64,000 bases of DNA from NCBI GenBank assembly GCA_900469625.1, contig UBXV01000016.1, forward strand, positions 1 to 64,000. Direction: 5' to 3'. The notes beneath the pieces are model-generated. The model was not told the origin of the DNA, did no database searches, and was given only the letters and a program-made list of their open reading frames with translations. Positions within the stretch are counted from its first letter, which is position 1, and each line of letters opens with the position of its first letter. The translations under genes and the position numbers were made by a program. Positions 1 through 64,000 of this stretch are shown in pieces. The stretch comes from Hyphomicrobiales bacterium. GTDB lineage: Bacteria > Pseudomonadota > Alphaproteobacteria > Rhizobiales > Rhizobiaceae.

Positions 1-127
1 CGCACGCGGGGAGAGGGGACGTGCCCCGATCCCTGCCGGAGGGTAATCCCGGCGAAAGAATGTCAGGGCCCGCGCAAGATCTTACACTCCGCAGGCGTGG
101 AGAAGGCATCGGAGCGCGCCGCATGTC

Positions 128-175
128 CCTTCGCCCCGCTCGCGGGGAGAAGGTGCCGGCAGGCGGATGAGGGGC
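128..175. repeat. Rhizobial-type intergenic palindromic repeat
   Basis: Positions 128-138 and 143-153 form an 11-bp inverted repeat with one mismatch around a CTCG loop, followed by a stretch ending in GGCGGATGAGGGGC. From memory, this hairpin-plus-tail layout (a GGGGAGAAGG arm, then GCCGGCAGG and GGATGAGGGG) matches a dispersed intergenic repeat common in Rhizobiales genomes. It lies just downstream of the SDR gene's stop and may also act as its terminator. A similar GCGGGGAGAGGGG stretch is at positions 6-18. Copy number cannot be judged from one window. Confidence 0.5.
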
Positions 176-207
176 TTGACCGCCACGGCCATCTACACCT
201 GCCGTAC

Positions 208-975
208 TCACGTAATCAGCTGCCCGCCATTGACCTCCAGCACCTGGCCGGTGACGTAGCCGGAAAGGGCATGCGAGGCGAGAAAGAGATAGGCCGGCGC
301 GCAGTCTTCCGCCGTTCCGAGCCTGCCGAGCGGGATCGCCCTGCGTGTCGCCTCCAGCTTTTCCGGCGACGAGTAGCGCTCGTGAAACTCGGTGGTGATG
401 GTGCCGGGCGAGACGCAATTGACCCGGATGCCCTCCGGCGCCAGTTCGCGCGCCAGCGCCTTGGAATAGGTGGAGACGAAGGCCTTGGTCGCCGAATAGA
501 TCGAGGAGCCGGCGCTGCCGCCTGTCAGCGCCGAGATCGACACGGTGTTGACGATTGCCGGATGCGTGCCCTTACGCAACAGCGGCAACAGCGCCCGCGT
601 CATCTCGACGACGGACGTCTGGTTGAGCTGGACGACGGTGCGGTACTGCTCGTCCGTCAGTTCCGCCGCTGGAAAGCGGCCGACCATCGTGCCGGCATTG
701 TTGACGAGGATATCGATGCTGTCGAACCGGCTACGGATCTCGTCCGCCAGCGCCTCGACGCCGCCTTCGGCCAGGAAGTCGGCGGTCGCCACATGCGCCC
801 TGCCCTCGGTCGCGGCCGTCTCCAGGAAATCCGGAAGGGCGCCGATCGTCCGCCCCGCATGCACGAACACATGCGCGCCGCAATCGAGGAACTGGCGCAC
901 CACTTCAAGGCCGATGCCGCGTCCGCCGCCGGTCACCACCACAGTCATGCCCTTGAACAAGGCCGGATGAAACAT
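208..975 (-). CDS. Short-chain dehydrogenase/reductase (SDR)
   Basis: A 255-residue classical SDR, probably a cytoplasmic NAD(P)-dependent oxidoreductase. The cofactor motif TGGGRGIG is at residues 15-22, NNAG at 92-95, and the catalytic set is Ser146 or Ser148, Tyr160 and Lys164 in YSATK. The C-terminal GQVLEVNGG is typical of the FabG-like branch. Substrate is unknown. It is transcribed divergently from the glycerol regulator glpR, and the shared 173-bp gap carries a likely GlpR operator, so it could be in the same regulon; that is inference only. Length is normal for the family. Confidence 0.85.
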   Translation of the reverse strand: MFHPALFKGMTVVVTGGGRGIGLEVVRQFLDCGAHVFVHAGRTIGALPDFLETAATEGRAHVATADFLAEGGVEALADEIRSRFDSIDILVNNAGTMVGRFPAAELTDEQYRTVVQLNQTSVVEMTRALLPLLRKGTHPAIVNTVSISALTGGSAGSSIYSATKAFVSTYSKALARELAPEGIRVNCVSPGTITTEFHERYSSPEKLEATRRAIPLGRLGTAEDCAPAYLFLASHALSGYVTGQVLEVNGGQLIT

Positions 976-1099
976 GTCTTTTCCCTCTTCCCGTCGGTGT
1001 CAAACTCGCCTATCGCCGGGGTGATTGCAACGCGTGCAACCGACATGCCGACGACGAAAGCAGAATCGCCGCAAACGCCGATTTCTGAAATTGCACAGC

Positions 1100-1133
1100 T
1101 TTCGTTTTTGCATATTATGAAAAAAAACGAAAA
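1100..1133. promoter_or_regulatory. Candidate GlpR (DeoR-family) operator upstream of glpR
   Basis: TTTCGTTTTT at 1100-1109 and AAAAACGAAA at 1124-1133 are perfect 10-bp inverted arms with a 14-bp AT-rich spacer, ending 15 bp before the glpR start. TTCG-type half-sites are typical of DeoR-family repressors. The position suggests autoregulation and possibly control of the divergent SDR gene. Confidence 0.55.
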
Positions 1134-1148
1134 CGGGGAGGTTTCGGA

Positions 1149-1913
1149 ATGTATCTGACAGGGCGGCAGGCGGAAATTCTGGAGCTGGCCAAGAACGAAG
1201 GGCGCGTGCTCGTCGAGGAGCTGGCGCAGCGCTTTTCGGTGACGCCGCAGACCATCCGCAAGGACCTCAACGACCTCTGCGACGCCAAGGTCCTCAACCG
1301 CATTCATGGCGGCGCGATCTTCCCGAGTGGCAAGGAAAACGTCAAATACGATGCTCGCCGCCAGATCGCCGCACCGGAGAAACAGGCGATCGGCAGGGCT
1401 GCCGCCGCCCTCATCCCCGACAACGCCTCGCTGTTCATCAACATCGGCACCACCACGGAAGCGGTGGGTGAAGCGCTGCTCGACCACAAGGAATTGATGG
1501 TCATCACCAACAACATCAACGTCGCCAATCACTTGCGCGTCTTCCCGTCTATCGAGGTGGTCATCACCGGCGGCGTCGTGCGCGGCTCGGACGGCGGCAT
1601 CGTCGGCGAGGCGGCCGTCGACTTCATCAAGCAGTTCAAGGTGGACTTCGCCGTCATCGGCGCCTCGGCCATCGACCATGACGGCGCGCTGCTCGATTTC
1701 GATTTTCGCGAAGTGAAAGTCGCCCAGGCGATCATCGCCAATGCCCGACACGTGATCCTCGTTTCCGACTCGACTAAATTCGAAAGAACGGCACCGGTTC
1801 GCATCGGTCATATCTCCCAGGTCCAGACCTTCATCACCGATCGCTGTCTCGTTGAGAACGTGCGGAAAATCTGCGCCGAACAGGACGTTCGACTGATCGA
1901 AACAGAGGCTTGA
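1149..1913 (+). CDS. glpR: DeoR/GlpR-family transcriptional repressor of the glycerol operon
   Basis: A 254-residue DeoR-family regulator. An N-terminal winged HTH (about residues 5-57, including VTPQTIRKDLNDL) is followed by a DeoR C-terminal sugar-phosphate sensor domain (NIGTTTEAVGEAL near residue 100 and a DFDFREVKVAQA segment). In this family the effector of GlpR is glycerol or glycerol-3-phosphate. The ATG at 1149 is preceded by GGGGAGG at 1135-1141. It lies directly upstream of glpD on the same strand, 131 bp apart, with TTCG repeats in both upstream regions, supporting control of glpD and the transporter genes. Confidence 0.85.
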   Translation: MYLTGRQAEILELAKNEGRVLVEELAQRFSVTPQTIRKDLNDLCDAKVLNRIHGGAIFPSGKENVKYDARRQIAAPEKQAIGRAAAALIPDNASLFINIGTTTEAVGEALLDHKELMVITNNINVANHLRVFPSIEVVITGGVVRGSDGGIVGEAAVDFIKQFKVDFAVIGASAIDHDGALLDFDFREVKVAQAIIANARHVILVSDSTKFERTAPVRIGHISQVQTFITDRCLVENVRKICAEQDVRLIETEA

Positions 1914-1940
1914 GAAACGCTTTTTTAGACGATCCTGAGA

Positions 1941-1998
1941 TTCGCCCAACATTCGTTTGACATTCGATATATTTTCGCTTTAACTGATTTCGCTTTCG
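1941..1998 (+). promoter_or_regulatory. glpD promoter with 11-bp phased TTCG repeats
   Basis: TTCG occurs at 1941, 1952, 1963 and 1974, exactly 11 bp apart, and again at 1989 and 1995. A consensus -35 TTGACA lies at 1957-1962 inside the array, with a weak -10 TTTAAC at 1979-1984 (16-bp spacing). Half-sites on one face of the helix, overlapping the core promoter, fit repression by the adjacent DeoR-type GlpR. Confidence 0.55.
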
Positions 1999-2044
1999 CG
2001 ACTGCATCAATTTGTGCATTGCGAAATGCGGGAGGGGAAAAGCA

Positions 2045-3562
2045 GTGGCAGAGCAGGCAATCTTCGACGTCTTCATCATCGGCGGCGGCATCAACGGATG
2101 CGGCATTGCGCGTGATGCGGTCGGTCGGGGATACTCCGTTGCGCTCGCCGAAATGAACGACTTCGCCTCCGGCACGTCGTCGGGCTCGACCAAGCTCATC
2201 CATGGCGGCTTGCGCTACCTCGAACATTACGAATTCCGCCTGGTGCGCGAAGCGCTGATGGAGCGCGAAGTGCTCTGGGCGATGGCACCGCATGTCATCT
2301 GGCCGATGCGTTTCGTACTGCCCTACCACAAGGGCGGCCCACGCCCGGCCTGGCTCATCCGCCTCGGCCTGTTCCTCTACGATCATATCGGCGGCCGCAA
2401 GCTGCTGCCCGCAACGGCCACGCTCGACATGACGCGCGACCCGGCGGGCAAGCCGCTGAAGCGGCTGTTCACCAAGGCTTTCGAATATTCCGACGGCTGG
2501 GTCAACGATGCCCGCCTGGTGGTGCTCAACGCTCGCGATGCCGCCAACCGCGGGGCAAAGATCATGGCGCGCACCCGCGTCATCTCGGCCAAGCGCGACA
2601 ACGGCACCTGGGCGATCGAAACCGAAGATGCAGCAACCGGCGAGCGTCGGCAGATCCGGGCGCGCATGCTGGTCAATGCCGCCGGCCCCTGGGTCGACGC
2701 GGTGCTTGCAGGCGCGCTCGGCAAGAATGACGTGCACAATGTGCGCCTGGTTCAGGGCAGCCACATCGTCGTGCGCAAGAAGTTCACCGACCCCCGCGCC
2801 TATTTCTTCCAGAATCCGGATGGCCGGATCATGTTTGCAATCCCTTACGAGGACGATTTCACGCTGATCGGCACTACCGATCGCGACTACGCAGGCAATC
2901 CGGCCGAGGTGCGGATCAGCGACGCCGAGGTCGATTATCTCTGCAAGGCGGCGAGCGAGTATTTCCTGGAGCCGGTGGAGAAGGACGACATCGTCTGGAC
3001 CTATTCCGCCGTGCGTCCGCTGTTTGACGACGGCGCCAGCAAGGCGCAGGAGGCGACCCGCGACTACGTCCTGCGCGTCGAAGGCGACAGGACTGCCGCA
3101 CCGCTCCTGAATGTCTTCGGCGGCAAGCTGACGACCTATCGTCGCCTGAGCGAATCCGCGCTCGAAAAGATCGGCGAGGCGATCGGCGTCAAGGGCGCCA
3201 AATGGACGGCCGGATCGAGCCTGCCCGGCGGGGATTTCCCGGCCAAGGGCTATGCCGACGAAGTCGCCAAGCTTCACAAGACCTATCCGTTCCTTGCCGC
3301 CGGCCACGTGCGCCGGCTGGTGCGCCTCTACGGCACGCGTGCCACAGCACTGCTTGGGTCGGCATCGAGCGAGGCGGCGCTCGGCCGCCATTTCGGCGCC
3401 GACCTCTATGAGGCGGAAGTGAAGTGGCTGATCGCTGAGGAGTGGGCCCGGCACGCCGAGGACGTGCTGTGGCGGCGCACCAAACTGGGATTGAAGCTGA
3501 CGCCCGGCGAGGCGGCGGCGCTGGAGGAATACATGCGGGGCGCGGCCAACGCCGCCGCCTGA
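2045..3562 (+). CDS. glpD: Aerobic glycerol-3-phosphate dehydrogenase (FAD)
   Basis: A 505-residue FAD enzyme that oxidises sn-glycerol-3-phosphate to dihydroxyacetone phosphate and passes electrons to quinone at the inner membrane. The dinucleotide fold GGGINGCG is at residues 13-20, followed by the family segment GSTKLIHGGLRYLEH; the C-terminal half has the DAO-C domain. I chose the GTG at 2045 because GGGAGGGG lies at 2030-2037; an in-frame upstream start at 2012 would run over this site. It opens a seven-gene block with the glycerol ABC transporter. Glycerol kinase, needed to make its substrate from glycerol, is not nearby. Confidence 0.93.
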   Translation: MAEQAIFDVFIIGGGINGCGIARDAVGRGYSVALAEMNDFASGTSSGSTKLIHGGLRYLEHYEFRLVREALMEREVLWAMAPHVIWPMRFVLPYHKGGPRPAWLIRLGLFLYDHIGGRKLLPATATLDMTRDPAGKPLKRLFTKAFEYSDGWVNDARLVVLNARDAANRGAKIMARTRVISAKRDNGTWAIETEDAATGERRQIRARMLVNAAGPWVDAVLAGALGKNDVHNVRLVQGSHIVVRKKFTDPRAYFFQNPDGRIMFAIPYEDDFTLIGTTDRDYAGNPAEVRISDAEVDYLCKAASEYFLEPVEKDDIVWTYSAVRPLFDDGASKAQEATRDYVLRVEGDRTAAPLLNVFGGKLTTYRRLSESALEKIGEAIGVKGAKWTAGSSLPGGDFPAKGYADEVAKLHKTYPFLAAGHVRRLVRLYGTRATALLGSASSEAALGRHFGADLYEAEVKWLIAEEWARHAEDVLWRRTKLGLKLTPGEAAALEEYMRGAANAAA

Positions 3563-3613
3563 GGCCCCCGCATTCTGGAATGCCGATGGCTGGGTGGAAC
3601 ACCGGAGAATTCA

Positions 3614-4684
3614 ATGCTTGAAATGAAGAAGATATCCAAGGTCGTGGGTGGGGAGACGCATATCCACCCGACCGACCTTGTGCTGGAAAGGGGGTCGCTC
3701 AACGTGCTGCTCGGCCCGACGCTTTCCGGCAAGACGTCGCTGATGCGGCTGATGGCGGGGCTCGACAAACCGGCCTCCGGCTCGCTGATCTTCGACGGCA
3801 CCGACGTCACCGGCCTGCCGGTGCAGAAGCGTTCCGTGGCCATGGTCTACCAGCAGTTCATCAACTACCCGTCGATGACCGTCTACGAAAACATCGCCTC
3901 GCCGATGCGCATCAAGGGCACGGACGCAGCCACGATCGACCGCGAAGTGCGCAAGGCCGCCGAACTGCTGAAGCTCACGCCCTATCTCGACCGCACGCCG
4001 CTCAGCCTCTCCGGCGGCCAGCAGCAGCGCACGGCGCTGGCGCGCGCCATCGTCAAGAATGCCGATCTGGTGCTGCTTGACGAGCCGCTCGCCAATCTCG
4101 ACTACAAGCTGCGCGAGGAATTGCGCGAGGAACTGCCGAAGATCTTCTCCGCCTCCGGCGCGATCTTCGTCTATGCGACGACCGAGCCGTCGGAAGCGCT
4201 GCTTCTCGGCGGCAATACCGCGGCACTCAGCCAGGGCCGCATCACCCAGTTCGGCAAGACCATCGACGTGTATCGCCGCCCGGTCGACCTGGTGACGGCG
4301 CGCACCTTCGCCGATCCGCCCCTGAATACGATCGAGCTCGTCAAGTCCGGCTCGATCTTCGCCTTCGACGGCAAGCCCGTGCTGTCGGTCCCGGCCCATC
4401 TCTCGGCACTGCCGGACGGCCCCTGCACGGTCGCCTTCCAGCCGCACCACCTGTCGTTCCAGGCGCCGTTCGACGGCGCCATGCCGCTGACGGTCAAGAC
4501 GGCAATTTCGGAAATCGCCGGCTCCGAAAGCTTCATTCACGTCGGCTTTTCCGGCGCGCGCTGGGTCATGCTGGCGCCGGGCATCCACGACATCGAACCG
4601 GACGCAACCCTGAACGTGTTCGTCGACACCCGTCACCTGATGGCCTTCGGGCCGGATGGGCGCGCGATCGGCGAAACGACCTGA
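3614..4684 (+). CDS. glpS: Glycerol ABC transporter ATP-binding protein 1
   Basis: A 356-residue ATPase of the MalK/UgpC type with a C-terminal TOBE/OB extension. Walker A is GPTLSGKT (34-41), the signature LSGGQ (132-136) is intact, and Walker B is LVLLDEP (152-158) with the catalytic Glu157. The H-loop His is missing: YATTEPSEA puts Thr190 where the family has the His of THD. It is paired with glpT, also 356 residues, whose defects are complementary. Named after the rhizobial glpSTPQUV genes. The gap from glpD is 51 bp, from which I infer the same operon. Confidence 0.88.
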   Translation: MLEMKKISKVVGGETHIHPTDLVLERGSLNVLLGPTLSGKTSLMRLMAGLDKPASGSLIFDGTDVTGLPVQKRSVAMVYQQFINYPSMTVYENIASPMRIKGTDAATIDREVRKAAELLKLTPYLDRTPLSLSGGQQQRTALARAIVKNADLVLLDEPLANLDYKLREELREELPKIFSASGAIFVYATTEPSEALLLGGNTAALSQGRITQFGKTIDVYRRPVDLVTARTFADPPLNTIELVKSGSIFAFDGKPVLSVPAHLSALPDGPCTVAFQPHHLSFQAPFDGAMPLTVKTAISEIAGSESFIHVGFSGARWVMLAPGIHDIEPDATLNVFVDTRHLMAFGPDGRAIGETT

Positions 4685-4706
4685 GGAGGCGCTGGGAGGA
4701 AAGACA

Positions 4707-5777
<1,071 letters not shown>

Positions 5778-5779
5778 TC

Positions 5780-6646
5780 ATGGAAAAGACCTGGAACAAC
5801 AAGGCCTGGTTCATGGTCCTGCCGGTGCTGGTGCTCGTCGCCTTCTCGGCGGTGATCCCGCTGATGACGGTGGTCAACTATTCGGTTCAGGACACCTTCG
5901 GCAACAACGAGTTCTTCTGGGCCGGCACCGACTGGTATGTGGACGTCCTGACCTCCGACCGCTTCTGGGACGCGCTCACGCGCAACCTGGTCTTCTCGGC
6001 GATCATCCTTGCGATCGAAATCCCGCTCGGCATCATCATCGCGCTCAACATGCCGAAGAAGGGCCTCGGCGTGCCTGTGTGCCTCGTACTGATGGCCTTG
6101 CCGCTGCTGATCCCGTGGAACGTCGTCGGCACCATCTGGCAGGTCTTCGGTCGCGTCGACATCGGCCTGCTCGGCCACACGCTGGAAGCGATAGGGATCA
6201 ACTACAACTACGTGCAGAACCCGATCGATGCCTGGGTGACGCTGATCGTCATGGACGTCTGGCACTGGACGAGCCTCGTCGTGCTGCTCTGCTATGCCGG
6301 TCTCGTCTCGATCCCGGACGCCTATTACCAGGCGGCCAAGATCGACGGCGCCTCGCGCTGGTCGGTGTTCCGCTACATCCAGCTGCCGAAGATGAAGCGC
6401 GTTCTGCTGATCGCCTTCCTGCTGCGCTTCATGGACTCATTCATGATCTACACCGAGCCCTTCGTCGTTACCGGCGGCGGCCCCGGCAACTCCACCACCT
6501 TCCTGTCGATCGACCTCGTCAAAATGGCCATCGGCCAGTTCGACCTCGGTCCGGCGGCAGCCCTATCGATCATCTACTTCCTCATCATCCTGCTGCTCTC
6601 GTGGATCTTCTACACCGTGATGACCACGAGCGACGCGCAGAGCTGA
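5780..6646 (+). CDS. glpP: Glycerol ABC transporter permease 1
   Basis: A 288-residue inner-membrane permease of the MalF/UgpA type with about six hydrophobic segments. The coupling EAA loop is visible as QAAKIDGASRWSVFRYIQLP at about residues 189-208, which would contact the ATPase subunits. It starts two bases after the glpT stop, suggesting translational coupling. It forms the pore with glpQ for glycerol entry. Confidence 0.88.
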   Translation: MEKTWNNKAWFMVLPVLVLVAFSAVIPLMTVVNYSVQDTFGNNEFFWAGTDWYVDVLTSDRFWDALTRNLVFSAIILAIEIPLGIIIALNMPKKGLGVPVCLVLMALPLLIPWNVVGTIWQVFGRVDIGLLGHTLEAIGINYNYVQNPIDAWVTLIVMDVWHWTSLVVLLCYAGLVSIPDAYYQAAKIDGASRWSVFRYIQLPKMKRVLLIAFLLRFMDSFMIYTEPFVVTGGGPGNSTTFLSIDLVKMAIGQFDLGPAAALSIIYFLIILLLSWIFYTVMTTSDAQS

Positions 6647-6666
6647 ACCGGGAGGGAGGAGAGACA

Positions 6667-7491
6667 ATGAACACGACCAAAGCACCGCTTTCGCAACGCC
6701 TGTCCTTTCTGGTTCCGACGATCTACATCGTCTTCCTGCTGTTGCCGATCTACTGGCTCGTCAACATGAGCTTCAAGGAAACGAGCGAGATCCTCAGCAC
6801 GTTTTCGCTGTGGCCGCAGAACCCGACGCTGCGCAACTACATGGTGATCTTCACCGACCCGTCTTGGTACAAGGGCTATATCAACTCGATCATCTACGTG
6901 GTCATGAACACGGTGATCTCGGTTTCGGTGGCGCTGCCGGCGGCCTACGCCTTCTCGCGCTACCGCTTCCTCGGCGACAAGCACCTGTTCTTCTGGCTGC
7001 TCACCAACCGAATGGCGCCGCCGGCCGTTTTCGCCCTGCCGTTCTTCCAGCTCTATTCGGCCTTCGGCCTGATCGACACGCACATCGCGGTCGCACTGGC
7101 TCACTGCCTGTTCAACGTGCCGCTGGCGGTCTGGATTCTCGAAGGCTTCATGTCCGGCGTGCCGAAGGAGATCGACGAAACGGCCTATATCGACGGCTAC
7201 TCGTTCCCGCGCTTCTTCGTGAAGATCTTCACGCCGCTGATCGCGTCCGGCATCGGTGTCGCGGCCTTCTTCTGCTTCATGTTCTCCTGGGTCGAGCTGC
7301 TGCTCGCCCGCACGCTGACGACCACGGCCGCCAAGCCGATCGCCGCGATCATGACCCGCACAGTCTCGGCCTCCGGGCTCGACTGGGGCGTGCTGGCGGC
7401 CGCCGGCGTGCTGACCATCATCCCCGGTGCGCTCGTCATCTATTTCGTGCGCAACTACATCGCCAAGGGCTTTGCCCTGGGCCGCGTCTAA
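6667..7491 (+). CDS. glpQ: Glycerol ABC transporter permease 2
   Basis: A 274-residue permease of the MalG/UgpE type. The N-terminal segment PTIYIVFLLLPIYWLVNMSF is the first membrane helix, and the EAA loop EIDETAYIDGYSFPRFF lies about two thirds along. The ATG at 6667 follows GGGAGGAGAG at 6652-6661. An in-frame extension to 6079 would overlap glpP completely and is rejected. Partner of glpP. Not the E. coli phosphodiesterase GlpQ. Confidence 0.88.
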   Translation: MNTTKAPLSQRLSFLVPTIYIVFLLLPIYWLVNMSFKETSEILSTFSLWPQNPTLRNYMVIFTDPSWYKGYINSIIYVVMNTVISVSVALPAAYAFSRYRFLGDKHLFFWLLTNRMAPPAVFALPFFQLYSAFGLIDTHIAVALAHCLFNVPLAVWILEGFMSGVPKEIDETAYIDGYSFPRFFVKIFTPLIASGIGVAAFFCFMFSWVELLLARTLTTTAAKPIAAIMTRTVSASGLDWGVLAAAGVLTIIPGALVIYFVRNYIAKGFALGRV

Positions 7492-7503
7492 AGGAGCTTC
7501 GTC

Positions 7504-7785
7504 ATGAATTTCTCATGGATGGCATGGACGCTGCCGACGGCCCTGTTCTTCATCACCATCGCGCTGCTGCTCGTCGGCATGGCGGTGTGGGAATATGTCT
7601 CGCCGGGCGGCAACCCGCGCGTCGGCATCCTGCGCTTCGAAACGACGCGCGGCGACAGGCTTTTCGTATCGCTGCTCGGCAGCGCCTTCATTCACCTCGC
7701 GTGGCTCGGCCTTGGCGGACCAAACCTCTGGTGGGCTCTCGCCCTCTCGGTTGTCTATGCCATCGGCGTCTTCCGCTACGTGTGA
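7504..7785 (+). CDS. glpU: Small membrane protein of the glycerol transporter (DUF2160)
   Basis: A 93-residue protein with three hydrophobic stretches (about 3-28, 53-69 and 71-90) and no catalytic motif. DUF2160 proteins are found in rhizobial glycerol ABC operons between the permease and the binding protein, which is its position here (12 bp after glpQ). Its role is not established; an accessory membrane subunit is the obvious guess. The start ATG follows AAGGAGC at 7491-7497. Confidence 0.8.
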   Translation: MNFSWMAWTLPTALFFITIALLLVGMAVWEYVSPGGNPRVGILRFETTRGDRLFVSLLGSAFIHLAWLGLGGPNLWWALALSVVYAIGVFRYV

Positions 7786-7862
7786 GGTGAACGGACTGGG
7801 GGGCGGGAAGGGCCCCTCGAAACTGCAATGGACGCAATCGCAAAACCCAAAGGGAGGAAATT

Positions 7863-9584
7863 ATGCGACGGCACCTTTTGACAACGACGGCAGTCATGCT
7901 GCTGGCTTTCACCGGCTCGGCCTTTGCCGGCATGGACGAGGCCAAGAAGTTCCTCGACAGCGAGATCGGCGACATGTCGGCGCTCGACCGCGCCGGCCAG
8001 GAAGCGGAAATGCAGTGGTTCGTCGATGCGGCAAAGCCCTTTGCCGGCATGGACATCAAGGTCGTTTCCGAAACGATCACCACCCATGAATACGAATCGA
8101 AGACCCTCGCCAAGGCGTTTTCCGACATCACCGGCATCAAGATCACCCATGACCTGATCGGTGAAGGCGACGTCGTCGAAAAGCTGCAGACGCAGATGCA
8201 GTCGGGCGAAAACGTCTATGACGCGTACATCAATGACTCCGACCTCATCGGCACCCATTGGCGCTACCAGCAGGCCCGCAACCTGACGGACTGGATGACC
8301 AACGAAGGCAAGGACGTCACCAACCCGAACCTCGACATCGACGACTTCATCGGCAAGTCCTTCACGACAGCGCCCGACGGCAAGCTCTACCAGCTGCCCG
8401 ACCAGCAGTTCGCCAACCTCTACTGGTTCCGCTACGACTGGTTCAACGACGAGAAGAACAAGGCCGACTTCAAGGCGAAGTACGGCTACGACCTCGGCGT
8501 TCCGGTCAACTGGTCGGCCTATGAGGATATCGCCGAGTTCTTCACCGGCCGCGAGATCGACGGCAAGAAGGTCTTCGGCCACATGGACTACGGCAAGAAG
8601 GACCCGTCGCTCGGCTGGCGCTTCACCGACGCCTGGCTGTCGATGGCCGGCAACGGCGACAAGGGCATCCCGAACGGCAAGCCGGTCGACGAATGGGGCA
8701 TCAAGGTCGACGAGAATTCGCGTCCGGTCGGCTCCTGCGTTGCCCGCGGTGGCGACACCAACGGCCCGGCCGCCGTCTACTCCATCCAGAAATACCTCGA
8801 CTGGATGAAGGCCTATGCACCGGCTGCCGCCCAGGGCATGACCTTCTCGGAATCCGGACCGGTGCCGTCGCAGGGCGAAGTCGCCCAGCAGATGTTCACC
8901 TACACGGCGTTCACCGCCGACTTCGTCAAGCCGGGCCTGCCCGTCGTCAACGAGGACGGCACGCCGAAGTGGCGCTTCGCTCCGAGCCCGCACGGCGTCT
9001 ACTGGAAGGACGGCATGAAGCTCGGCTACCAGGACGCCGGTTCCTGGACGCTGCTGAAGTCCACGCCTGAGGATCGCGCCAAGGCCGCTTGGCTCTATGC
9101 GCAGTTCGTCACCTCGAAGACCGTCGACGTGAAGAAGAGCCATGTCGGCCTGACCTTCATTCGCCAGTCGACACTCGATCACAAGAGCTTCACCGACCGC
9201 GCGCCGAAGCTCGGCGGCCTGATCGAGTTCTACCGTTCGCCGGCCCGCCTGCAATGGTCGCCGACCGGCACGAACGTTCCTGACTATCCGAAGCTCGCAC
9301 AGCTTTGGTGGCAGGCGATCGGCGATGCATCCTCCGGCGCGAAAACCGCCCAGGAAGCGATGGACTCGCTTTGCGCCGAACAGGAAAAGGTGATGCAGCG
9401 CCTGGAACGCGCCGGCATCCAGGGTGACATCGGTCCGAAGCTCGCCGAGGAACACGACCTCGAATACTGGAACAAGGATGCCGTTTCCAAGGGCAACCTC
9501 GCTCCGCAGCTGAAGATCGAGAACGAGAAGGACAAGCCCCAGACCGTCAACTACGACGAGCTGGTCAAGAGCTGGCAGAAGTAA
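7863..9584 (+). CDS. glpV: Glycerol ABC transporter periplasmic binding protein
   Basis: A 573-residue secreted solute-binding protein of the extracellular family 1 type. The signal peptide is about residues 1-22 (RRHLLTTTAVMLLAFTGSAFA, cleavage after AFA). It is longer than the usual 400-450 residues of sugar-binding proteins, as is known for this glycerol-type family. GGGAGGA at 7851-7857 supports the ATG at 7863. The 77-bp gap after glpU is the longest between the transporter genes, a plausible place for an extra mRNA start or processing site that would raise binding-protein levels. Last gene of the block. Confidence 0.9.
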   Translation: MRRHLLTTTAVMLLAFTGSAFAGMDEAKKFLDSEIGDMSALDRAGQEAEMQWFVDAAKPFAGMDIKVVSETITTHEYESKTLAKAFSDITGIKITHDLIGEGDVVEKLQTQMQSGENVYDAYINDSDLIGTHWRYQQARNLTDWMTNEGKDVTNPNLDIDDFIGKSFTTAPDGKLYQLPDQQFANLYWFRYDWFNDEKNKADFKAKYGYDLGVPVNWSAYEDIAEFFTGREIDGKKVFGHMDYGKKDPSLGWRFTDAWLSMAGNGDKGIPNGKPVDEWGIKVDENSRPVGSCVARGGDTNGPAAVYSIQKYLDWMKAYAPAAAQGMTFSESGPVPSQGEVAQQMFTYTAFTADFVKPGLPVVNEDGTPKWRFAPSPHGVYWKDGMKLGYQDAGSWTLLKSTPEDRAKAAWLYAQFVTSKTVDVKKSHVGLTFIRQSTLDHKSFTDRAPKLGGLIEFYRSPARLQWSPTGTNVPDYPKLAQLWWQAIGDASSGAKTAQEAMDSLCAEQEKVMQRLERAGIQGDIGPKLAEEHDLEYWNKDAVSKGNLAPQLKIENEKDKPQTVNYDELVKSWQK

Positions 9585-9598
9585 CATCCCCAAGACGA

Positions 9599-9670
9599 CG
9601 GCCGCCCGTGAAAGCGGGCGGCCGAAAGACCAGGAGATGCGGCACCGGGGTCGGCAACGGCCCCGGTTTT
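9599..9670 (+). terminator. Terminator region after glpV
   Basis: Two hairpins follow the glpV stop. The first is a perfect 10-bp stem, CGGCCGCCCG (9599-9608) with CGGGCGGCCG (9615-9624). The second has arms ACCGGGG (9644-9650) and CCCCGGT (9661-9667) followed by TTTT. They separate the glycerol operon from the convergent MFS gene. Confidence 0.7.
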
Positions 9671-9688
9671 CCGTTGCCTGAAAGCCGA

Positions 9689-10903
9689 TCACCTGGAGGC
9701 GCGCGGAAAACCCTGCCGCGCAAACCAGGCAACGCCGAGGGCCGGGACGAGTATCGCCAAGACGACGACGGGAAGGTTTGCCGCGCCGGCGCTGTCGAGC
9801 AACAGACCGCCCGCAAGCCCACCGCCGGCCATCGCAGCGTTCCAGGCGGTGACGACCATCGACTGTGCCGCATCCGCCTGCGCGCCCGCGGCCTTTGCAG
9901 AAGCGGTCTGGAACAGGGTCGCGGCACCACCGAAGGCAAGACCCCAGGCAACGATACCGACATAGATAGCTGCCGGCTGATCGGTAAAGGCGGCAAGCAG
10001 CAGGGAGGCTGCTGCAAACAGCGCCGTGGTTGCCAGCACCAGCAGTCGCAGGCGCCTGTCCACCAACGCCCCGATGACCGGAATGACCACCAACGAGGCG
10101 ACGCCGAAGACTAGCAGAACCCTGTCGGCGTCCGCATCCAGGCCAGACGGCTGCAGGAACGGCACGATGTAGGTGTAGAGAATGTTGTGAGCGAGAACGA
10201 TGGCGAACATCACGAACAGCACCGGCCGGATCCCGGGCAGCCGGAACACGGATGACAGCCGCTGGCGACGTTCGCCGTGCTGGCCCGGAAAATCGGGCAG
10301 CGCCCACAGGCTCCAGCCAACGAGCAGGATTGCCGCCACGCTGAGAAGACCGAAGGTCAGGCGCCAGCCCGCGGCGGCCCCGAGCAGCGTTCCTGCTGGA
10401 ATGCCGATCGACAGCGCCACCGGCGCGCCGAGCATGGCAATGGCGATCGCCCGCCCGTGCTGGTGCGGCGCCACCATACGGGTGGCGTAGCCGGCGGAAA
10501 GCGCCCAGAGCAGCCCGGCAAACACACCGGCAAGAAAGCGCGCCGCCATGGTCAGGGCATAATCGTGCGAAAGCGCGGTCACCGTGTTGACCACGGCAAA
10601 ACCGGAGATCGCGGTGATCAACAGCGGCCGCCGCCGCCAGGTCCGCGTCAACGCGACGAGCGGGATGGCGGCGACGAGCGAACCGGTCGCATAGATCGTC
10701 ACCATCTGCCCGACGAGGGATTGCGATACGCCGAGGTCGCCGCCGATCTGCGTGAGCAACCCGGCCGGCAGCGCCTCGGTGAGAATGGTGATGAAGCCGG
10801 CGCTCGCAAGCGCGAGCAGCGCCGAAAGCGGCAATCGGGCGCCGCCGGCGGGCATCGATAATGTTTCCTGCGGAGGTGAAAGCGCGCAGTCGTTGGATGG
10901 CAT
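9689..10903 (-). CDS. MFS transporter (DHA1-type exporter)
   Basis: A 404-residue major facilitator protein with about 12 membrane segments, probably a drug or metabolite exporter of the inner membrane. Motif A-like RTWRRRPLL after helix 2 and the family pattern FLAGVFAGLLWALSAGYATRMV support DHA1 membership, the branch of AraJ/YdhP. I prefer the ATG at 10903; an in-frame ATG at 10981 would add a 26-residue polar tail and has no ribosome site. Convergent with glpV. Substrate unknown. Confidence 0.82.
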   Translation of the reverse strand: MPSNDCALSPPQETLSMPAGGARLPLSALLALASAGFITILTEALPAGLLTQIGGDLGVSQSLVGQMVTIYATGSLVAAIPLVALTRTWRRRPLLITAISGFAVVNTVTALSHDYALTMAARFLAGVFAGLLWALSAGYATRMVAPHQHGRAIAIAMLGAPVALSIGIPAGTLLGAAAGWRLTFGLLSVAAILLVGWSLWALPDFPGQHGERRQRLSSVFRLPGIRPVLFVMFAIVLAHNILYTYIVPFLQPSGLDADADRVLLVFGVASLVVIPVIGALVDRRLRLLVLATTALFAAASLLLAAFTDQPAAIYVGIVAWGLAFGGAATLFQTASAKAAGAQADAAQSMVVTAWNAAMAGGGLAGGLLLDSAGAANLPVVVLAILVPALGVAWFARQGFPRASR

Positions 10904-10991
10904 GAAGTCTATCTCTCGGGATGGGCCGACGGGAACGCCGGTCTGAGTGGCAATGGCGGACGGAAAGTGAGCGCAAGGCATTCGCCGCCGA

Positions 10992-11018
10992 CCTAGGCGG
11001 GCGGCGAACCCGCCTAGG
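10992..11018 (-). terminator. Hairpin overlapping the stop of the monooxygenase-like gene
   Basis: CCTAGGCGGG (10992-11001) and CCCGCCTAGG (11009-11018) are perfect 10-bp arms with a 7-nt spacer. The stem includes the TAG stop of the gene read from 11379 to 11014. There is no T-run, so it may act in mRNA end stability rather than as a classical terminator. Confidence 0.45.
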
Positions 11019-11379
11019 CTGACGCGGTCAGGGCGGCACGCTTGGGCAGCACCAGATCGTCGACGCGATAGGTGTGGAACTCGAAGGTCGACACCGAATG
11101 CAGCGCCTTGAATTTCTCGAGGAACACTGCGTCAGTGAAGAATTCCTCGACGTTTTCTTCGCCGGCTATCGCTTCGATATTGACCACCGTCTTGCCGTCG
11201 GTGCTCTTGGCAAGACTGCTCCAGAGAAAACCCTCCTTGCGCTCGGCCACATAGTGGACGACGTCCTGGATCAGGCGGAACGCCTCTTCCTGCTTGCCCT
11301 CGTGGGCATGGATGACGTTGACGATAAAGACGGTTGGTTCGGGGTTTCTGCGGAAACCGGCCACAAGTGCCTCGTGCAT
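11014..11379 (-). CDS. Antibiotic biosynthesis monooxygenase (ABM)-like protein
   Basis: A 121-residue small protein whose central part (VFIVNVIHAHEGKQEEAFRL, then GFLWSSLAKSTDGKTVVNIE) fits the dimeric alpha/beta-barrel ABM fold. Members range from quinone monooxygenases to proteins of unknown function. No heme or metal ligands are evident. It is transcribed divergently from a LysR gene 158 bp away, which is a common regulator-target layout, so it may be that regulator's target together with the MFS gene downstream. Confidence 0.65.
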   Translation of the reverse strand: MHEALVAGFRRNPEPTVFIVNVIHAHEGKQEEAFRLIQDVVHYVAERKEGFLWSSLAKSTDGKTVVNIEAIAGEENVEEFFTDAVFLEKFKALHSVSTFEFHTYRVDDLVLPKRAALTASA

Positions 11380-11537
11380 GTGTTCTCCATTGCTTGCCGA
11401 CGGTGTTGTTGGGCGGCCAATGCGCCGTGTCGGGCAGGCGGACTATGGCGAGCTTCCAATCGGAGAAAAATGCGCTACAGATCCGAAGATAACGGACAAA
11501 AATATCCGCAATCGCAATCAACGGACGAGGACGGACA

Positions 11538-12449
11538 ATGGACAGCCTTGGTGCGCTCAGCGCTTTCGTGCAGGCGGCGGACGCCCGCAGCTTTACCGTG
11601 GCGGCGACGCAGCTCGGCGTTTCGCCATCCGCCGTCGGCAAGGCGATTGCTCGCCTGGAGGAGCGATTGCGGGTCCGCCTCTTTCATCGCAGCACGCGCA
11701 GCGTGACGCTGACGCCGGAAGGCACGCTGTTTCTCGAACGTTGCCGACGGATCTTCTGCGAGATCGAAGCGGCCGAAGCCGAGCTGGTGCAGAGCCAGGA
11801 GGCGCCGCGCGGCAAGCTGCGCGTCAGCCTGCCGATGGCCGGCATGCTGCTGATGCCGACGCTCGCCGCCTTCATGCGCGCCTATCCTGAGGTCGAGATC
11901 GATCTCGACTTTTCCGACCGGATGGTCGACGTCATCGAGGAAGGTTTCGATGCGGTTGTCCGCACCGGCGAGATCGGCGACTCCCGCCTGATGACGCGTC
12001 AGCTCGGCACGTTTCACCCCTATCTGGTCGGTTCACCCGCATATTTCGAGAAGCACGGCACGCCGAAGGAGGCGCGGGACCTGGAGCGCCATCACTGCCT
12101 GCATCACCGCTTTCCCTCGACCGGCAAGCTCGAACCCTGGCCGCTGATGCAGGACGGCGCGCCGCTTGATGTCGATCTGCCGGTGACGGCGGCCTCCAAT
12201 GCGCTGGAGCCGCTGATCCATATGGCCGAGGCGGGGCTCGGCATCGCCTGTCTTCCGGATTTCACGGTCAGGCGCCAGATACACGAGGGCGCGCTTGTCC
12301 CTGTTCTCGAACACCAACTGCGCCGATGCGGTACCTACCGGATCCTCTGGCCCTCCAGCCGGCACCTGTCGCCGAAACTGCGCGCCTTCGTCGACTTCAT
12401 GGCGACAAACCTGTTCCCGGCGAATGGCGGTACGTCGAGCCTGCTTTGA
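11538..12449 (+). CDS. LysR-family transcriptional regulator
   Basis: A 303-residue LysR regulator. The N-terminal HTH (MDSLGALSAFVQAADARSFT, then TQLGVSPSAVGKAIARLEERL) is followed by a type 2 periplasmic-binding-like effector domain from about residue 90. The sequence resembles the DhcR/YhcS-like group that often regulates adjacent exporters or oxidoreductases. The RBS is GAGGACGGAC at 11526-11535. It is divergent from the ABM-like gene. Effector unknown. Confidence 0.85.
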   Translation: MDSLGALSAFVQAADARSFTVAATQLGVSPSAVGKAIARLEERLRVRLFHRSTRSVTLTPEGTLFLERCRRIFCEIEAAEAELVQSQEAPRGKLRVSLPMAGMLLMPTLAAFMRAYPEVEIDLDFSDRMVDVIEEGFDAVVRTGEIGDSRLMTRQLGTFHPYLVGSPAYFEKHGTPKEARDLERHHCLHHRFPSTGKLEPWPLMQDGAPLDVDLPVTAASNALEPLIHMAEAGLGIACLPDFTVRRQIHEGALVPVLEHQLRRCGTYRILWPSSRHLSPKLRAFVDFMATNLFPANGGTSSLL

Positions 12450-12464
12450 CCGAAAAATCGGGCC

Positions 12465-12926
12465 TTACGATTTCACCATCACCCGACGCGCGGTCTTGCC
12501 GGGCCGGCCCTTGTCGAAAATCGCCCGGACCGCCTGTTTCGTGCCATCATCCATCAGCACGACCATGTCGAGATGAAGCTGCCTGTCGACAATGACGAGG
12601 CGCACGTCGAACGGCTTGCCGCCAAAGTGACCGCGTGCCCGCTCGCTCCAGCGGCCGATGCCGTTCGCAGTGCCCGAGCGGGCCTTCAGGTCCGCATGGG
12701 CAAAGGCAAACCAGCCGTTGCTCGACGATACTTTCAGGATCGGCCCGTGCTGCCGGATGGCCAGCCAGCAGGTGTCGCAGGCGCCCGCATCCGTGACCAT
12801 CTCCTGCCATTGGCCGGGGAAGTCCTCGGCCTGCGCGTTGGCGGCAAACGGCCACAGAACGACGACGACGGCAATCAGGATACCGAGCAGTCGGCGAAGC
12901 ATGCCAGCAGGCGAGGACAGTCTCAT
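12465..12926 (-). CDS. Secreted hypothetical protein with a CxxC motif
   Basis: A 153-residue protein with a signal peptide (about residues 9-32, LRRLLGILIAVVVVLWPFAANA). The mature part starts with a WQEM segment and CDTCW, a CxxC motif near residue 50, and has a basic C-terminus (KTARRVMVKS). Family not recognised. An alternative in-frame start at 12902 gives a more compact signal peptide. It ends 15 bp from the stop of the convergent LysR gene. Confidence 0.6.
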   Translation of the reverse strand: MRLSSPAGMLRRLLGILIAVVVVLWPFAANAQAEDFPGQWQEMVTDAGACDTCWLAIRQHGPILKVSSSNGWFAFAHADLKARSGTANGIGRWSERARGHFGGKPFDVRLVIVDRQLHLDMVVLMDDGTKQAVRAIFDKGRPGKTARRVMVKS

Positions 12927-13150
12927 CAGGCGCGATCCCGTGGGCGGAAGGGTTGGGGCGAGCGTTCGCCTCGACCGCGGTTGAGACTGCCTGTGCCGGA
13001 TTACGTCAACATTGCATCGGCTCTCGGCCTATCCGCAAAGGTTGCGCCCCGGCAGACCGCCTCGCCGACGACCATTCCCCCCGGATTCGCGAAAGTGTTT
13101 CCTCTTAGGTTGTACTTGCGGCATTCTGCCCCGGCACCAAAGATACCTTT

Positions 13151-13192
13151 CCCCTGTCGAAAGACGGGGGATCCCTGTTGGAGGACGGGGAA
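13151..13192 (+). promoter_or_regulatory. Two tandem similar hairpins in the purine permease leader
   Basis: Hairpin 1 (13151-13170) pairs CCCCTGTC with GACGGGGG around a GAAA loop. Hairpin 2 (13173-13190) pairs CCCTGT with ACGGGG around TGGAGG and is extended by flanking GAT and ATC. The 5' arm of hairpin 1 can also pair with the 3' arm of hairpin 2, so alternative folds are possible. They end about 20 bases before the ribosome site. A cis-acting RNA element is possible but not matched to a named class. Confidence 0.4.
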
Positions 13193-13224
13193 TCGGACTG
13201 GTCCACGTGATGGGAGGAGTAACC

Positions 13225-14709
13225 ATGAGCGACGCATCCAGCATACACCCGGTGGACGAGAAGCTGCCTGTCGGTAAGCTTGCGACGCTCGGGATCCAGC
13301 ATGTTCTCGTCATGTATGGCGGCGCCGTCGCGGTTCCGCTGATCGTCGGCCGGGCGCTGCAGCTCAGCCCTGAGGACGTCGCCTTCCTGATTTCGGCCGA
13401 TCTTTTCGTCTGCGGTCTCGTCACCATCATCCAGTCGCTCGGCATTACCCGCAGCGTCGGCATCCGCCTGCCCGTCATGATGGGCGTAACCTTCGCCTCC
13501 GTCGGCCCGATGGTGTCGATGGCGACGATGACGCCGGGCCATGAAGGCGCCCGCCTGATCTTCGGCGCCATCATCGGCGCGGGGCTCGTCGCGCTGCTGC
13601 TCGCCCCGATCATGGGGCGGCTGTTGCGCTTCTTCCCGCCGATCGTTACCGGTACCATCATCCTGGTGATCGGCGTGACCCTGATGCGCGTCGGCGTCAA
13701 CTGGATCTTCGGCAATCCTTTCGGCCCGACGGCGCCCAAGCTGGTCGATCCGGCCCATGCCGAATGGCTGGCGGAACTCAAAAAACTCGCAACCACGGGC
13801 GGCGCAGCGGTACCGGATGGCGTCGTGCTCGGCGCCACGGTGCCGAACCCCATCTATGCCGAACCGAGCCATGTGGGGCTTGCCGCTTTCGTGCTGATCT
13901 CCATCCTCGTCGTTGCGCGCTACGGCCGCGGGCTGATCAGCAACATCGCGGTGCTCACCGGCATCGTCATCGGCTGCGTCTTTGCCGCCGGTCTCGGCAT
14001 GATGCATTTCGACCGGGTGGCGGATGCCGGCTGGTTTGCCGTCGTCACGCCCTTGCGCTTCGGCATGCCGATCTTCGATCCGGTGCTGATCGCCACCATG
14101 TCGCTGGTGATGATCGTGGTGATGATTGAATCGACCGGCATGTTCCTGGCTCTCGGCGAAATCACCAACAAGGAGGTGTCGCAGCAACAGCTGACCGCGG
14201 GGCTTCGCGTCGACGGCATCGGCACGATGATCGGCGGCCTGTTCAACACCTTCCCATACACCAGCTTCTCGCAGAACGTCGGGCTTGTCGGCGTCACCGG
14301 CGTGAAGAGCCGCTATGTCTGCGTCATGGGCGGGGCGATCATGATCGTGCTCGGCCTGATCCCGAAGATGGGCGCCCTGGTCGAGGCGGTGCCGACCTTC
14401 GTGCTCGGTGGTGCCGGCCTCGTGATGTTCGGCATGGTGGCGGCCACCGGCGTGCGCATCCTGTCGACGGTCGACTTCAAGTCGTCGCGCAACAACCTGT
14501 TCGTCGTCGCCGTCTCGGTCGGCTTCGGCCTGATCCCGCTGATCGCGCCGAACTTCCTGATGTGGATGCCGCATGCGATCCACCCGATCATCGAATCGGG
14601 CATCGTGCTCGCCTCGATCTCGGCCGTGGTGCTCAACGCCTTCTTCAATGGCCTGCGCGTCGAGCGCTCCGCCTCAATCAATGCGGCAAGGCTCGCCGAC
14701 AGCCACTGA
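13225..14709 (+). CDS. NCS2-family purine (xanthine/urate) permease
   Basis: A 494-residue inner-membrane nucleobase transporter with about 14 hydrophobic segments. The NCS2 signature is visible as QNVGLVGVTGVKSRY, with FNTFPYTSFS before it; this form is found in xanthine/uric acid carriers rather than uracil carriers, so purine uptake is favoured. Glu in VMIESTGMFLALGE occupies the usual substrate-binding helix. The start at 13225 follows GGGAGGAG at 13212-13219; in-frame upstream codons lie in the leader hairpins. It stands alone. Confidence 0.85.
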   Translation: MSDASSIHPVDEKLPVGKLATLGIQHVLVMYGGAVAVPLIVGRALQLSPEDVAFLISADLFVCGLVTIIQSLGITRSVGIRLPVMMGVTFASVGPMVSMATMTPGHEGARLIFGAIIGAGLVALLLAPIMGRLLRFFPPIVTGTIILVIGVTLMRVGVNWIFGNPFGPTAPKLVDPAHAEWLAELKKLATTGGAAVPDGVVLGATVPNPIYAEPSHVGLAAFVLISILVVARYGRGLISNIAVLTGIVIGCVFAAGLGMMHFDRVADAGWFAVVTPLRFGMPIFDPVLIATMSLVMIVVMIESTGMFLALGEITNKEVSQQQLTAGLRVDGIGTMIGGLFNTFPYTSFSQNVGLVGVTGVKSRYVCVMGGAIMIVLGLIPKMGALVEAVPTFVLGGAGLVMFGMVAATGVRILSTVDFKSSRNNLFVVAVSVGFGLIPLIAPNFLMWMPHAIHPIIESGIVLASISAVVLNAFFNGLRVERSASINAARLADSH

Positions 14710-14728
14710 GCCGGCTCAGGACCATCGG

Positions 14729-14760
14729 GCCCCGGCCTTCCGCAAGGAGGCCGGGGCTTC
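14729..14760 (+). terminator. Terminator after the purine permease
   Basis: GCCCCGGCCT (14729-14738) pairs perfectly with AGGCCGGGGC (14748-14757) around a 9-nt loop, followed by TTCT. It lies 20 bp past the permease stop. Confidence 0.7.
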
Positions 14761-14869
14761 TGCGTCAGGGCAATTGCGATATGTTCGACACTTCGATCGC
14801 GGGCGAAGCATCCGATGGTGATGGCGCGATAAGAAGAGCAGACGCAAACGCGCTGAAGGATCAGACACC

Positions 14870-15781
14870 ATGGCCAAGACCAACCTCACCCTCGAGCTTC
14901 TGCTGCTCGCCGTGCTCGCAACGTTGTGGGGCGCATCCTACACCTTCATCAAGATCGGCGTCGAAACCATCCCGCCGGTGACGCTGATCGCCGCCCGCAC
15001 GCTGATCGCCGGCACCGTTCTGCTCGCCATCCTGCGCCTGCGCGGCGTCAGGCTGCCGAGGGACGCGGCCACCTGGAAGCGTTTTGCATTCCAGGCCTGC
15101 CTCAACAGCGTCGTCCCCTTCACCATGATCGCTTGGGCGGAACAGACGATCGATGCCGGTGTCGCCTCGATCCTCAATGCCGCCACCCCGATCTTCGCCT
15201 TCCTGCTGACGGCGCTGATCACCCGCCACGAGGCGGCGACCCCAAGGAAGCTGATCGGCGTGGTGGCCGGCATGGCCGGCATCAGCTTGATCATCGGCGT
15301 CGAAGCCTTCGGCGGTCTCGGCGACCAGCTCTTGCCGCAGCTCGCCGTGGTGTTTGCGACCGCCTGCTATGCGGGTGCGGCCATTTTCGGAAAGAATTTC
15401 CGTGGTCTCGATCCGATGGTGCCCGCCGCGGGCTCACTTCTGACCGGCGCCGTGTTTCTCATCCCGGCAAGCCTGGTGATCGACCAGCCATGGACACTTG
15501 CGCCTTCCGCCCCGTCGGTGATCGCACTCGTCTGCCTTTCCGTGTTCTCGACGGCGCTGGCCTTCGCCATCTACTTCCGGCTGATCCAGACGCTCGGCTC
15601 GGTCGGCACCACGGCGCAGGCATATCTGCGCGTGCCGATCGGGGTCGGCATCGGCGTTCTCTTCCTCGGCGAACGTCTGTCGGACACGATCTGGATCGGC
15701 CTTGCCTGCGTCGTCATCGGTGTCGCGGCCATGACCATTCCAGCGCGCAGGACGAGAGCCGCCATCGCCGAACGCGGCTAG
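14870..15781 (+). CDS. EamA (RhaT/DMT) family exporter
   Basis: A 303-residue inner-membrane protein with two EamA domains (about residues 12-140 and 155-290), giving about ten helices. The opening LATLWGASYTFIKIGVETIPP is typical of DMT-superfamily metabolite exporters. Substrate unknown; relatives export amino acids or other small metabolites. It is monocistronic, bounded by terminators on both sides, and convergent with mur. The ribosome site is weak (AAGGATC before the ATG). Confidence 0.82.
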   Translation: MAKTNLTLELLLLAVLATLWGASYTFIKIGVETIPPVTLIAARTLIAGTVLLAILRLRGVRLPRDAATWKRFAFQACLNSVVPFTMIAWAEQTIDAGVASILNAATPIFAFLLTALITRHEAATPRKLIGVVAGMAGISLIIGVEAFGGLGDQLLPQLAVVFATACYAGAAIFGKNFRGLDPMVPAAGSLLTGAVFLIPASLVIDQPWTLAPSAPSVIALVCLSVFSTALAFAIYFRLIQTLGSVGTTAQAYLRVPIGVGIGVLFLGERLSDTIWIGLACVVIGVAAMTIPARRTRAAIAERG

Positions 15782-15794
15782 GCTCAAGCTAAAA

Positions 15795-15832
15795 CAAAAA
15801 AAGGCGCAGCGATCACCCGCTGCGCCTTTTCG
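15795..15832. terminator. Bidirectional terminator between the EamA gene and mur
   Basis: AAGGCGCAGCG (15801-15811) pairs with CGCTGCGCCTT (15818-15828) around ATCACC, flanked by an A-run on the left and TTTT on the right, so it can serve both convergent genes. Confidence 0.8.
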
Positions 15833-15852
15833 ACCTTAAGAAGCAATGTGGC

Positions 15853-16281
15853 TCAGTCCTTGCGCTTGCGGCAATAGAGCTCGAGCCGGTGGCGAACGAG
15901 GTCATAGCCGAGCTCCGCGGCGATCTCCGCCTGCAGCTGCTCGATCTTGTCGGAGCGGAATTCGATCACGGCACCGGTGTCGATGTCGATCAGGTGATCG
16001 TGATGTGGCGCATCGGCCGTCTCGAAACGGGCGGTGGCGCTTTCGAAGGCGTGGCGATGGACGACGCCCTGCTGCTCTAGCGCTGACAGCGTCCGGTAGA
16101 CGGTCGACAGCGAGACGGTGGCATCGAGCTCCTTGGCGCGGCGGTGCAGTTCGCTCGCGTCCGGATGGTCTTCGGCGGTCGCGAGTATTTTCAGGATTGC
16201 CGCGCGCTGTCGCGTTACGCGCACACCACCGTCCCGAAGCACACCTTCCAGTTCTTTGACGCGATTCTGGTTCTGTTTCAT
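15853..16281 (-). CDS. mur: Mur, manganese-responsive Fur-family regulator
   Basis: A 142-residue Fur-family repressor. The N-terminal winged HTH (about residues 10-80, VTRQRAAILKIL and LSTVYRTLSALEQQG) precedes the metal-binding dimerisation domain with APHHDHLIDIDTG. The C-terminal CxxC zinc motifs of Zur are absent. Divergence from sitABCD over two palindromes identifies it as the rhizobial Mur, which represses sit when Mn(II) is ample, rather than an iron-sensing Fur. Normal length for Mur. Confidence 0.88.
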   Translation of the reverse strand: MKQNQNRVKELEGVLRDGGVRVTRQRAAILKILATAEDHPDASELHRRAKELDATVSLSTVYRTLSALEQQGVVHRHAFESATARFETADAPHHDHLIDIDTGAVIEFRSDKIEQLQAEIAAELGYDLVRHRLELYCRKRKD

Positions 16282-16324
16282 GGCCCTACACTAGCCAAGC
16301 CGGGTTAGTTTGAAAATAGCCAGT

Positions 16325-16360
16325 TGCGAATGCTTCTCATTTGCATTGACTTATGCAAAT
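16325..16360. promoter_or_regulatory. Two overlapping candidate Mur operators between mur and sitA
   Basis: Palindrome 1: TGCGAATG (16325-16332) with CATTTGCA (16338-16345), one mismatch, 5-bp spacer. Palindrome 2: ATTTGCAT (16339-16346) with ATGCAAAT (16353-16360), perfect, 6-bp spacer. They share the central ATTTGCA. A TTGACT at 16346-16351 could be the sitA -35 box, inside palindrome 2, so binding would block sitA transcription. Published Mur-responsive sequences in rhizobia are also TGCAAAT-rich. Confidence 0.65.
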
Positions 16361-16402
16361 CATTCCCCTACTCCTGTGGAAGACAACATCGGGGAGTATG
16401 GA

Positions 16403-17308
16403 ATGATCGATCAGACGAGACGTGCGATCCTGGCGGCTGCCGGCGCTTTGGCAGCCTTCGCGCTCGTTCCGGGTGCCGCGCTGGCGCAGGAGAAATTCAA
16501 GGCCGTCACGACGTTTACCGTCATTGCCGACATGGCCAGGAACGTTGCGGGCGACGCGGCCGTCGTCGAATCGATCACCAAGCCGGGTGCCGAGATCCAC
16601 AACTACCAGCCGACGCCGCGCGACATCCTCAAGGCCCACGATGCCAAGCTGATATTGTGGAACGGCCTCAACCTCGAACTCTGGTTCCAAAAGTTCTTCC
16701 AGAATTTCGATGACGTGCCCGGCGTCGTCGTGTCTGACGGCGTCGAGCCGATGGGCATCGCCGAGGGCCCCTATAGCGGCAAGCCGAACCCGCATGCCTG
16801 GATGTCGCCTTCGGCAGCCCTGATCTATGTCGACAACATCCGCGACGCCTTCGTGAAGTACGACCCTGCCAATGCCGAGACCTACAAGGCCAATGCCGAA
16901 GCCTACAAGCAGAAGATCGAGGCGACAATCGCCCCGATCCGCGCCGAGATCGGCAAGATCCCGGAAGACAGGCGCTGGCTGGTGTCGAGCGAAGGCGCCT
17001 TCAGCTACCTCACCCGCGACTTCGGCCTGAAGGAGCTTTACCTCTGGCCGATCAACGCCGACCAGCAGGGCACGCCGCAACAGGTGCGCAAGGTCATCGA
17101 CGCGGTGCGCGCGCACAACATCCCGGTGGTCTTCTCCGAAAGCACGATTTCGCCCGATCCGGCCCAGCAGGTGGCGCGAGAAACCGGCGCCAAATACGGC
17201 GGCGTGCTCTATGTTGATTCCCTGAGCGAGGCGGACGGTCCGGTCCCGACCTATATCGACCTGCTGCGCGTCACGTCCGAAACCATCGCGAAAGGCCTTT
17301 CGCAATGA
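16403..17308 (+). CDS. sitA: Manganese/iron ABC transporter substrate-binding protein
   Basis: A 301-residue cluster A-I metal-binding protein that captures Mn(II) (and possibly Fe(II)) in the periplasm. It has a signal peptide (residues 1-28, with RR at 6-7 and cleavage after ALA). Expected metal ligands are visible: His66 in AEIHNYQP, a second His in PNPHAWMSP, Glu in [10 protein letters not shown], and Asp in [12 protein letters not shown]. The start ATG at 16403 follows GGGGAG. First gene of a tightly overlapped operon under Mur control. Confidence 0.92.
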
Positions 17309-18240
17309 ACCTTCAGGTGAAACCCGGATCCGGCCCGACGGCAGGCTCGGGGGATATCGGCAGCGGCATCCGCGTCTCCGGCGCGACCGTGACCTATCGC
17401 AACGGCCACCGTGCGCTTCGCGATGCTTCCTTCGAGATCCCGACCGGCACGATCACCGCCCTTGTCGGCGTCAACGGCAGCGGCAAGTCTACCCTCTTCA
17501 AGGCGATCATGGGCTTTGCCCGGCTGGCAAAGGGCGAGATTTCGATCCTCGGCCTTACCGTTCCAGAGGCACTGAAGAAGAACCTCGTCGCCTATGTGCC
17601 GCAGGCCGAGGAGGTCGACTGGAATTTTCCTGTGCTGGTCGAGGACGTGGTGATGATGGGCCGCTACGGCCACATGAACATGCTGCGCATCCCGAAGAAG
17701 GTCGACCATGAGGCGGTGGAGGCAGCCCTTGCCCGTGTTGGCATGAGCGACTTTCGCAAGCGCCAGATCGGCGAGCTTTCCGGAGGCCAGAAAAAGCGCG
17801 TGTTCCTGGCGCGCGCCCTTGCCCAGGATGGCCGCGTCATCCTGCTCGACGAGCCCTTCACCGGCGTCGACGTCAAGACCGAGGATGCCATTATCCGGCT
17901 TTTGATCGGCCTGCGCGACGAAGGCCGCGTCATGCTGGTCTCGACCCACAATCTCGGCAGCGTGCCGGAATTCTGCGACCGCACGGTTCTCCTGAAGAAC
18001 ACCGTGCTTGCCTATGGCCCGACGGAAACGACCTTTACCCGCGAAAACCTCGAACTCGCCTTCGGCGGCGTGCTCCGGCACTTCGTGCTCGGCGGCGACA
18101 GCCTGCATGACGACGCCGACCCGCGGCAGCTCTCCGTGATTACCGACGACGAGCGGCCGCTGGTGATGTACGGCGCCAAGGGGCAGATGGTGTCGCAGCC
18201 GGCCAAGCCCGAGACCGATCCGGAGGCCGAAGGCAAATGA
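17305..18240 (+). CDS. sitB: Manganese/iron ABC transporter ATP-binding protein
   Basis: A 311-residue ABC ATPase. Walker [10 protein letters not shown], signature LSGGQKKR, Walker B VILLDEP and H-loop STHN are all intact. The C-terminus is extended by about 50 polar residues beyond the ATPase core. It overlaps sitA by the four bases ATGA, which implies translational coupling. It energises uptake through sitC and sitD. Confidence 0.92.
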
Positions 18241-19097
18241 TCGCCACGCTCTTGGAGCCCTTTACCTACAGCTACATGGTCAACGCCATGTGGGTCAGCG
18301 CCCTGGTCGGCGCCGTCTGCGCCTTCCTTTCGTCCTATCTGATGCTGAAGGGATGGTCGCTGATTGGCGACGCGCTCTCACACTCGATCGTTCCGGGTGT
18401 CGCCGGCGCCTATATGCTCGGCCTGCCCTTCTCGCTCGGCGCCTTCTTTTCCGGCGGGCTTGCGGCCGGCGCCATGCTCTTTCTCAACCAGCGCACCCGG
18501 CTCAAGGAAGACACCATCATCGGGCTGATCTTCACCTCGTTCTTCGGTCTCGGCCTGTTCATGGTGTCGCTGTCGCCGACCTCGGTGAACATCCAGACCA
18601 TCGTACTCGGCAACATCCTCGCGATTACGCCGGCAGATACGCTGCAGCTCGCGCTGATCGGCGTCATCTCGCTGATCATCCTGACGGCCAAGTGGAAGGA
18701 CCTGATGGTCACCTTCTTCGACGAGAGCCATGCGCGCTCGATCGGCATTCCGACGACATTCCTGAAGATCCTGTTCTTCACGCTGCTGTCGGCGTGTACG
18801 GTGGCAGCGCTGCAAACGGTCGGCGCCTTCCTCGTCATCGCCATGGTGGTGACACCGGGGGCGACGGCCTACCTGCTCACCGACCGTTTCCCGCGGCTGA
18901 TCGTCATCAGCGTCACGATCGGCGCGCTCACCAGTTTCTTCGGCGCCTATTTCAGCTACTTCCTCGACGGCGCCACCGGCGGCATCATCATCGTGCTGCA
19001 GACGCTGATCTTTCTTGTCGCCTTCGTCTTCGCGCCGAAACATGGACTGCTGGCGGCCCGCCGGCGCAGCGCCGAAGCCCTGGAGGCCGCGCCATGA
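18237..19097 (+). CDS. sitC: Manganese/iron ABC transporter permease 1
   Basis: A 286-residue integral membrane permease of the ABC-3 family (ZnuB/MntB type) with about eight helices. [20 protein letters not shown] is the conserved loop of this family and [18 protein letters not shown] lies near the end. Both ends overlap neighbours by four bases (sitB and sitD). Half of a heteromeric pore with sitD. Confidence 0.92.
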
Positions 19098-19945
19098 TTT
19101 CGCTCGACCTTCTGCTCGCCGTCTTCGAGTTCGAGTTCATGCGCAACGCGCTGCTGATCTCGGTGCTGGTGGCAATCCCGACCGCCCTGCTCTCCTGCTT
19201 CCTCGTGCTGAAAGGCTGGTCGCTGATGGGCGACGCCATTTCGCATGCGGTCTTTCCCGGCGTCGTCATCTCCTACATCGTCGGCCTGCCGCTTGCCGTC
19301 GGCGCCTTTGCCGCCGGCATGTCCTGTGCACTCCTGACGGGGTATCTGAAGGAAAACAGCCGCATCAAGCAGGACACCGTGATGGGCGTGGTCTTTTCCG
19401 GCATGTTCGGCTTCGGCCTGGTGCTCTACACCAAGATCCGCAGCGACGTGCATCTCGACCACATCCTCTTCGGCGATATGCTCGGTATCGGCTGGCCCGA
19501 TATCATCGAGACCGGCCTGATCGCGCTGGTGGCAACCGTGATCCTCGCTTTGAAATGGCGGGATTTCCTGCTGCACGCCTTCGATCCGGCCCAGGCCAAG
19601 GCCGTCGGCCTGCGCGTCAACTGGCTGCACTATGGGCTCTTGGCGATCCTGTCGCTGACCATCGTCGGCGCGCTGAAGGCTGTCGGCCTGATCCTCGCCA
19701 TCGCCATGCTGATCGCGCCGGGCGCCATCGCGTTCCTGATCACCCGCACCATGGGCAGCATGCTCATCGTCGCCGTGGTGGTCGCGACCGTCGCCTCGTT
19801 TACGGGCGTCTATCTCTCGTTCTTCATCGACAGCGCCCCGGCGCCGACCATCGTGCTGCTGATGACCGTGATCTTCCTCGCCGCCTTCCTCTGGTCGTCC
19901 TTCCGGGCAGCCCGCATCGAGGCGCAGAGGACGACGGTCGAATGA
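19094..19945 (+). CDS. sitD: Manganese/iron ABC transporter permease 2
   Basis: A 283-residue ABC-3 permease homologous to sitC, with the parallel motifs LVLKGWSLMGDAISHAVFPG and GLILAIAMLIAPGAIAFL. The ATG at 19094 overlaps the sitC stop by four bases; an in-frame extension to 18290 would cover sitC and is rejected. Last gene of the operon, followed at once by a strong hairpin. Confidence 0.92.
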   Translation: MISLDLLLAVFEFEFMRNALLISVLVAIPTALLSCFLVLKGWSLMGDAISHAVFPGVVISYIVGLPLAVGAFAAGMSCALLTGYLKENSRIKQDTVMGVVFSGMFGFGLVLYTKIRSDVHLDHILFGDMLGIGWPDIIETGLIALVATVILALKWRDFLLHAFDPAQAKAVGLRVNWLHYGLLAILSLTIVGALKAVGLILAIAMLIAPGAIAFLITRTMGSMLIVAVVVATVASFTGVYLSFFIDSAPAPTIVLLMTVIFLAAFLWSSFRAARIEAQRTTVE

Positions 19946-19947
19946 AT

Positions 19948-19980
19948 TCGAGGCTCCCTTCCGCGGGAAGGGAGCCTCGA
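19948..19980. terminator. Perfect 15-bp hairpin between sitD and the atpB-like gene
   Basis: TCGAGGCTCCCTTCC (19948-19962) pairs perfectly with GGAAGGGAGCCTCGA (19966-19980) around a GCG loop. It sits 2 bp past sitD and 10 bp past the stop of the convergent atpB-like gene. No long T-run on either side, but position and strength suggest a shared terminator. Confidence 0.65.
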
Positions 19981-19990
19981 CACTGTCACC

Positions 19991-20740
19991 TCAATGGCTC
20001 GGATGCAGCGCGTCGTTGAGATACATGCAGGTCAGCATGGTGAAGATATAGGCCTGGATGACCGACATCAGCAGTTCGAGACCCGTCAGCGCCACGGTCA
20101 TCATCAAGGGCATGACAGCACCGAGCATGCCGAGCGCGCCGAAGCCGCTGAGGCTGACGACGAAGCCGGCAAACACCTTCAAGGTGATATGGCCGGCGAG
20201 CATCACGGCGAAAAGACGAACGGAGTGGCTGACCGGGCGCGACAGGTAGGAAACGACCTCGATCGGGATGATGATCGGCGCCAGCACCAACGGCACGCCC
20301 GACGGCATGAACAGCCGCAAGAAGCCGAACCCGTGCTTGACCAGGCCGTAGATGGTCACGGTCAGGAACACCAGCAGCGCCAGCGCGAAAGTCACGGCGA
20401 TATGGCTCGTCACCGTGAAGGCATAGGGGAACATGCCGATCAGGTTGGCGACCAGGATGAACATGAACAGCGAGAACACCAGCGGGAAGAAGCGCATGCC
20501 GTGCTCGCCGGCATTTTCCCGCAAGGTCTTCGACACGAACTCGTAGAGAATTTCGGCCGCCGACTGTGCCCGGTTCGGCACCAGGCCACGCCTGCGCGTC
20601 GACAAGATCAGGAAAAGGCTGGCGATCGCCACCGTCGCGATCATGAAGACCGACGAATTGGTGAAGCTGATATCGTGTCCGCCGACCTCGGCGATGTGGA
20701 AGAGCGACTTGATCTCGAATTGTTCGATGGGTCCGGCCAT
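19991..20740 (-). CDS. atpB: Orphan ATP synthase F0 subunit a (AtpB-like)
   Basis: A 249-residue membrane protein that is clearly F0 subunit a: [23 protein letters not shown], the helix containing the essential Arg (Arg175 in [13 protein letters not shown]) and [22 protein letters not shown] near the C-terminus. Subunit a forms the proton half-channels. It is alone: atpI, atpE and atpF do not flank it, although rhizobial F0 genes normally form a cluster. The residue four after the Arg is Val179 where family members have Asn. The second of two adjacent ATGs (20740) has GAGG at the best spacing. Probably a paralogue of the true atpB elsewhere; that cannot be confirmed here. Confidence 0.85.
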
Positions 20741-21103
20741 CATGAACCTCGTGCGTTGGCAACGGAGCAACCACGGCGCGCCTGCGGCGGCCGCGGGCGC
20801 ATCACTTTGTGGGAGAAACGGGCGAAAGCCGCGCTCGCGACGGGACGCGCTGGCGCCCGAGGCAAAACGGCTCTGTCAGGAAAAGATAGCGCACGCGGGC
20901 GTGCCGCAGGCCTGGATGCTGCATGATGCGATCGACTCCATTATCTCACGGATCGAGATAGTGGGGCCGTCCCCAGGCGAAGCATCGACGCGGGTCGTCC
21001 CGCGTGCGCCTGACCTAGAGATAATTTCTGTTGCGGTCAAGCCGACAGGCACCCGCAGCGTGGGCTGCAGCCTCGCAAGCTTGCTCATCCCGCCGGCCGA
21101 GGT
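20741..21103. other. Intergenic region upstream of the orphan atpB
   Basis: 363 bp without a convincing gene. It contains a dyad, CCATTATCTC (20938-20947) with GAGATAGTGG (20955-20964), one mismatch; a short hairpin TGGGG/CCCCA at 20962-20975; another GAGATAAT at 21018-21025; and a possible minus-strand promoter TTGACC (21035-21040) - 17 bp - TAGGTC (21012-21017). No atpI remnant was seen. Confidence 0.4.
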
Positions 21104-22009
21104 TCAGCCAAAATCCCTGTGATCGCCCAACACCTCTTCGATGACGCGGCGGCTCTTGTCGGCTTCCGCCGCGTTCGTGCCAGGGAGGCCGGCAGAGACA
21201 ATCAGCGCCTTCCACAGGGCCCAGCCGCGACCGCGCGCCCAGGTGCCGGCATCGAGCGCGACGCCGGCGCGAAACGCCTCCCGGCTTTCCCCACGAAACA
21301 GCGTCCAGGCGATGGCGAGGTCACAGGCGGGATCGCCAATGCCGCACGTGCCGAAATCGATGACGGCACCGAGGCGGCCCTCTTCCACCAGCAGATTGCC
21401 CCAACTGATATCGCCATGGAACCAGATCGGCGCGCCCTGCCATGTCGCAGAAAGCGCCGCCTCCCAGACATCAACAGCCGCTTGCGTGTCAATCCGCCCC
21501 TCAAGCGCCGTCAGCGCCCGGCGCGTCTCAGCGTCATAGTGGGCAGGCGGCCCGCCGCGAAAGAAATTGTGCGACCCCGGCAGCGGACCACCACTTGGAT
21601 CCACGTGCCTCAGGGCGACGAGAAACCGAGCAAGATCCTCGGCAAAAACCTTGAGATCACCGATGCGCTCGTCCGCTGCCGTCTCTCCCCGCAGCCAGCG
21701 ATAGACCGACCATGGCCATGAGTAGCCCTCGCCGGGCACGCCCTTTGCAACCGGCACCGGGATCGGCAACGGCAAATGCGGGGCAAGCTTCGGCAGAAAG
21801 ACCTGCTCCTTTTCCACCTGCAGCGCATAGGACGCAGCGCTCGGCAGCCGCACGATCATGTCCTCACCGAGATGAAAGGTCCTGTTGTCCCAGCCGCCTG
21901 GCAGCAAAGGCTTGATGTCGAGCCCCGTCCATTGCGGAAACTGCGCGGCGATCAGGCGCCGAACCAGCGCCGCATCGATGGTGGGTGTGGTCGTCGATCG
22001 GTCGAACAT
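21104..22009 (-). CDS. Aminoglycoside phosphotransferase (APH) family kinase
   Basis: A 301-residue protein-kinase-like small-molecule phosphotransferase. The catalytic Brenner motif FHGDISWGNLL and the metal-binding IDFG motif (GAVIDFGTCGIGDPACDL) are intact, and the N-lobe has LLPGGWDNRTF. The family includes antibiotic kinases but also many metabolic kinases, so resistance should not be assumed. The ATG at 22009 is the sensible start because extension to 22234 would overlap the next gene. Monocistronic or weakly linked to its neighbours. Confidence 0.8.
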   Translation of the reverse strand: MFDRSTTTPTIDAALVRRLIAAQFPQWTGLDIKPLLPGGWDNRTFHLGEDMIVRLPSAASYALQVEKEQVFLPKLAPHLPLPIPVPVAKGVPGEGYSWPWSVYRWLRGETAADERIGDLKVFAEDLARFLVALRHVDPSGGPLPGSHNFFRGGPPAHYDAETRRALTALEGRIDTQAAVDVWEAALSATWQGAPIWFHGDISWGNLLVEEGRLGAVIDFGTCGIGDPACDLAIAWTLFRGESREAFRAGVALDAGTWARGRGWALWKALIVSAGLPGTNAAEADKSRRVIEEVLGDHRDFG

Positions 22010-22098
22010 GTGCGAACAAGCGCCTCGCCAAAGTCGGGACGCCTGTTTTAGCCGATCGTCGTGCGATCGCAATGTGCCGGCCTGAGGCGCAAGACGAC

Positions 22099-23223
22099 CT
22101 AGCCGATCCGCGTCGCCTTCAGCCTGTCTTCGTCGAGCGCGACGCCGAGCCCGGGAGCCTCGCCGAGCTCGAGCCAGCCGCCTGCATGGCGCAACGGCGC
22201 CATCATCGGATAATCGCGACGCATCTCGCTCCATTCGGGATTGTCGTAGGGATATTCGAGAAACGGCGCGTCGCCGACACCGGCGGTCAGATGGGCGTTG
22301 GCGAGCACGCCGATGCCGTTTGTCCAGGAATGCGGCGTCATCATCACGCCGGCCTCGCGCGCCTGGAAGGCGAGGCGCCGGCAGCCGGTGATGCCGCCGA
22401 CGAGCGCCACATCAGGCTGGATGACGTCGAAAGCGCGATCCTCGATGATATCGCGAAACTCGTAGAGCTCGCGGGTCATCTCACCACCGGCGATACGCAG
22501 CGACGTCGCGTCCGAAAGCCGCCGCATGCCCTTGCGGTCCGAGCGGTGCAGCGGCTCCTCCATCCAGTAGATGCCGAGCTTCTCCAGCTCGCGCGCAACC
22601 GTCAACGCATCCTTGAAGGTCCAGGAGAGCGTCGTGTCCCAGGGCATCCGCCAACCCTGGTTGCAGTCGACCATCAGCTCCAGCCGGTCGCCGACACGCG
22701 CGCGGATCGCTTCGAGCGCCCGCACGTCGTCGCGCCAGGTGCCACGACCACCGGCCGACGATGAGAAGCGCACCTTCATCGCCGGAAAACCTTCGTCGAC
22801 ATAGCTTTCGGCTTGAGCCGCCATGGCACCGGGGTCGCGCAGCACGCCCGACGACGCATAAAGGCGGACCCGATCGGACCTGCCGCCGAGCAGCCGCCAA
22901 ACCGGCTCACCCGTCACCTTCCCCGCGAGATCCCACAGCGCGAGATCCATCGGCCAGCAGCGGCCATAGTGGAAGTTGATGTGCGAGAGCACCTCGTAAT
23001 GGCGTTCGAGCTGACGGGGATCCGTGCCGACGAACAGGTCCTCGTGGCCCTCGAACCCCTTCATCAGGTCGCCGGAGCCGATGCCCTCGCGACCCTCGTC
23101 GTCCCTGACGCGCACGATGGTGGCATCGAACTGCCGGCGCGGTCGACCGTCCCAGCTCGCCTTGAACGGCGGATCGAGCGGCAGGCGATGGTGGCTGATC
23201 TCGATGGAAACGATCTTGCTCAT
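22099..23223 (-). CDS. Mandelate racemase/muconate lactonizing enzyme family (acid-sugar dehydratase-like)
   Basis: A 374-residue enolase-superfamily enzyme, probably Mg-dependent. Visible ligands and catalytic residues: Lys in FPAMKVRFSS, Asp in LMVDCNQGW, Glu in WMEEPL, Glu in IAGGEM, Asp in VIQPDVALVGG and His in MTPHSWTNGIG, which is the His/Asp dyad of the mandelate racemase subgroup. The usual second Lys of KxK is Arg here. Substrate is probably a sugar acid; the exact one cannot be read. Third gene of a probable operon with an aldehyde dehydrogenase and an alcohol dehydrogenase. Confidence 0.8.
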   Translation of the reverse strand: MSKIVSIEISHHRLPLDPPFKASWDGRPRRQFDATIVRVRDDEGREGIGSGDLMKGFEGHEDLFVGTDPRQLERHYEVLSHINFHYGRCWPMDLALWDLAGKVTGEPVWRLLGGRSDRVRLYASSGVLRDPGAMAAQAESYVDEGFPAMKVRFSSSAGGRGTWRDDVRALEAIRARVGDRLELMVDCNQGWRMPWDTTLSWTFKDALTVARELEKLGIYWMEEPLHRSDRKGMRRLSDATSLRIAGGEMTRELYEFRDIIEDRAFDVIQPDVALVGGITGCRRLAFQAREAGVMMTPHSWTNGIGVLANAHLTAGVGDAPFLEYPYDNPEWSEMRRDYPMMAPLRHAGGWLELGEAPGLGVALDEDRLKATRIG

Positions 23224-23241
23224 GGTCCCTCCCCCGAAGGC

Positions 23242-24741
23242 TCAGCCGAACTGCTGCCAGATGGTCTTGTAGTCGCAATATTTGTCGATCGCATGCACGG
23301 AGCGGTCGCGGCCGAAGCCCGACTGCTTGAAGCCGCCGAAGGGTGTGGCGAAATTCGACATGTCGTAGGTGTTGATCCAGACGGTGCCGGCATGGATCGC
23401 CTCCGAAAACCGGTGTGCCCGGTCCATATCCCGGGTGAAGACGGCGCCGGCCAGTCCGTAGATCGTGTCGTTGGCGATCGCCAGCGCCTCCTCCTCCGTA
23501 TCGAAGGCGATGGCTGCTAGCACCGGGCCGAAGATTTCCTGCCGCGCCAGCCTCATGTCGTTGGTCATGTCGACGAACACGCCGGGCGAGACATAGTAGC
23601 CGCCGCTCTCGGCCATCACCCGCTCGGCCCCGAAGGCACGGCGTGCGCCCTCCTTCTCGCCGCTCGCGATCAACGACAGCACCTTTTCCAGATGCGCCTC
23701 CTCGATCAACGCGCCGATCTGGGCTGCCGGGTCGAGCGGATGCCCGAGCGCGATGTCGCTCTTCGTCACCGCCTCGATCTTCCTGATCAGCGCATCCTGG
23801 ACGGACCGCTGCACGATCAGCCGGGTCGAGGCGTGGCAGGTCTCGCCGGAATTGTAGAAGCAGCCCCAGGCGACGGCGGATGCGGCAGCATCGAGGTCGG
23901 CATCTTCGAAGACCACCAGCGGCGACTTGCCGCCGAGCTCCAGCGCCACCCGCTTGACGTTCGACTGCGCCGCATAACCCATGATCAGCTTGCCGACCTC
24001 GGTCGAGCCGGTAAAGGCGATCATGTCGACATCCATATGCAAAGCCAGCGGCTTGCCGGTCTCCTCGCCATAGCCGGTCACGACGTTGAAGACGCCTTCG
24101 GGCAGGCCTGCCTCGACGGCGAGGCTTGCAAGGCGGATCGCGGTCAGCGACGATTGCTCGGCCGGTTTCAGCACGACGGAATTGCCGGCCGCGATCGCCG
24201 GCCCGAGTTTCCAGGCGTCGATGATCATCGGGTAGTTCCAGGGTGTGATCACGCCGATGACGCCGAGCGGCACCTTGCGAACCAACGCCCGGGCATTCGG
24301 CCCGGTGGGGGCGATCTCGTCATAGAGCTTGTCGATCATCTCGCCGTAGAACTGGATGCCGTCGGCGCAGAGCCGGACGTCGACATTGAGCGACGCCATG
24401 ATCGGCTTGCCGACATCGAGCGTTTCGAGCATGGCGAGTTCCTCGCCGTGGGCGCGGATCAGATCGGCCCATTTGAGCATGATCTTCTTTTTCTCGAGCG
24501 GATCTTGTCGGCGCCAGACGCCGCTTTCGAAGGCGGCCCGCCCGCTCCTGACCGCCGCATCGATATCGGCAGCGCCACCGCGCGCGATCGTCGGACCCTC
24601 TCTGCCATCCATCGGACGGGCGCGCGTGAACGTTTCGCCGGAGATGCTGGCGCGATGTTTGCCGTCGACGAAGTGCCTTCCCTCCAGCGTGAGTGCCGAC
24701 AGGACATTTTCCCAATAGTCGCGACTATAGGCCTTGCTCAT
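23242..24741 (-). CDS. NAD(P)-dependent aldehyde dehydrogenase
   Basis: A 499-residue ALDH-superfamily enzyme that oxidises an aldehyde to its acid. The catalytic Cys is in NSGETCHAS, the general-base Glu in ALELGGKSP, the oxyanion Asn in TPWNYP, and the cofactor loop is FTGSTEVGK. Sequence style is that of betaine/gamma-glutamyl-aminobutyraldehyde dehydrogenases, so substrate is open. The ATG at 24741 is preferred over an in-frame start at 24813 because the extra 24 residues are unconserved-looking and Arg-rich. 16 bp after the Fe-ADH gene and 18 bp before the enolase-family gene. Confidence 0.85.
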   Translation of the reverse strand: MSKAYSRDYWENVLSALTLEGRHFVDGKHRASISGETFTRARPMDGREGPTIARGGAADIDAAVRSGRAAFESGVWRRQDPLEKKKIMLKWADLIRAHGEELAMLETLDVGKPIMASLNVDVRLCADGIQFYGEMIDKLYDEIAPTGPNARALVRKVPLGVIGVITPWNYPMIIDAWKLGPAIAAGNSVVLKPAEQSSLTAIRLASLAVEAGLPEGVFNVVTGYGEETGKPLALHMDVDMIAFTGSTEVGKLIMGYAAQSNVKRVALELGGKSPLVVFEDADLDAAASAVAWGCFYNSGETCHASTRLIVQRSVQDALIRKIEAVTKSDIALGHPLDPAAQIGALIEEAHLEKVLSLIASGEKEGARRAFGAERVMAESGGYYVSPGVFVDMTNDMRLARQEIFGPVLAAIAFDTEEEALAIANDTIYGLAGAVFTRDMDRAHRFSEAIHAGTVWINTYDMSNFATPFGGFKQSGFGRDRSVHAIDKYCDYKTIWQQFG

Positions 24742-24757
24742 CCGTTTCGCCCTTCGC

Positions 24758-25945
24758 TCACGCCGCCTTCGGCAACGCCATGATCTCTGCTGCAAAGTTA
24801 TCGATATCGGCATCGTCGATCGGGCGGATCGTCGAGCGCCGCATCGGCTGGTTTTCCGGCGCCTTCATTTCCGCTGCGAGATCGGCGGCGCCATAGGCCT
24901 CGAAGGCGACGGGAAGGGCCCTGACGATGCCACAGCGATCCATCAGGCGCGAAACGAAGTCCGGAAGGTCGGCTACCCGGGACAAGCCACAGGCGCGCGC
25001 AGCAGCCTCAAGCTCGGCCGTGTCGGCATCGACGAGCCAGCCGAGCGTCGCCTCAAAACCGAGCGCTGTCGCAAGCCCATGATGAACAGGGGCCAATCCC
25101 GCCAGCGCATGGCTGATGTTGTGGGCAACGGCCGTACCGCAATTGTCGATGGCAATGCCCGCATAACAGGAGCCGAGCAGCACATCGGCGCGGGCCTGGA
25201 GATCATTGGGTTCGCGAACCGCCGTTTCCAGCGACGCGGTCAGCAGGCGCATGGCCTCGTGGGCGTAGAACTGCGCGCCACGGTGGCTGTTGCGGTTCGT
25301 CGCCGCCTCGAAGGCGTGAATGAAGGCGTCGAGCCCGCACCAGGCCGTCAGTTGCGCGGGCAGCGTCGTCGTCAGCACCGGATCGAGCAGCACCAGGTCG
25401 GCCTTGGTTTCCGCGCCCCAGATCCAGAGCTTCTTGCCCTCGGGCCCGGCAAAGATGTTGGTCGCCGACGTCTCGGAACCGGTGCCCGCCGTCGTCGGCA
25501 CCATGATCTTCTTCAAGGGCGCCTTCGGCAATGGATTGGCGGCAAGCGCATAGAACATCGGATCTTCGCCGGACGCGGCGCAGCAGGCGGCAATCTTGGC
25601 GATATCCAGCGCCGAGCCACCGCCAACGCCGATGACGGTATCGGAACCGATGGCCGCTGCGGTGGCTGCCCGCACATGCGCCAGTTTTGGCTCGCCGGCA
25701 AAATCGGAAAAGACGCGGGCTGAGATGCCTTCCTGCTCGAGGCTCTCGACGATGCGGCCAGCAAGGCCGGACCGGGCGAGAAAGCCGTCGATCACCAGCG
25801 TTGCCGTTTTTGCCCCCTGGACTTTCGCGGCCGTGCCGATGGTCGTATGGATATTGTCTGCCAGGCGGATTTCGGGAATGAAGGACGTGGAGAAGGACAA
25901 AGTCGTCTTCCTGTCGCGCGGGATGATCGCTTTACCCTGCATCAC
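24758..25945 (-). CDS. Iron-containing alcohol dehydrogenase (maleylacetate reductase-like)
   Basis: A 395-residue group III alcohol dehydrogenase. NAD-binding GVGGGSALDIAK lies near residue 108, PTTAGTGSE near 150, and metal ligands Asp and His in CGLDAFIHAFE plus His residues in NISHALAG and VHHGLATA are intact. It would reduce or oxidise an alcohol/aldehyde in step with the downstream ALDH. First gene of the probable operon; divergent from a LysR gene 54 bp away. Substrate not identifiable. Confidence 0.83.
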   Translation of the reverse strand: MMQGKAIIPRDRKTTLSFSTSFIPEIRLADNIHTTIGTAAKVQGAKTATLVIDGFLARSGLAGRIVESLEQEGISARVFSDFAGEPKLAHVRAATAAAIGSDTVIGVGGGSALDIAKIAACCAASGEDPMFYALAANPLPKAPLKKIMVPTTAGTGSETSATNIFAGPEGKKLWIWGAETKADLVLLDPVLTTTLPAQLTAWCGLDAFIHAFEAATNRNSHRGAQFYAHEAMRLLTASLETAVREPNDLQARADVLLGSCYAGIAIDNCGTAVAHNISHALAGLAPVHHGLATALGFEATLGWLVDADTAELEAAARACGLSRVADLPDFVSRLMDRCGIVRALPVAFEAYGAADLAAEMKAPENQPMRRSTIRPIDDADIDNFAAEIMALPKAA

Positions 25946-25999
25946 AATCTGATATTTTCAAATCCGCGCAATTTTCGGCCTTTTTGATAACCTGAGATC

Positions 26000-26911
26000 A
26001 TGGAACACCGGCTGCTCGATCGCATACCGCTGGAGGCCTTTCGCGTATTCGACGCCGCCAGTCGGCATATGAATTTTTCCCGTGCCGGTCGGGAGCTCAA
26101 CATCACCCAGGCCGCCGTCAGCCGGCGGATCAAGACGCTTGAGGATCATCTGGGTAGCCCGCTCTTCAGCCGTCGCGGCAAGAACCTCGAACTGACGCCA
26201 CAGGGCGAGAGATTGTTTCAACGCGTGCGGGCCTCGCTTGATTATCTCGAAGAAAGCCTCGAGCCCTTCCGTGGAGCGACCGGCCAAGCGATCTCGATCG
26301 CCGCCAGCGGTTCGGTCTCCCATCTCTGGCTCGGCGCCAGGCTGCGCGAGTTCGGCAAGGAGAACCCGGATATCTCGATCCGGCTCCTGACGTCAGACAG
26401 CCCGTCGGAGCTGGCATCCGAAAACAACGACCTCGTCATTCTCTATTCGACCGGCGATCACCCGCGCTGGCACCTGTCGCCGCTGATGGCGGAGGACCTG
26501 GCACCAGTCGCCTCACCCGACTATCTCGCCTCACGCGGGCTCGCCGCGGAGGCCCTGACGCCGCAGGTGCTCTCGACCCTCGATCTCATCGACTATGATC
26601 GCTTCAATGCCAACTGGGTCTCTTTCCAGCAATGGTTCGAGCGCACCGGGGCTGCCCCACGGGGCACGAAATTGCGACCCCGATACACCTTCTCGACCTA
26701 TGTCATGGCCGTAGACGCCGCCCTGCGCGGCGATGGCGTGGCACTCGGCAGCCTCGGGCTCCTGCGCGAGCATATCGACGACGGACGGTTGCTCGTCCTT
26801 GGCGGCAAGACGCTCGCCACCGGCTATGGCTATTATCTCGGCCTGCCGCGCAACCGACCATCGCGTGACGAGGTGCTGCGCCTGCACGCAGCGCTTGGAA
26901 GATCGACGTGA
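26000..26911 (+). CDS. LysR-family regulator (GcvA-like)
   Basis: A 303-residue LysR regulator. The HTH is AFRVFDAASRHMNFSRAGRELNITQAAVSRRIKTLEDHLG (residues about 11-50 in two parts), followed by an effector domain. The opening and the SPLFSRRGKNLELTPQG segment are typical of the GcvA group. It is divergent from the Fe-ADH/ALDH/enolase-family genes with only a 54-bp gap, so it probably controls them. Confidence 0.87.
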   Translation: MEHRLLDRIPLEAFRVFDAASRHMNFSRAGRELNITQAAVSRRIKTLEDHLGSPLFSRRGKNLELTPQGERLFQRVRASLDYLEESLEPFRGATGQAISIAASGSVSHLWLGARLREFGKENPDISIRLLTSDSPSELASENNDLVILYSTGDHPRWHLSPLMAEDLAPVASPDYLASRGLAAEALTPQVLSTLDLIDYDRFNANWVSFQQWFERTGAAPRGTKLRPRYTFSTYVMAVDAALRGDGVALGSLGLLREHIDDGRLLVLGGKTLATGYGYYLGLPRNRPSRDEVLRLHAALGRST

Positions 26912-27846
26912 GCGGCGGTCGGGCCAAGGCTACGACGCCGCCGCTGAAGCGACAGAGCCGTGCTGGCCTGGGCTTCTTCCTCCTCGCGCTTGCGGTGATC
27001 GTCACGGCAATCGCGGCGACGGTGCTGCTCGCCAACGAACAGCGCAACCTCAAGCAGCTGCTACGCGCGCTGGATCTCCCGACCGCATTCCTCGAGAAAG
27101 CAAAACCACCGGAGCCGCCGGCGCAGGTCAAGCGACAGCCGCCGCGCATCGCCCTGCCGGTCTGGACCTTCCAGGACCTGCACACGCCCGAACAGCAGTT
27201 CCTGCGGGTGCTGCGCAGCGACCCGCGCGCCCTTTGCGACGAGCTGCGCGAGGCCGGCTTCCGCGAACTCGAATGGAAATCGAGCGCCGGTGAGCGGGGC
27301 CAGTGGGAGTGCTCGTCGCTGGTGTCCTTCCCACGACCGGGCGTCGACAAGACCTCGTCGATCTTCATCTTCATCAAGGGCAGCGGCGAGGAAGAGATCG
27401 GCTCGTTTCGCGTCAAGCTCAACATCGAGCGCCCCGAGGATGCCCAGGTGGTGACCACCAGCGCCGCGCGCGCCGCATCGGTCTTTCTCGATCACGTCCG
27501 CTGGGCCGATGGCGGCGCCATCGCGCTGCAGATCCAGGCGCTGAGGGAGTTCGACGTCAAGCGCTTCGGCAGCCGGGTACAGTTCAAGCGCGAGACGGAC
27601 GAGACAACGGCGCGCTACAATTTCCTCGCCAACCAGCCGGCCCCCGCCCGCCCGAAGACAATCGCTGAGCTTTATTTCGATCGCGAGAAATGGCTGGCTT
27701 ACGGCACTGCCGATATCCGCAGCTTCGTTCTCGGCCCGACGGCGTGGAACGGACCGGCGAAGATACCCGAAACCGCCGACCAGGCGGACGCGGCGTCAAC
27801 CGAAGACGCAGGCACGGCGAAAGCAGAAGGCAAGACCAAGCCGTGA
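26908..27846 (+). CDS. Single-pass membrane protein of unknown function
   Basis: A 312-residue protein with a basic N-terminus, one membrane helix (about residues 21-45, GFFLLALAVIVTAIAATVLLA) and a periplasmic domain; the C-terminus is Ala/Glu-rich and low complexity. It begins at a GTG overlapping the LysR stop by four bases, so the two are likely translationally coupled. I do not recognise a family with certainty; similar proteins of unknown function occur in rhizobia. It contains two or three Cys (ALCDELRE, WECSSL) that might pair in the periplasm. Confidence 0.65.
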   Translation: MSGGRAKATTPPLKRQSRAGLGFFLLALAVIVTAIAATVLLANEQRNLKQLLRALDLPTAFLEKAKPPEPPAQVKRQPPRIALPVWTFQDLHTPEQQFLRVLRSDPRALCDELREAGFRELEWKSSAGERGQWECSSLVSFPRPGVDKTSSIFIFIKGSGEEEIGSFRVKLNIERPEDAQVVTTSAARAASVFLDHVRWADGGAIALQIQALREFDVKRFGSRVQFKRETDETTARYNFLANQPAPARPKTIAELYFDREKWLAYGTADIRSFVLGPTAWNGPAKIPETADQADAASTEDAGTAKAEGKTKP

Positions 27847-27853
27847 CCTGAGG

Positions 27854-28285
27854 TCAACGATCGATCCGGGTCGACAGGATGATCGACGACAGCGTGCGGT
27901 CGACGCCGTCGATTTCGCCGATGCGGTCAATCAACAGGTCGAGCTCGCTGATCGAAGCGGCCGCAACAACGGCGATCAGATCGAAGCTGCCGCTGACGGA
28001 ATGCAGGCTGCGGATCTCGCGGATGGCGGCCAGTTCCGGGGTGACACGGCTCAGCGCCCGCGGCGCGATGGTGATCAGCACATGCGCCTTGACCAGCCCC
28101 TTCTCGTAGCTCTCCGACAGGCGGACACCATAGCCGGCGATCACCCCTTCGCGTTCCAGCCGCTCGATGCGCGCCTGCACGGTCGTTCGCGACAGGCCGA
28201 GCCTGCGGGCGATCGTTGCCGTCGGCATGCGGGCATTTTCGCTCAGCACCGCGAGCAGCTCGCGGTCTTTGTCGGTGATCTGCAT
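27854..28285 (-). CDS. Lrp/AsnC-family transcriptional regulator
   Basis: A 143-residue Lrp-type regulator: N-terminal HTH (ITDKDRELLAVLSENARMP and LGLSRTTVQARIERLE) and a C-terminal RAM ligand-binding domain (AHVLITIAPRAL onward). The ATG at 28285 is preferred; a longer frame would need a TTG start seven codons earlier. It is divergent from lysine 6-dehydrogenase, 126 bp apart, so lysine or a related amino acid is the likely effector. Confidence 0.85.
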   Translation of the reverse strand: MQITDKDRELLAVLSENARMPTATIARRLGLSRTTVQARIERLEREGVIAGYGVRLSESYEKGLVKAHVLITIAPRALSRVTPELAAIREIRSLHSVSGSFDLIAVVAAASISELDLLIDRIGEIDGVDRTLSSIILSTRIDR

Positions 28286-28411
28286 ATCGTCGGTCCATCT
28301 GGGCAAACTGCCGAATATCTATCGGCGATTTAGTCATATCAGCGCTTCAAATCAACAGCTCTCCGCCAGACAATGGAGGTCGAAACGCATTTCATACCCT
28401 GGGGGACACTC

Positions 28412-29515
28412 ATGAAGAACATCGTCGTCATCGGAGCAGGCAAGATCGGCTCCACCATTGCGCGCATGCTCGCGCACACCGGTGACTACAGCGTCTGCGT
28501 TGCCGACCGCAGTGCCGAACAGCTCGGCCAGATCGAGAAGCACGACGCAATCACCACGGCCGCTGTCGACATCGGCGACAAGAAGGCGCTGGTGGCCCTC
28601 CTCTCCGGCAAGTTCGCCGTGCTCAGCGCCGCGCCGTTCCACCTCACGGTCGCTATCGCAGAAGCCGCCGCAGAAGCCGGTATCCATTACCTCGACCTGA
28701 CCGAAGACGTTGAATCCACCCGCCAGGTCAAGGCGATTGCCGCCAGGGCCAGCACCGCCTTCATCCCGCAGTGCGGCCTCGCACCGGGCTTCATCTCGAT
28801 CGTCGCCAACGATCTCGCCAGCCGCTTCGAGACGCTCGAAAGCGTGCGCATGCGCGTCGGCGCGCTGCCGCAGTACCCGTCCAACGCTCTCAACTATAAC
28901 CTGACCTGGAGCACCGACGGCGTCATCAACGAATACATCGAGCCCTGCGAAGCGATCGTCGAGGGCAGCCTGATCGAAGTGCCGGCGATGGAAGAGCGCG
29001 AAGAATTCTCGCTCGACGGCGTCACCTACGAAGCCTTCAACACCTCGGGCGGCCTCGGCACGCTCTGCGAGTCGCTGAAGGGCAAGGTCCGCACGCTGAA
29101 CTACAAGACGATCCGCTACCCCGGCCACGCCGCGATCATGAAGGCGCTCCTCAACGACCTCGGCCTGCGTCACCGTCGCGAAGTCCTGAAGGACATCTTC
29201 GAAAACGCGCTGCCGACCACCACCCAGGACGTGGTCGTCATCTTCGTCACGGTTTCGGGCTTCCGCGAAGGTCGCCTGATCCAGGAAACTTACGCCAACA
29301 AGGTCTATAGCGGCGTCGTTGCCGGTCGCATGCAGAGCGGCATCCAGATCACCACCGCCGGCAGCATCTGCGCCGTGCTCGATCTGCTGGCCAACGGCAA
29401 GATCGCATCCAAGGGCTTCGTTCGCCAGGAAGACATCGCCCTCGATACCTTCCTCGCAAACCGCTTCGGCCACTACTACGCCCAGAAGGGCGAGGCAGAG
29501 CGCGTCGCTGGCTGA
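28412..29515 (+). CDS. lysDH: L-lysine 6-dehydrogenase (saccharopine dehydrogenase family)
   Basis: A 367-residue NAD-dependent enzyme predicted to oxidise the 6-amino group of L-lysine, giving allysine (cyclising to piperideine-6-carboxylate) and ammonia. The Rossmann motif VIGAGKIGS is at residues 5-13. The segments YLDLTEDVEST, IPQCGLAPGFISIV, NALNYNLTWSTDG and NTSGGLGTLC closely match, from memory, the characterised Agrobacterium lysine 6-dehydrogenase. The ATG at 28412 follows GGGGGAC; an upstream frame start at 28373 lacks a site. Probably regulated by the divergent Lrp gene and part of lysine catabolism. Confidence 0.82.
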   Translation: MKNIVVIGAGKIGSTIARMLAHTGDYSVCVADRSAEQLGQIEKHDAITTAAVDIGDKKALVALLSGKFAVLSAAPFHLTVAIAEAAAEAGIHYLDLTEDVESTRQVKAIAARASTAFIPQCGLAPGFISIVANDLASRFETLESVRMRVGALPQYPSNALNYNLTWSTDGVINEYIEPCEAIVEGSLIEVPAMEEREEFSLDGVTYEAFNTSGGLGTLCESLKGKVRTLNYKTIRYPGHAAIMKALLNDLGLRHRREVLKDIFENALPTTTQDVVVIFVTVSGFREGRLIQETYANKVYSGVVAGRMQSGIQITTAGSICAVLDLLANGKIASKGFVRQEDIALDTFLANRFGHYYAQKGEAERVAG

Positions 29516-29544
29516 TACCGGCCGGCCCGACGTCGCTGACTATA

Positions 29545-29572
29545 ATGCCCGGGTTTTGCCCGGGCATTTTTT
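29545..29572 (+). terminator. Intrinsic terminator after lysDH
   Basis: ATGCCCGGG (29545-29553) pairs with CCCGGGCAT (29559-29567) around TTTTG, followed by a T-run at 29567-29572. A textbook rho-independent terminator. Confidence 0.88.
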
Positions 29573-29611
29573 ATGTCCGGGCGAACGTCACGGGCGCCAT
29601 GCCTTGGCCCC

Positions 29612-31039
29612 CTATGTCCGGCCGAACTCGTCCTCGATCCGGATGATGTCGTCCTCGCCGAGATAGGATCCTGTCTGAACCTCGATCAGCTCCAGCGGGA
29701 TCTTGCCGGGATTATGCAGGCGATGAACGGTTCCCTGCGGGATATAGACGGACTCGTTCTCGTGCAGCAGCCGGGTTTCGCCGGCCATGGTGATCTCGGC
29801 CGTGCCGCGCACGACAATCCAGTGTTCCGCGCGGTGGTGATGCTTCTGCAGCGAGATCTTCTTGCCGGGACTGACCTTCAGCCGCTTCACCTCGTAGCGC
29901 TCGCCCCTGGAGACCGACGACACCGCCCCCCAGGGGCGATAGGACGTCGGGTGTTCCTGAGTGAGCCGCGACGTCGCCTGCGAGCGTGCGAGCACCTTGA
30001 CGATGTTGCCGACGCTCTGGCTTTCGTCGAGGCGACCGACATAGACGGCATCTTCGCTGGCGATCACGGCGATGTCTTCCAGGCCTTGCACGGCGAGGTG
30101 GATGTCGCGCGACAGCACCAGCGAGTTGCGGGTGTTTGCGACCGATGCCTTCTCGGTCACCACATTGCCGTCTCCATCCTTGCGGCCGCTCTTCCACACC
30201 GCATCCCAGCTGCCGAGATCGGACCACGCGAAAGAGGAGGGAACGACGGCGGCACGGGCGGTCTTTTCAAACACCGCGTAATCGACCGAGATATCGGGTG
30301 CGGCCGCAAACGCCTTCGCCTCCAGCCGGCTGAAATCGAGATCCTTGCTCTGGCCCTCGACGGCCGCCTTGGTCGCCGCATAGACCTCGGGGGCGTAAAG
30401 TTGCATCTCCTCGAGGAACGCCTTGACGGGCAACATGAACAGGCCTGAGTTCCAGAGATAACGGCCGGTGGCGAGCATGGCCTGCGCCTTGGCGTGGTCC
30501 GGTTTTTCAACGAACCGGGCGACCCTGTTGGCGCCAGCCGACAATGCGTCCCCAATCTCGATGTAGCCATAACCGGTGGCAGGCTCCGTCGGCGTAATCC
30601 CGAACGTGACCAGCTCGCCGGACGCGGCCGCCTGCTGGGCTTTCAGCATGCAATCCACATAGACCGCGCCCGCATCGATCTCGTGGTCGGAGGCGAGCAC
30701 CTGCATGATCGCCGCGTCGCCGAACCTGGCCAGGACGACGAAGGCTGCGGCCGCCAATGCGGGTGCCGTGTTTCGGGCAACGGGCTCGAGCAGGATATCG
30801 CTCAGCGGCGCACCGACGGCGCGCGCCTGTTCGGCGACGATGAAACGGAAATCGCTGTTGGTGACGATGATCGCCGGCTCATAGAGTCCGGCGTCGCTCA
30901 CCCGTTCCAGGGTCTGCTGGAACAGCGAGCGGTCGGACAGGATCTGCAGGAACTGTTTCGGAGCACCAGAGCGCGACAGCGGCCACAGGCGCGTACCCTT
31001 TCCACCCGCCATGATTACGGGGACGATCTTAGACGTCAT
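29612..31039 (-). CDS. manC: Mannose-1-phosphate guanylyltransferase / mannose-6-phosphate isomerase
   Basis: A 475-residue bifunctional enzyme of the AlgA/ManC/NoeJ type. The nucleotidyltransferase domain (about 1-340) starts with GGKGTRLWPLSRSGAPKQFL and has RFVEKPDHAKA; the C-terminal cupin (about 345-470) carries the isomerase-type segments SLQKHHHRAEHW and SVYIPQGTVHRLHNPG. It makes GDP-mannose for surface polysaccharide and, in some rhizobia, fucosylated signals. No other polysaccharide gene is adjacent. Confidence 0.9.
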   Translation of the reverse strand: MTSKIVPVIMAGGKGTRLWPLSRSGAPKQFLQILSDRSLFQQTLERVSDAGLYEPAIIVTNSDFRFIVAEQARAVGAPLSDILLEPVARNTAPALAAAAFVVLARFGDAAIMQVLASDHEIDAGAVYVDCMLKAQQAAASGELVTFGITPTEPATGYGYIEIGDALSAGANRVARFVEKPDHAKAQAMLATGRYLWNSGLFMLPVKAFLEEMQLYAPEVYAATKAAVEGQSKDLDFSRLEAKAFAAAPDISVDYAVFEKTARAAVVPSSFAWSDLGSWDAVWKSGRKDGDGNVVTEKASVANTRNSLVLSRDIHLAVQGLEDIAVIASEDAVYVGRLDESQSVGNIVKVLARSQATSRLTQEHPTSYRPWGAVSSVSRGERYEVKRLKVSPGKKISLQKHHHRAEHWIVVRGTAEITMAGETRLLHENESVYIPQGTVHRLHNPGKIPLELIEVQTGSYLGEDDIIRIEDEFGRT

Positions 31040-31240
31040 GCCAAGCCTCTGTGCGCATCAAAAGACAATCCATCCTTACAGGACCGATGCTAAAGAATGC
31101 CTGAAGGCGGCGGTGCGGACAAACTGCACCAAAGGCGAGGCGTGCCCCCTTTTCGGATAGGGGATCAACGCCCCAACGCCCGCATCTGGTTCGCGCCAGC
31201 GTTCCGCTGGAACCGCTTCGGTGCGCCTTCGCAGGGCAAC

Positions 31241-31272
31241 AAAAAACCCCGCTCGAAGGCGGGGCTTTCTCA
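31241..31272 (-). terminator. Terminator of the atpHAGDC operon
   Basis: CCCCGC (31247-31252) and GCGGGG (31259-31264) form a stem around TCGAAG, with an A-run at 31241-31246 that reads as a T-run on the minus strand. It is 28 bp past the atpC stop. Confidence 0.82.
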
Positions 31273-31299
31273 TTGGTTTGTCCCGTCGGGATGTCCCTT

Positions 31300-31710
31300 T
31301 CAGGCCGGGATCACGATTTCGCCGAGCTTCGTCAGTTCGGCGATGAACTGTTCGACGCGCGTCTTCTTCTCGTCGCCGGCGCCTTCCAGCTCTGCACGGG
31401 CACCCTCGATGCGCTTTTCCAGCGCGGTGCGGTCGAGTTCGTCGACGTGCACGGCGGATTCGGCAAGCAGGGTGCAACCGGTCGGCAGGATATCGGCAAA
31501 GCCGCCGAACACGACGAAACGCTCGGTCTTGCCATCAGCCGTCTTCACGGTAACGATGCCAGGCTTGATCGTCGTCATAGTCGGGGCATGATTGGCCATC
31601 ACGGTCATCTCGCCCTCGGTCGCCGGGATGACGACTTCCGTCACCTTGGCAGAAAGGAGCAGGCGCTCGGGGGAAACAAGCTCAAAATTGAAACTGTCGG
31701 CCATGACCAT
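31300..31710 (-). CDS. atpC: ATP synthase F1 subunit epsilon
   Basis: A 136-residue subunit. The N-terminal beta-sandwich (FNFELVSPERLLLSAKVTEV, then PATEGEMTVMANHAPTM) is well conserved, and a helical C-terminal part follows. It is part of the central stalk and modulates ATPase activity. Last gene of the operon; the 120-bp gap from atpD is the largest within it. Confidence 0.93.
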   Translation of the reverse strand: MVMADSFNFELVSPERLLLSAKVTEVVIPATEGEMTVMANHAPTMTTIKPGIVTVKTADGKTERFVVFGGFADILPTGCTLLAESAVHVDELDRTALEKRIEGARAELEGAGDEKKTRVEQFIAELTKLGEIVIPA

Positions 31711-31830
31711 TCACTTCTCGTGGGCGCGCCACCTGAGGTGGCAGGCTGTGCATGTCTTCCCTGCTCCGCGATCAACGGAACGCAGGATGAAAGCCTCGGC
31801 ACATGGCTGCGCCGAGGCTTAACATTGCTA

Positions 31831-33369
<1,539 letters not shown>

Positions 33370-34251
33370 TTAGAGCGCTTCCGCGCCCGAGATGATTTCA
33401 ATGAGTTCCTTGGTGATCTGAGCCTGGCGCTGACGGTTGTAGTTCAGCGTCAGTTTGTTGATCATGTCACCAGCATTGCGCGTCGCATTGTCCATCGCGC
33501 TCATCTTCGCACCCATTTCGCCTGCGACGTTCTCGAGCAGCGCCCGGAAGATCTGCACCGAAATGTTGCGCGGAATAAGATCGCTCAGGATCGCGCCCGC
33601 GTCCGGCTCATATTCGTAGACGGCCGAAGCATCAGATGCTTCCGCTGCGACCGGGCCGGCCGAAGCGGGGATCAGTTGCTGTGCCGTCGGAATCTGGGCG
33701 ATAACGGACTTGAACTCAGAATAGAACAGCGTGCAGACATCGAACTCGCCCTTTTCGAAGAGCGCGATGACCTTGTGGCCAATCTGGTCGGCGTTCTGGA
33801 AGCCGATCTTCTTGACCTCACGCAGGTCGACACGATCGATGATCAGCGACGCGTATTCGCGACGCAGAATATCGAAGCCCTTCTTGCCGACGCAGATGAT
33901 CTTCACCGTCTTGCCAGCGGCAATCAGCTTGCGAACGTGATCGCGAGCGTGGCGGGCGATCTGCGAGTTGAAGCCGCCGCAAAGGCCGCGTTCAGCCGTG
34001 CAGACGACCAGAAGATGGGTGTCGTCCTTGCCGGTGCCCGTCATCAAGGCAGGCGCACCGTCGTCCGCGCCAACCGCCTGGGCGATGTTGGCGAGAACGG
34101 CAGCCATGCGCTGCGAATAAGGCCGGGCGGCCTCGGCCGCCTCCTGCGCACGCCGAAGCTTCGCCGCGGCGACCATTTTCATCGCCTTGGTGATCTTCTG
34201 CGTCGCCTTGACGGAGGCGATCCGGTTCTTCAGATCCTTAAGTGAAGGCAT
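33370..34251 (-). CDS. atpG: ATP synthase F1 subunit gamma
   Basis: A 293-residue central rotor shaft. The N-terminal helix [31 protein letters not shown] (in two runs) and the C-terminal [21 protein letters not shown] are the conserved coiled-coil ends; [12 protein letters not shown] is the family motif. 27 bp after atpA and 24 bp before atpD. Confidence 0.95.
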
Positions 34252-34278
34252 CCGTTATCCGTCCTAAATGAAATCCGC

Positions 34279-35808
34279 TCAGGCGAAAGACTTGGCGAAG
34301 CTGTCGATTGCAGCCTTCAGCTTGCCCTTGACGTCGTCGGAGATCGCCTTGTCCTTGCGGATGGTTTCCAGGATGTCCTTGCCTTCCGAACGCATGTACG
34401 AAAGCAGGCCCTGCTCGAACTTGCCAACCTGGTTGACCGGCAGCTTGTCGAGGTAGCCGTTGACACCTGCGAAGATGACGGCGACCTGCTCTTCCGTCTT
34501 CAGCGGCGAGAACTGCGGCTGCTTCAGGAGTTCGGTCAGGCGTGCACCACGGTTCAGCAGACGCTGGGTAGCGGCGTCGAGGTCGGAGCCGAACTGCGCA
34601 AAGGCCGCCATTTCGCGGTACTGAGCCAGTTCACCCTTGATCGAGCCTGCAACCTGCTTCATCGCCTTGATCTGCGCGGCCGAGCCGACGCGCGAAACCG
34701 ACAGACCGACGTTAACGGCCGGACGGATGCCCTGGTAGAACAGGTCGGTTTCAAGGAAGATCTGGCCGTCGGTGATCGAGATCACGTTGGTCGGGATGAA
34801 CGCGGAAACGTCGTTGCCCTGGGTTTCGATGACCGGCAGAGCCGTCAGCGAGCCGGCACCATTGTCGTCCGAGAGCTTTGCAGCGCGCTCGAGCAGACGG
34901 GAGTGCAGGTAGAAAACGTCGCCAGGGTAAGCTTCGCGGCCCGGCGGGCGGCGCAGCAGGAGCGACATCTGACGGTAGGAAACAGCCTGCTTCGACAGGT
35001 CGTCGTAGCCGATGAGAGCGTGCTTGCCGTTGTCACGGAAGTATTCGCCCATCGCGCAACCGGCGAACGGTGCGAGGTACTGCATCGGAGCCGGGTCGGA
35101 TGCGGTCGCTGCAACGATGATCGAGTACTGCAGGGCGCCACGCTCTTCCAGAACCTTCACGAACTGGGCAACCGTCGAACGCTTCTGGCCGATTGCGACG
35201 TAGACGCAATACAGCTTGTCACCTTCCGGACCATTGTCGTGAATGGCCTTCTGGTTGAGGATCGTGTCGAGGATGATCGCGGTCTTGCCGGTCTGGCGGT
35301 CGCCGATGACGAGCTCGCGCTGGCCACGGCCAACCGGGATGAGGGCATCGATGGCCTTGAGGCCGGTCGACATCGGCTCATGCACCGACTTGCGCGGAAT
35401 GATACCAGGAGCCTTGACGTCAACGCGCGAGCGCTGCTTGGCGTTGATCGGGCCCTTGCCGTCGATCGGGTTGCCGAGCGCGTCGACGACGCGGCCGAGC
35501 AGTTCCGGACCAACCGGAACGTCCACGATGGCGCCGGTCCGCTTAACGGTGTCGCCTTCCTTGATGTCACGGTCCGAACCGAAAATAACGACGCCGACAT
35601 TGTCGGCTTCGAGGTTCAGCGCCATGCCGCGAATTCCACCCGGGAATTCGACCATTTCGCCTGCCTGAACATTGTCGAGGCCGTAGACGCGGGCGATACC
35701 GTCACCGACGGAAAGCACCTGACCGACTTCGGAGACTTCTGCTTCCTGGCCGAAATTTTTGATCTGATCTTTAAGAATTGCGGAAATTTCCGCGGCGCGG
35801 ATATCCAT
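34279..35808 (-). CDS. atpA: ATP synthase F1 subunit alpha
   Basis: A 509-residue regulatory nucleotide-binding subunit. The P-loop GDRQTGKT is near residue 170, and the segments [35 protein letters not shown] (in two runs) and the C-terminal helical bundle are normal. Its ATG overlaps the atpH stop by one base, so translation is coupled. Confidence 0.96.
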
Positions 35809-36374
35809 CAGCCGACCTCTTTCAGTGCAAGCTTAAGGGTAGAGAGTTTGGTGCGAAGGGAAGTGTCAATCTGGCGGGACCCGACCTTGACGATCAGACC
35901 TCCAAGAATAGACGGGTCGACGGTGACGTTGACCGTCACGTCTTTGCCGGTGACGCTCTTGAGCGCCGCCTTCAATTCAGTTTCCTGCGCTGCGGTGAGC
36001 GCATGGGCCGACGTAACGTCGGCAGAAATTTCACCCCGGTGGCGCGCGGCGATCAGGCGAAACGCCTTGATCATGCCCGGCAGCGCGAAGAGGCGGCGAT
36101 TGCGCGCAACAACCTTGAGGAAGTTACCGACGATGCCAGAGATGCCGGCCTTGGCGACGATCGCCGAAATGGCCTTGAACTGGTCGTCGGCAGAAAAGAC
36201 GGGGCTTACGATCAGCCGCTTCAGGTCTTCGCTGCCATCGATCAGGGCCTGGACGCGGGTAAGATCCGCACCGGCCGCCTCGACGGAACCCGCTTCGAGA
36301 GCGAGGTCAAAAAGCGAGGACGCATACCTTTCTGCAACACCGGAAATAAGCTGGGATGTGTCTGCCACGGGCAC
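35808..36374 (-). CDS. atpH: ATP synthase F1 subunit delta
   Basis: A 188-residue peripheral-stalk subunit linking F1 to the F0 b subunits. It has the OSCP/delta fold, with the N-terminal segment [19 protein letters not shown] and the C-terminal [21 protein letters not shown] typical of the family. First gene of atpHAGDC. The F0 genes are not adjacent, as is usual in rhizobia. Confidence 0.93.
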
Positions 36375-36631
36375 AAGCTTCTCTCAATTTCATCCAAGAA
36401 CGGTTGTGGCGGCGAGCCGTCAACTTAACGTCCTGAATTTGCTGCAATAATTTGCGGGCTATCGAGGCCTGGCGACCCACTTCCCCCGCAATTCGCGGTT
36501 CGTCTAGCATAGGAAGTTTGGACTCGCAACACGCGAACGGCAGGAATGCGGCATAAGTCGACCCGGTTTGGCCGAATTTTGCCGTAAATTGGTTTCTGAG
36601 GATGTGAATCGCGAAAACGCGCTAACGGCGA

Positions 36632-37018
36632 TCAGATCATTCCGAAGACATAGGCAAGCGGAAGAATGGCAAGCGTCGCCTGCACCACGAGCGCCACCCA
36701 GTTGTAGAGCGTGGCACCGTTGTCGCTCATCATCGACAGGATACGACCGAAGGCGGCGAGTGCAAAAGCCGCACCCACGGCAAGATAGACCATCGGCTGC
36801 GCCAGGAGAATGGCGGCAAGGCCGAGGCCGGCATGCATGCCGCCCATGGTCGAGCGTGCCTCGGCCAGGCCACCGCGACGGCCCTCGGCAATGCCGATGC
36901 CGGCAGCGCGAAACGTGAGCCGCGGCGCAAACAGCATGACGACGCCGATCAGCGCCGCTGCCGCTGCCGCACAGAAGGCGAGGAACTCGCCGGTTTCCGT
37001 CGGAATGTAGAACTCCAT
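36632..37018 (-). CDS. Small integral membrane protein of unknown function
   Basis: A 128-residue protein with four hydrophobic segments (about 12-35, 57-77, 79-96 and 105-126), GTMH-like catalytic motifs absent. The overall pattern is like small DUF4345-type membrane proteins, but I cannot assign it firmly. It lies between the atp operon and priA on the same strand, with gaps of more than 100 bp on both sides, so it is probably transcribed alone. Confidence 0.65.
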   Translation of the reverse strand: MEFYIPTETGEFLAFCAAAAAALIGVVMLFAPRLTFRAAGIGIAEGRRGGLAEARSTMGGMHAGLGLAAILLAQPMVYLAVGAAFALAAFGRILSMMSDNGATLYNWVALVVQATLAILPLAYVFGMI

Positions 37019-37148
37019 GCCCGTTCCCGCAGATGAGCGTCGATCTCGATTGTGTCGCCATCCGGGCCATGCCCTAAGCGACGCATCTCAGACCTCTAGC
37101 GCAAGTCGCGGCGGTTGTGAATCGTCCACGCTTCGTTAACCACCGCGA

Positions 37149-39353
37149 TTAAAGGAAACTCTGTGGGTCGATGTCGAGCTGGACGCTGATCGATCCGCGC
37201 TCCTTCGGCCCTGCGGCAATCATCGCCTTGACGAAAGCCTGCATGTCGCTGTTGCGGCGGCCGTGAACCAGCAGACGGAAGCGGTGGCGGCCGCGGATCA
37301 GCGCCAGCGGCGCCTCGGCTGGCCCGAGAATAGAGATACCGTCGGTGCGCGGTGCAGCGCTTCGAAGCCCGCGTGCATGGGTCTCGGCATCCTGGCGGGT
37401 ATCGGCAGACACGATCAGCGACGCCAGCCGGCCGAATGGCGGCAGCAGCGCCTTCTCGCGCTCGGCGATCTCGCGGTCGTAGAAGGCGTCGGCGTCACCG
37501 GAAACGATCGCCTGCATCACCGGGTGCTGCGGCTGGTAGGTCTGCAAAAGCCCAAGGCTCTTCAGACCCGTTCGGCCGGCGCGTCCGGTCACCTGCGACA
37601 ACAGCTGGAAGGTCCGCTCGGCCGCACGCGGATCGCCATTGGCAAGACCGAGATCGGCATCGATGATGCCGACCAGCGTCATCAGCGGGAAATTGTGGCC
37701 CTTGGCGACGAGCTGCGTGCCGATGACGATGTCGGCCTCCCCGCGGGCAATCGCCTCCAGCTCCAGCCGCAGTCGCTTGACGCCCATCAGGTCGGACGAG
37801 AGCACGATGGTGCGCGCGTCTGGAAAATGGCGCTCCACTTCTTCGGCGATACGCTCGACGCCGGGACCGCAGGCAACGAGGTGATCGAAGGTGCCGCATT
37901 CCGGGCACGCTTCCGGCGTCTTTTCCGCATAGCCGCAATGGTGGCACTGGATCTGGCCGCGAAACCGATGCTCGACCAGCCAGCTTGAACAATCCGGGCA
38001 CTGGAAACGATGGCCGCAGACGCGGCAGAGCGTCAGCGGCGCGTAGCCGCGCCGATTGAGAAACAACAGCGCCTGTTCGCCACGTTCGACCGCCTTGCCG
38101 ATCTGGTTGATCAGCACGGGCGACAGGAAGCCGCCGCGCGCCGGGGGATGCTGGCGCATATCGACGACGCCGAGGCGCGGCAGCGCCGCGTCGCCAAAAC
38201 GTGTGGGCAGATGGATCGGCTTGTAGCGGCCGACCTCGCCGTTGACCCGGCTTTCCACCGACGGCGTCGCCGAAACCAGAACGACGGGAAAGCCGGTGAT
38301 GCGCCCGCGCACCACGGCCATGTCGCGGGCGTTGTAGAACACCCGGTCCTCCTGCTTGTAGGCAGGGTCATGCTCTTCGTCGACGATGATGAGGCCGAGT
38401 TCCTCGAAAGGGAGAAAAAGCGCCGAGCGCGCACCGGCGACCACGCGCACCGTGCCCGTCGTCACCTGTCGCCAGACCTTTTCGCGGGTTCTCGGCGCCA
38501 GATCCGAATGCCACTCTGCCGGCTTGGAGCCGAAGCGATCCTGGAAGCGTTCGAGGAAGCTTGCCGTCAGGGCAATTTCCGGCAGCAGGATCAGCACCTG
38601 TTTGCCCGCCCGGAGCGTTGCGGCGATCGCCTCGAAATAAACCTCGGTCTTGCCCGAGCCGGTAATGCCGTCGATCAGCGATACCGAAAAGCCTCCCTGT
38701 TCGACGGCGGCCAGCAGATCGGCGGCCGCATCCTTCTGCGGACCTTCGAGCCGGGGGGCGGCGTAGTCGGGATCGGGAGCCGCCACCACCGGCGGCGGTG
38801 CCATGAACACGGTCTCGAACACACCTTGCTGGGTCAGCCCGTCAATGACGCTCGAAGACGTGCCGGCCGCATGCGCAAGCCCCGAGCGCGTCCACGAGAA
38901 GCCGTCATTGGCAGCCGCGATAACGCGTTCGCGCGCCGTCGTCATGCGCTCCGGGCGCATGTCGGTCAGCCGCAGGGCCTCCACCATCGGCTCCGGATCG
39001 AAGGCGGCAGGTGCGCGCAATGCCATGCGCGCCACCAGCCCCGGCGGCGTGACCGTGTAGGTCGCCACCCAGTCGAGAAACGTGCGCATGTCGGGGGTCA
39101 GCGGCGGGCAGTCGAACACCTTTTCGATAGCCTTCAGCTTTTTCGGATCGACGCCGCCATCGTCGTCGCCATCCCAGACGACACCCGCGACCAGACGGGG
39201 GCCGAGCGGCACCTGCACGATCGAGCCGGGCTCGACCGCCATGCCGTCCGGCACCGCGTAGGAATAGGCCTTTGACGCCGGCATCGGCACCAGAACTGGC
39301 ACGACGCGACGGGCGGAAACTGGCCCGAATAAATCGGTTGAATCGCGAGTCAT
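37149..39353 (-). CDS. priA: Primosomal protein N' (replication restart helicase PriA)
   Basis: A 734-residue superfamily 2 DNA helicase that reloads the replisome at stalled forks. An N-terminal 3'-OH-binding domain (RVVPVLVPMPASKAYSYAVP) precedes Walker A GITGSGKTEVYFE, the DEEHD box, and an eight-Cys zinc-binding region starting CRVCGHRFQCPDCSS and ending CPECGTFDHL. The start at 39353 (MTRDSTDLFG) is preferred over 39452, where the added residues are not family-like. Confidence 0.92.
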   Translation of the reverse strand: MTRDSTDLFGPVSARRVVPVLVPMPASKAYSYAVPDGMAVEPGSIVQVPLGPRLVAGVVWDGDDDGGVDPKKLKAIEKVFDCPPLTPDMRTFLDWVATYTVTPPGLVARMALRAPAAFDPEPMVEALRLTDMRPERMTTARERVIAAANDGFSWTRSGLAHAAGTSSSVIDGLTQQGVFETVFMAPPPVVAAPDPDYAAPRLEGPQKDAAADLLAAVEQGGFSVSLIDGITGSGKTEVYFEAIAATLRAGKQVLILLPEIALTASFLERFQDRFGSKPAEWHSDLAPRTREKVWRQVTTGTVRVVAGARSALFLPFEELGLIIVDEEHDPAYKQEDRVFYNARDMAVVRGRITGFPVVLVSATPSVESRVNGEVGRYKPIHLPTRFGDAALPRLGVVDMRQHPPARGGFLSPVLINQIGKAVERGEQALLFLNRRGYAPLTLCRVCGHRFQCPDCSSWLVEHRFRGQIQCHHCGYAEKTPEACPECGTFDHLVACGPGVERIAEEVERHFPDARTIVLSSDLMGVKRLRLELEAIARGEADIVIGTQLVAKGHNFPLMTLVGIIDADLGLANGDPRAAERTFQLLSQVTGRAGRTGLKSLGLLQTYQPQHPVMQAIVSGDADAFYDREIAEREKALLPPFGRLASLIVSADTRQDAETHARGLRSAAPRTDGISILGPAEAPLALIRGRHRFRLLVHGRRNSDMQAFVKAMIAAGPKERGSISVQLDIDPQSFL

Positions 39354-39532
39354 TTTGCCGTGACCTTGCCACGTCTTTCGGTTAAAGAAAACTGCGCTGC
39401 GAACCGCAGCCTTGCCGGCGCAGGGTTTCTCACGGTTCCACCAGAGTTTCAACGCGCGCGATCTCTGCCACAGGAATTCCTCCCGGTAGATATGCGCCCG
39501 AACGGCAATCGTGCCCCAAGGGAGTGACCTCC

Positions 39533-40186
39533 ATGAAATTTTTCGTTGATACCGCCGACGTCAAGGAAATCCGCGAGCTGAACGATCTCGGCCTCCTCGA
39601 CGGCGTCACCACCAACCCTTCGCTGATTCTCAAGTCGGGCCGTGACATCACCGAAGTCACCAAGGAAATCTGCGGCATCGTCGAAGGCCCGGTTTCGGCC
39701 GAAGTGACCGCGACCGAATATGCCGAAATGATGAAGGAAGCGGCCGTTCTGTCGAAGATCGCCGACAACATCTGCATCAAGCTGCCTCTGACGCTCGACG
39801 GCCTCAAGGCCTGCAAGGCGCTGACCTCGGACGGTCACCAGACCAACGTGACGCTGTGCTTCTCGGCCAACCAGGCGCTGCTCGCCGCCAAGGCCGGCGC
39901 GACCTTCGTTTCGCCCTTCGTCGGCCGCCTCGACGACATCGCGTTCGACGGCATGGACCTGATCCGCGAAATCCGCCACATCTTCGACAACTACGGCTAC
40001 GAGACCGAAATCCTCGCGGCCTCGATCCGCACCGTGAACCACGTCAAGGAAGCTGCGCTCATCGGCGCTGACGTCGTCACCGCGCCGCCGGCGACGCTGA
40101 AGGCACTGGTCAAGCACCCGCTGACCGACAAGGGCCTCGAAACCTTCCTCGCCGACTGGGCGAAGACCGGCCAGAAGATCGCCTGA
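39533..40186 (+). CDS. fsa: Fructose-6-phosphate aldolase / transaldolase (MipB/TalC type)
   Basis: A 217-residue class I aldolase of the short transaldolase family. [20 protein letters not shown] starts the barrel, [15 protein letters not shown] follows, and the Schiff-base Lys is in ICIKLPLT. These enzymes either cleave fructose-6-phosphate or act as transaldolases; sequence alone does not decide, and related rhizobial genes are annotated tal. The ATG at 39533 follows AAGGGAG at 39518-39524. Confidence 0.88.
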
Positions 40187-40208
40187 TTTTTCGGCGATAG
40201 ACATTCGA

Positions 40209-40238
40209 GGGCTCCGCAGCGATGCGGGGCCCTTTTTT
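40209..40238 (+). terminator. Intrinsic terminator after the aldolase gene
   Basis: GGGCTCCGCA (40209-40218) pairs with TGCGGGGCCC (40223-40232), with one T-G wobble, around GCGA, followed by TTTTTT at 40233-40238. Confidence 0.88.
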
Positions 40239-41373
40239 ATGGATCGTCGTCGTCCATCAGGCCGGTCAGCCGCATGCCGTCGATCCAGGTGGCGCTGTCC
40301 TTGCGGATGACCCGGCGGGCGCGAACGCCGCAGCGCTCGCGGATCGCCTCTGCCAGCCGCTCCGAATGGGTAACGATCCAGATTTGGCTGTCGCGCGCGG
40401 CACTGGCAATCATGTCGGCGAGCGCCGGCAGCATATCCGGGTGCAGACTGGTTTCCGGCTCGTTGAGGGCGATGAAGGGCGGGCGGCGATAAGACAACAG
40501 CGCGGCCGCGAGCGCCAGGAACCGCATCTGCCCGTCGGACAGTTCGCGCGTCGAAAACGGCCGCTGCGGGAAATCGGGAAAGACCAGCGAAAACTCGGCG
40601 AACTGGCCTGGATCGGGGACGTCGAGATGCGCCCCGCCAAAGGCATCGGCAATGGCACGGTCGAGATCGACCGTATCCTGCCGCGTGTGCCTGAGTGTCG
40701 CAAACACCGCAGCCATATTGGTTCCGTCCTCGTCGAGCATCGGGGCGGTGACGGCCAGGCACGGCAGCCGCAAGGGTGAATCGCGATCGGTGCGGAAGCC
40801 GTGGAAGAACCGCCACTGGTCGACGGCGCGGCGGAAGGTGCCGATCTCCGGATAGTGCCCGGCATCACCCAATAGCGCGATCGCCGTTTCCGATTGCAGC
40901 GCCTGCTCGGGATAGTCCTCCATCCGTCCACGCTCGCCACGCACGAAGATGCCGGGGCCGGAGCGCTTCATCATCGTCACCGGCCGCCGTCCGGTTTCGA
41001 CGCTCAGTTCCTCCTCTTTGACCTGCGGCTCGAAGGCAAAGCCCGCTGCGGCGACCGGCGGGCGCAGCCCGGCCTCGATCCGGTAGCGGAAGGTGATGGC
41101 CCGCTCCTCGTCCATCAGCTCGGTCTCGAGCCGGATGCGCGCCGGCTTGTCGGCCCGCCTGCGGCCGCTCCAGAGCGCAGAGGACATGCCGCCCTCCCGG
41201 GCGATCTCATAGGCAAGGCTGCCGCGCACGGCCGCCTGCACCAGTTGCAGCGCCCGGTAGAGATTGGACTTGCCGACCCCGTTCTCGCCGATGAACAGGT
41301 TGACCCCGGTCAGGTCCATCCTGATCGACTTCAGCGAACGGTAATTCTCGGCAAACATCGAGCGAAGCAGCAT
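40237..41373 (-). CDS. RecF/OLD-like AAA ATPase
   Basis: A 378-residue SMC/RecF-type ATPase. Walker A is IGENGVGKSNL near residue 28; the signature-like ELSDGQMRFLALAAALL and Walker B FIALNEPETSLHPD (with Asn where many have Asp) and a VTHSERLAEAI switch region follow. No TOPRIM nuclease domain or coiled-coil arm of length is present, unlike true OLD or RecN proteins. Function unknown; relatives lie in DNA repair or defence contexts, but this one is alone among housekeeping genes. Confidence 0.78.
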   Translation of the reverse strand: MLLRSMFAENYRSLKSIRMDLTGVNLFIGENGVGKSNLYRALQLVQAAVRGSLAYEIAREGGMSSALWSGRRRADKPARIRLETELMDEERAITFRYRIEAGLRPPVAAAGFAFEPQVKEEELSVETGRRPVTMMKRSGPGIFVRGERGRMEDYPEQALQSETAIALLGDAGHYPEIGTFRRAVDQWRFFHGFRTDRDSPLRLPCLAVTAPMLDEDGTNMAAVFATLRHTRQDTVDLDRAIADAFGGAHLDVPDPGQFAEFSLVFPDFPQRPFSTRELSDGQMRFLALAAALLSYRRPPFIALNEPETSLHPDMLPALADMIASAARDSQIWIVTHSERLAEAIRERCGVRARRVIRKDSATWIDGMRLTGLMDDDDP

Positions 41374-41412
41374 GGCACTGGCTTAGCCGATTCCCCTGGC
41401 AACATGAAGGGA

Positions 41413-42366
41413 TCAGGCGGTAGCGGTGACGCGCGCCACGGGCCGAAACGCCGCATCGGCGTCGCGTGCAAGGTCGAACACTGTGTGGCGCTCCAAAGCC
41501 TTCGTCACCTCTGCGGCGTCGCCATCGAGCGCCTCCGGCGCGATCAGGTTGCCGATGCGGAAATCGAAGAGGTCGCCCTTCTTGTTGAGCAGCTCGTGAA
41601 ACACCGTCATGTCGCGCAGCTCGGTCGACCACTTGGCAAACCAGTAGAACAGCCCGGAGTTGCGCGCGCTGATATGCACCGGCAGGATCGGCAGGCCGTA
41701 TTTGCGTGCAAACCCCACCGCCGACGTCTTCCACGGCCGCTCGTTGAGACGTCCGTCGGCCCAGTAGGCGATGCGGCCGGAGGGAAACAGCACTGTCGCC
41801 TTGCCTTCGCCGATCGCCCGATTGGTGACCTGCAGCGTTTCGCGGGCTTTCAGCTTGCTCTTGTGCTCCTCGCGCCATTCGACCGGAATGACCATCTCGA
41901 CGAAACGCGGATTGACGCGGATCGCGTCGCGGTTGGCAAAGAACATCATGTCGGGCCGCCGGTGCTTCAGAAGATCGAAAACGGCGATGCCGTCGGCGAT
42001 CCCGGTCGGGTGGTTGCTCACCAGCAGGAAGCCGCCCTTATCCGGGATGCGCTCGGCCCGGTCGACGCGCACGTCGAGCGACAGAAGGGAACTCAGGTGC
42101 TGAAAAGCCTGAAAACCCGGGACGTTGGCCACCGCATCGGCAAATTCCAGCGCCTTTCGATAATTCAGAAGCGTGTAGAGAAAGGGCCGGATGGCGGGCC
42201 ACATCGGGCTCTTGACGATCCGCTGGCCACGCTCGGCAATGAGCGTATCGACGATGTGCCCGGGCTGCCCTTGCGAGACCAGGGCGATCACTTCAGCAAA
42301 ATGCGCGATCCCGTTCACCGTCGCCCGTCCCGCCATGGCTTCATCCGATTCTTTCCGGCTGAACAT
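41413..42366 (-). CDS. Lysophospholipid acyltransferase (PlsC-like)
   Basis: A 317-residue putative membrane-associated acyltransferase. The active-site block LLVSNHPTGIADG contains the His of the acyltransferase motif, and the second block is VLFPSGRIAYW. It resembles the hemolysin-like PlsC group. It may acylate a lysophospholipid or lyso-ornithine lipid, but the partner N-acyltransferase gene is not nearby. 39 bp upstream of the ATPase gene on the same strand, so possibly co-transcribed with it. Confidence 0.78.
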   Translation of the reverse strand: MFSRKESDEAMAGRATVNGIAHFAEVIALVSQGQPGHIVDTLIAERGQRIVKSPMWPAIRPFLYTLLNYRKALEFADAVANVPGFQAFQHLSSLLSLDVRVDRAERIPDKGGFLLVSNHPTGIADGIAVFDLLKHRRPDMMFFANRDAIRVNPRFVEMVIPVEWREEHKSKLKARETLQVTNRAIGEGKATVLFPSGRIAYWADGRLNERPWKTSAVGFARKYGLPILPVHISARNSGLFYWFAKWSTELRDMTVFHELLNKKGDLFDFRIGNLIAPEALDGDAAEVTKALERHTVFDLARDADAAFRPVARVTATA

Positions 42367-42470
42367 GGCAATTCAATATGATCTAGGGATGACAGATTCC
42401 AAGGGTACGTTAGCAAAAACCTAAGAGGCGCAAGCGCATTGTCGATGACCTGTTATCGTGGAAAACGACA

Positions 42471-43406
42471 ATGAACGAGCTGCTCGTCATCGGCCATCCG
42501 GACCTACTTGCAGAGCGCCAGCGCTGGCTGCAAGGGCTCCTGCAGGAGCGCCGCCTGTCCGACAATACCGTCGAGGCCTATGAGCGCGACACGCGCCAGT
42601 TCTTGACGTTCCTCACCGGCCATCTCGCCGGCCCGCCCCGCCTTTCGGACATCAGCACATTGCGCCCAGCCGACCTTCGCGGCTTCCTTGCCCAGCGCCG
42701 CAAGGGCGGTGCCGGCGCCCGCACGCTCGGCCGCGGCCTGGCAGGCCTGCGCTCGTTCCTGCGCTATCTTGAGCGCAGCGGCCTTGCCAATGCCGCCGGA
42801 GCGGCGGCCGTGCGCTCGCCAAAGCAGCCGAAATCACTGCCCAAGCCACTGACCGACCGCGAGGCCCTCAACGTCGTCACGACGGATGCGCAGCTAGCCG
42901 AGGAGCCCTGGGTGGCAGCACGCAACGCCGCCGTGCTGACGCTGCTCTACGGCTGCGGCCTGCGCATATCAGAAGCGCTGGACCTGACCCCGGGCGACTT
43001 TGCCGGAACGCCAACGTCGCTGCGCATCAACGGCAAGGGCGGCAAGACCCGCATCGTGCCACTGATGGCCGTCGCACGCGACGCGGTCGCGACCTATCTC
43101 AGGCTTTGCCCCTATCATGCCGGCGCCGACCAGCCGATGTTCCGCGGCACCCGTGGAGCAAAACTTCAACCGGCGATCATCCAGCGCGAGATGCAGAAGC
43201 TGCGCGGCGCCCTTGGGCTTCCCGACACGGCCACGCCGCATGCGCTGCGCCATTCCTTCGCCACGCATCTGCTAGCCGGAGGCGGTGATCTCAGGACGAT
43301 CCAGGAGCTGCTCGGCCACGCCAGCCTGTCCACGACCCAGGTCTATACCGGCGTCGACCCGACGCGGCTTCTGGAGATCTACGACCGGGCGCATCCCCGG
43401 GCCTGA
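42471..43406 (+). CDS. xerC: Tyrosine recombinase XerC
   Basis: A 311-residue site-specific recombinase that resolves chromosome dimers at dif with XerD. It has a SAM-like core-binding N-domain (LSDNTVEAYERDTRQFL) and a catalytic domain with Arg in YGCGLRISEAL, Lys in NGKGGKTR, HALRHSFATHLL, the His of LGHASLS and the nucleophile Tyr in TQVYTGVD. Intact and of normal length. Its housekeeping neighbours argue against a mobile-element integrase. Confidence 0.9.
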   Translation: MNELLVIGHPDLLAERQRWLQGLLQERRLSDNTVEAYERDTRQFLTFLTGHLAGPPRLSDISTLRPADLRGFLAQRRKGGAGARTLGRGLAGLRSFLRYLERSGLANAAGAAAVRSPKQPKSLPKPLTDREALNVVTTDAQLAEEPWVAARNAAVLTLLYGCGLRISEALDLTPGDFAGTPTSLRINGKGGKTRIVPLMAVARDAVATYLRLCPYHAGADQPMFRGTRGAKLQPAIIQREMQKLRGALGLPDTATPHALRHSFATHLLAGGGDLRTIQELLGHASLSTTQVYTGVDPTRLLEIYDRAHPRA

Positions 43407-43536
43407 ATCTCGCCCGTGCCCGAATTTGGTCCGTGCCTGATTTTGGGCGGCCAAGCGCGTTAACCATACCCTTTAAGGAAGCCGTGACCGACGAGGCGTA
43501 GGGTCCGTTGATCTCGCATTTAATTAGGAAGTGATC

Positions 43537-44616
43537 ATGTACTCGATCGCCAAGCCCGTCCGTCAGCTCGCGGCCAGGGCCGCCGATATGGCCCTCTGGC
43601 TGATCGCGCTCATCCATCTGCTTCTGGCGGCAAGCCTGATCGCCGCTGTGCTGTCGGTCTCGGATGCCTCTGCAGCCACCGACATGATCTGCGGCGGCAA
43701 GAACCTGATTGCCGGCTTCGAGAAGACCGATCCGGAAAAGCTGGCGAGGCTGAAGGCGGAAGCGGACGCCGTCCCCAATGGCCGTGGCATTTTCTGGAAG
43801 ATCGAGAAGGACGGCATTGCGCCCTCCTGGCTGCTCGGCACCATGCATGTAACCGATCCGCGCGTGCTTGCCATGCCCAAGGGCGCTTCGGACGCTTTTG
43901 CCAAGGCGTCGACCGTCATCGTCGAATCCGATGAGATCATCGACGAGCAGAAGTCGGCCGCCGCCATCCTGATGCGGCCCGACCTGACGATGTTTGCCGA
44001 CAACAAGACCATCAACGACTTCCTCGGCGCCGACGATCGCGCCCGGCTCGAACAGGGCTTGAAGGCGCGCGGCATCCCGCTGACGCTGGTGGCCAAGATG
44101 AAGCCCTGGATGATCGCCAGCTTCGTGGCGCTGCCCGCCTGCGAGATGACGCGCAAGGCCGCCGGCGCGTCCTTCCTCGACAAGAAGCTCGCCGAAGATG
44201 CCGTGCGTGAGGGCAAGACGCTGAAAGGGCTGGAAACCCTTGTCGAGCAGCTGGCCGCGATGGATTCGCTGCCGACCGAAATGCACCTGCGCGCGCTTAT
44301 CGAGACGCTCGCGCTCGGCAAGACCATCGACGACGTGCTCGCCACCACAACCGACCTCTATCTTTCGGGCGACACTGGCATGATCATGCCGATGATGAAG
44401 GCCGTGTCCGAGGATGTGTCCAGCGAGGACGCCGGCTATGCCGACTTCGAGCAGCGCATCATCATCGACCGCAACAGGACGATGGCGACACGGGCCGAGC
44501 CGATCCTTGCCGGCGGCAACGCCTTCATGGCCGTCGGCGCGCTGCATCTTGCCGGCGACCAGGGCCTTGTCGAGCTTCTGAAGCGCCAGGGCTTCTCCCT
44601 CACCCGCGTCGATTGA
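43537..44616 (+). CDS. TraB/GumN family protein
   Basis: A 359-residue protein with one N-terminal hydrophobic segment (about residues 19-45), acting as membrane anchor or signal peptide. The family motifs are present: WLLGTMHVTD near residue 95 and GALHLAGDQGLVELLKRQG at the C-terminus. TraB-like proteins are thought to be metal-dependent peptidase-like enzymes of the periplasm, but the role is not established. The ATG at 43537 follows AGGAA; GTG at 43531 is an alternative. Confidence 0.8.
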   Translation: MYSIAKPVRQLAARAADMALWLIALIHLLLAASLIAAVLSVSDASAATDMICGGKNLIAGFEKTDPEKLARLKAEADAVPNGRGIFWKIEKDGIAPSWLLGTMHVTDPRVLAMPKGASDAFAKASTVIVESDEIIDEQKSAAAILMRPDLTMFADNKTINDFLGADDRARLEQGLKARGIPLTLVAKMKPWMIASFVALPACEMTRKAAGASFLDKKLAEDAVREGKTLKGLETLVEQLAAMDSLPTEMHLRALIETLALGKTIDDVLATTTDLYLSGDTGMIMPMMKAVSEDVSSEDAGYADFEQRIIIDRNRTMATRAEPILAGGNAFMAVGALHLAGDQGLVELLKRQGFSLTRVD

Positions 44617-44662
44617 CGATCGCTCGCCGGCAATCGGCGACGGCGAAGGACATTTGCCGCGC

Positions 44663-45901
44663 TCAGGCGCTTGCGCCGGCGCAGCGATCCGGATCGGTTT
44701 CGGCTTCCGGGGTATGGGCGGCCACGATCCTCGACAGGCGACGATAGCCGCAAAGCGCGGCGACAAGGATAAGGACGCCGGCTGCGACGGCAATGGCAAA
44801 GCCGGTTTGCACACCGAAGCGCGCGACCACGACACCGGCAGCAGCCGCACCTGCTGCAGCCCCGATGCCCAAGCCCGTCGTCAGCCAGGTCAACCCCTCG
44901 GTCAACTTCGCCGGCGGCACCACGATCTCGCCCATGCTGAGCGCAACGATCATCGTCGGCGCGAAAAACACACCCGACAGAAACATCATCGCGGCAAGGC
45001 TGGTGATGCCGTCGACCAGCAACAGCGGCAGGGTGCTGGCAGCTGTCATTGCCGCTCCGATCAGGAACAGTTTCGGCAGTGGCAGACCGATCCTGACGGC
45101 ACCAAACGTCAGGCCGGCGATGCAGGACCCGAGCGCATAAAGGGAAAGAACGACGCTCGCGGCCGCGGGCTGGCCCTCTGCCTGGGCAAAGGCGACGCTG
45201 ACGACATCGATCGTGCCGACGATCACGCCCATGCCGGCAAGCGCCAGGATCAGGACATGCAAAGCGGGGTAGCGAAGCGCCGAGCCCGTGATGATGGTTT
45301 CGGGCGGCCGCACCGGCGGCTCGGTACCCTTCTGCAGCACGAAGGCGGTCACGCCAATGGCCAGAAAAACGGCGGCGGCGAGCGGCCCTGCCTCTGGGAA
45401 CAACCCGACGCTGAGGCCCACCGCAATGGGCGGGCCGACGATGAAGCAGACTTCATCGAAGACCGATTCCAGGGAGAATGCCGTCTTCAACTCGGGACGG
45501 CCGCGATAGATTTCACTCCATCGCGCCCTGGTCATGGCCGACATGCTCGGCGCGGAGCCCGCAATGAGCGCGAAGACGAACAAAGTCCAGTCCGGCGCGC
45601 GCCAGTGGGTCGCAATCAGCAGACCCGCAGTGCCGGCGATGCTGAGCGCGGCAGCAATCGGCAGGACGCGGCTCTGGCCGAAACGATCGACGAGCCGCGA
45701 GACCTGCGGCGCCACCAGCGCCAGGGCCAGCGTGAAGGCTGCGGCGACCCCACCGGCAAGACCATAGGAGCCGCGCGCCTGCGCCAGCATGGTGATGATG
45801 CCGATCGCCATCATCGACAGCGGCAGGCGCGAAACCAGGCCCGCCAGCGTGAAGCCAATCGTGCCGGGGACGGCGAAGATCTGTCCGTAAGGATTTGTCA
45901 T
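44663..45901 (-). CDS. MFS transporter under TetR control
   Basis: A 412-residue major facilitator protein with about 12 helices, probably an exporter. The ATG at 45901 follows TGGAG on the minus strand; a longer frame to 45970 would run through the operator palindromes and is rejected. Segments such as QVSRLVDRFGQSRVLPIAAA after helix 2 are MFS motif A-like. It is divergent from tetR over three palindromes, the classical arrangement of an inducible efflux pump. Substrate unknown. Confidence 0.82.
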   Translation of the reverse strand: MTNPYGQIFAVPGTIGFTLAGLVSRLPLSMMAIGIITMLAQARGSYGLAGGVAAAFTLALALVAPQVSRLVDRFGQSRVLPIAAALSIAGTAGLLIATHWRAPDWTLFVFALIAGSAPSMSAMTRARWSEIYRGRPELKTAFSLESVFDEVCFIVGPPIAVGLSVGLFPEAGPLAAAVFLAIGVTAFVLQKGTEPPVRPPETIITGSALRYPALHVLILALAGMGVIVGTIDVVSVAFAQAEGQPAAASVVLSLYALGSCIAGLTFGAVRIGLPLPKLFLIGAAMTAASTLPLLLVDGITSLAAMMFLSGVFFAPTMIVALSMGEIVVPPAKLTEGLTWLTTGLGIGAAAGAAAAGVVVARFGVQTGFAIAVAAGVLILVAALCGYRRLSRIVAAHTPEAETDPDRCAGASA

Positions 45902-45936
45902 GAAAACTCCAGCGACGCGCCGTGTAGCGCCCGCAT

Positions 45937-46008
45937 TGACATACGCGATGTATGTGAGAGATACTGACATACGCCTTGCATGTCAATTGACATACGAGAC
46001 GTATGTCA
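45937..46008. promoter_or_regulatory. Three tandem 21-bp palindromes: TetR operators
   Basis: Copies lie at 45937-45957, 45965-45985 and 45988-46008, each fitting TGACATACG-NNN-YGYATGTCA with at most two deviations. Copy 3 is the best palindrome. Candidate promoters overlap them: for tetR, TTGACA at 45936-45941 with GATACT at 45960-45965; for the MFS gene on the minus strand, TTGACA then 17 bp then TATCTC. Binding would therefore shut off both genes. Confidence 0.75.
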
Positions 46009-46022
46009 ACTTGGAGGCACCG

Positions 46023-46619
46023 ATGGCACGGCGTGCGCGCAGCGAAATGATCGAAGAGACGCGAGGCAAGCTTGTAACAGCGGCGCGCGATGCCTTTGGT
46101 CGACTGGGCTATGCCGACACGTCAATGGATGACCTGACCGCCGCCGCGGACCTGACCCGCGGTGCGCTCTACCATCACTTCGGCGACAAGAAGGGTCTGC
46201 TGCGGGCGGTGGTCACGGCCATGGATGCCGAGATGGACGAAAGGCTCAACGCCGTATCCGCGACGCCGGACCTTTGGGCGGGTTTCGTCGGCCGATGCCG
46301 GCTCTATCTCGAAACGGCACTCGAGCCTGACATTCAGAGGATCGTTCTCAAGGACGCGCCGACGTTCCTCGGACCGGACTATCTGCAGGCAAGCAGGCGG
46401 GCGTGCCACACATCACTGACCGAAAGGCTATCAACGATGATGGCAACCGGCGTGATCCGCAGGGGCGACGCCGAGACGCTGGCGCACATGATCAACGGTG
46501 CGCTTGTCGATGCCGCCCTGTGGATCGCCGGGGCCGCCGATCCCGCCCCGCGGCTGGCGAGCGCCATTGCCAATCTCGACCTGTTGCTTTCGGGTCTGAA
46601 GGCACCGGGCCGAAGCTGA
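46023..46619 (+). CDS. TetR-family transcriptional repressor
   Basis: A 198-residue TetR regulator. The N-terminal HTH (LVTAARDAFGRLGYADTSMD, then LTRGALYHHFGDKKGLLRAVV) is followed by a helical ligand-binding domain ending in an ISSGL-like tail (LDLLLSGLKAPGRS). The ATG at 46023 follows GGAGG at 46013-46017. It lies next to, and divergent from, the MFS gene, with three operator palindromes between them. Confidence 0.88.
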   Translation: MARRARSEMIEETRGKLVTAARDAFGRLGYADTSMDDLTAAADLTRGALYHHFGDKKGLLRAVVTAMDAEMDERLNAVSATPDLWAGFVGRCRLYLETALEPDIQRIVLKDAPTFLGPDYLQASRRACHTSLTERLSTMMATGVIRRGDAETLAHMINGALVDAALWIAGAADPAPRLASAIANLDLLLSGLKAPGRS

Positions 46620-46625
46620 CGCCGC

Positions 46626-47105
46626 TCAGCCGCGGGCGCCCGCGGCGCCCGTCAGCAGCGTCGGCACGATGACCTTGTGAAACGGCATGACCGCCGCCAG
46701 ATAGATGCGCCCGAGCGTGTTATGACGCCGGATCAGCGTCGTCACTCCGACGATCTGGTTGACGGCCGATCCTGCCCTGATGTCGACGATGATGCGGAAA
46801 TCAAGATGCGCATCGTCGAAGCCAAGGACGACCTCGTCGTCGGTCCGCGACACGACCGGGAACGGCCCGATCAGGCCCTGGTTTCCGTGCTTGGGCGCCT
46901 CGGTCTTCAGGCCGACCAGCGATACCAGCCGGTTGCGCATCGCCATCAGGCCGCTCACCCATGGCGGTAAATTGCCAAGCGCGCGCTCGGCCGCCTCCAT
47001 TGCCGTCAGCCCCTTGCCATTGAGAGCAAGTTCGAAGCGATCGGCCCAGTCGGTATTAGGCAGATGCGGGCTCGGCAGATGAACGGGGGCGGGTCTCGGT
47101 TTCAT
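46626..47105 (-). CDS. DUF2867-like protein
   Basis: A 159-residue protein whose C-terminal half (LDFRIIVDIR, then RRHNTLGRIYLAAVMPFHKVIVP) resembles DUF2867, a domain of unknown function with an SRPBCC-like appearance. No signal peptide or catalytic motif is seen. AGAGGGATC immediately before the ATG at 47105 decides the start; a longer frame to 47267 has no site. Its stop is 7 bp from that of tetR, convergent. Confidence 0.6.
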   Translation of the reverse strand: MKPRPAPVHLPSPHLPNTDWADRFELALNGKGLTAMEAAERALGNLPPWVSGLMAMRNRLVSLVGLKTEAPKHGNQGLIGPFPVVSRTDDEVVLGFDDAHLDFRIIVDIRAGSAVNQIVGVTTLIRRHNTLGRIYLAAVMPFHKVIVPTLLTGAAGARG

Positions 47106-47226
47106 GATCCCTCTTGGCCATAGCGAGAGCAACTCCGGGAAAGTGACCGGAATTGCGCGATTGCCAGAAGCGACGATATCCGTCGCTAGCGCATGGGATC
47201 GATGATCGCGCCGAATGAAGGCGCGC

Positions 47227-47253
47227 GACAGGGGGCCGCTTGTCGCAGCCCCC
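47227..47253 (-). terminator. Hairpin after lpdA
   Basis: CAGGGGGC (47227-47234) and GCCCCCTG (47246-47253) form an 8-bp perfect stem 11 bp past the lpdA stop. No T-run follows on the minus strand. Confidence 0.5.
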
Positions 47254-47263
47254 TGCCAAATCG

Positions 47264-48670
47264 TCACATGTGGATCGGCTTGAAGAATGTCGACAGTGCC
47301 GCTTCCTTGACCGCCTCCGACATGGTCGGGTGCGCGTGGCAGGTGCGGCCGAGATCTTCCGACGAGCCGCCGAACTCCATCAGCACGGCAATCTCGTGGA
47401 TCATCTCGCCGGCGCCGAAGCCGACGATGTGACCGCCGAGAACCCGGTCGGTTTCCTTGTCGGCGAGGATCTTGACGAAGCCGTCGGTCACCTGCATCGC
47501 CCGCGCCCGGCCGTTGGCCGTGAACGGGAACTTGCCGACCTTGTAGGCCACGCCTGCAGCCTTCAGCTCTTCCTCGGTCTTGCCGACGGAGGCCACTTCC
47601 GGCTGGGTGTAGACGACGCCGGGGATGACGTCATAGTTCACGTGGCCGGCCTGGCCGGCGAGGATTTCGGCAACTGCAACGCCTTCGTCCTCGGCCTTGT
47701 GCGCCAGCATCGGGCCGCGCACCACGTCGCCGATGGCATAGATGCCGGCAACGCTGGTCTGGAAGTGATTGTCGATCTCGACGCGGCCGCGCGGGTCCAT
47801 GACCACGCCGGCTTCGGCAAGGCCAAGGCCTTCGGTGTAGGGCTTGCGGCCGGTGGCGATCAGCACGACGTCGGCGTCGAGCGTGACGGCGTCACCGCCC
47901 TTGACCGGCTCGAACGTCACCTTGGCACCCTTGCCGTCCTTGACGACGCCGGTCACCTTGGCGCCGAGCTTGAAGTCCATGCCTTGCTTGGCCAGCATGC
48001 GCTGGAACTGCTTGGAGACTTCGCCGTCCATGCCGCCGAGGATCGCATCGAGATACTCGACCACGGTCACCTTGGCGCCGAGACGGGCCCAGACCGAGCC
48101 GAGCTCGAGGCCGATGACGCCGCCACCGACGACGATCATGTTGGCCGGAACCTTGTCGAGCGCGATGCCGCCGGTCGACGAGATGATCACCTTTTCATCA
48201 ATATCGACGGCAACGCCCGGAATGCCGGCAACGTCGGAGCCGGTGGCGATGACGATGTTCTTCGTCTCGAGCACCTGGACTTCGCCCTTGTCGTTGGTGA
48301 CGGAGACCTTGCCCTGGCCGAGAACCTTGCCGGTGCCCTGGATGCCCTCGATCTTGTTCTTCTTGAACAGGAAGGAAACACCCTCGACGTTGGCCTTAAC
48401 GGTCGCATCCTTGTGCGCCATCATCTTTGTCAGGTTGAGCTTCGGTGCAGCGACTTCGACGCCGAGCGCATCGAGGCCATGGCCGGCCTGGTGGAACATT
48501 TCGGAAGCGTGCAGCAGCGCCTTGGAGGGGATGCAACCGATGTTGAGGCAGGTGCCGCCATAGGTGGCGCGCTTTTCGACGACGCCGACCTTCAGGCCGA
48601 GCTGTGCCGCCTTGATGGCGCAGACATAGCCGCCGGGGCCGCTGCCGATAACGATGAGATCATAAGCCAT
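47264..48670 (-). CDS. lpdA: Dihydrolipoamide dehydrogenase (E3 of 2-oxoglutarate dehydrogenase)
   Basis: A 468-residue FAD disulfide oxidoreductase that reoxidises lipoyl groups and reduces NAD. FAD-binding GSGPGGY is near the start, the redox-active disulfide is in GGTCLNIGCIPSKALL, NAD-binding GGGVIGLELGSVW is mid-protein, and the acid-base His/Glu pair is in HAHPTMSEAVKEA. Proximity to sucAB makes it the probable E3 of the oxoglutarate complex, but it follows an unrelated set of genes. Confidence 0.95.
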   Translation of the reverse strand: MAYDLIVIGSGPGGYVCAIKAAQLGLKVGVVEKRATYGGTCLNIGCIPSKALLHASEMFHQAGHGLDALGVEVAAPKLNLTKMMAHKDATVKANVEGVSFLFKKNKIEGIQGTGKVLGQGKVSVTNDKGEVQVLETKNIVIATGSDVAGIPGVAVDIDEKVIISSTGGIALDKVPANMIVVGGGVIGLELGSVWARLGAKVTVVEYLDAILGGMDGEVSKQFQRMLAKQGMDFKLGAKVTGVVKDGKGAKVTFEPVKGGDAVTLDADVVLIATGRKPYTEGLGLAEAGVVMDPRGRVEIDNHFQTSVAGIYAIGDVVRGPMLAHKAEDEGVAVAEILAGQAGHVNYDVIPGVVYTQPEVASVGKTEEELKAAGVAYKVGKFPFTANGRARAMQVTDGFVKILADKETDRVLGGHIVGFGAGEMIHEIAVLMEFGGSSEDLGRTCHAHPTMSEAVKEAALSTFFKPIHM

Positions 48671-48695
48671 GATATTATCCTTCCTTCAGGGACGG

Positions 48696-49448
48696 TTACC
48701 GTCCGCCGCTGACATTGAGAATGGCTCCCGTCACGTAAGTCGCCTTATCGGACAGGAGGTAGAGAACCGCATCCGCCACTTCCCCGGCCGTGCCGGGTCG
48801 CTGGACGGGGATGGTTGACGCGAGATCGCGTGCCCGGTCCGGCAGCCCGCCGGACGCGTGGATTTCTGTGTCGATGATGCCCGGGCGAACGGCGTTGACC
48901 CGCACGCCCTCGGTTGCGACTTCGCGCGCAAGACCGATGGTGAACGTGTCGATCGCTCCCTTTGAGGCCGCATAATCGACATATTGCGCCGGCGAGCCGA
49001 GCTCCGCGGCGACCGACGAAATATTGACGATGACGCCGCCCTTGCCGCCGTGGCGCGTCGACATGCGGCGAACCGCTTGCCCCGCGCACAGGATCGAGCC
49101 GGTCACGTTGATGCGGAACATCCGCTCCAGCCGCTCGACCGACATCTCGTCGACGCGCTGGGTCGGGCCGACGATACCGGCATTGTTGACCAGCCCGTCG
49201 AGCCGCCCGAAGGCCCTGTCGATGGCGGCAAACATTGCCTTGATGTCCGCGTCGGACCCGACATCGCCCCTGAGCGCGATCGCCGATCCGCCACCCTCAA
49301 CGATCGCCGCGACGACCGCATCCGCGGCCGCGGCATTCGATGCGTAGTTGACGACGACGGACCAGCCGGCCTTGGCTGCGCCAAGGCAAATCTCGGCCCC
49401 GATGCCCCGGCTGCCGCCGGTGACGAGTAGGACGGGCGCTTGCCTCAT
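48696..49448 (-). CDS. Short-chain dehydrogenase/reductase
   Basis: A 250-residue SDR with TGGSRGIG near residue 10, NNAG near residue 90 and the catalytic YAASK. Closest in style to FabG-like or glucose-1-dehydrogenase-like SDRs; substrate unknown. The ATG at 49448 overlaps the stop of the upstream gene by four bases; a GTG at 49457 is the alternative. It is the last accessory gene before lpdA (25-bp gap). Confidence 0.83.
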   Translation of the reverse strand: MRQAPVLLVTGGSRGIGAEICLGAAKAGWSVVVNYASNAAAADAVVAAIVEGGGSAIALRGDVGSDADIKAMFAAIDRAFGRLDGLVNNAGIVGPTQRVDEMSVERLERMFRINVTGSILCAGQAVRRMSTRHGGKGGVIVNISSVAAELGSPAQYVDYAASKGAIDTFTIGLAREVATEGVRVNAVRPGIIDTEIHASGGLPDRARDLASTIPVQRPGTAGEVADAVLYLLSDKATYVTGAILNVSGGR

Positions 49449-49948
49449 GCCGCACACCCCTTGAGGGTGAAGGCATCCCAGCTGTCGGTTTCGGCCTTGC
49501 CCTTGCCCCAGGCGCTTGAAGCGCGAAGGGCCGGGCCGAAATCAGGCAACAGGATCTGGTGTGCGGCGGGCGCCGTTTCAGCCGGGATCTCGGCGATCGC
49601 GCCAGCCTTGTCGACGGAATAGACTGTCCCCTGCCAGACGGTGCAGGCGCGGAGCTCCTCGCCGGTGGCATCGCCTTCTGGGCAATTGTGCATGACGATG
49701 CCGGTCGCGCGTTCCGGCTCGCCCGCCGGCATGACGACGCCGTCAAGCAACAGACCGGGTTTCAAGACCGCAATTTTGAAATGGTTGCTGGTAACGGCAC
49801 TTTCCGATCCCACCGGCTCGAAACGCAGCTCGTATCCGCCATCGCGGTCGCCGTAGATGGCGCGCGCCTGGCTGCACTCCGCGCCGAGCGCCGGCGTAGC
49901 AGCGACCACGCCGAGTGCAGCAAGGAGAATGGCGCGGGCAAGAACCAT
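49445..49948 (-). CDS. Secreted hypothetical protein
   Basis: A 167-residue protein with a clear signal peptide (residues 1-22, LARAILLAALGVVAATPALGA). The mature part has four Cys (GAECSQAR, MHNCPEG, LRACTVW and a C-terminal KGCAA), compatible with two disulfides in the periplasm. Family not recognised. It starts 2 bp after the LysE stop and overlaps the next gene by four bases. An in-frame extension to 50359 runs through LysE and is rejected. Confidence 0.65.
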   Translation of the reverse strand: MVLARAILLAALGVVAATPALGAECSQARAIYGDRDGGYELRFEPVGSESAVTSNHFKIAVLKPGLLLDGVVMPAGEPERATGIVMHNCPEGDATGEELRACTVWQGTVYSVDKAGAIAEIPAETAPAAHQILLPDFGPALRASSAWGKGKAETDSWDAFTLKGCAA

Positions 49949-49950
49949 GA

Positions 49951-50592
49951 TCAGGCCGCCTTCTCGGTCGCAAGCTTCAGGCCAAGCGCAATGAACACGA
50001 AGCCGCTGGCGCGATCGATCCACTTGCTGGCGCGGGTGAAGGCGGCGCGCATGCGCGGCGTCGTCATGAACAGGCTGACGCCGACGAACCACGCGATCAG
50101 GCAGGTGGCCATGACAAGGCCATAGCCGAACTTGATCATCATCGGCGTGTGGGCGTGAACGACCGTCGAGAAGATCGACAGGAAGAAGAACACCGGCTTC
50201 GGATTGAGCGCATTTGCGGCAAAGCCGAGACCGAAGGCCTTGGCGGCCGACTGGCTCTTCGCAGGCTCGCCCGACGGGCCCGCATCGACGGAAATATCCG
50301 TCTGCCCGGCCCTGAGCGCCTTGATGCCGATATAGATCAGGTAAGCGACGCCGCACCATTTGACGATGTTGAACAGGTAGATCGACTGCGAAATGATCAG
50401 CCCGAGGCCAAGGATCGTGTAGGTGACGTGAAACATGAGCGAGGTGCCGATGCCGAACGACGTGATGATCGCCGGGCGGCGGCCATGGACGATCGACTGG
50501 CGCATGACCATCGCCAGGTCGGCGCCGGGCGAAACGATGGCGAAGGAGAAGATCGCCATCAGCGACGCGAGTTCGAGGAGATACTGGCTCAT
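49951..50592 (-). CDS. LysE/RhtB family amino-acid exporter
   Basis: A 213-residue inner-membrane exporter with about six hydrophobic segments. The opening LASLMAIFSFAIVSPGADLAMVMRQS (two runs) contains the conserved SPGADLAMV motif of the RhtB/LysE family. The substrate is probably an amino acid or derivative. It overlaps the upstream VOC gene by four bases. Confidence 0.85.
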   Translation of the reverse strand: MSQYLLELASLMAIFSFAIVSPGADLAMVMRQSIVHGRRPAIITSFGIGTSLMFHVTYTILGLGLIISQSIYLFNIVKWCGVAYLIYIGIKALRAGQTDISVDAGPSGEPAKSQSAAKAFGLGFAANALNPKPVFFFLSIFSTVVHAHTPMMIKFGYGLVMATCLIAWFVGVSLFMTTPRMRAAFTRASKWIDRASGFVFIALGLKLATEKAA

Positions 50593-51014
50593 GGTTGCGC
50601 TACCGGTGCGTTGAAGGCCCAGACGTGGCCGAAGGGATCCCTGATACGCGCATAGCGCGCCTGCCAGAACGTATCCTGCGGCTCCAGCACTGTCGATGCC
50701 CCGGCAGCGACCGCCCGCGCATAGGCCGCATCGACGTCGCCGGATTCGGCCAGGTTGATGCTGATCGCGACGCCCGTGCCGCCAACCGTCAGCGGCGAGA
50801 GAACGCTGCCGCCGAACTCGGGAAATTCGTCATGCAGCATCACTTCGCCGCGGAACATCGCGAGATTGGCATGCATCACCCGTTTGCCGTCTTCCGCCAT
50901 CTGCTGGAAGGTGTTCACCGCGCCGAAGGCTTTCTCGTAGAAGGCAATGGCGGCCAGCCCGTCCCTGACGCAGATATGGGCCTGGATCGGCGGTACGTCG
51001 GTTCCGAATGCCAT
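50589..51014 (-). CDS. VOC (glyoxalase/bleomycin-resistance) family protein
   Basis: A 141-residue vicinal-oxygen-chelate protein of the PhnB-like group: two beta-alpha-beta-beta-beta halves, with HICVRDGLAAIAFYEKAFGA at the start and IRDPFGHVWAF at the end. Enzymatic activity is uncertain; a catalytic Glu of classical glyoxalase I is not evident. First gene of the coupled set VOC-LysE-secreted protein-SDR. Confidence 0.78.
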   Translation of the reverse strand: MAFGTDVPPIQAHICVRDGLAAIAFYEKAFGAVNTFQQMAEDGKRVMHANLAMFRGEVMLHDEFPEFGGSVLSPLTVGGTGVAISINLAESGDVDAAYARAVAAGASTVLEPQDTFWQARYARIRDPFGHVWAFNAPVAQP

Positions 51015-51131
51015 GTCCTTGCGTCTCCGTTCAGTGCATTTCCAGGAAGAGTACGAAGCGGTCTTTCGTCAGTAAGCGCTTAAAAAACAAACAGGAGCAT
51101 TTCCGGTTGTCCGTGCAAAACCGCAGGCGCT

Positions 51132-51521
51132 CTAGACGAGGATGCCTGCCAGCATCATCACCAGTCCGGCAGCGGACACCGTCCATACGGCCGAGCGGAC
51201 CAGGCCAAGACCGCCGACATAGATCGGCAGGTAGGCGACCCTAGCCCAGAACCAGATCATTGCGCCCCATTGCGTCAGCCCGTCGCTGCGGCCGGAAAGC
51301 TCGATCAGCACGGCAAGCGCAATGAAGACCGGATAGGTCTCATGGAAATTGCGCAGCGCCCGCGTAGCCCTTCCGGTGAACACGTTGGGCTCGGACGCCA
51401 CATCCCGGTTGGTGTCGGCTTCGATGATGCCGTTCTGCAGCCGATAGGCGCCCGCCTGCGCCATCACATAGACGACGGCCAGCACGGCACTCCAGAGCAG
51501 ATAGGTCAGTTCCAGCGACAT
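51132..51521 (-). CDS. MAPEG family membrane protein
   Basis: A 129-residue protein with about four membrane helices. The segment NVFTGRATRALRNFHETYPVF has the conserved Arg/Glu pattern of MAPEG proteins (microsomal glutathione-transferase-like). Bacterial members are of mostly unknown function. It stands between sucB and the VOC gene on the same strand with a 117-bp gap downstream. Confidence 0.8.
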   Translation of the reverse strand: MSLELTYLLWSAVLAVVYVMAQAGAYRLQNGIIEADTNRDVASEPNVFTGRATRALRNFHETYPVFIALAVLIELSGRSDGLTQWGAMIWFWARVAYLPIYVGGLGLVRSAVWTVSAAGLVMMLAGILV

Positions 51522-51555
51522 GGTGCGATCCGCGATGATCGGGCCGGAGAAGGAA

Positions 51556-51580
51556 ACGGGGGCTGCGATTGCGCCCCCGT
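51556..51580 (-). terminator. Hairpin after sucB
   Basis: ACGGGGGC (51556-51563) and GCCCCCGT (51573-51580) form an 8-bp stem just past the sucB stop, with TTTCC following on the minus strand. It probably ends the mdh-sucCDAB transcript. Confidence 0.65.
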
Positions 51581-51587
51581 CATTGTC

Positions 51588-52829
51588 TTAGAGATCGAGA
51601 ACCAGACGTTCCGGATCCTCGAGGCTGTCCTTGACGCGCACGAGGAAGGTAACCGCTTCCTTGCCGTCGACCATGCGATGGTCGTAGGACAGCGCCAGGT
51701 ACATCATCGGACGGATGACGATCTGGCCGCCGACGACAACCGGACGGTCCTGGATCTTGTGCATACCGAGGATACCCGACTGCGGTGCATTCAGGATCGG
51801 CGAAGACATCAGCGAGCCGTAGACGCCACCGTTGGAGATGGTGAAGGTGCCGCCCTGCATGTCCGCCATCGACAGCTGACCGTCGCGGGCAAGCTTGCCC
51901 AACCGGCCGATGTCCTTCTCGATCTCGGCGATCGACATCTGGTCGGCATCGCGAACGACCGGAACGACAAGACCCTTGTCCGTACCGACGGCGACGCCGA
52001 TGTGGCAGAAGTTCTTGTAGATGACGTCCGTGCCGTCGATCTCGGCGTTGACGGCCGGGATTTCCTTCAGCGCGTGGGTGACGGCCTTGGTGAAGAAGCC
52101 CATGAAGCCGAGCTTCACGCCATGCTTCTTCTCGAAGATGTCCTTGTAGCGGTTGCGCAGGCTCATGACCGCGCTCATGTCCACTTCGTTGTAGGTGGTG
52201 AGCATGGCGGCGGTGTTCTGCGCGTCCTTGAGGCGACGGGCGATCGTCTGGCGCAGGCGGGTCATCTTGACGCGCTCTTCACGAACGACGTCCTCGGTGG
52301 TCGACGGCGCGCGGGCCTGAACCTTGACCGGCTCGGCAGCGGCCGGAGCCGAAATGCCCTTGGCGACGGCAGCAAGCACATCACCCTTCAGTACCTGGCC
52401 GCGCTTGCCCGAACCGTCGACCTGGTCGGCCGAGAGGTTGTTTTCGGCAAGCAGCTTGCCGGCGGACGGTGCCGGCGGCATCGACGATGCGACCGGGGCC
52501 GCAGCAGCAGCGGCAGGCTGGGCAGCCGGAGCGGCAGCAGCCGGCTCGGCCTTCTTCTCGGCAGCAGCCGGAGCGGCTGCAGCAGCGCCAGCGCCAGCGG
52601 CGATCTGGCCGAGCAGCGCGCCGAGACCGACGGTCTCGCCGGCCTGGGCAACGATTTCGGAGAGAACGCCGGCAGACGGTGCCGGAACTTCGATCGTCAC
52701 CTTGTCGGTTTCAAGTTCCAGCAGCGGCTCGTCTGCCTTGATGGCATCGCCGACCTTCTTGAACCAGGTGCCGACGGTCGCTTCACTGACGGATTCGCCA
52801 AGGGTGGGAACGCGGATTTCTGTTGCCAT
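51588..52829 (-). CDS. sucB: 2-Oxoglutarate dehydrogenase E2 (dihydrolipoyl succinyltransferase)
   Basis: A 413-residue core of the oxoglutarate dehydrogenase complex. One lipoyl domain (lipoyl Lys in [11 protein letters not shown], near residue 43) is followed by an Ala/Pro-rich linker, a peripheral-subunit-binding domain ([20 protein letters not shown]) and the catalytic domain with the active-site SYDHRMVDG. The linker is long and low in complexity, as expected. 61 bp after sucA. Confidence 0.95.
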
Positions 52830-52890
52830 GATTTTTGTTCCGTTGATCAGATATCTGTTTCTATCGATTGGCTCGGCGCCAAGGGGGCAA

Positions 52891-55887
52891 TCAGCCCCCC
52901 AGCGCGTCCTCGAGGAAGGCGGCCAGCTGCGCCATGTGCTTCGACATCAGGCCCGTTGCCGGCGATGCGGCAGCCGGACGGCCGGTGTAGCGCACGCGCT
53001 GATACTTGGCGTCGATATGGGCAAGCACCCATTCCAGGTACGGGTCGATGAACGACCAGGCGCCCATGTTCTTCGGCTCTTCCTGGCACCAGACCATTTC
53101 CGCATTGCGGAAGCGGCTGAGCTCGTTGATCAGCGCCTTGGCCGGGAACGGATAGAGCTGTTCGACGCGCAGCAGGTAGACGTCGTCGATGCCGCGCTTC
53201 TCGCGCTCTTCGAGCAGATCGTAGTAGACCTTGCCGGAGCACAGCACGACGCGACGGATCTTGGAATCCTTCTGCAGCTTGATCGGGCCGTCCTTGATGA
53301 CTTCGGCGTCATCCCACAGCAGGCGGTGGAACGAGCTTTCGCCGGCCATTTCCGACAGGCTCGAAACCGCGCGCTTGTGGCGCAGCAGCGACTTCGGCGT
53401 CATCAGGATCAGCGGCTTGCGGAAGTCGCGCTTCACCTGGCGGCGCAGGATGTGGAAGTAGTTCGCCGGCGTCGTGACGTTGGCGACCTGCATGTTGTCT
53501 TCCGCGCAAAGCTGCAGGAAGCGCTCGAGGCGAGCCGAGGAGTGCTCCGGACCCTGACCTTCATAACCGTGCGGCAGCAGGCAGACGAGGCCGGACATAC
53601 GCAGCCACTTGCGTTCGCCCGACGAGACGAACTGGTCGAACACGACCTGCGCGCCGTTGGCGAAGTCGCCGAACTGGGCTTCCCAGAGGGTCAGCGCGTT
53701 CGGGCGGGCCAGCGAGTAGCCGTATTCGAAGCCGAGCACAGCCTCTTCCGAAAGCATCGAGTTGATGACTTCGTAGCGGGCCTGGGTCGGTGCGAGGTTC
53801 GCAAGCGGGATGTAGCGATCTTCGGTCTGCTGATCGTAGAGAACCGAGTGGCGCTGCGAGAAGGTGCCGCGTTCGCAGTCCTGGCCGGACAGGCGGATCT
53901 TGGTGCCTTCGACGCAGAGCGTGCCGAACGCCAGCGCTTCCGCCATCGCCCAGTCGATCCCCTCGCCGGTTGTCACCATGTTGGCGCGGTTTTCCATGAA
54001 GCGCTGGATGGTGCGGTGCGCGTTGAAGCCCGCCGGGATCTCGGCGATCTTGCGGCCGATTTCCTTCAACTGCTTCATCGGCACGGAGGTCTTGCCGCGA
54101 CGCTGTTCGTCCTGGTTGTCAGCCGAGCGCAGGCCCGACCAGACGCCATCCAGCCAGTCGGCCTTGTTGGGCTTGTAGGACTGGCCAGCCTCGAACTCCT
54201 GCTCGAGATGGGCGCGCCAATCGGCTTTCATCTTCTCCACTTCGCCTTCGCTCATCAGGCCCTCGGCGACCAGGCGGTCGGAGTAGAGCTGGACGACGGT
54301 CTTGTGGCCGCGGATGACCTTGTACATCTTCGGCTGCGTGAACGCAGGCTCGTCGCCTTCGTTGTGGCCGAAACGGCGGTAGCAGAACATGTCGATGACG
54401 ACAGGCTTGTGGAACTTCATCCGGAATTCGGTGGCGATCTTGGCCGCGTAGACGACCGCTTCCGGATCGTCGCCGTTGACGTGGAAGATCGGCGCCTCGA
54501 TCATCTTGGCCACATCCGAAGGATAGGGCGACGAACGCGAGAAGGCCGGATTGGTGGTGAAGCCGATCTGGTTGTTGATGATGAAGTGGACCGTGCCGGC
54601 AACGCGGTGACCCCGCAGGCCCGACAGACCCAGGATTTCGGCAATGACGCCCTGGCCGGCGAAGGCCGCGTCGCCATGCAGCAGCAGCGGCATGACCTTG
54701 GCGCGTTCGCGCAGCGGGATGATGTCGCCTTCGAACACGGTCGCCATCTGGTCCTGCTTGGCGCGGGCCTTGCCCATGACCACAGGGTTGACGATTTCGA
54801 GGTGCGACGGGTTGGCCGTCAGCGACAGGTGAACCTTGTTGCCGTCGAATTCGCGGTCGGAGGAAGCACCGAGATGGTACTTCACGTCGCCGGAACCTTC
54901 GACGTCGTCAGGCGCGTAGGAGCCGCCCTTGAACTCGTGGAAGATGGCGCGATGCGGCTTGGCCATGACCTGGGACAGGACGTTCAGGCGACCGCGGTGG
55001 GCCATGCCGAGAACGATTTCCTTCAGGCCTTCCTGGCCGCCGCGCTTGATGATCTGCTCGAGCGCCGGGATCAGCGATTCACCGCCGTCGAGACCGAAGC
55101 GCTTGGTACCCTTGTACTTGACGTCGATGAACTGCTCGAAGCCTTCCGACTCGATCAGCTTCTGCAGGATCGCCTTCTTGCCCTCGGGCGTGAACTCGAC
55201 GCCCTTGTCCGGGCCCTCGATGCGTTCCTGGATCCAGCCCTTCTCTTCCGGGTTGGACATGTGCATGAATTCGACGCCGATCGTCGAGCAATAGGTGCGC
55301 TCGAGGATTTCGACCATCTCGCGAATGCTCGCGTATTCGAGGCCGAGCACGTTGTCGATGAAGATCTTCCGATCGAGGTCCTTCTCCTCGAACCCGTAGT
55401 TCGAAGGCGAAAGCTCGTTGTAGTCGTCGACCGGAGCGGCAAGGCCAAGCGGGTCGAGCTTGGCATGCAGGTGGCCGCGGGCGCGGTAGGCGCGGATCAT
55501 CATGATGGCGCGCACCGAATCGCGGGTCGCCTGATGGATATCGGCAGCGCTTGCCGGCGTGCCGGTGACGGCAGCGGCTTCTTCAGCCTTCGCCTTCACC
55601 TTCTTTTCGATGACCTTTTCGACCGTGCCCCAGTCGCCGTCGAGCGCGGAGACGAGTTCGCCGTTGGCGACGATCGGCCAGTTGGGCTTCTTCCAGGAGG
55701 CGCCCTTGGCGGCCTTCACCACATCTTCGGGCTTGTCGGCCAGCGCCTTGAAGAAGGCCTGCCATTCAGCCGAGACGGATGACGGGTCCGTTTCGTAGCG
55801 TGCATAGAGCTGCTCGATATAGGCGGCGTTCGCGCCGTCCAGAAACGATGTGAGCTGGAATTGCTCGTTGGCCTCTTGCCTTGCCAT
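52891..55887 (-). CDS. sucA: 2-Oxoglutarate dehydrogenase E1
   Basis: A 998-residue thiamine-diphosphate enzyme that decarboxylates 2-oxoglutarate. The N-terminal E2-contact segment [18 protein letters not shown], the ThDP/Mg motif from GDAAFAGQG to INNQIGF, and the C-terminal transketolase-like half ([20 protein letters not shown]) are intact. It is separated from sucD by a 164-bp gap containing a stem-loop. Confidence 0.96.
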
Positions 55888-56004
55888 GGGTTCTCGCGGA
55901 CGTTTTGGTCCGCCTCCTGACTTTAAGTTGGGATGCCGGGTTTTCCCGGTCGTTCATCATTATCAGGCGCCTTACGTGCGCCCGGCATGCGTCATAACTG
56001 CGGT

Positions 56005-56037
56005 CGTCGGGGCCGGTTGATATCGCCAGCCCCGACG
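56005..56037 (-). promoter_or_regulatory. Stem-loop between sucD and sucA
   Basis: CGTCGGGGC (56005-56013) pairs perfectly with GCCCCGACG (56029-56037), 15-nt loop, 15 bp past the sucD stop. No T-run follows. It could act as a partial terminator or mRNA processing/stability element that sets sucCD against sucAB levels. Confidence 0.5.
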
Positions 56038-56051
56038 GCGCTTATGTAGGG

Positions 56052-56954
56052 TCAGCCCTTGAGGACTTCGACCAGCGTCTTGCCAAGGCGCGCCGGCGAA
56101 GGCGACACGCGGATGCCTGCCTGCTCCATCGCAGCGATCTTGGATTCCGCATCGCCCTTGCCGCCGGAAACGACGGCGCCGGCGTGACCCATGGTGCGGC
56201 CCTTCGGCGCGGTACGGCCCGCGATGAAACCGGCCATCGGCTTCTTGCGCCCCTTCTTGGCTTCGTCGATCAGGAACTGCGCCGCTTCTTCTTCAGCCGA
56301 GCCGCCGATTTCGCCGATCATGATGATCGAGGTCGTGGCTTCGTCGGCCAGGAACATTTCCAGGACGTCGATGAACTCGGTGCCCTTGACCGGGTCGCCG
56401 CCGATGCCGACAGCCGTCGTCTGGCCGAGGCCTTCGTTGGACGTCTGGAACACGGCTTCGTAGGTCAGCGTGCCGGAGCGCGAGACGATGCCGACCGAAC
56501 CCTTGCGGAAGATCGAGCCCGGCATGATGCCGATCTTGCATTCTTCCGGGGTCAGGATACCGGGGCAGTTCGGGCCGAGAAGGCGCGACTTGGAGCGGTC
56601 GAGGCGAGCCTTGACGCGGACCATGTCGGCAACCGGGATGCCTTCGGTGATGCAGGTGATGAACGGGATTTCGGCATCGATCGCCTCGATGATCGCGTCC
56701 GCGGCACCAGCCGGCGGAACGTAGATCACGGATGCGTCCGCACCGGTCTTTTCACGGCCTTCGGCAACCGAAGCGAAGATCGGCAGGGTTTCGCCCTTGG
56801 AGCCGGTCCAGGTTTCGCCGCCCTTCTTCGGGTGGATGCCACCGACCATCTGCGTGCCGTAATAGGCAAGCGCCTGCTCGGTGTGGAAGGTTCCGGTCTT
56901 GCCGGTCAGGCCCTGAACGAGGACCTTGGTGTTCTTGTTGACGAGAATCGACAT
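56052..56954 (-). CDS. sucD: Succinyl-CoA ligase alpha subunit
   Basis: A 300-residue subunit with the N-terminal CoA-binding segment [18 protein letters not shown]-like region and the phospho-His in [14 protein letters not shown]. It converts succinyl-CoA to succinate with nucleotide phosphorylation, together with sucC. 17 bp after sucC. Confidence 0.96.
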
Positions 56955-56971
56955 GTGGTCTGGTCCTTCAG

Positions 56972-58165
<1,194 letters not shown>

Positions 58166-58275
58166 GGTGTTTTTCCTGTCTGGAGCATTCTGCAGGCGGG
58201 ACAATTGCCCGCCCGCGAAAATGCGGCAAAAACAAAAGGTCGAGCGAATGCAGGCATCCGCTCAACGGGACGCGA

Positions 58276-59316
<1,041 letters not shown>

Positions 59317-59383
59317 TTAAACGGCAATCGTTAAAATATCAAATGATACTTTTGGAGAGAACGATTTCAATCGGTTAGATCAT

Positions 59384-59411
59384 AAAACTCTTACGTAAAC
59401 GTAAGAGTTTT
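59384..59411. terminator. Perfect palindromic terminator between mdh and zapE
   Basis: AAAACTCTTACGT (59384-59396) pairs perfectly with ACGTAAGAGTTTT (59399-59411), with T-runs at both ends. It lies 13 bp past the zapE stop and also upstream of mdh, so it ends zapE and isolates the mdh promoter. Confidence 0.8.
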
Positions 59412-59424
59412 CGTCGCTCGATCG

Positions 59425-60579
59425 TCACGAAATCGCAATATTTGCGGGATGTTCCGCCGCATATTCCTCGCTCTGCATCTCGATCAGCCGCGAAACGGTC
59501 CGGTCGAACTCGAAGCCTTCCGTGCCCTTCTTCAGGGTCAGCAGGTTCTGGGGCTCGGCAGCAGCCGAGGCGAAGAGACGGGCGCCATGATCGTAGAGCG
59601 TATCGACAAGCAAGATGAAGCGCTTGGTTTCGTTGCGGACATGCGGGCCCAGTTGCGGCACGTGGTCGACGAAGAGGGTTGAGTAGCGCTCGAGGATGGC
59701 CAGGTAGTCAGCAGCACCCAGTGGCTGCTGGCAAAGATCGCTGAAACTGAAGCGGGCGACCTGGCCGGCGGCAGCCGGCACGGGGATCCTGCGACCCTTG
59801 CGAGGCACCTCGGCGGACGCAATCACCATGCCTGCGGTTTCCCGTGCCCAGGCCTTGTCCAGCGCCGCGTCTGCCGCGTCCCCGAGCGGAGAGATCCACA
59901 CCGGGCTGCCATCGGTCTTCATCAGGCGGTAGTCGGTATCGGTGTCGAGCGAGATGATCTCGGTGTTTGCCTTCAGGAGATCGATGAACGGCAGGAACAG
60001 GCCACGATTGAGCCCATCGCGATAGAGATCGTCAGGCGCCACGTTCGAGGTCGCCACCAGCACGCAGCCCTTGGCGAAAAGCTCGCTGAACAGACGGGCG
60101 AGGATCATCGCATCGGCGATATCCGTGACCGTGAATTCATCAAAGCAGAGAAGCCGCGCTTCTGCGAAAAGATCGGAAGCGACCGGCGGAATCGGATCGG
60201 CCTGTTTCGTCTCGCCGTTCTTCAGCTTCTGCCGGTGCTTGTAGATGCGGTCGTGAACATCGGCCATGAATTCGTGGAAATGCGCCCGGCGCTTGCGCTG
60301 GATCGGCACCGCATCGAAGAACATGTCCATGAGCATGGTCTTGCCGCGACCGACGCCACCATGGATGTAGAGGCCCTTGACCGGTGGCTGATCCTTCTTG
60401 CGCGACGCAAAAAGCCAACCGAGCGCGTTGGTCTTGCGCGAGGGCCTGCTCGCCAGAAGTTCTGCCGACAAATGGTCGAATCGCCGCGCGATCGCAAACT
60501 GCGCGGGATCGCGTTTGCGCTCGCCGCTCGCGACGAGTGCTTCGAGCTTGCGGTGGATGCTGTCGTCAGGATTGAGCAC
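59425..60579 (-). CDS. zapE: Cell-division ATPase ZapE (AFG1-like)
   Basis: A 384-residue AFG1/ZapE-family P-loop ATPase. Walker A is GGVGRGKTMLMDMF, Walker B is LLCFDEFTVTDIADA, and the sensor segment VATSNVAPDDLYRDGLNR is typical. ZapE is linked to Z-ring dynamics in bacteria. The start is a GTG at 60579 (MLNPDDSIH) with GGTGAGA upstream; no nearby in-frame ATG gives a full N-terminus. Confidence 0.88.
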   Translation of the reverse strand: MLNPDDSIHRKLEALVASGERKRDPAQFAIARRFDHLSAELLASRPSRKTNALGWLFASRKKDQPPVKGLYIHGGVGRGKTMLMDMFFDAVPIQRKRRAHFHEFMADVHDRIYKHRQKLKNGETKQADPIPPVASDLFAEARLLCFDEFTVTDIADAMILARLFSELFAKGCVLVATSNVAPDDLYRDGLNRGLFLPFIDLLKANTEIISLDTDTDYRLMKTDGSPVWISPLGDAADAALDKAWARETAGMVIASAEVPRKGRRIPVPAAAGQVARFSFSDLCQQPLGAADYLAILERYSTLFVDHVPQLGPHVRNETKRFILLVDTLYDHGARLFASAAAEPQNLLTLKKGTEGFEFDRTVSRLIEMQSEEYAAEHPANIAIS

Positions 60580-60600
60580 GTCTCACCCGAGGTGGGCCGG

Positions 60601-60630
60601 AAAACAGAAAGCCCGGCGGCTCGCCGGGCT
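60601..60630 (-). terminator. Terminator of the Omp19-like gene
   Basis: AGCCCGGCG (60610-60618) pairs with CGCCGGGCT (60622-60630) around GCT; on the minus strand it is followed by TTCTGTTTT. It lies between the Omp19-like gene and zapE. Confidence 0.8.
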
Positions 60631-60638
60631 CGAGGTCA

Positions 60639-61184
60639 TCAACGGCTGAGGCTGACTGGCTGGCCGCCATTGGTCGAGCCGTCGAAGCGGGCATCGGCCG
60701 TCTTGTAGAGGCGGGCGATGGCGTTGCCGGTGCGATCCTTGAGCACGACCTGCTTGCCGGCCACTTCCCAGGAGCCCATGGCCGTCAGCTCGCCGGCGCA
60801 ACCGCGCGTGCCGCCGCGCGAACCGCTGCCGAGGTTGGTGAGCGTCAGGAACATGTCGCAGGAGCTTCCGGCGCTCGAAACGCGCCAGTTGCCAACCATC
60901 GATTCCTTGGTGACATCGAGACCACCGCCGGCGGCAGCCGCAACCTGCGTGCCGGCCGCCTGCGCGCCACCGGCGACCGCCGTTCCGGCCGTCGGTGCAG
61001 CCGGGAATTGCGACGTGTTGCCAGTCGGATCGGGAAGCTGGTTCGACGAAACCGTCGGCACGGGCTGGGCCTGGAGGGGAGCAGGTGAAGAATCCTGGGC
61101 GCTGAAGCCACCCATGGAGGTCCGCTGGCATCCGGTCAGCGCAAGCACAACCGCCAGCCCCGCCGCCGCATGAATAACCCGCAT
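60639..61184 (-). CDS. Omp19-like outer-membrane lipoprotein, AprI/Inh protease-inhibitor family
   Basis: A 181-residue lipoprotein with signal peptide and lipobox LALTGC, a Pro/Ala-rich linker of about 80 residues, and a C-terminal Inh-type beta-barrel domain (about residues 90-181, from [20 protein letters not shown] to [16 protein letters not shown]). The end matches, from memory, Brucella Omp19 (RFDGQTTGGQAVTLSR), a surface lipoprotein with protease-inhibitor activity. The ATG at 61184 follows GGGAG; a longer frame to 61256 would bury the lipobox. Confidence 0.82.
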
Positions 61185-61514
61185 ATCTTTACTCCCGATG
61201 TGTTCCGCGAACCATGATGCAACGCGATAATATAGGCCGAAATACAGCAAATCCACCTGTCAAATCAAGGGACGACGATTCAATGGCACCTGTGGCAGGA
61301 TTGAAACGTTTGCGGCGGCGCAACAATCGCTCGCTCTCGCCCGGCACATCTTGCTTCAGGCGTTAAAAACGACTGTGTTTAACCGGCACAATCCACGATT
61401 GCCGGATCGATCGGCAGCCTATTTCCGGACACCTCGCTTGCCGGCTTCCGGCAAACGCAAACGGCGGGCAAAGAGCCCGCCGCGTCATGCAATAGAGATG
61501 CAAGGCCTAGGGGG
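61185..61514. other. Intergenic region between sdhB and the Omp19-like gene
   Basis: 330 bp with no convincing gene. It holds the sdhB terminator (61462-61482) and presumably the promoter of the Omp19-like gene near 61200-61300. Nothing else stands out. Confidence 0.6.
61462..61482 (-). terminator. Terminator after sdhB
   Basis: CGGCGGGC (61462-61469) pairs with GCCCGCCG (61475-61482) around AAAGA; on the minus strand TTTGCGTTT follows. It probably ends the sdh operon. Confidence 0.75.
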
Positions 61515-62294
61515 TCAGACCCGACGCTCGACCAGCATCTTCTTGATTTCGCCGATCGCCTTGGCCGGGTTCAAGCCCTTCGGACAGGCCTGGGCGCAGT
61601 TCATGATCGTGTGGCAGCGATAAAGCCGGAAGGGATCCTCGAGATTGTCGAGGCGCTCGCCGGTCGCTTCATCTCTGGAGTCGATCAGCCAGCGATAGGC
61701 CTGCAGCAGCACGGCCGGACCGAGGTAACGGTCGCCGTTCCACCAGTAGCTCGGACAGGAGGTCGAGCAGCAGGCGCACAGGATGCACTCGTAGAGACCG
61801 TCGAGCTTCAGGCGGTCCTCATGGCTCTGCTTCCACTCCTTGGCCGGCGTCGGCGTCACGGTCTTCAGCCAGGGCTCGATCGAGCGGTGCTGGGCATAGA
61901 AGTGGGTCAGATCCGGCACCAGGTCCTTGACGACGGGCATGTGCGGCAGTGGATAGACCTTCACCGCGCCGTTGACCTCGTCCATGCCCTTGGTGCAGGC
62001 AAGCGTGTTGGTGCCGTCGATGTTCATGGCGCAGGAGCCGCAGATGCCTTCGCGGCAGGAGCGGCGCAGCGTCAGCGTCGGGTCGATCTTGTTCTTGATG
62101 TAGAGCAGACCGTCGAGCACCATCGGGCCGCAATCGTCGATATCGATATAGAAGGTATCGATGCGCGGATTGGCGCCGTCATCCGGGTTCCAGCGATAGA
62201 TGCGGTATTCGCGGACATTGGTCGCGCCTTCCGGCTTCGGCCAGACCTTGCCTTCGGTCATCTGCGAGTTCTTGGGGAGAGCGAGTTCAACCAT
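61515..62294 (-). CDS. sdhB: Succinate dehydrogenase iron-sulfur subunit
   Basis: A 259-residue electron-transfer subunit of complex II. Ligands of the three clusters are visible: 2Fe-2S in [21 protein letters not shown] (in part), 4Fe-4S/3Fe-4S in [13 protein letters not shown] and [17 protein letters not shown]. It passes electrons from SdhA to quinone at the inner membrane. 17 bp after sdhA. Confidence 0.96.
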
Positions 62295-62311
62295 GTGCTA
62301 GTTCCTCAAGA

Positions 62312-64000
62312 TCAGTAGACGCGTGCCTTGGGCTCGATCTTTTTCGGATCGATGCCTTCGGCGATCAGGTCGGTATGAACGGGGCGATAGTCGAGCTTGA
62401 CGTCGCCGGCCTCGTTGACCCACGAGAGCGTGTGCTTGCGCCAGTTGACGTCGTCACGGCCGCCGAGCGCGCCGCCGGTATAGTCTTCGCGGGCGTGCGA
62501 ACCACGGCTCTCCTTGCGCGCTTCGGCGCCGTAGATCGTGGTGATGGCGTTGGCCATCAGGTTCTGCAGTTCCAGCGTCTCGACGAGGTCGGAGTTCCAG
62601 ATCATCGAACGGTCTGTGACCTTGACGTCGGGCAGTTCCTTCCAAATCGCAGAGATGCGCTTGCAGCCCGATTCCAGCGATTCCTGGGTGCGGAACACGG
62701 CGGCGTCTTCCTGCATGGCGCGCTGCATCTTTTCGCGCAGCACCGCCGTCGGCGTCGAGCCGTTGGCGTAACGCTGGGCGTCGAAGCGGGCCATGATCTT
62801 GTCGCAGGCGGCGACGTTCAGCGCCGGGATCGCCTCGTTGCGGTCGATGACCTGGCCGGCGCGGATTGCGGCGGCGCGGCCGAAGACCACGAGATCGATG
62901 AGCGAGTTGGAGCCGAGACGGTTGGCGCCGTGCACAGAGGCGCAGCCGGCTTCACCGACGGCCATCAGGCCGGGCGCGATACGCTCCGGGTTCTGGCTGT
63001 CGGCGTTCAGGACTTCGCCCCAGTAGTTGGTCGGCACGCCACCCATGTTGTAGTGCACGGTCGGCAGAACCGGGATCGGCTCGCGGGTCACGTCGACGCC
63101 GGCAAAGATCTTCGCCGATTCCGAGATGCCCGGCAGGCGCTCGTGCAGCACGGCCGGATCGAGATGGTCGAGATGCAGGAAGATGTGATCCTTGTTGCGG
63201 CCGACGCCGCGACCTTCGCGGATTTCCATCGTCATGCAGCGCGAAACCACGTCGCGCGACGCAAGGTCCTTGGCCGACGGCGCATAGCGCTCCATGAAGC
63301 GCTCGCCTTCGGAGTTGACGAGATAACCGCCTTCGCCGCGTGCACCTTCGGTGATCAGGCAGCCGGCGCCATAGATGCCGGTCGGGTGGAACTGGACGAA
63401 CTCCATGTCCTGCAGCGGCAGGCCGGCGCGCGCGATCATGCCGCCGCCGTCGCCGGTGCAGGTATGAGCCGAGGTTGCCGAGAAGTAGGCGCGGCCGTAG
63501 CCGCCGGTCGCCAGCACCACCATCTTGGCGGAGAAGCGATGAATGGTGCCGTCGTCGAGGTTCCAGGCAACGACGCCGGTGCAGCGGCCGTCGTCCGACA
63601 TGATCAGGTCGAGCGCGAAATACTCGATGAAGAATTCGGCGTTGTTCCTGAGCGCCTGGCCATAAAGCGTGTGCAGGATGGCGTGACCGGTACGGTCGGC
63701 GGCCGCACAGGTGCGCTGCACCGGCGGGCCTTCGCCATAGTTCTGCATGTGGCCGCCGAACGGCCGCTGGTAGATCTTGCCTTCCGCGTTGCGCGAGAAC
63801 GGCACGCCGTAATGCTCGAGCTCATAGACCGCCTTCGGCGCTTCCATGGCGAGATACTGCATGGCGTCGACGTCGCCGAGCCAGTCGGAGCCCTTGACGG
63901 TGTCGTAGAGGTGCCACTGCCAGCTGTCCGGCGTCATGTTCTGCAGCGAGGCGGCGATGCCGCCCTGGGCCGCGACCGTGTGCGAACGCGTCGGGAAAAC
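62312..64000 (-). CDS. sdhA: Succinate dehydrogenase flavoprotein subunit (partial, cut by window end)
   Basis: 562 residues are visible; the N-terminus lies beyond 64000. The frame remains open to the edge and reads [18 protein letters not shown], where the His is the covalent FAD attachment site, so only about 50 residues are missing. Active-site segments [21 protein letters not shown] (in part), and [18 protein letters not shown] are intact. It oxidises succinate to fumarate. An internal ATG at 63937 is not the true start. sdhC and sdhD should lie further right. Confidence 0.96.

Follow-up and report, generated by a model that had tools for sequence, protein, structure and literature searches.

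Why should a bacterial genome carry, besides its normal gene for subunit a of the F0 part of ATP synthase (atpB), a second such gene that stands alone and is altered beside the essential Arg? This question is raised by a gene, in the following called atpB2, within the stretch of 64,000 nucleotides that was analysed as a whole (the window). An earlier note on this DNA had described a lone, full-length atpB homologue, and this could be substantiated: the open reading frame on the minus strand is intact (249 aa, zero internal stops), it was identified as F0F1 ATP synthase subunit A by NCBIfam NF004482 with 373.7 bits against a cut-off of 225, and it matched PF00119 above the cut-off, the homology being full-length.

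The atpB2 locus and the normal atpB of the same genome

The earlier note took atpB2 for a second copy and proposed a search of the genome for another atpB. By profile search (E <= 0.001), two PF00119 genes were found. The other one is a normal atpB on contig 50, 66% identical to atpB2 and with an Arg-helix that reads RPISLSVRLFANMLAGH, so that atpB2 is indeed a second copy. The normal gene lies in a cluster of the order atpI-B-E-B', its neighbours being an AtpI-type gene, identified by Pfam ATPase_gene1, and genes for subunit c and subunit B/B', both identified by NCBIfam. The atpE of this cluster is the single c-subunit gene found in the genome. Because no second c-subunit gene was found when the genome was searched at E <= 0.001, AtpB2 would use the normal c ring. 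In the window, the housekeeping F1 operon has all its genes and, as already described, zero F0 genes inside, an arrangement that is normal in alphaproteobacteria; presumably it pairs with either subunit a.

The N-ATPase or alternate F1F0 (TIGR03306) likewise gives a genome two genes for subunit a. An assignment of AtpB2 to this type was rejected, since it reached 77.5 bits against a cut-off of 302.1 and its gene is alone, without the other subunits.

The neighbours of atpB2 are sitD and an APH-family gene, as the earlier note had it. On one side lie two ABC-3 permeases, an ABC ATPase, a ZnuA-type binding protein and a FUR-family regulator, and on the other side the APH-family gene. As sitD and atpB2 are convergent, they have no common promoter. 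The hairpin noted directly after atpB2 is real: its arms (19948-19962 and 19966-19980) are 15 nt each and 100% complementary, and it is perhaps a shared terminator or mRNA end. In a terminator scan of 19900-21250 this hairpin was absent from the output, and neither sigma-70 nor terminator scans of that interval gave a signal above chance. Another hairpin with flanking A and T runs was observed between EamA-family and FUR-family genes at 15756-15832 on the plus strand; its match to STnc40 is below threshold (27.9 bits against 45) and it looks like a terminator.

Features of the atpB2 locus and of the F1 operon in the window
Feature	Coordinates	Strand	Basis or residues
Perfect 15-bp hairpin at the converging ends of atpB2 and sitD	19948..19980	.	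sequence complementarity
atpB2, alternative F0 subunit a, 249 aa	19991..20740	-	H172, R175, V179, H184, E222, M225, Q229
Leader between riboswitch and atpB2	20741..20961	-	alignment of Ensifer leaders and ORF listing
Guanidine-II (mini-ykkC) aptamer	20962..21004	-	Rfam RF01068 match
Housekeeping F1 operon: delta, alpha, gamma, beta, epsilon	31300..36374	-	NCBIfam matches

A Guanidine-II riboswitch and the genes in its company

The earlier note had given atpB2 its own upstream region, which is correct, but the riboswitch in this region went unreported. In an Rfam search of 15000-26000, the Guanidine-II family (RF01068) gave a match upstream of atpB2 that, at 37.9 bits, exceeds the gathering score of 32 (E 9.5e-5). 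Besides a score above gathering, the element has the two-hairpin architecture and the ACGR loops of the family, with P1 at 21004-20989 (loop ACGA), a spacer at 20988-20976 and P2 at 20975-20962 (loop ACGG). It lies on the same strand as atpB2, 221 nt from its start, and is the sole Guanidine-II match in the genome (E <= 0.001); a search for Guanidine-I riboswitches in the genome at E <= 0.001 found none. When 29 elements including that of the window were aligned, the stems showed covariation: 94.5% of cells were paired and 41 cells had changed on both sides, compared with 11.7 in shuffles.

The association between riboswitch and gene was followed in two sets of loci, which share genomes and are not independent samples. 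In the whole-genome set (38 loci: 14 intact in the genus, window included, one in pieces and 23 in other genera of the family), a Guanidine-II element at or above gathering score lies directly upstream of atpB2 in 37 of 38 cases; in the 38th (L016) the element was detected with 42.8 bits by R1, a riboswitch model built from 29 of the atpB2-upstream elements. The named-genome set consists of the best 80 of 187 matches, one of which (L137) is a normal atpB, leaving 79 loci with a gene of the Val type described below. An R1 element was found directly upstream in 75 of these 79, the loci without a match being L085, L115, L117 and L124; a count of 74 based on the gene finder omits L107, where the gene was missed and which does carry the riboswitch. 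The record of L115 is titled Bacillus subtilis SK6B4 and has gene clusters common to Pseudochrobactrum contigs, so its label looks wrong.

A separate scan with a strict filter placed Guanidine-II beside atpB2 in 26 of the 27 atpB2 genomes among 247 of the family, and in the 27th it was found by R1. Upstream of normal atpB genes, none of 19 sources (18 places, as L002 and L021 are the same) reached the Rfam gathering score; in a more permissive R1 search of these sources, L056 reached 18.8 bits (E 0.008) and two more matches had E > 1. Gene order round atpB2 varies between genera, and riboswitch and atpB2 stay paired. As this riboswitch family senses guanidine, its presence suggests, by analogy, the condition under which atpB2 would be induced.

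The leaders differ in length. In Ensifer, the riboswitch is followed by a TATCTC...GAGATA hairpin and by the start of a short ORF, GGAG...ATGCAGC, that is mostly conserved, and the remainder drifts (window 20880-21050, minus strand). A CTTGACC box, which we take to resemble a rhizobial -35, was seen 5' of the riboswitch in 6 of 7 aligned Ensifer leaders. In the case of L074, L075 and L126 (Pseudaminobacter, Brucella tritici, Aquibium), only 14-22 nt separate the end of the riboswitch from the start codon of atpB2. All four short leaders that were folded (these three and L133) place the Shine-Dalgarno inside a hairpin using the 3' side of P2, with fold energies 1.6 to 3.0 sd below shuffles; these values belong to the four relatives, the leader of the window having been aligned only. 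Because this hairpin takes the 3' side of P2, P2 and a closed ribosome site would be mutually exclusive, which in the predicted folds of the short-leader relatives would amount to the logic of an ON switch.

A small multidrug resistance (SMR) gene follows atpB2 in 27 of 80 loci, and 23 of these 27 have a Guanidine-II of their own. Ten SMR proteins were tested: searched against NCBIfam at E 1e-28, all ten gave SugE and no other family, four being above its cut-off of 126 bits and the others at 113-125. Riboswitch-controlled proteins of the SugE type are the guanidinium exporters Gdx, which export one guanidine per two protons taken up (PMC12186494 section 5). Thus, atpB2 shares the company of guanidine detoxification, with an SMR/SugE gene alongside in about a third of the loci. 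In the case of the window the SugE-type gene is away from atpB2, and its genome carries one elsewhere. Just upstream of that gene (L141, 1802-1837, minus strand) a weak riboswitch-like match of 11.8 bits (E 0.43) was observed, which may be a worn Guanidine-II or chance.

A ChaA-like cation/proton antiporter gene lies upstream in 10 loci (L078, L079, L084, L086, L103, L112, L122, L127, L128, L131), with Guanidine-II directly in front of it in all ten; the one protein tested scored 194.8 bits, below the model cut-off of 505. Five loci contain a lone PhaF/MrpF gene, each with its own Guanidine-II, and the one PhaF tested was above its cut-off (107.7 bits against 93). This gene lies on the minus strand at 3778-4063 of L112, with Guanidine-II at about 4150-4230, and similarly in L122, L127, L128 and L131. 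All five lone PhaF have Pro where normal PhaF/MrpF have Glu or Asp (4/4, extracted from four of ten loci; two of the four are another MrpF type). AtpB2 and this PhaF, both spares of one subunit with a less polar site in the membrane and both behind one switch family, look as target replacement would. Altogether, the family has at least 30 Guanidine-II loci: 15 with gdx alone, 7 with atpB2, 3 with chaA and 5 with none of these.

Changes at the proton inlet, spread and selection

The earlier note had pointed to a Val four residues after the Arg, where Asn is found in E. coli and is typical of alphaproteobacteria. This difference is real and fixed. Position 179 is Val in 37 of 37 atpB2 rows and Asn in 27 of 27 normal rows (two being the same protein) and in 25 of 25 rows from other alphaproteobacteria. 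Val179 was likewise found in all 38 whole-genome loci, which were chosen independently of the six peptide patterns behind the named-genome set, one of which contains the Val and could favour it. Counted by distance from the universal Arg (R175 = aR210) rather than by an E. coli alignment, and with residue names per PMC8754430 and PMC11121307 (both in part), V179 has the position of E. coli aN214, beside aR210.

Comparing 80 atpB2 with 37 normal rows, from which L137 (atpB2 set, a normal atpB) and L057 (normal set) had been dropped before counting, complete switches from normal to atpB2 were obtained for L172H, N179V, I125F and V225M, and nearly complete ones at positions 107 (Ala for Phe) and 228 (Ile for Leu). 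With L137 and L057 kept, N179V and V225M are still complete, and L172H and I125F are not. The rows from other alphaproteobacteria (25 from 29 loci; L206, L208, L216 and L220 were left out) have Leu172, Asn179 and Val/Ile225 in 25 of 25 cases and Leu228 in 24, so these atpB2 states are particular. Phe125 is common elsewhere in alphaproteobacteria (20 of the 25 rows) and was rejected as a hallmark. His172 was rejected as a unique one, as Paracoccus denitrificans (5dn6) also reads SHSIR, and so does a normal gene from a MAG (L057, whose protein is identical with that of L137).

The rest of the channel set is kept in atpB2, namely R175, H184, E222, Q229, E161 and S164, and Asn179 alone is replaced; the Arg, Glu, His, Ser and Gln at these sites are identical in atpB2, normal and other alphaproteobacterial rows. 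In an AlphaFold model of AtpB2, which is of moderate quality (mean pLDDT 76.9, the other four models 59-62), residues 172, 175 and 179 share a predicted helix, and the following one carries 222, 225 and 229. Superposed on solved subunits a, the model was closest to 6b2z (TM 0.82), with 6oqr at TM 0.69. The E. coli counterparts of the two helices line the inlet half-channel (PMC11121307, in part), where aN214 adjoins aR210 and cD61 (PMC8754430 and PMC9447477, both in part). Exchanging aN214 for Val, Leu, Gln or Glu in E. coli lowers ATP-coupled proton conductance and growth on succinate is retained (PMC11121307, in part), aN214L shifts the pH dependence upward, and a Gly or hydrophobic residue is natural at this site in Toxoplasma and Thermus (both in the accessible part of PMC8754430).

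Regarding its spread, 14 of the 16 genomes examined from the genus, that of the window among them, have an intact atpB2. In G007 (L030) it is in two overlapping pieces in different frames with the riboswitch retained, which may be decay or a sequencing error, and in G013 only the normal gene was found. In the family, an atpB2-like gene (>= 71% identity) is present in 27 of 247 genomes and is thus patchy; some genomes (among others G036, G040, G042, G061, G082 and G112) gave a second subunit-a-like match of another type than atpB2. In a tree of 89 rows, which took 37 of the 80 atpB2 rows and was a quick search with SH-aLRT support only, all 37 are set apart by a branch with SH-aLRT 99 and adjoin the family's normal atpB. 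Judged from these sequences, atpB2 looks like one old duplication retained in patches, which has perhaps moved between lineages at times. Two hallmark codon patterns, one of which recovers 77 and the other 78 of 80 known atpB2 and neither of which matches any of 38 normal genes, were found in 0 of 384 other genomes of the class and 0 of 198 other genomes of the order (six of the same family). The peptide-pattern search of named genomes gave carriers in Afipia, Kaistia, Bosea, Tardiphaga and Reyranella.

A test of selection across Ensifer, also proposed in the earlier note, gave a median dN/dS of 0.11 (28 pairs, dS 0.20-0.57), about twice that of the normal atpB (0.054). atpB2 is under purifying selection. 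The description of the gene as specialised or decaying is supported in its first half, and decay is rejected on dN/dS together with conservation.

What a guanidine-linked subunit a may be for

We propose that AtpB2 is induced by guanidine and takes the place of subunit a in the housekeeping ATP synthase, where it would keep F0 working under guanidinium; this reading, with the induction, assembly and tolerance that we infer in it, is given an even chance. A rise of guanidinium would, judging from the RNA family and the SD-sequestering folds of the relatives, raise AtpB2 expression through the Guanidine-II riboswitch, and AtpB2 would then join the normal c ring, b/b' and F1. The swapped F0 would retain the remaining half-channel residues, with Val in place of Asn beside the essential Arg, and this Val may close or dry a polar pocket at the proton inlet. 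Free guanidinium, being a copy of the Arg side chain, could otherwise reach the c-ring carboxylate through the water-filled inlet and compete for it. With AtpB2, the synthase would go on turning while exporters clear the guanidinium.

The computed parts of this proposal are the riboswitch match, the conservation, the residue swap, the single c gene and the selection. It is favoured by the fact that the only Guanidine-II found in the genome lies upstream of atpB2 with its pairing conserved, by the SugE-type exporter alongside in other loci, by the fixed Asn-to-Val exchange with channel residues retained under purifying selection and a single atpE, and by the Shine-Dalgarno in the P2-using hairpin of all short leaders folded. 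Against it count the dN/dS of about twice that of normal atpB, the patchiness in the family, the four loci without an R1 match and the 221-nt leader of the window's own atpB2. Guanidinium is able to mimic and displace Arg side chains, and biguanides inhibit the mitochondrial ATP synthase at unknown sites, partly in F1 (both PMC4148174, in part); no report of guanidinium itself blocking F0 was found in the literature.

The main rival, which we hold to be rather unlikely, is a guanidine-induced throttle: a slower or alkaline-shifted F0 would save pmf and protect pH during export by Gdx, and tolerance would not be the point. The lowered ATP-coupled proton conductance of E. coli aN214V, with growth on succinate retained (PMC11121307, in part), fits a throttle as well as a shield. 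The upward pH shift of aN214L (PMC8754430, in part), the two protons spent per guanidinium by Gdx (PMC12186494 section 5) and the resemblance of further genes behind Guanidine-II to cation/proton antiporter genes also speak for it, but it does not readily explain why a second machine should have a spare of one subunit, PhaF, which is also without its acidic residue. Replacement and throttle share their firm part, namely a second subunit a behind a guanidine riboswitch. We see little chance that AtpB2 makes the swapped F0 leak or carry guanidinium, as an exit or controlled leak; the hallmark changes are indeed located at the inlet half-channel, but the essential Arg and the other examined channel residues are kept and Val makes the inlet less polar.

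It is equally hard to believe, and slightly more so, that the riboswitch senses guanidine mainly on behalf of the short leader ORF in Ensifer, with atpB2 loosely coupled: the long gap and the mostly conserved ORF start there agree with this, but the riboswitch ends close to the atpB2 start codon, at 14-22 nt, in the three short-leader relatives named above. A redundant or decaying second atpB with no special role would explain the raised dN/dS, the pieces in G007, the absence from G013 and the patchiness, and is still very improbable given the low absolute dN/dS, the fixed switches, the intact copies in most of the genus and a riboswitch conserved across genera. Finally, the earlier note had linked atpB2 to metal stress through its sit neighbour. 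The sit genes adjoin atpB2 in 9 of 81 neighbourhoods examined, which are the window and eight Ensifer/Sinorhizobium loci, and on this limited occurrence the link to sit was rejected. A subunit a tuned for Mn stress and tied to sitABCD has next to no probability left, as sitD converges on atpB2 across their common hairpin, other genera have other neighbours, and the riboswitch family senses guanidine, thus naming another condition.

Returning to replacement, a wider form of it is possible, though we advance it tentatively: in answer to guanidine, guanidinium-proof spare subunits may be fitted into at least two proton machines of Hyphomicrobiales, namely the ATP synthase (subunit a) and a cation/proton antiporter (PhaF). 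In either spare, a polar or acidic residue of the membrane path has been lost. On this view the free guanidinium ion would naturally inhibit proton paths as a mimic of the essential Arg, and resistance would have, beside export, a second arm in the replacement of targets.

The families involved are all known, and the combination of a second subunit a with a guanidine riboswitch appears new. AtpB2 resembles the F-type subunit a (AtpB; PF00119, NF004482) as a full-length homologue that matches solved subunits a in its predicted model and retains the channel residues, but it differs in its lone gene with its own riboswitch, Val for Asn beside the Arg, and Met225. The RNA is of the same family as the Guanidine-II that controls gdx/sugE, which also lies beside atpB2 in the 27 loci; the gene controlled here is, however, an ATP synthase subunit and not an exporter, importer or degrading enzyme. 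A cation riboswitch controlling ATP synthase genes is also described in the part of PMC9971707 available to us, where Na+-I precedes the genes of a Na+ ATP synthase; there it is the Na+ enzyme's genes, whereas atpB2 is one replacement subunit with a different ligand. No link between a guanidine riboswitch and atpB and no second rhizobial atpB was found in the literature, within the titles and abstract openings listed and article texts available in part, and outside their supplements, where a bare listing may exist (e.g. additional file 8 of PMC2864571); the available parts of PMC12342949 and PMC12119724 likewise hold no such link.

In conclusion, atpB2 is a natural variant at the residue beside the essential Arg, fixed across many genera, and atpB and atpB2 form a matched enzyme pair for testing how the inlet channel passes protons to the c ring. 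If the replacement reading is true, a riboswitch-controlled spare part of the ATP synthase would be a different kind of guanidine response, and the energy machinery would be indicated as a cellular target of guanidine. Altogether this suggests that, in this soil bacterium and in many related ones, the energy-making machinery is refitted upon a build-up of toxic guanidine.
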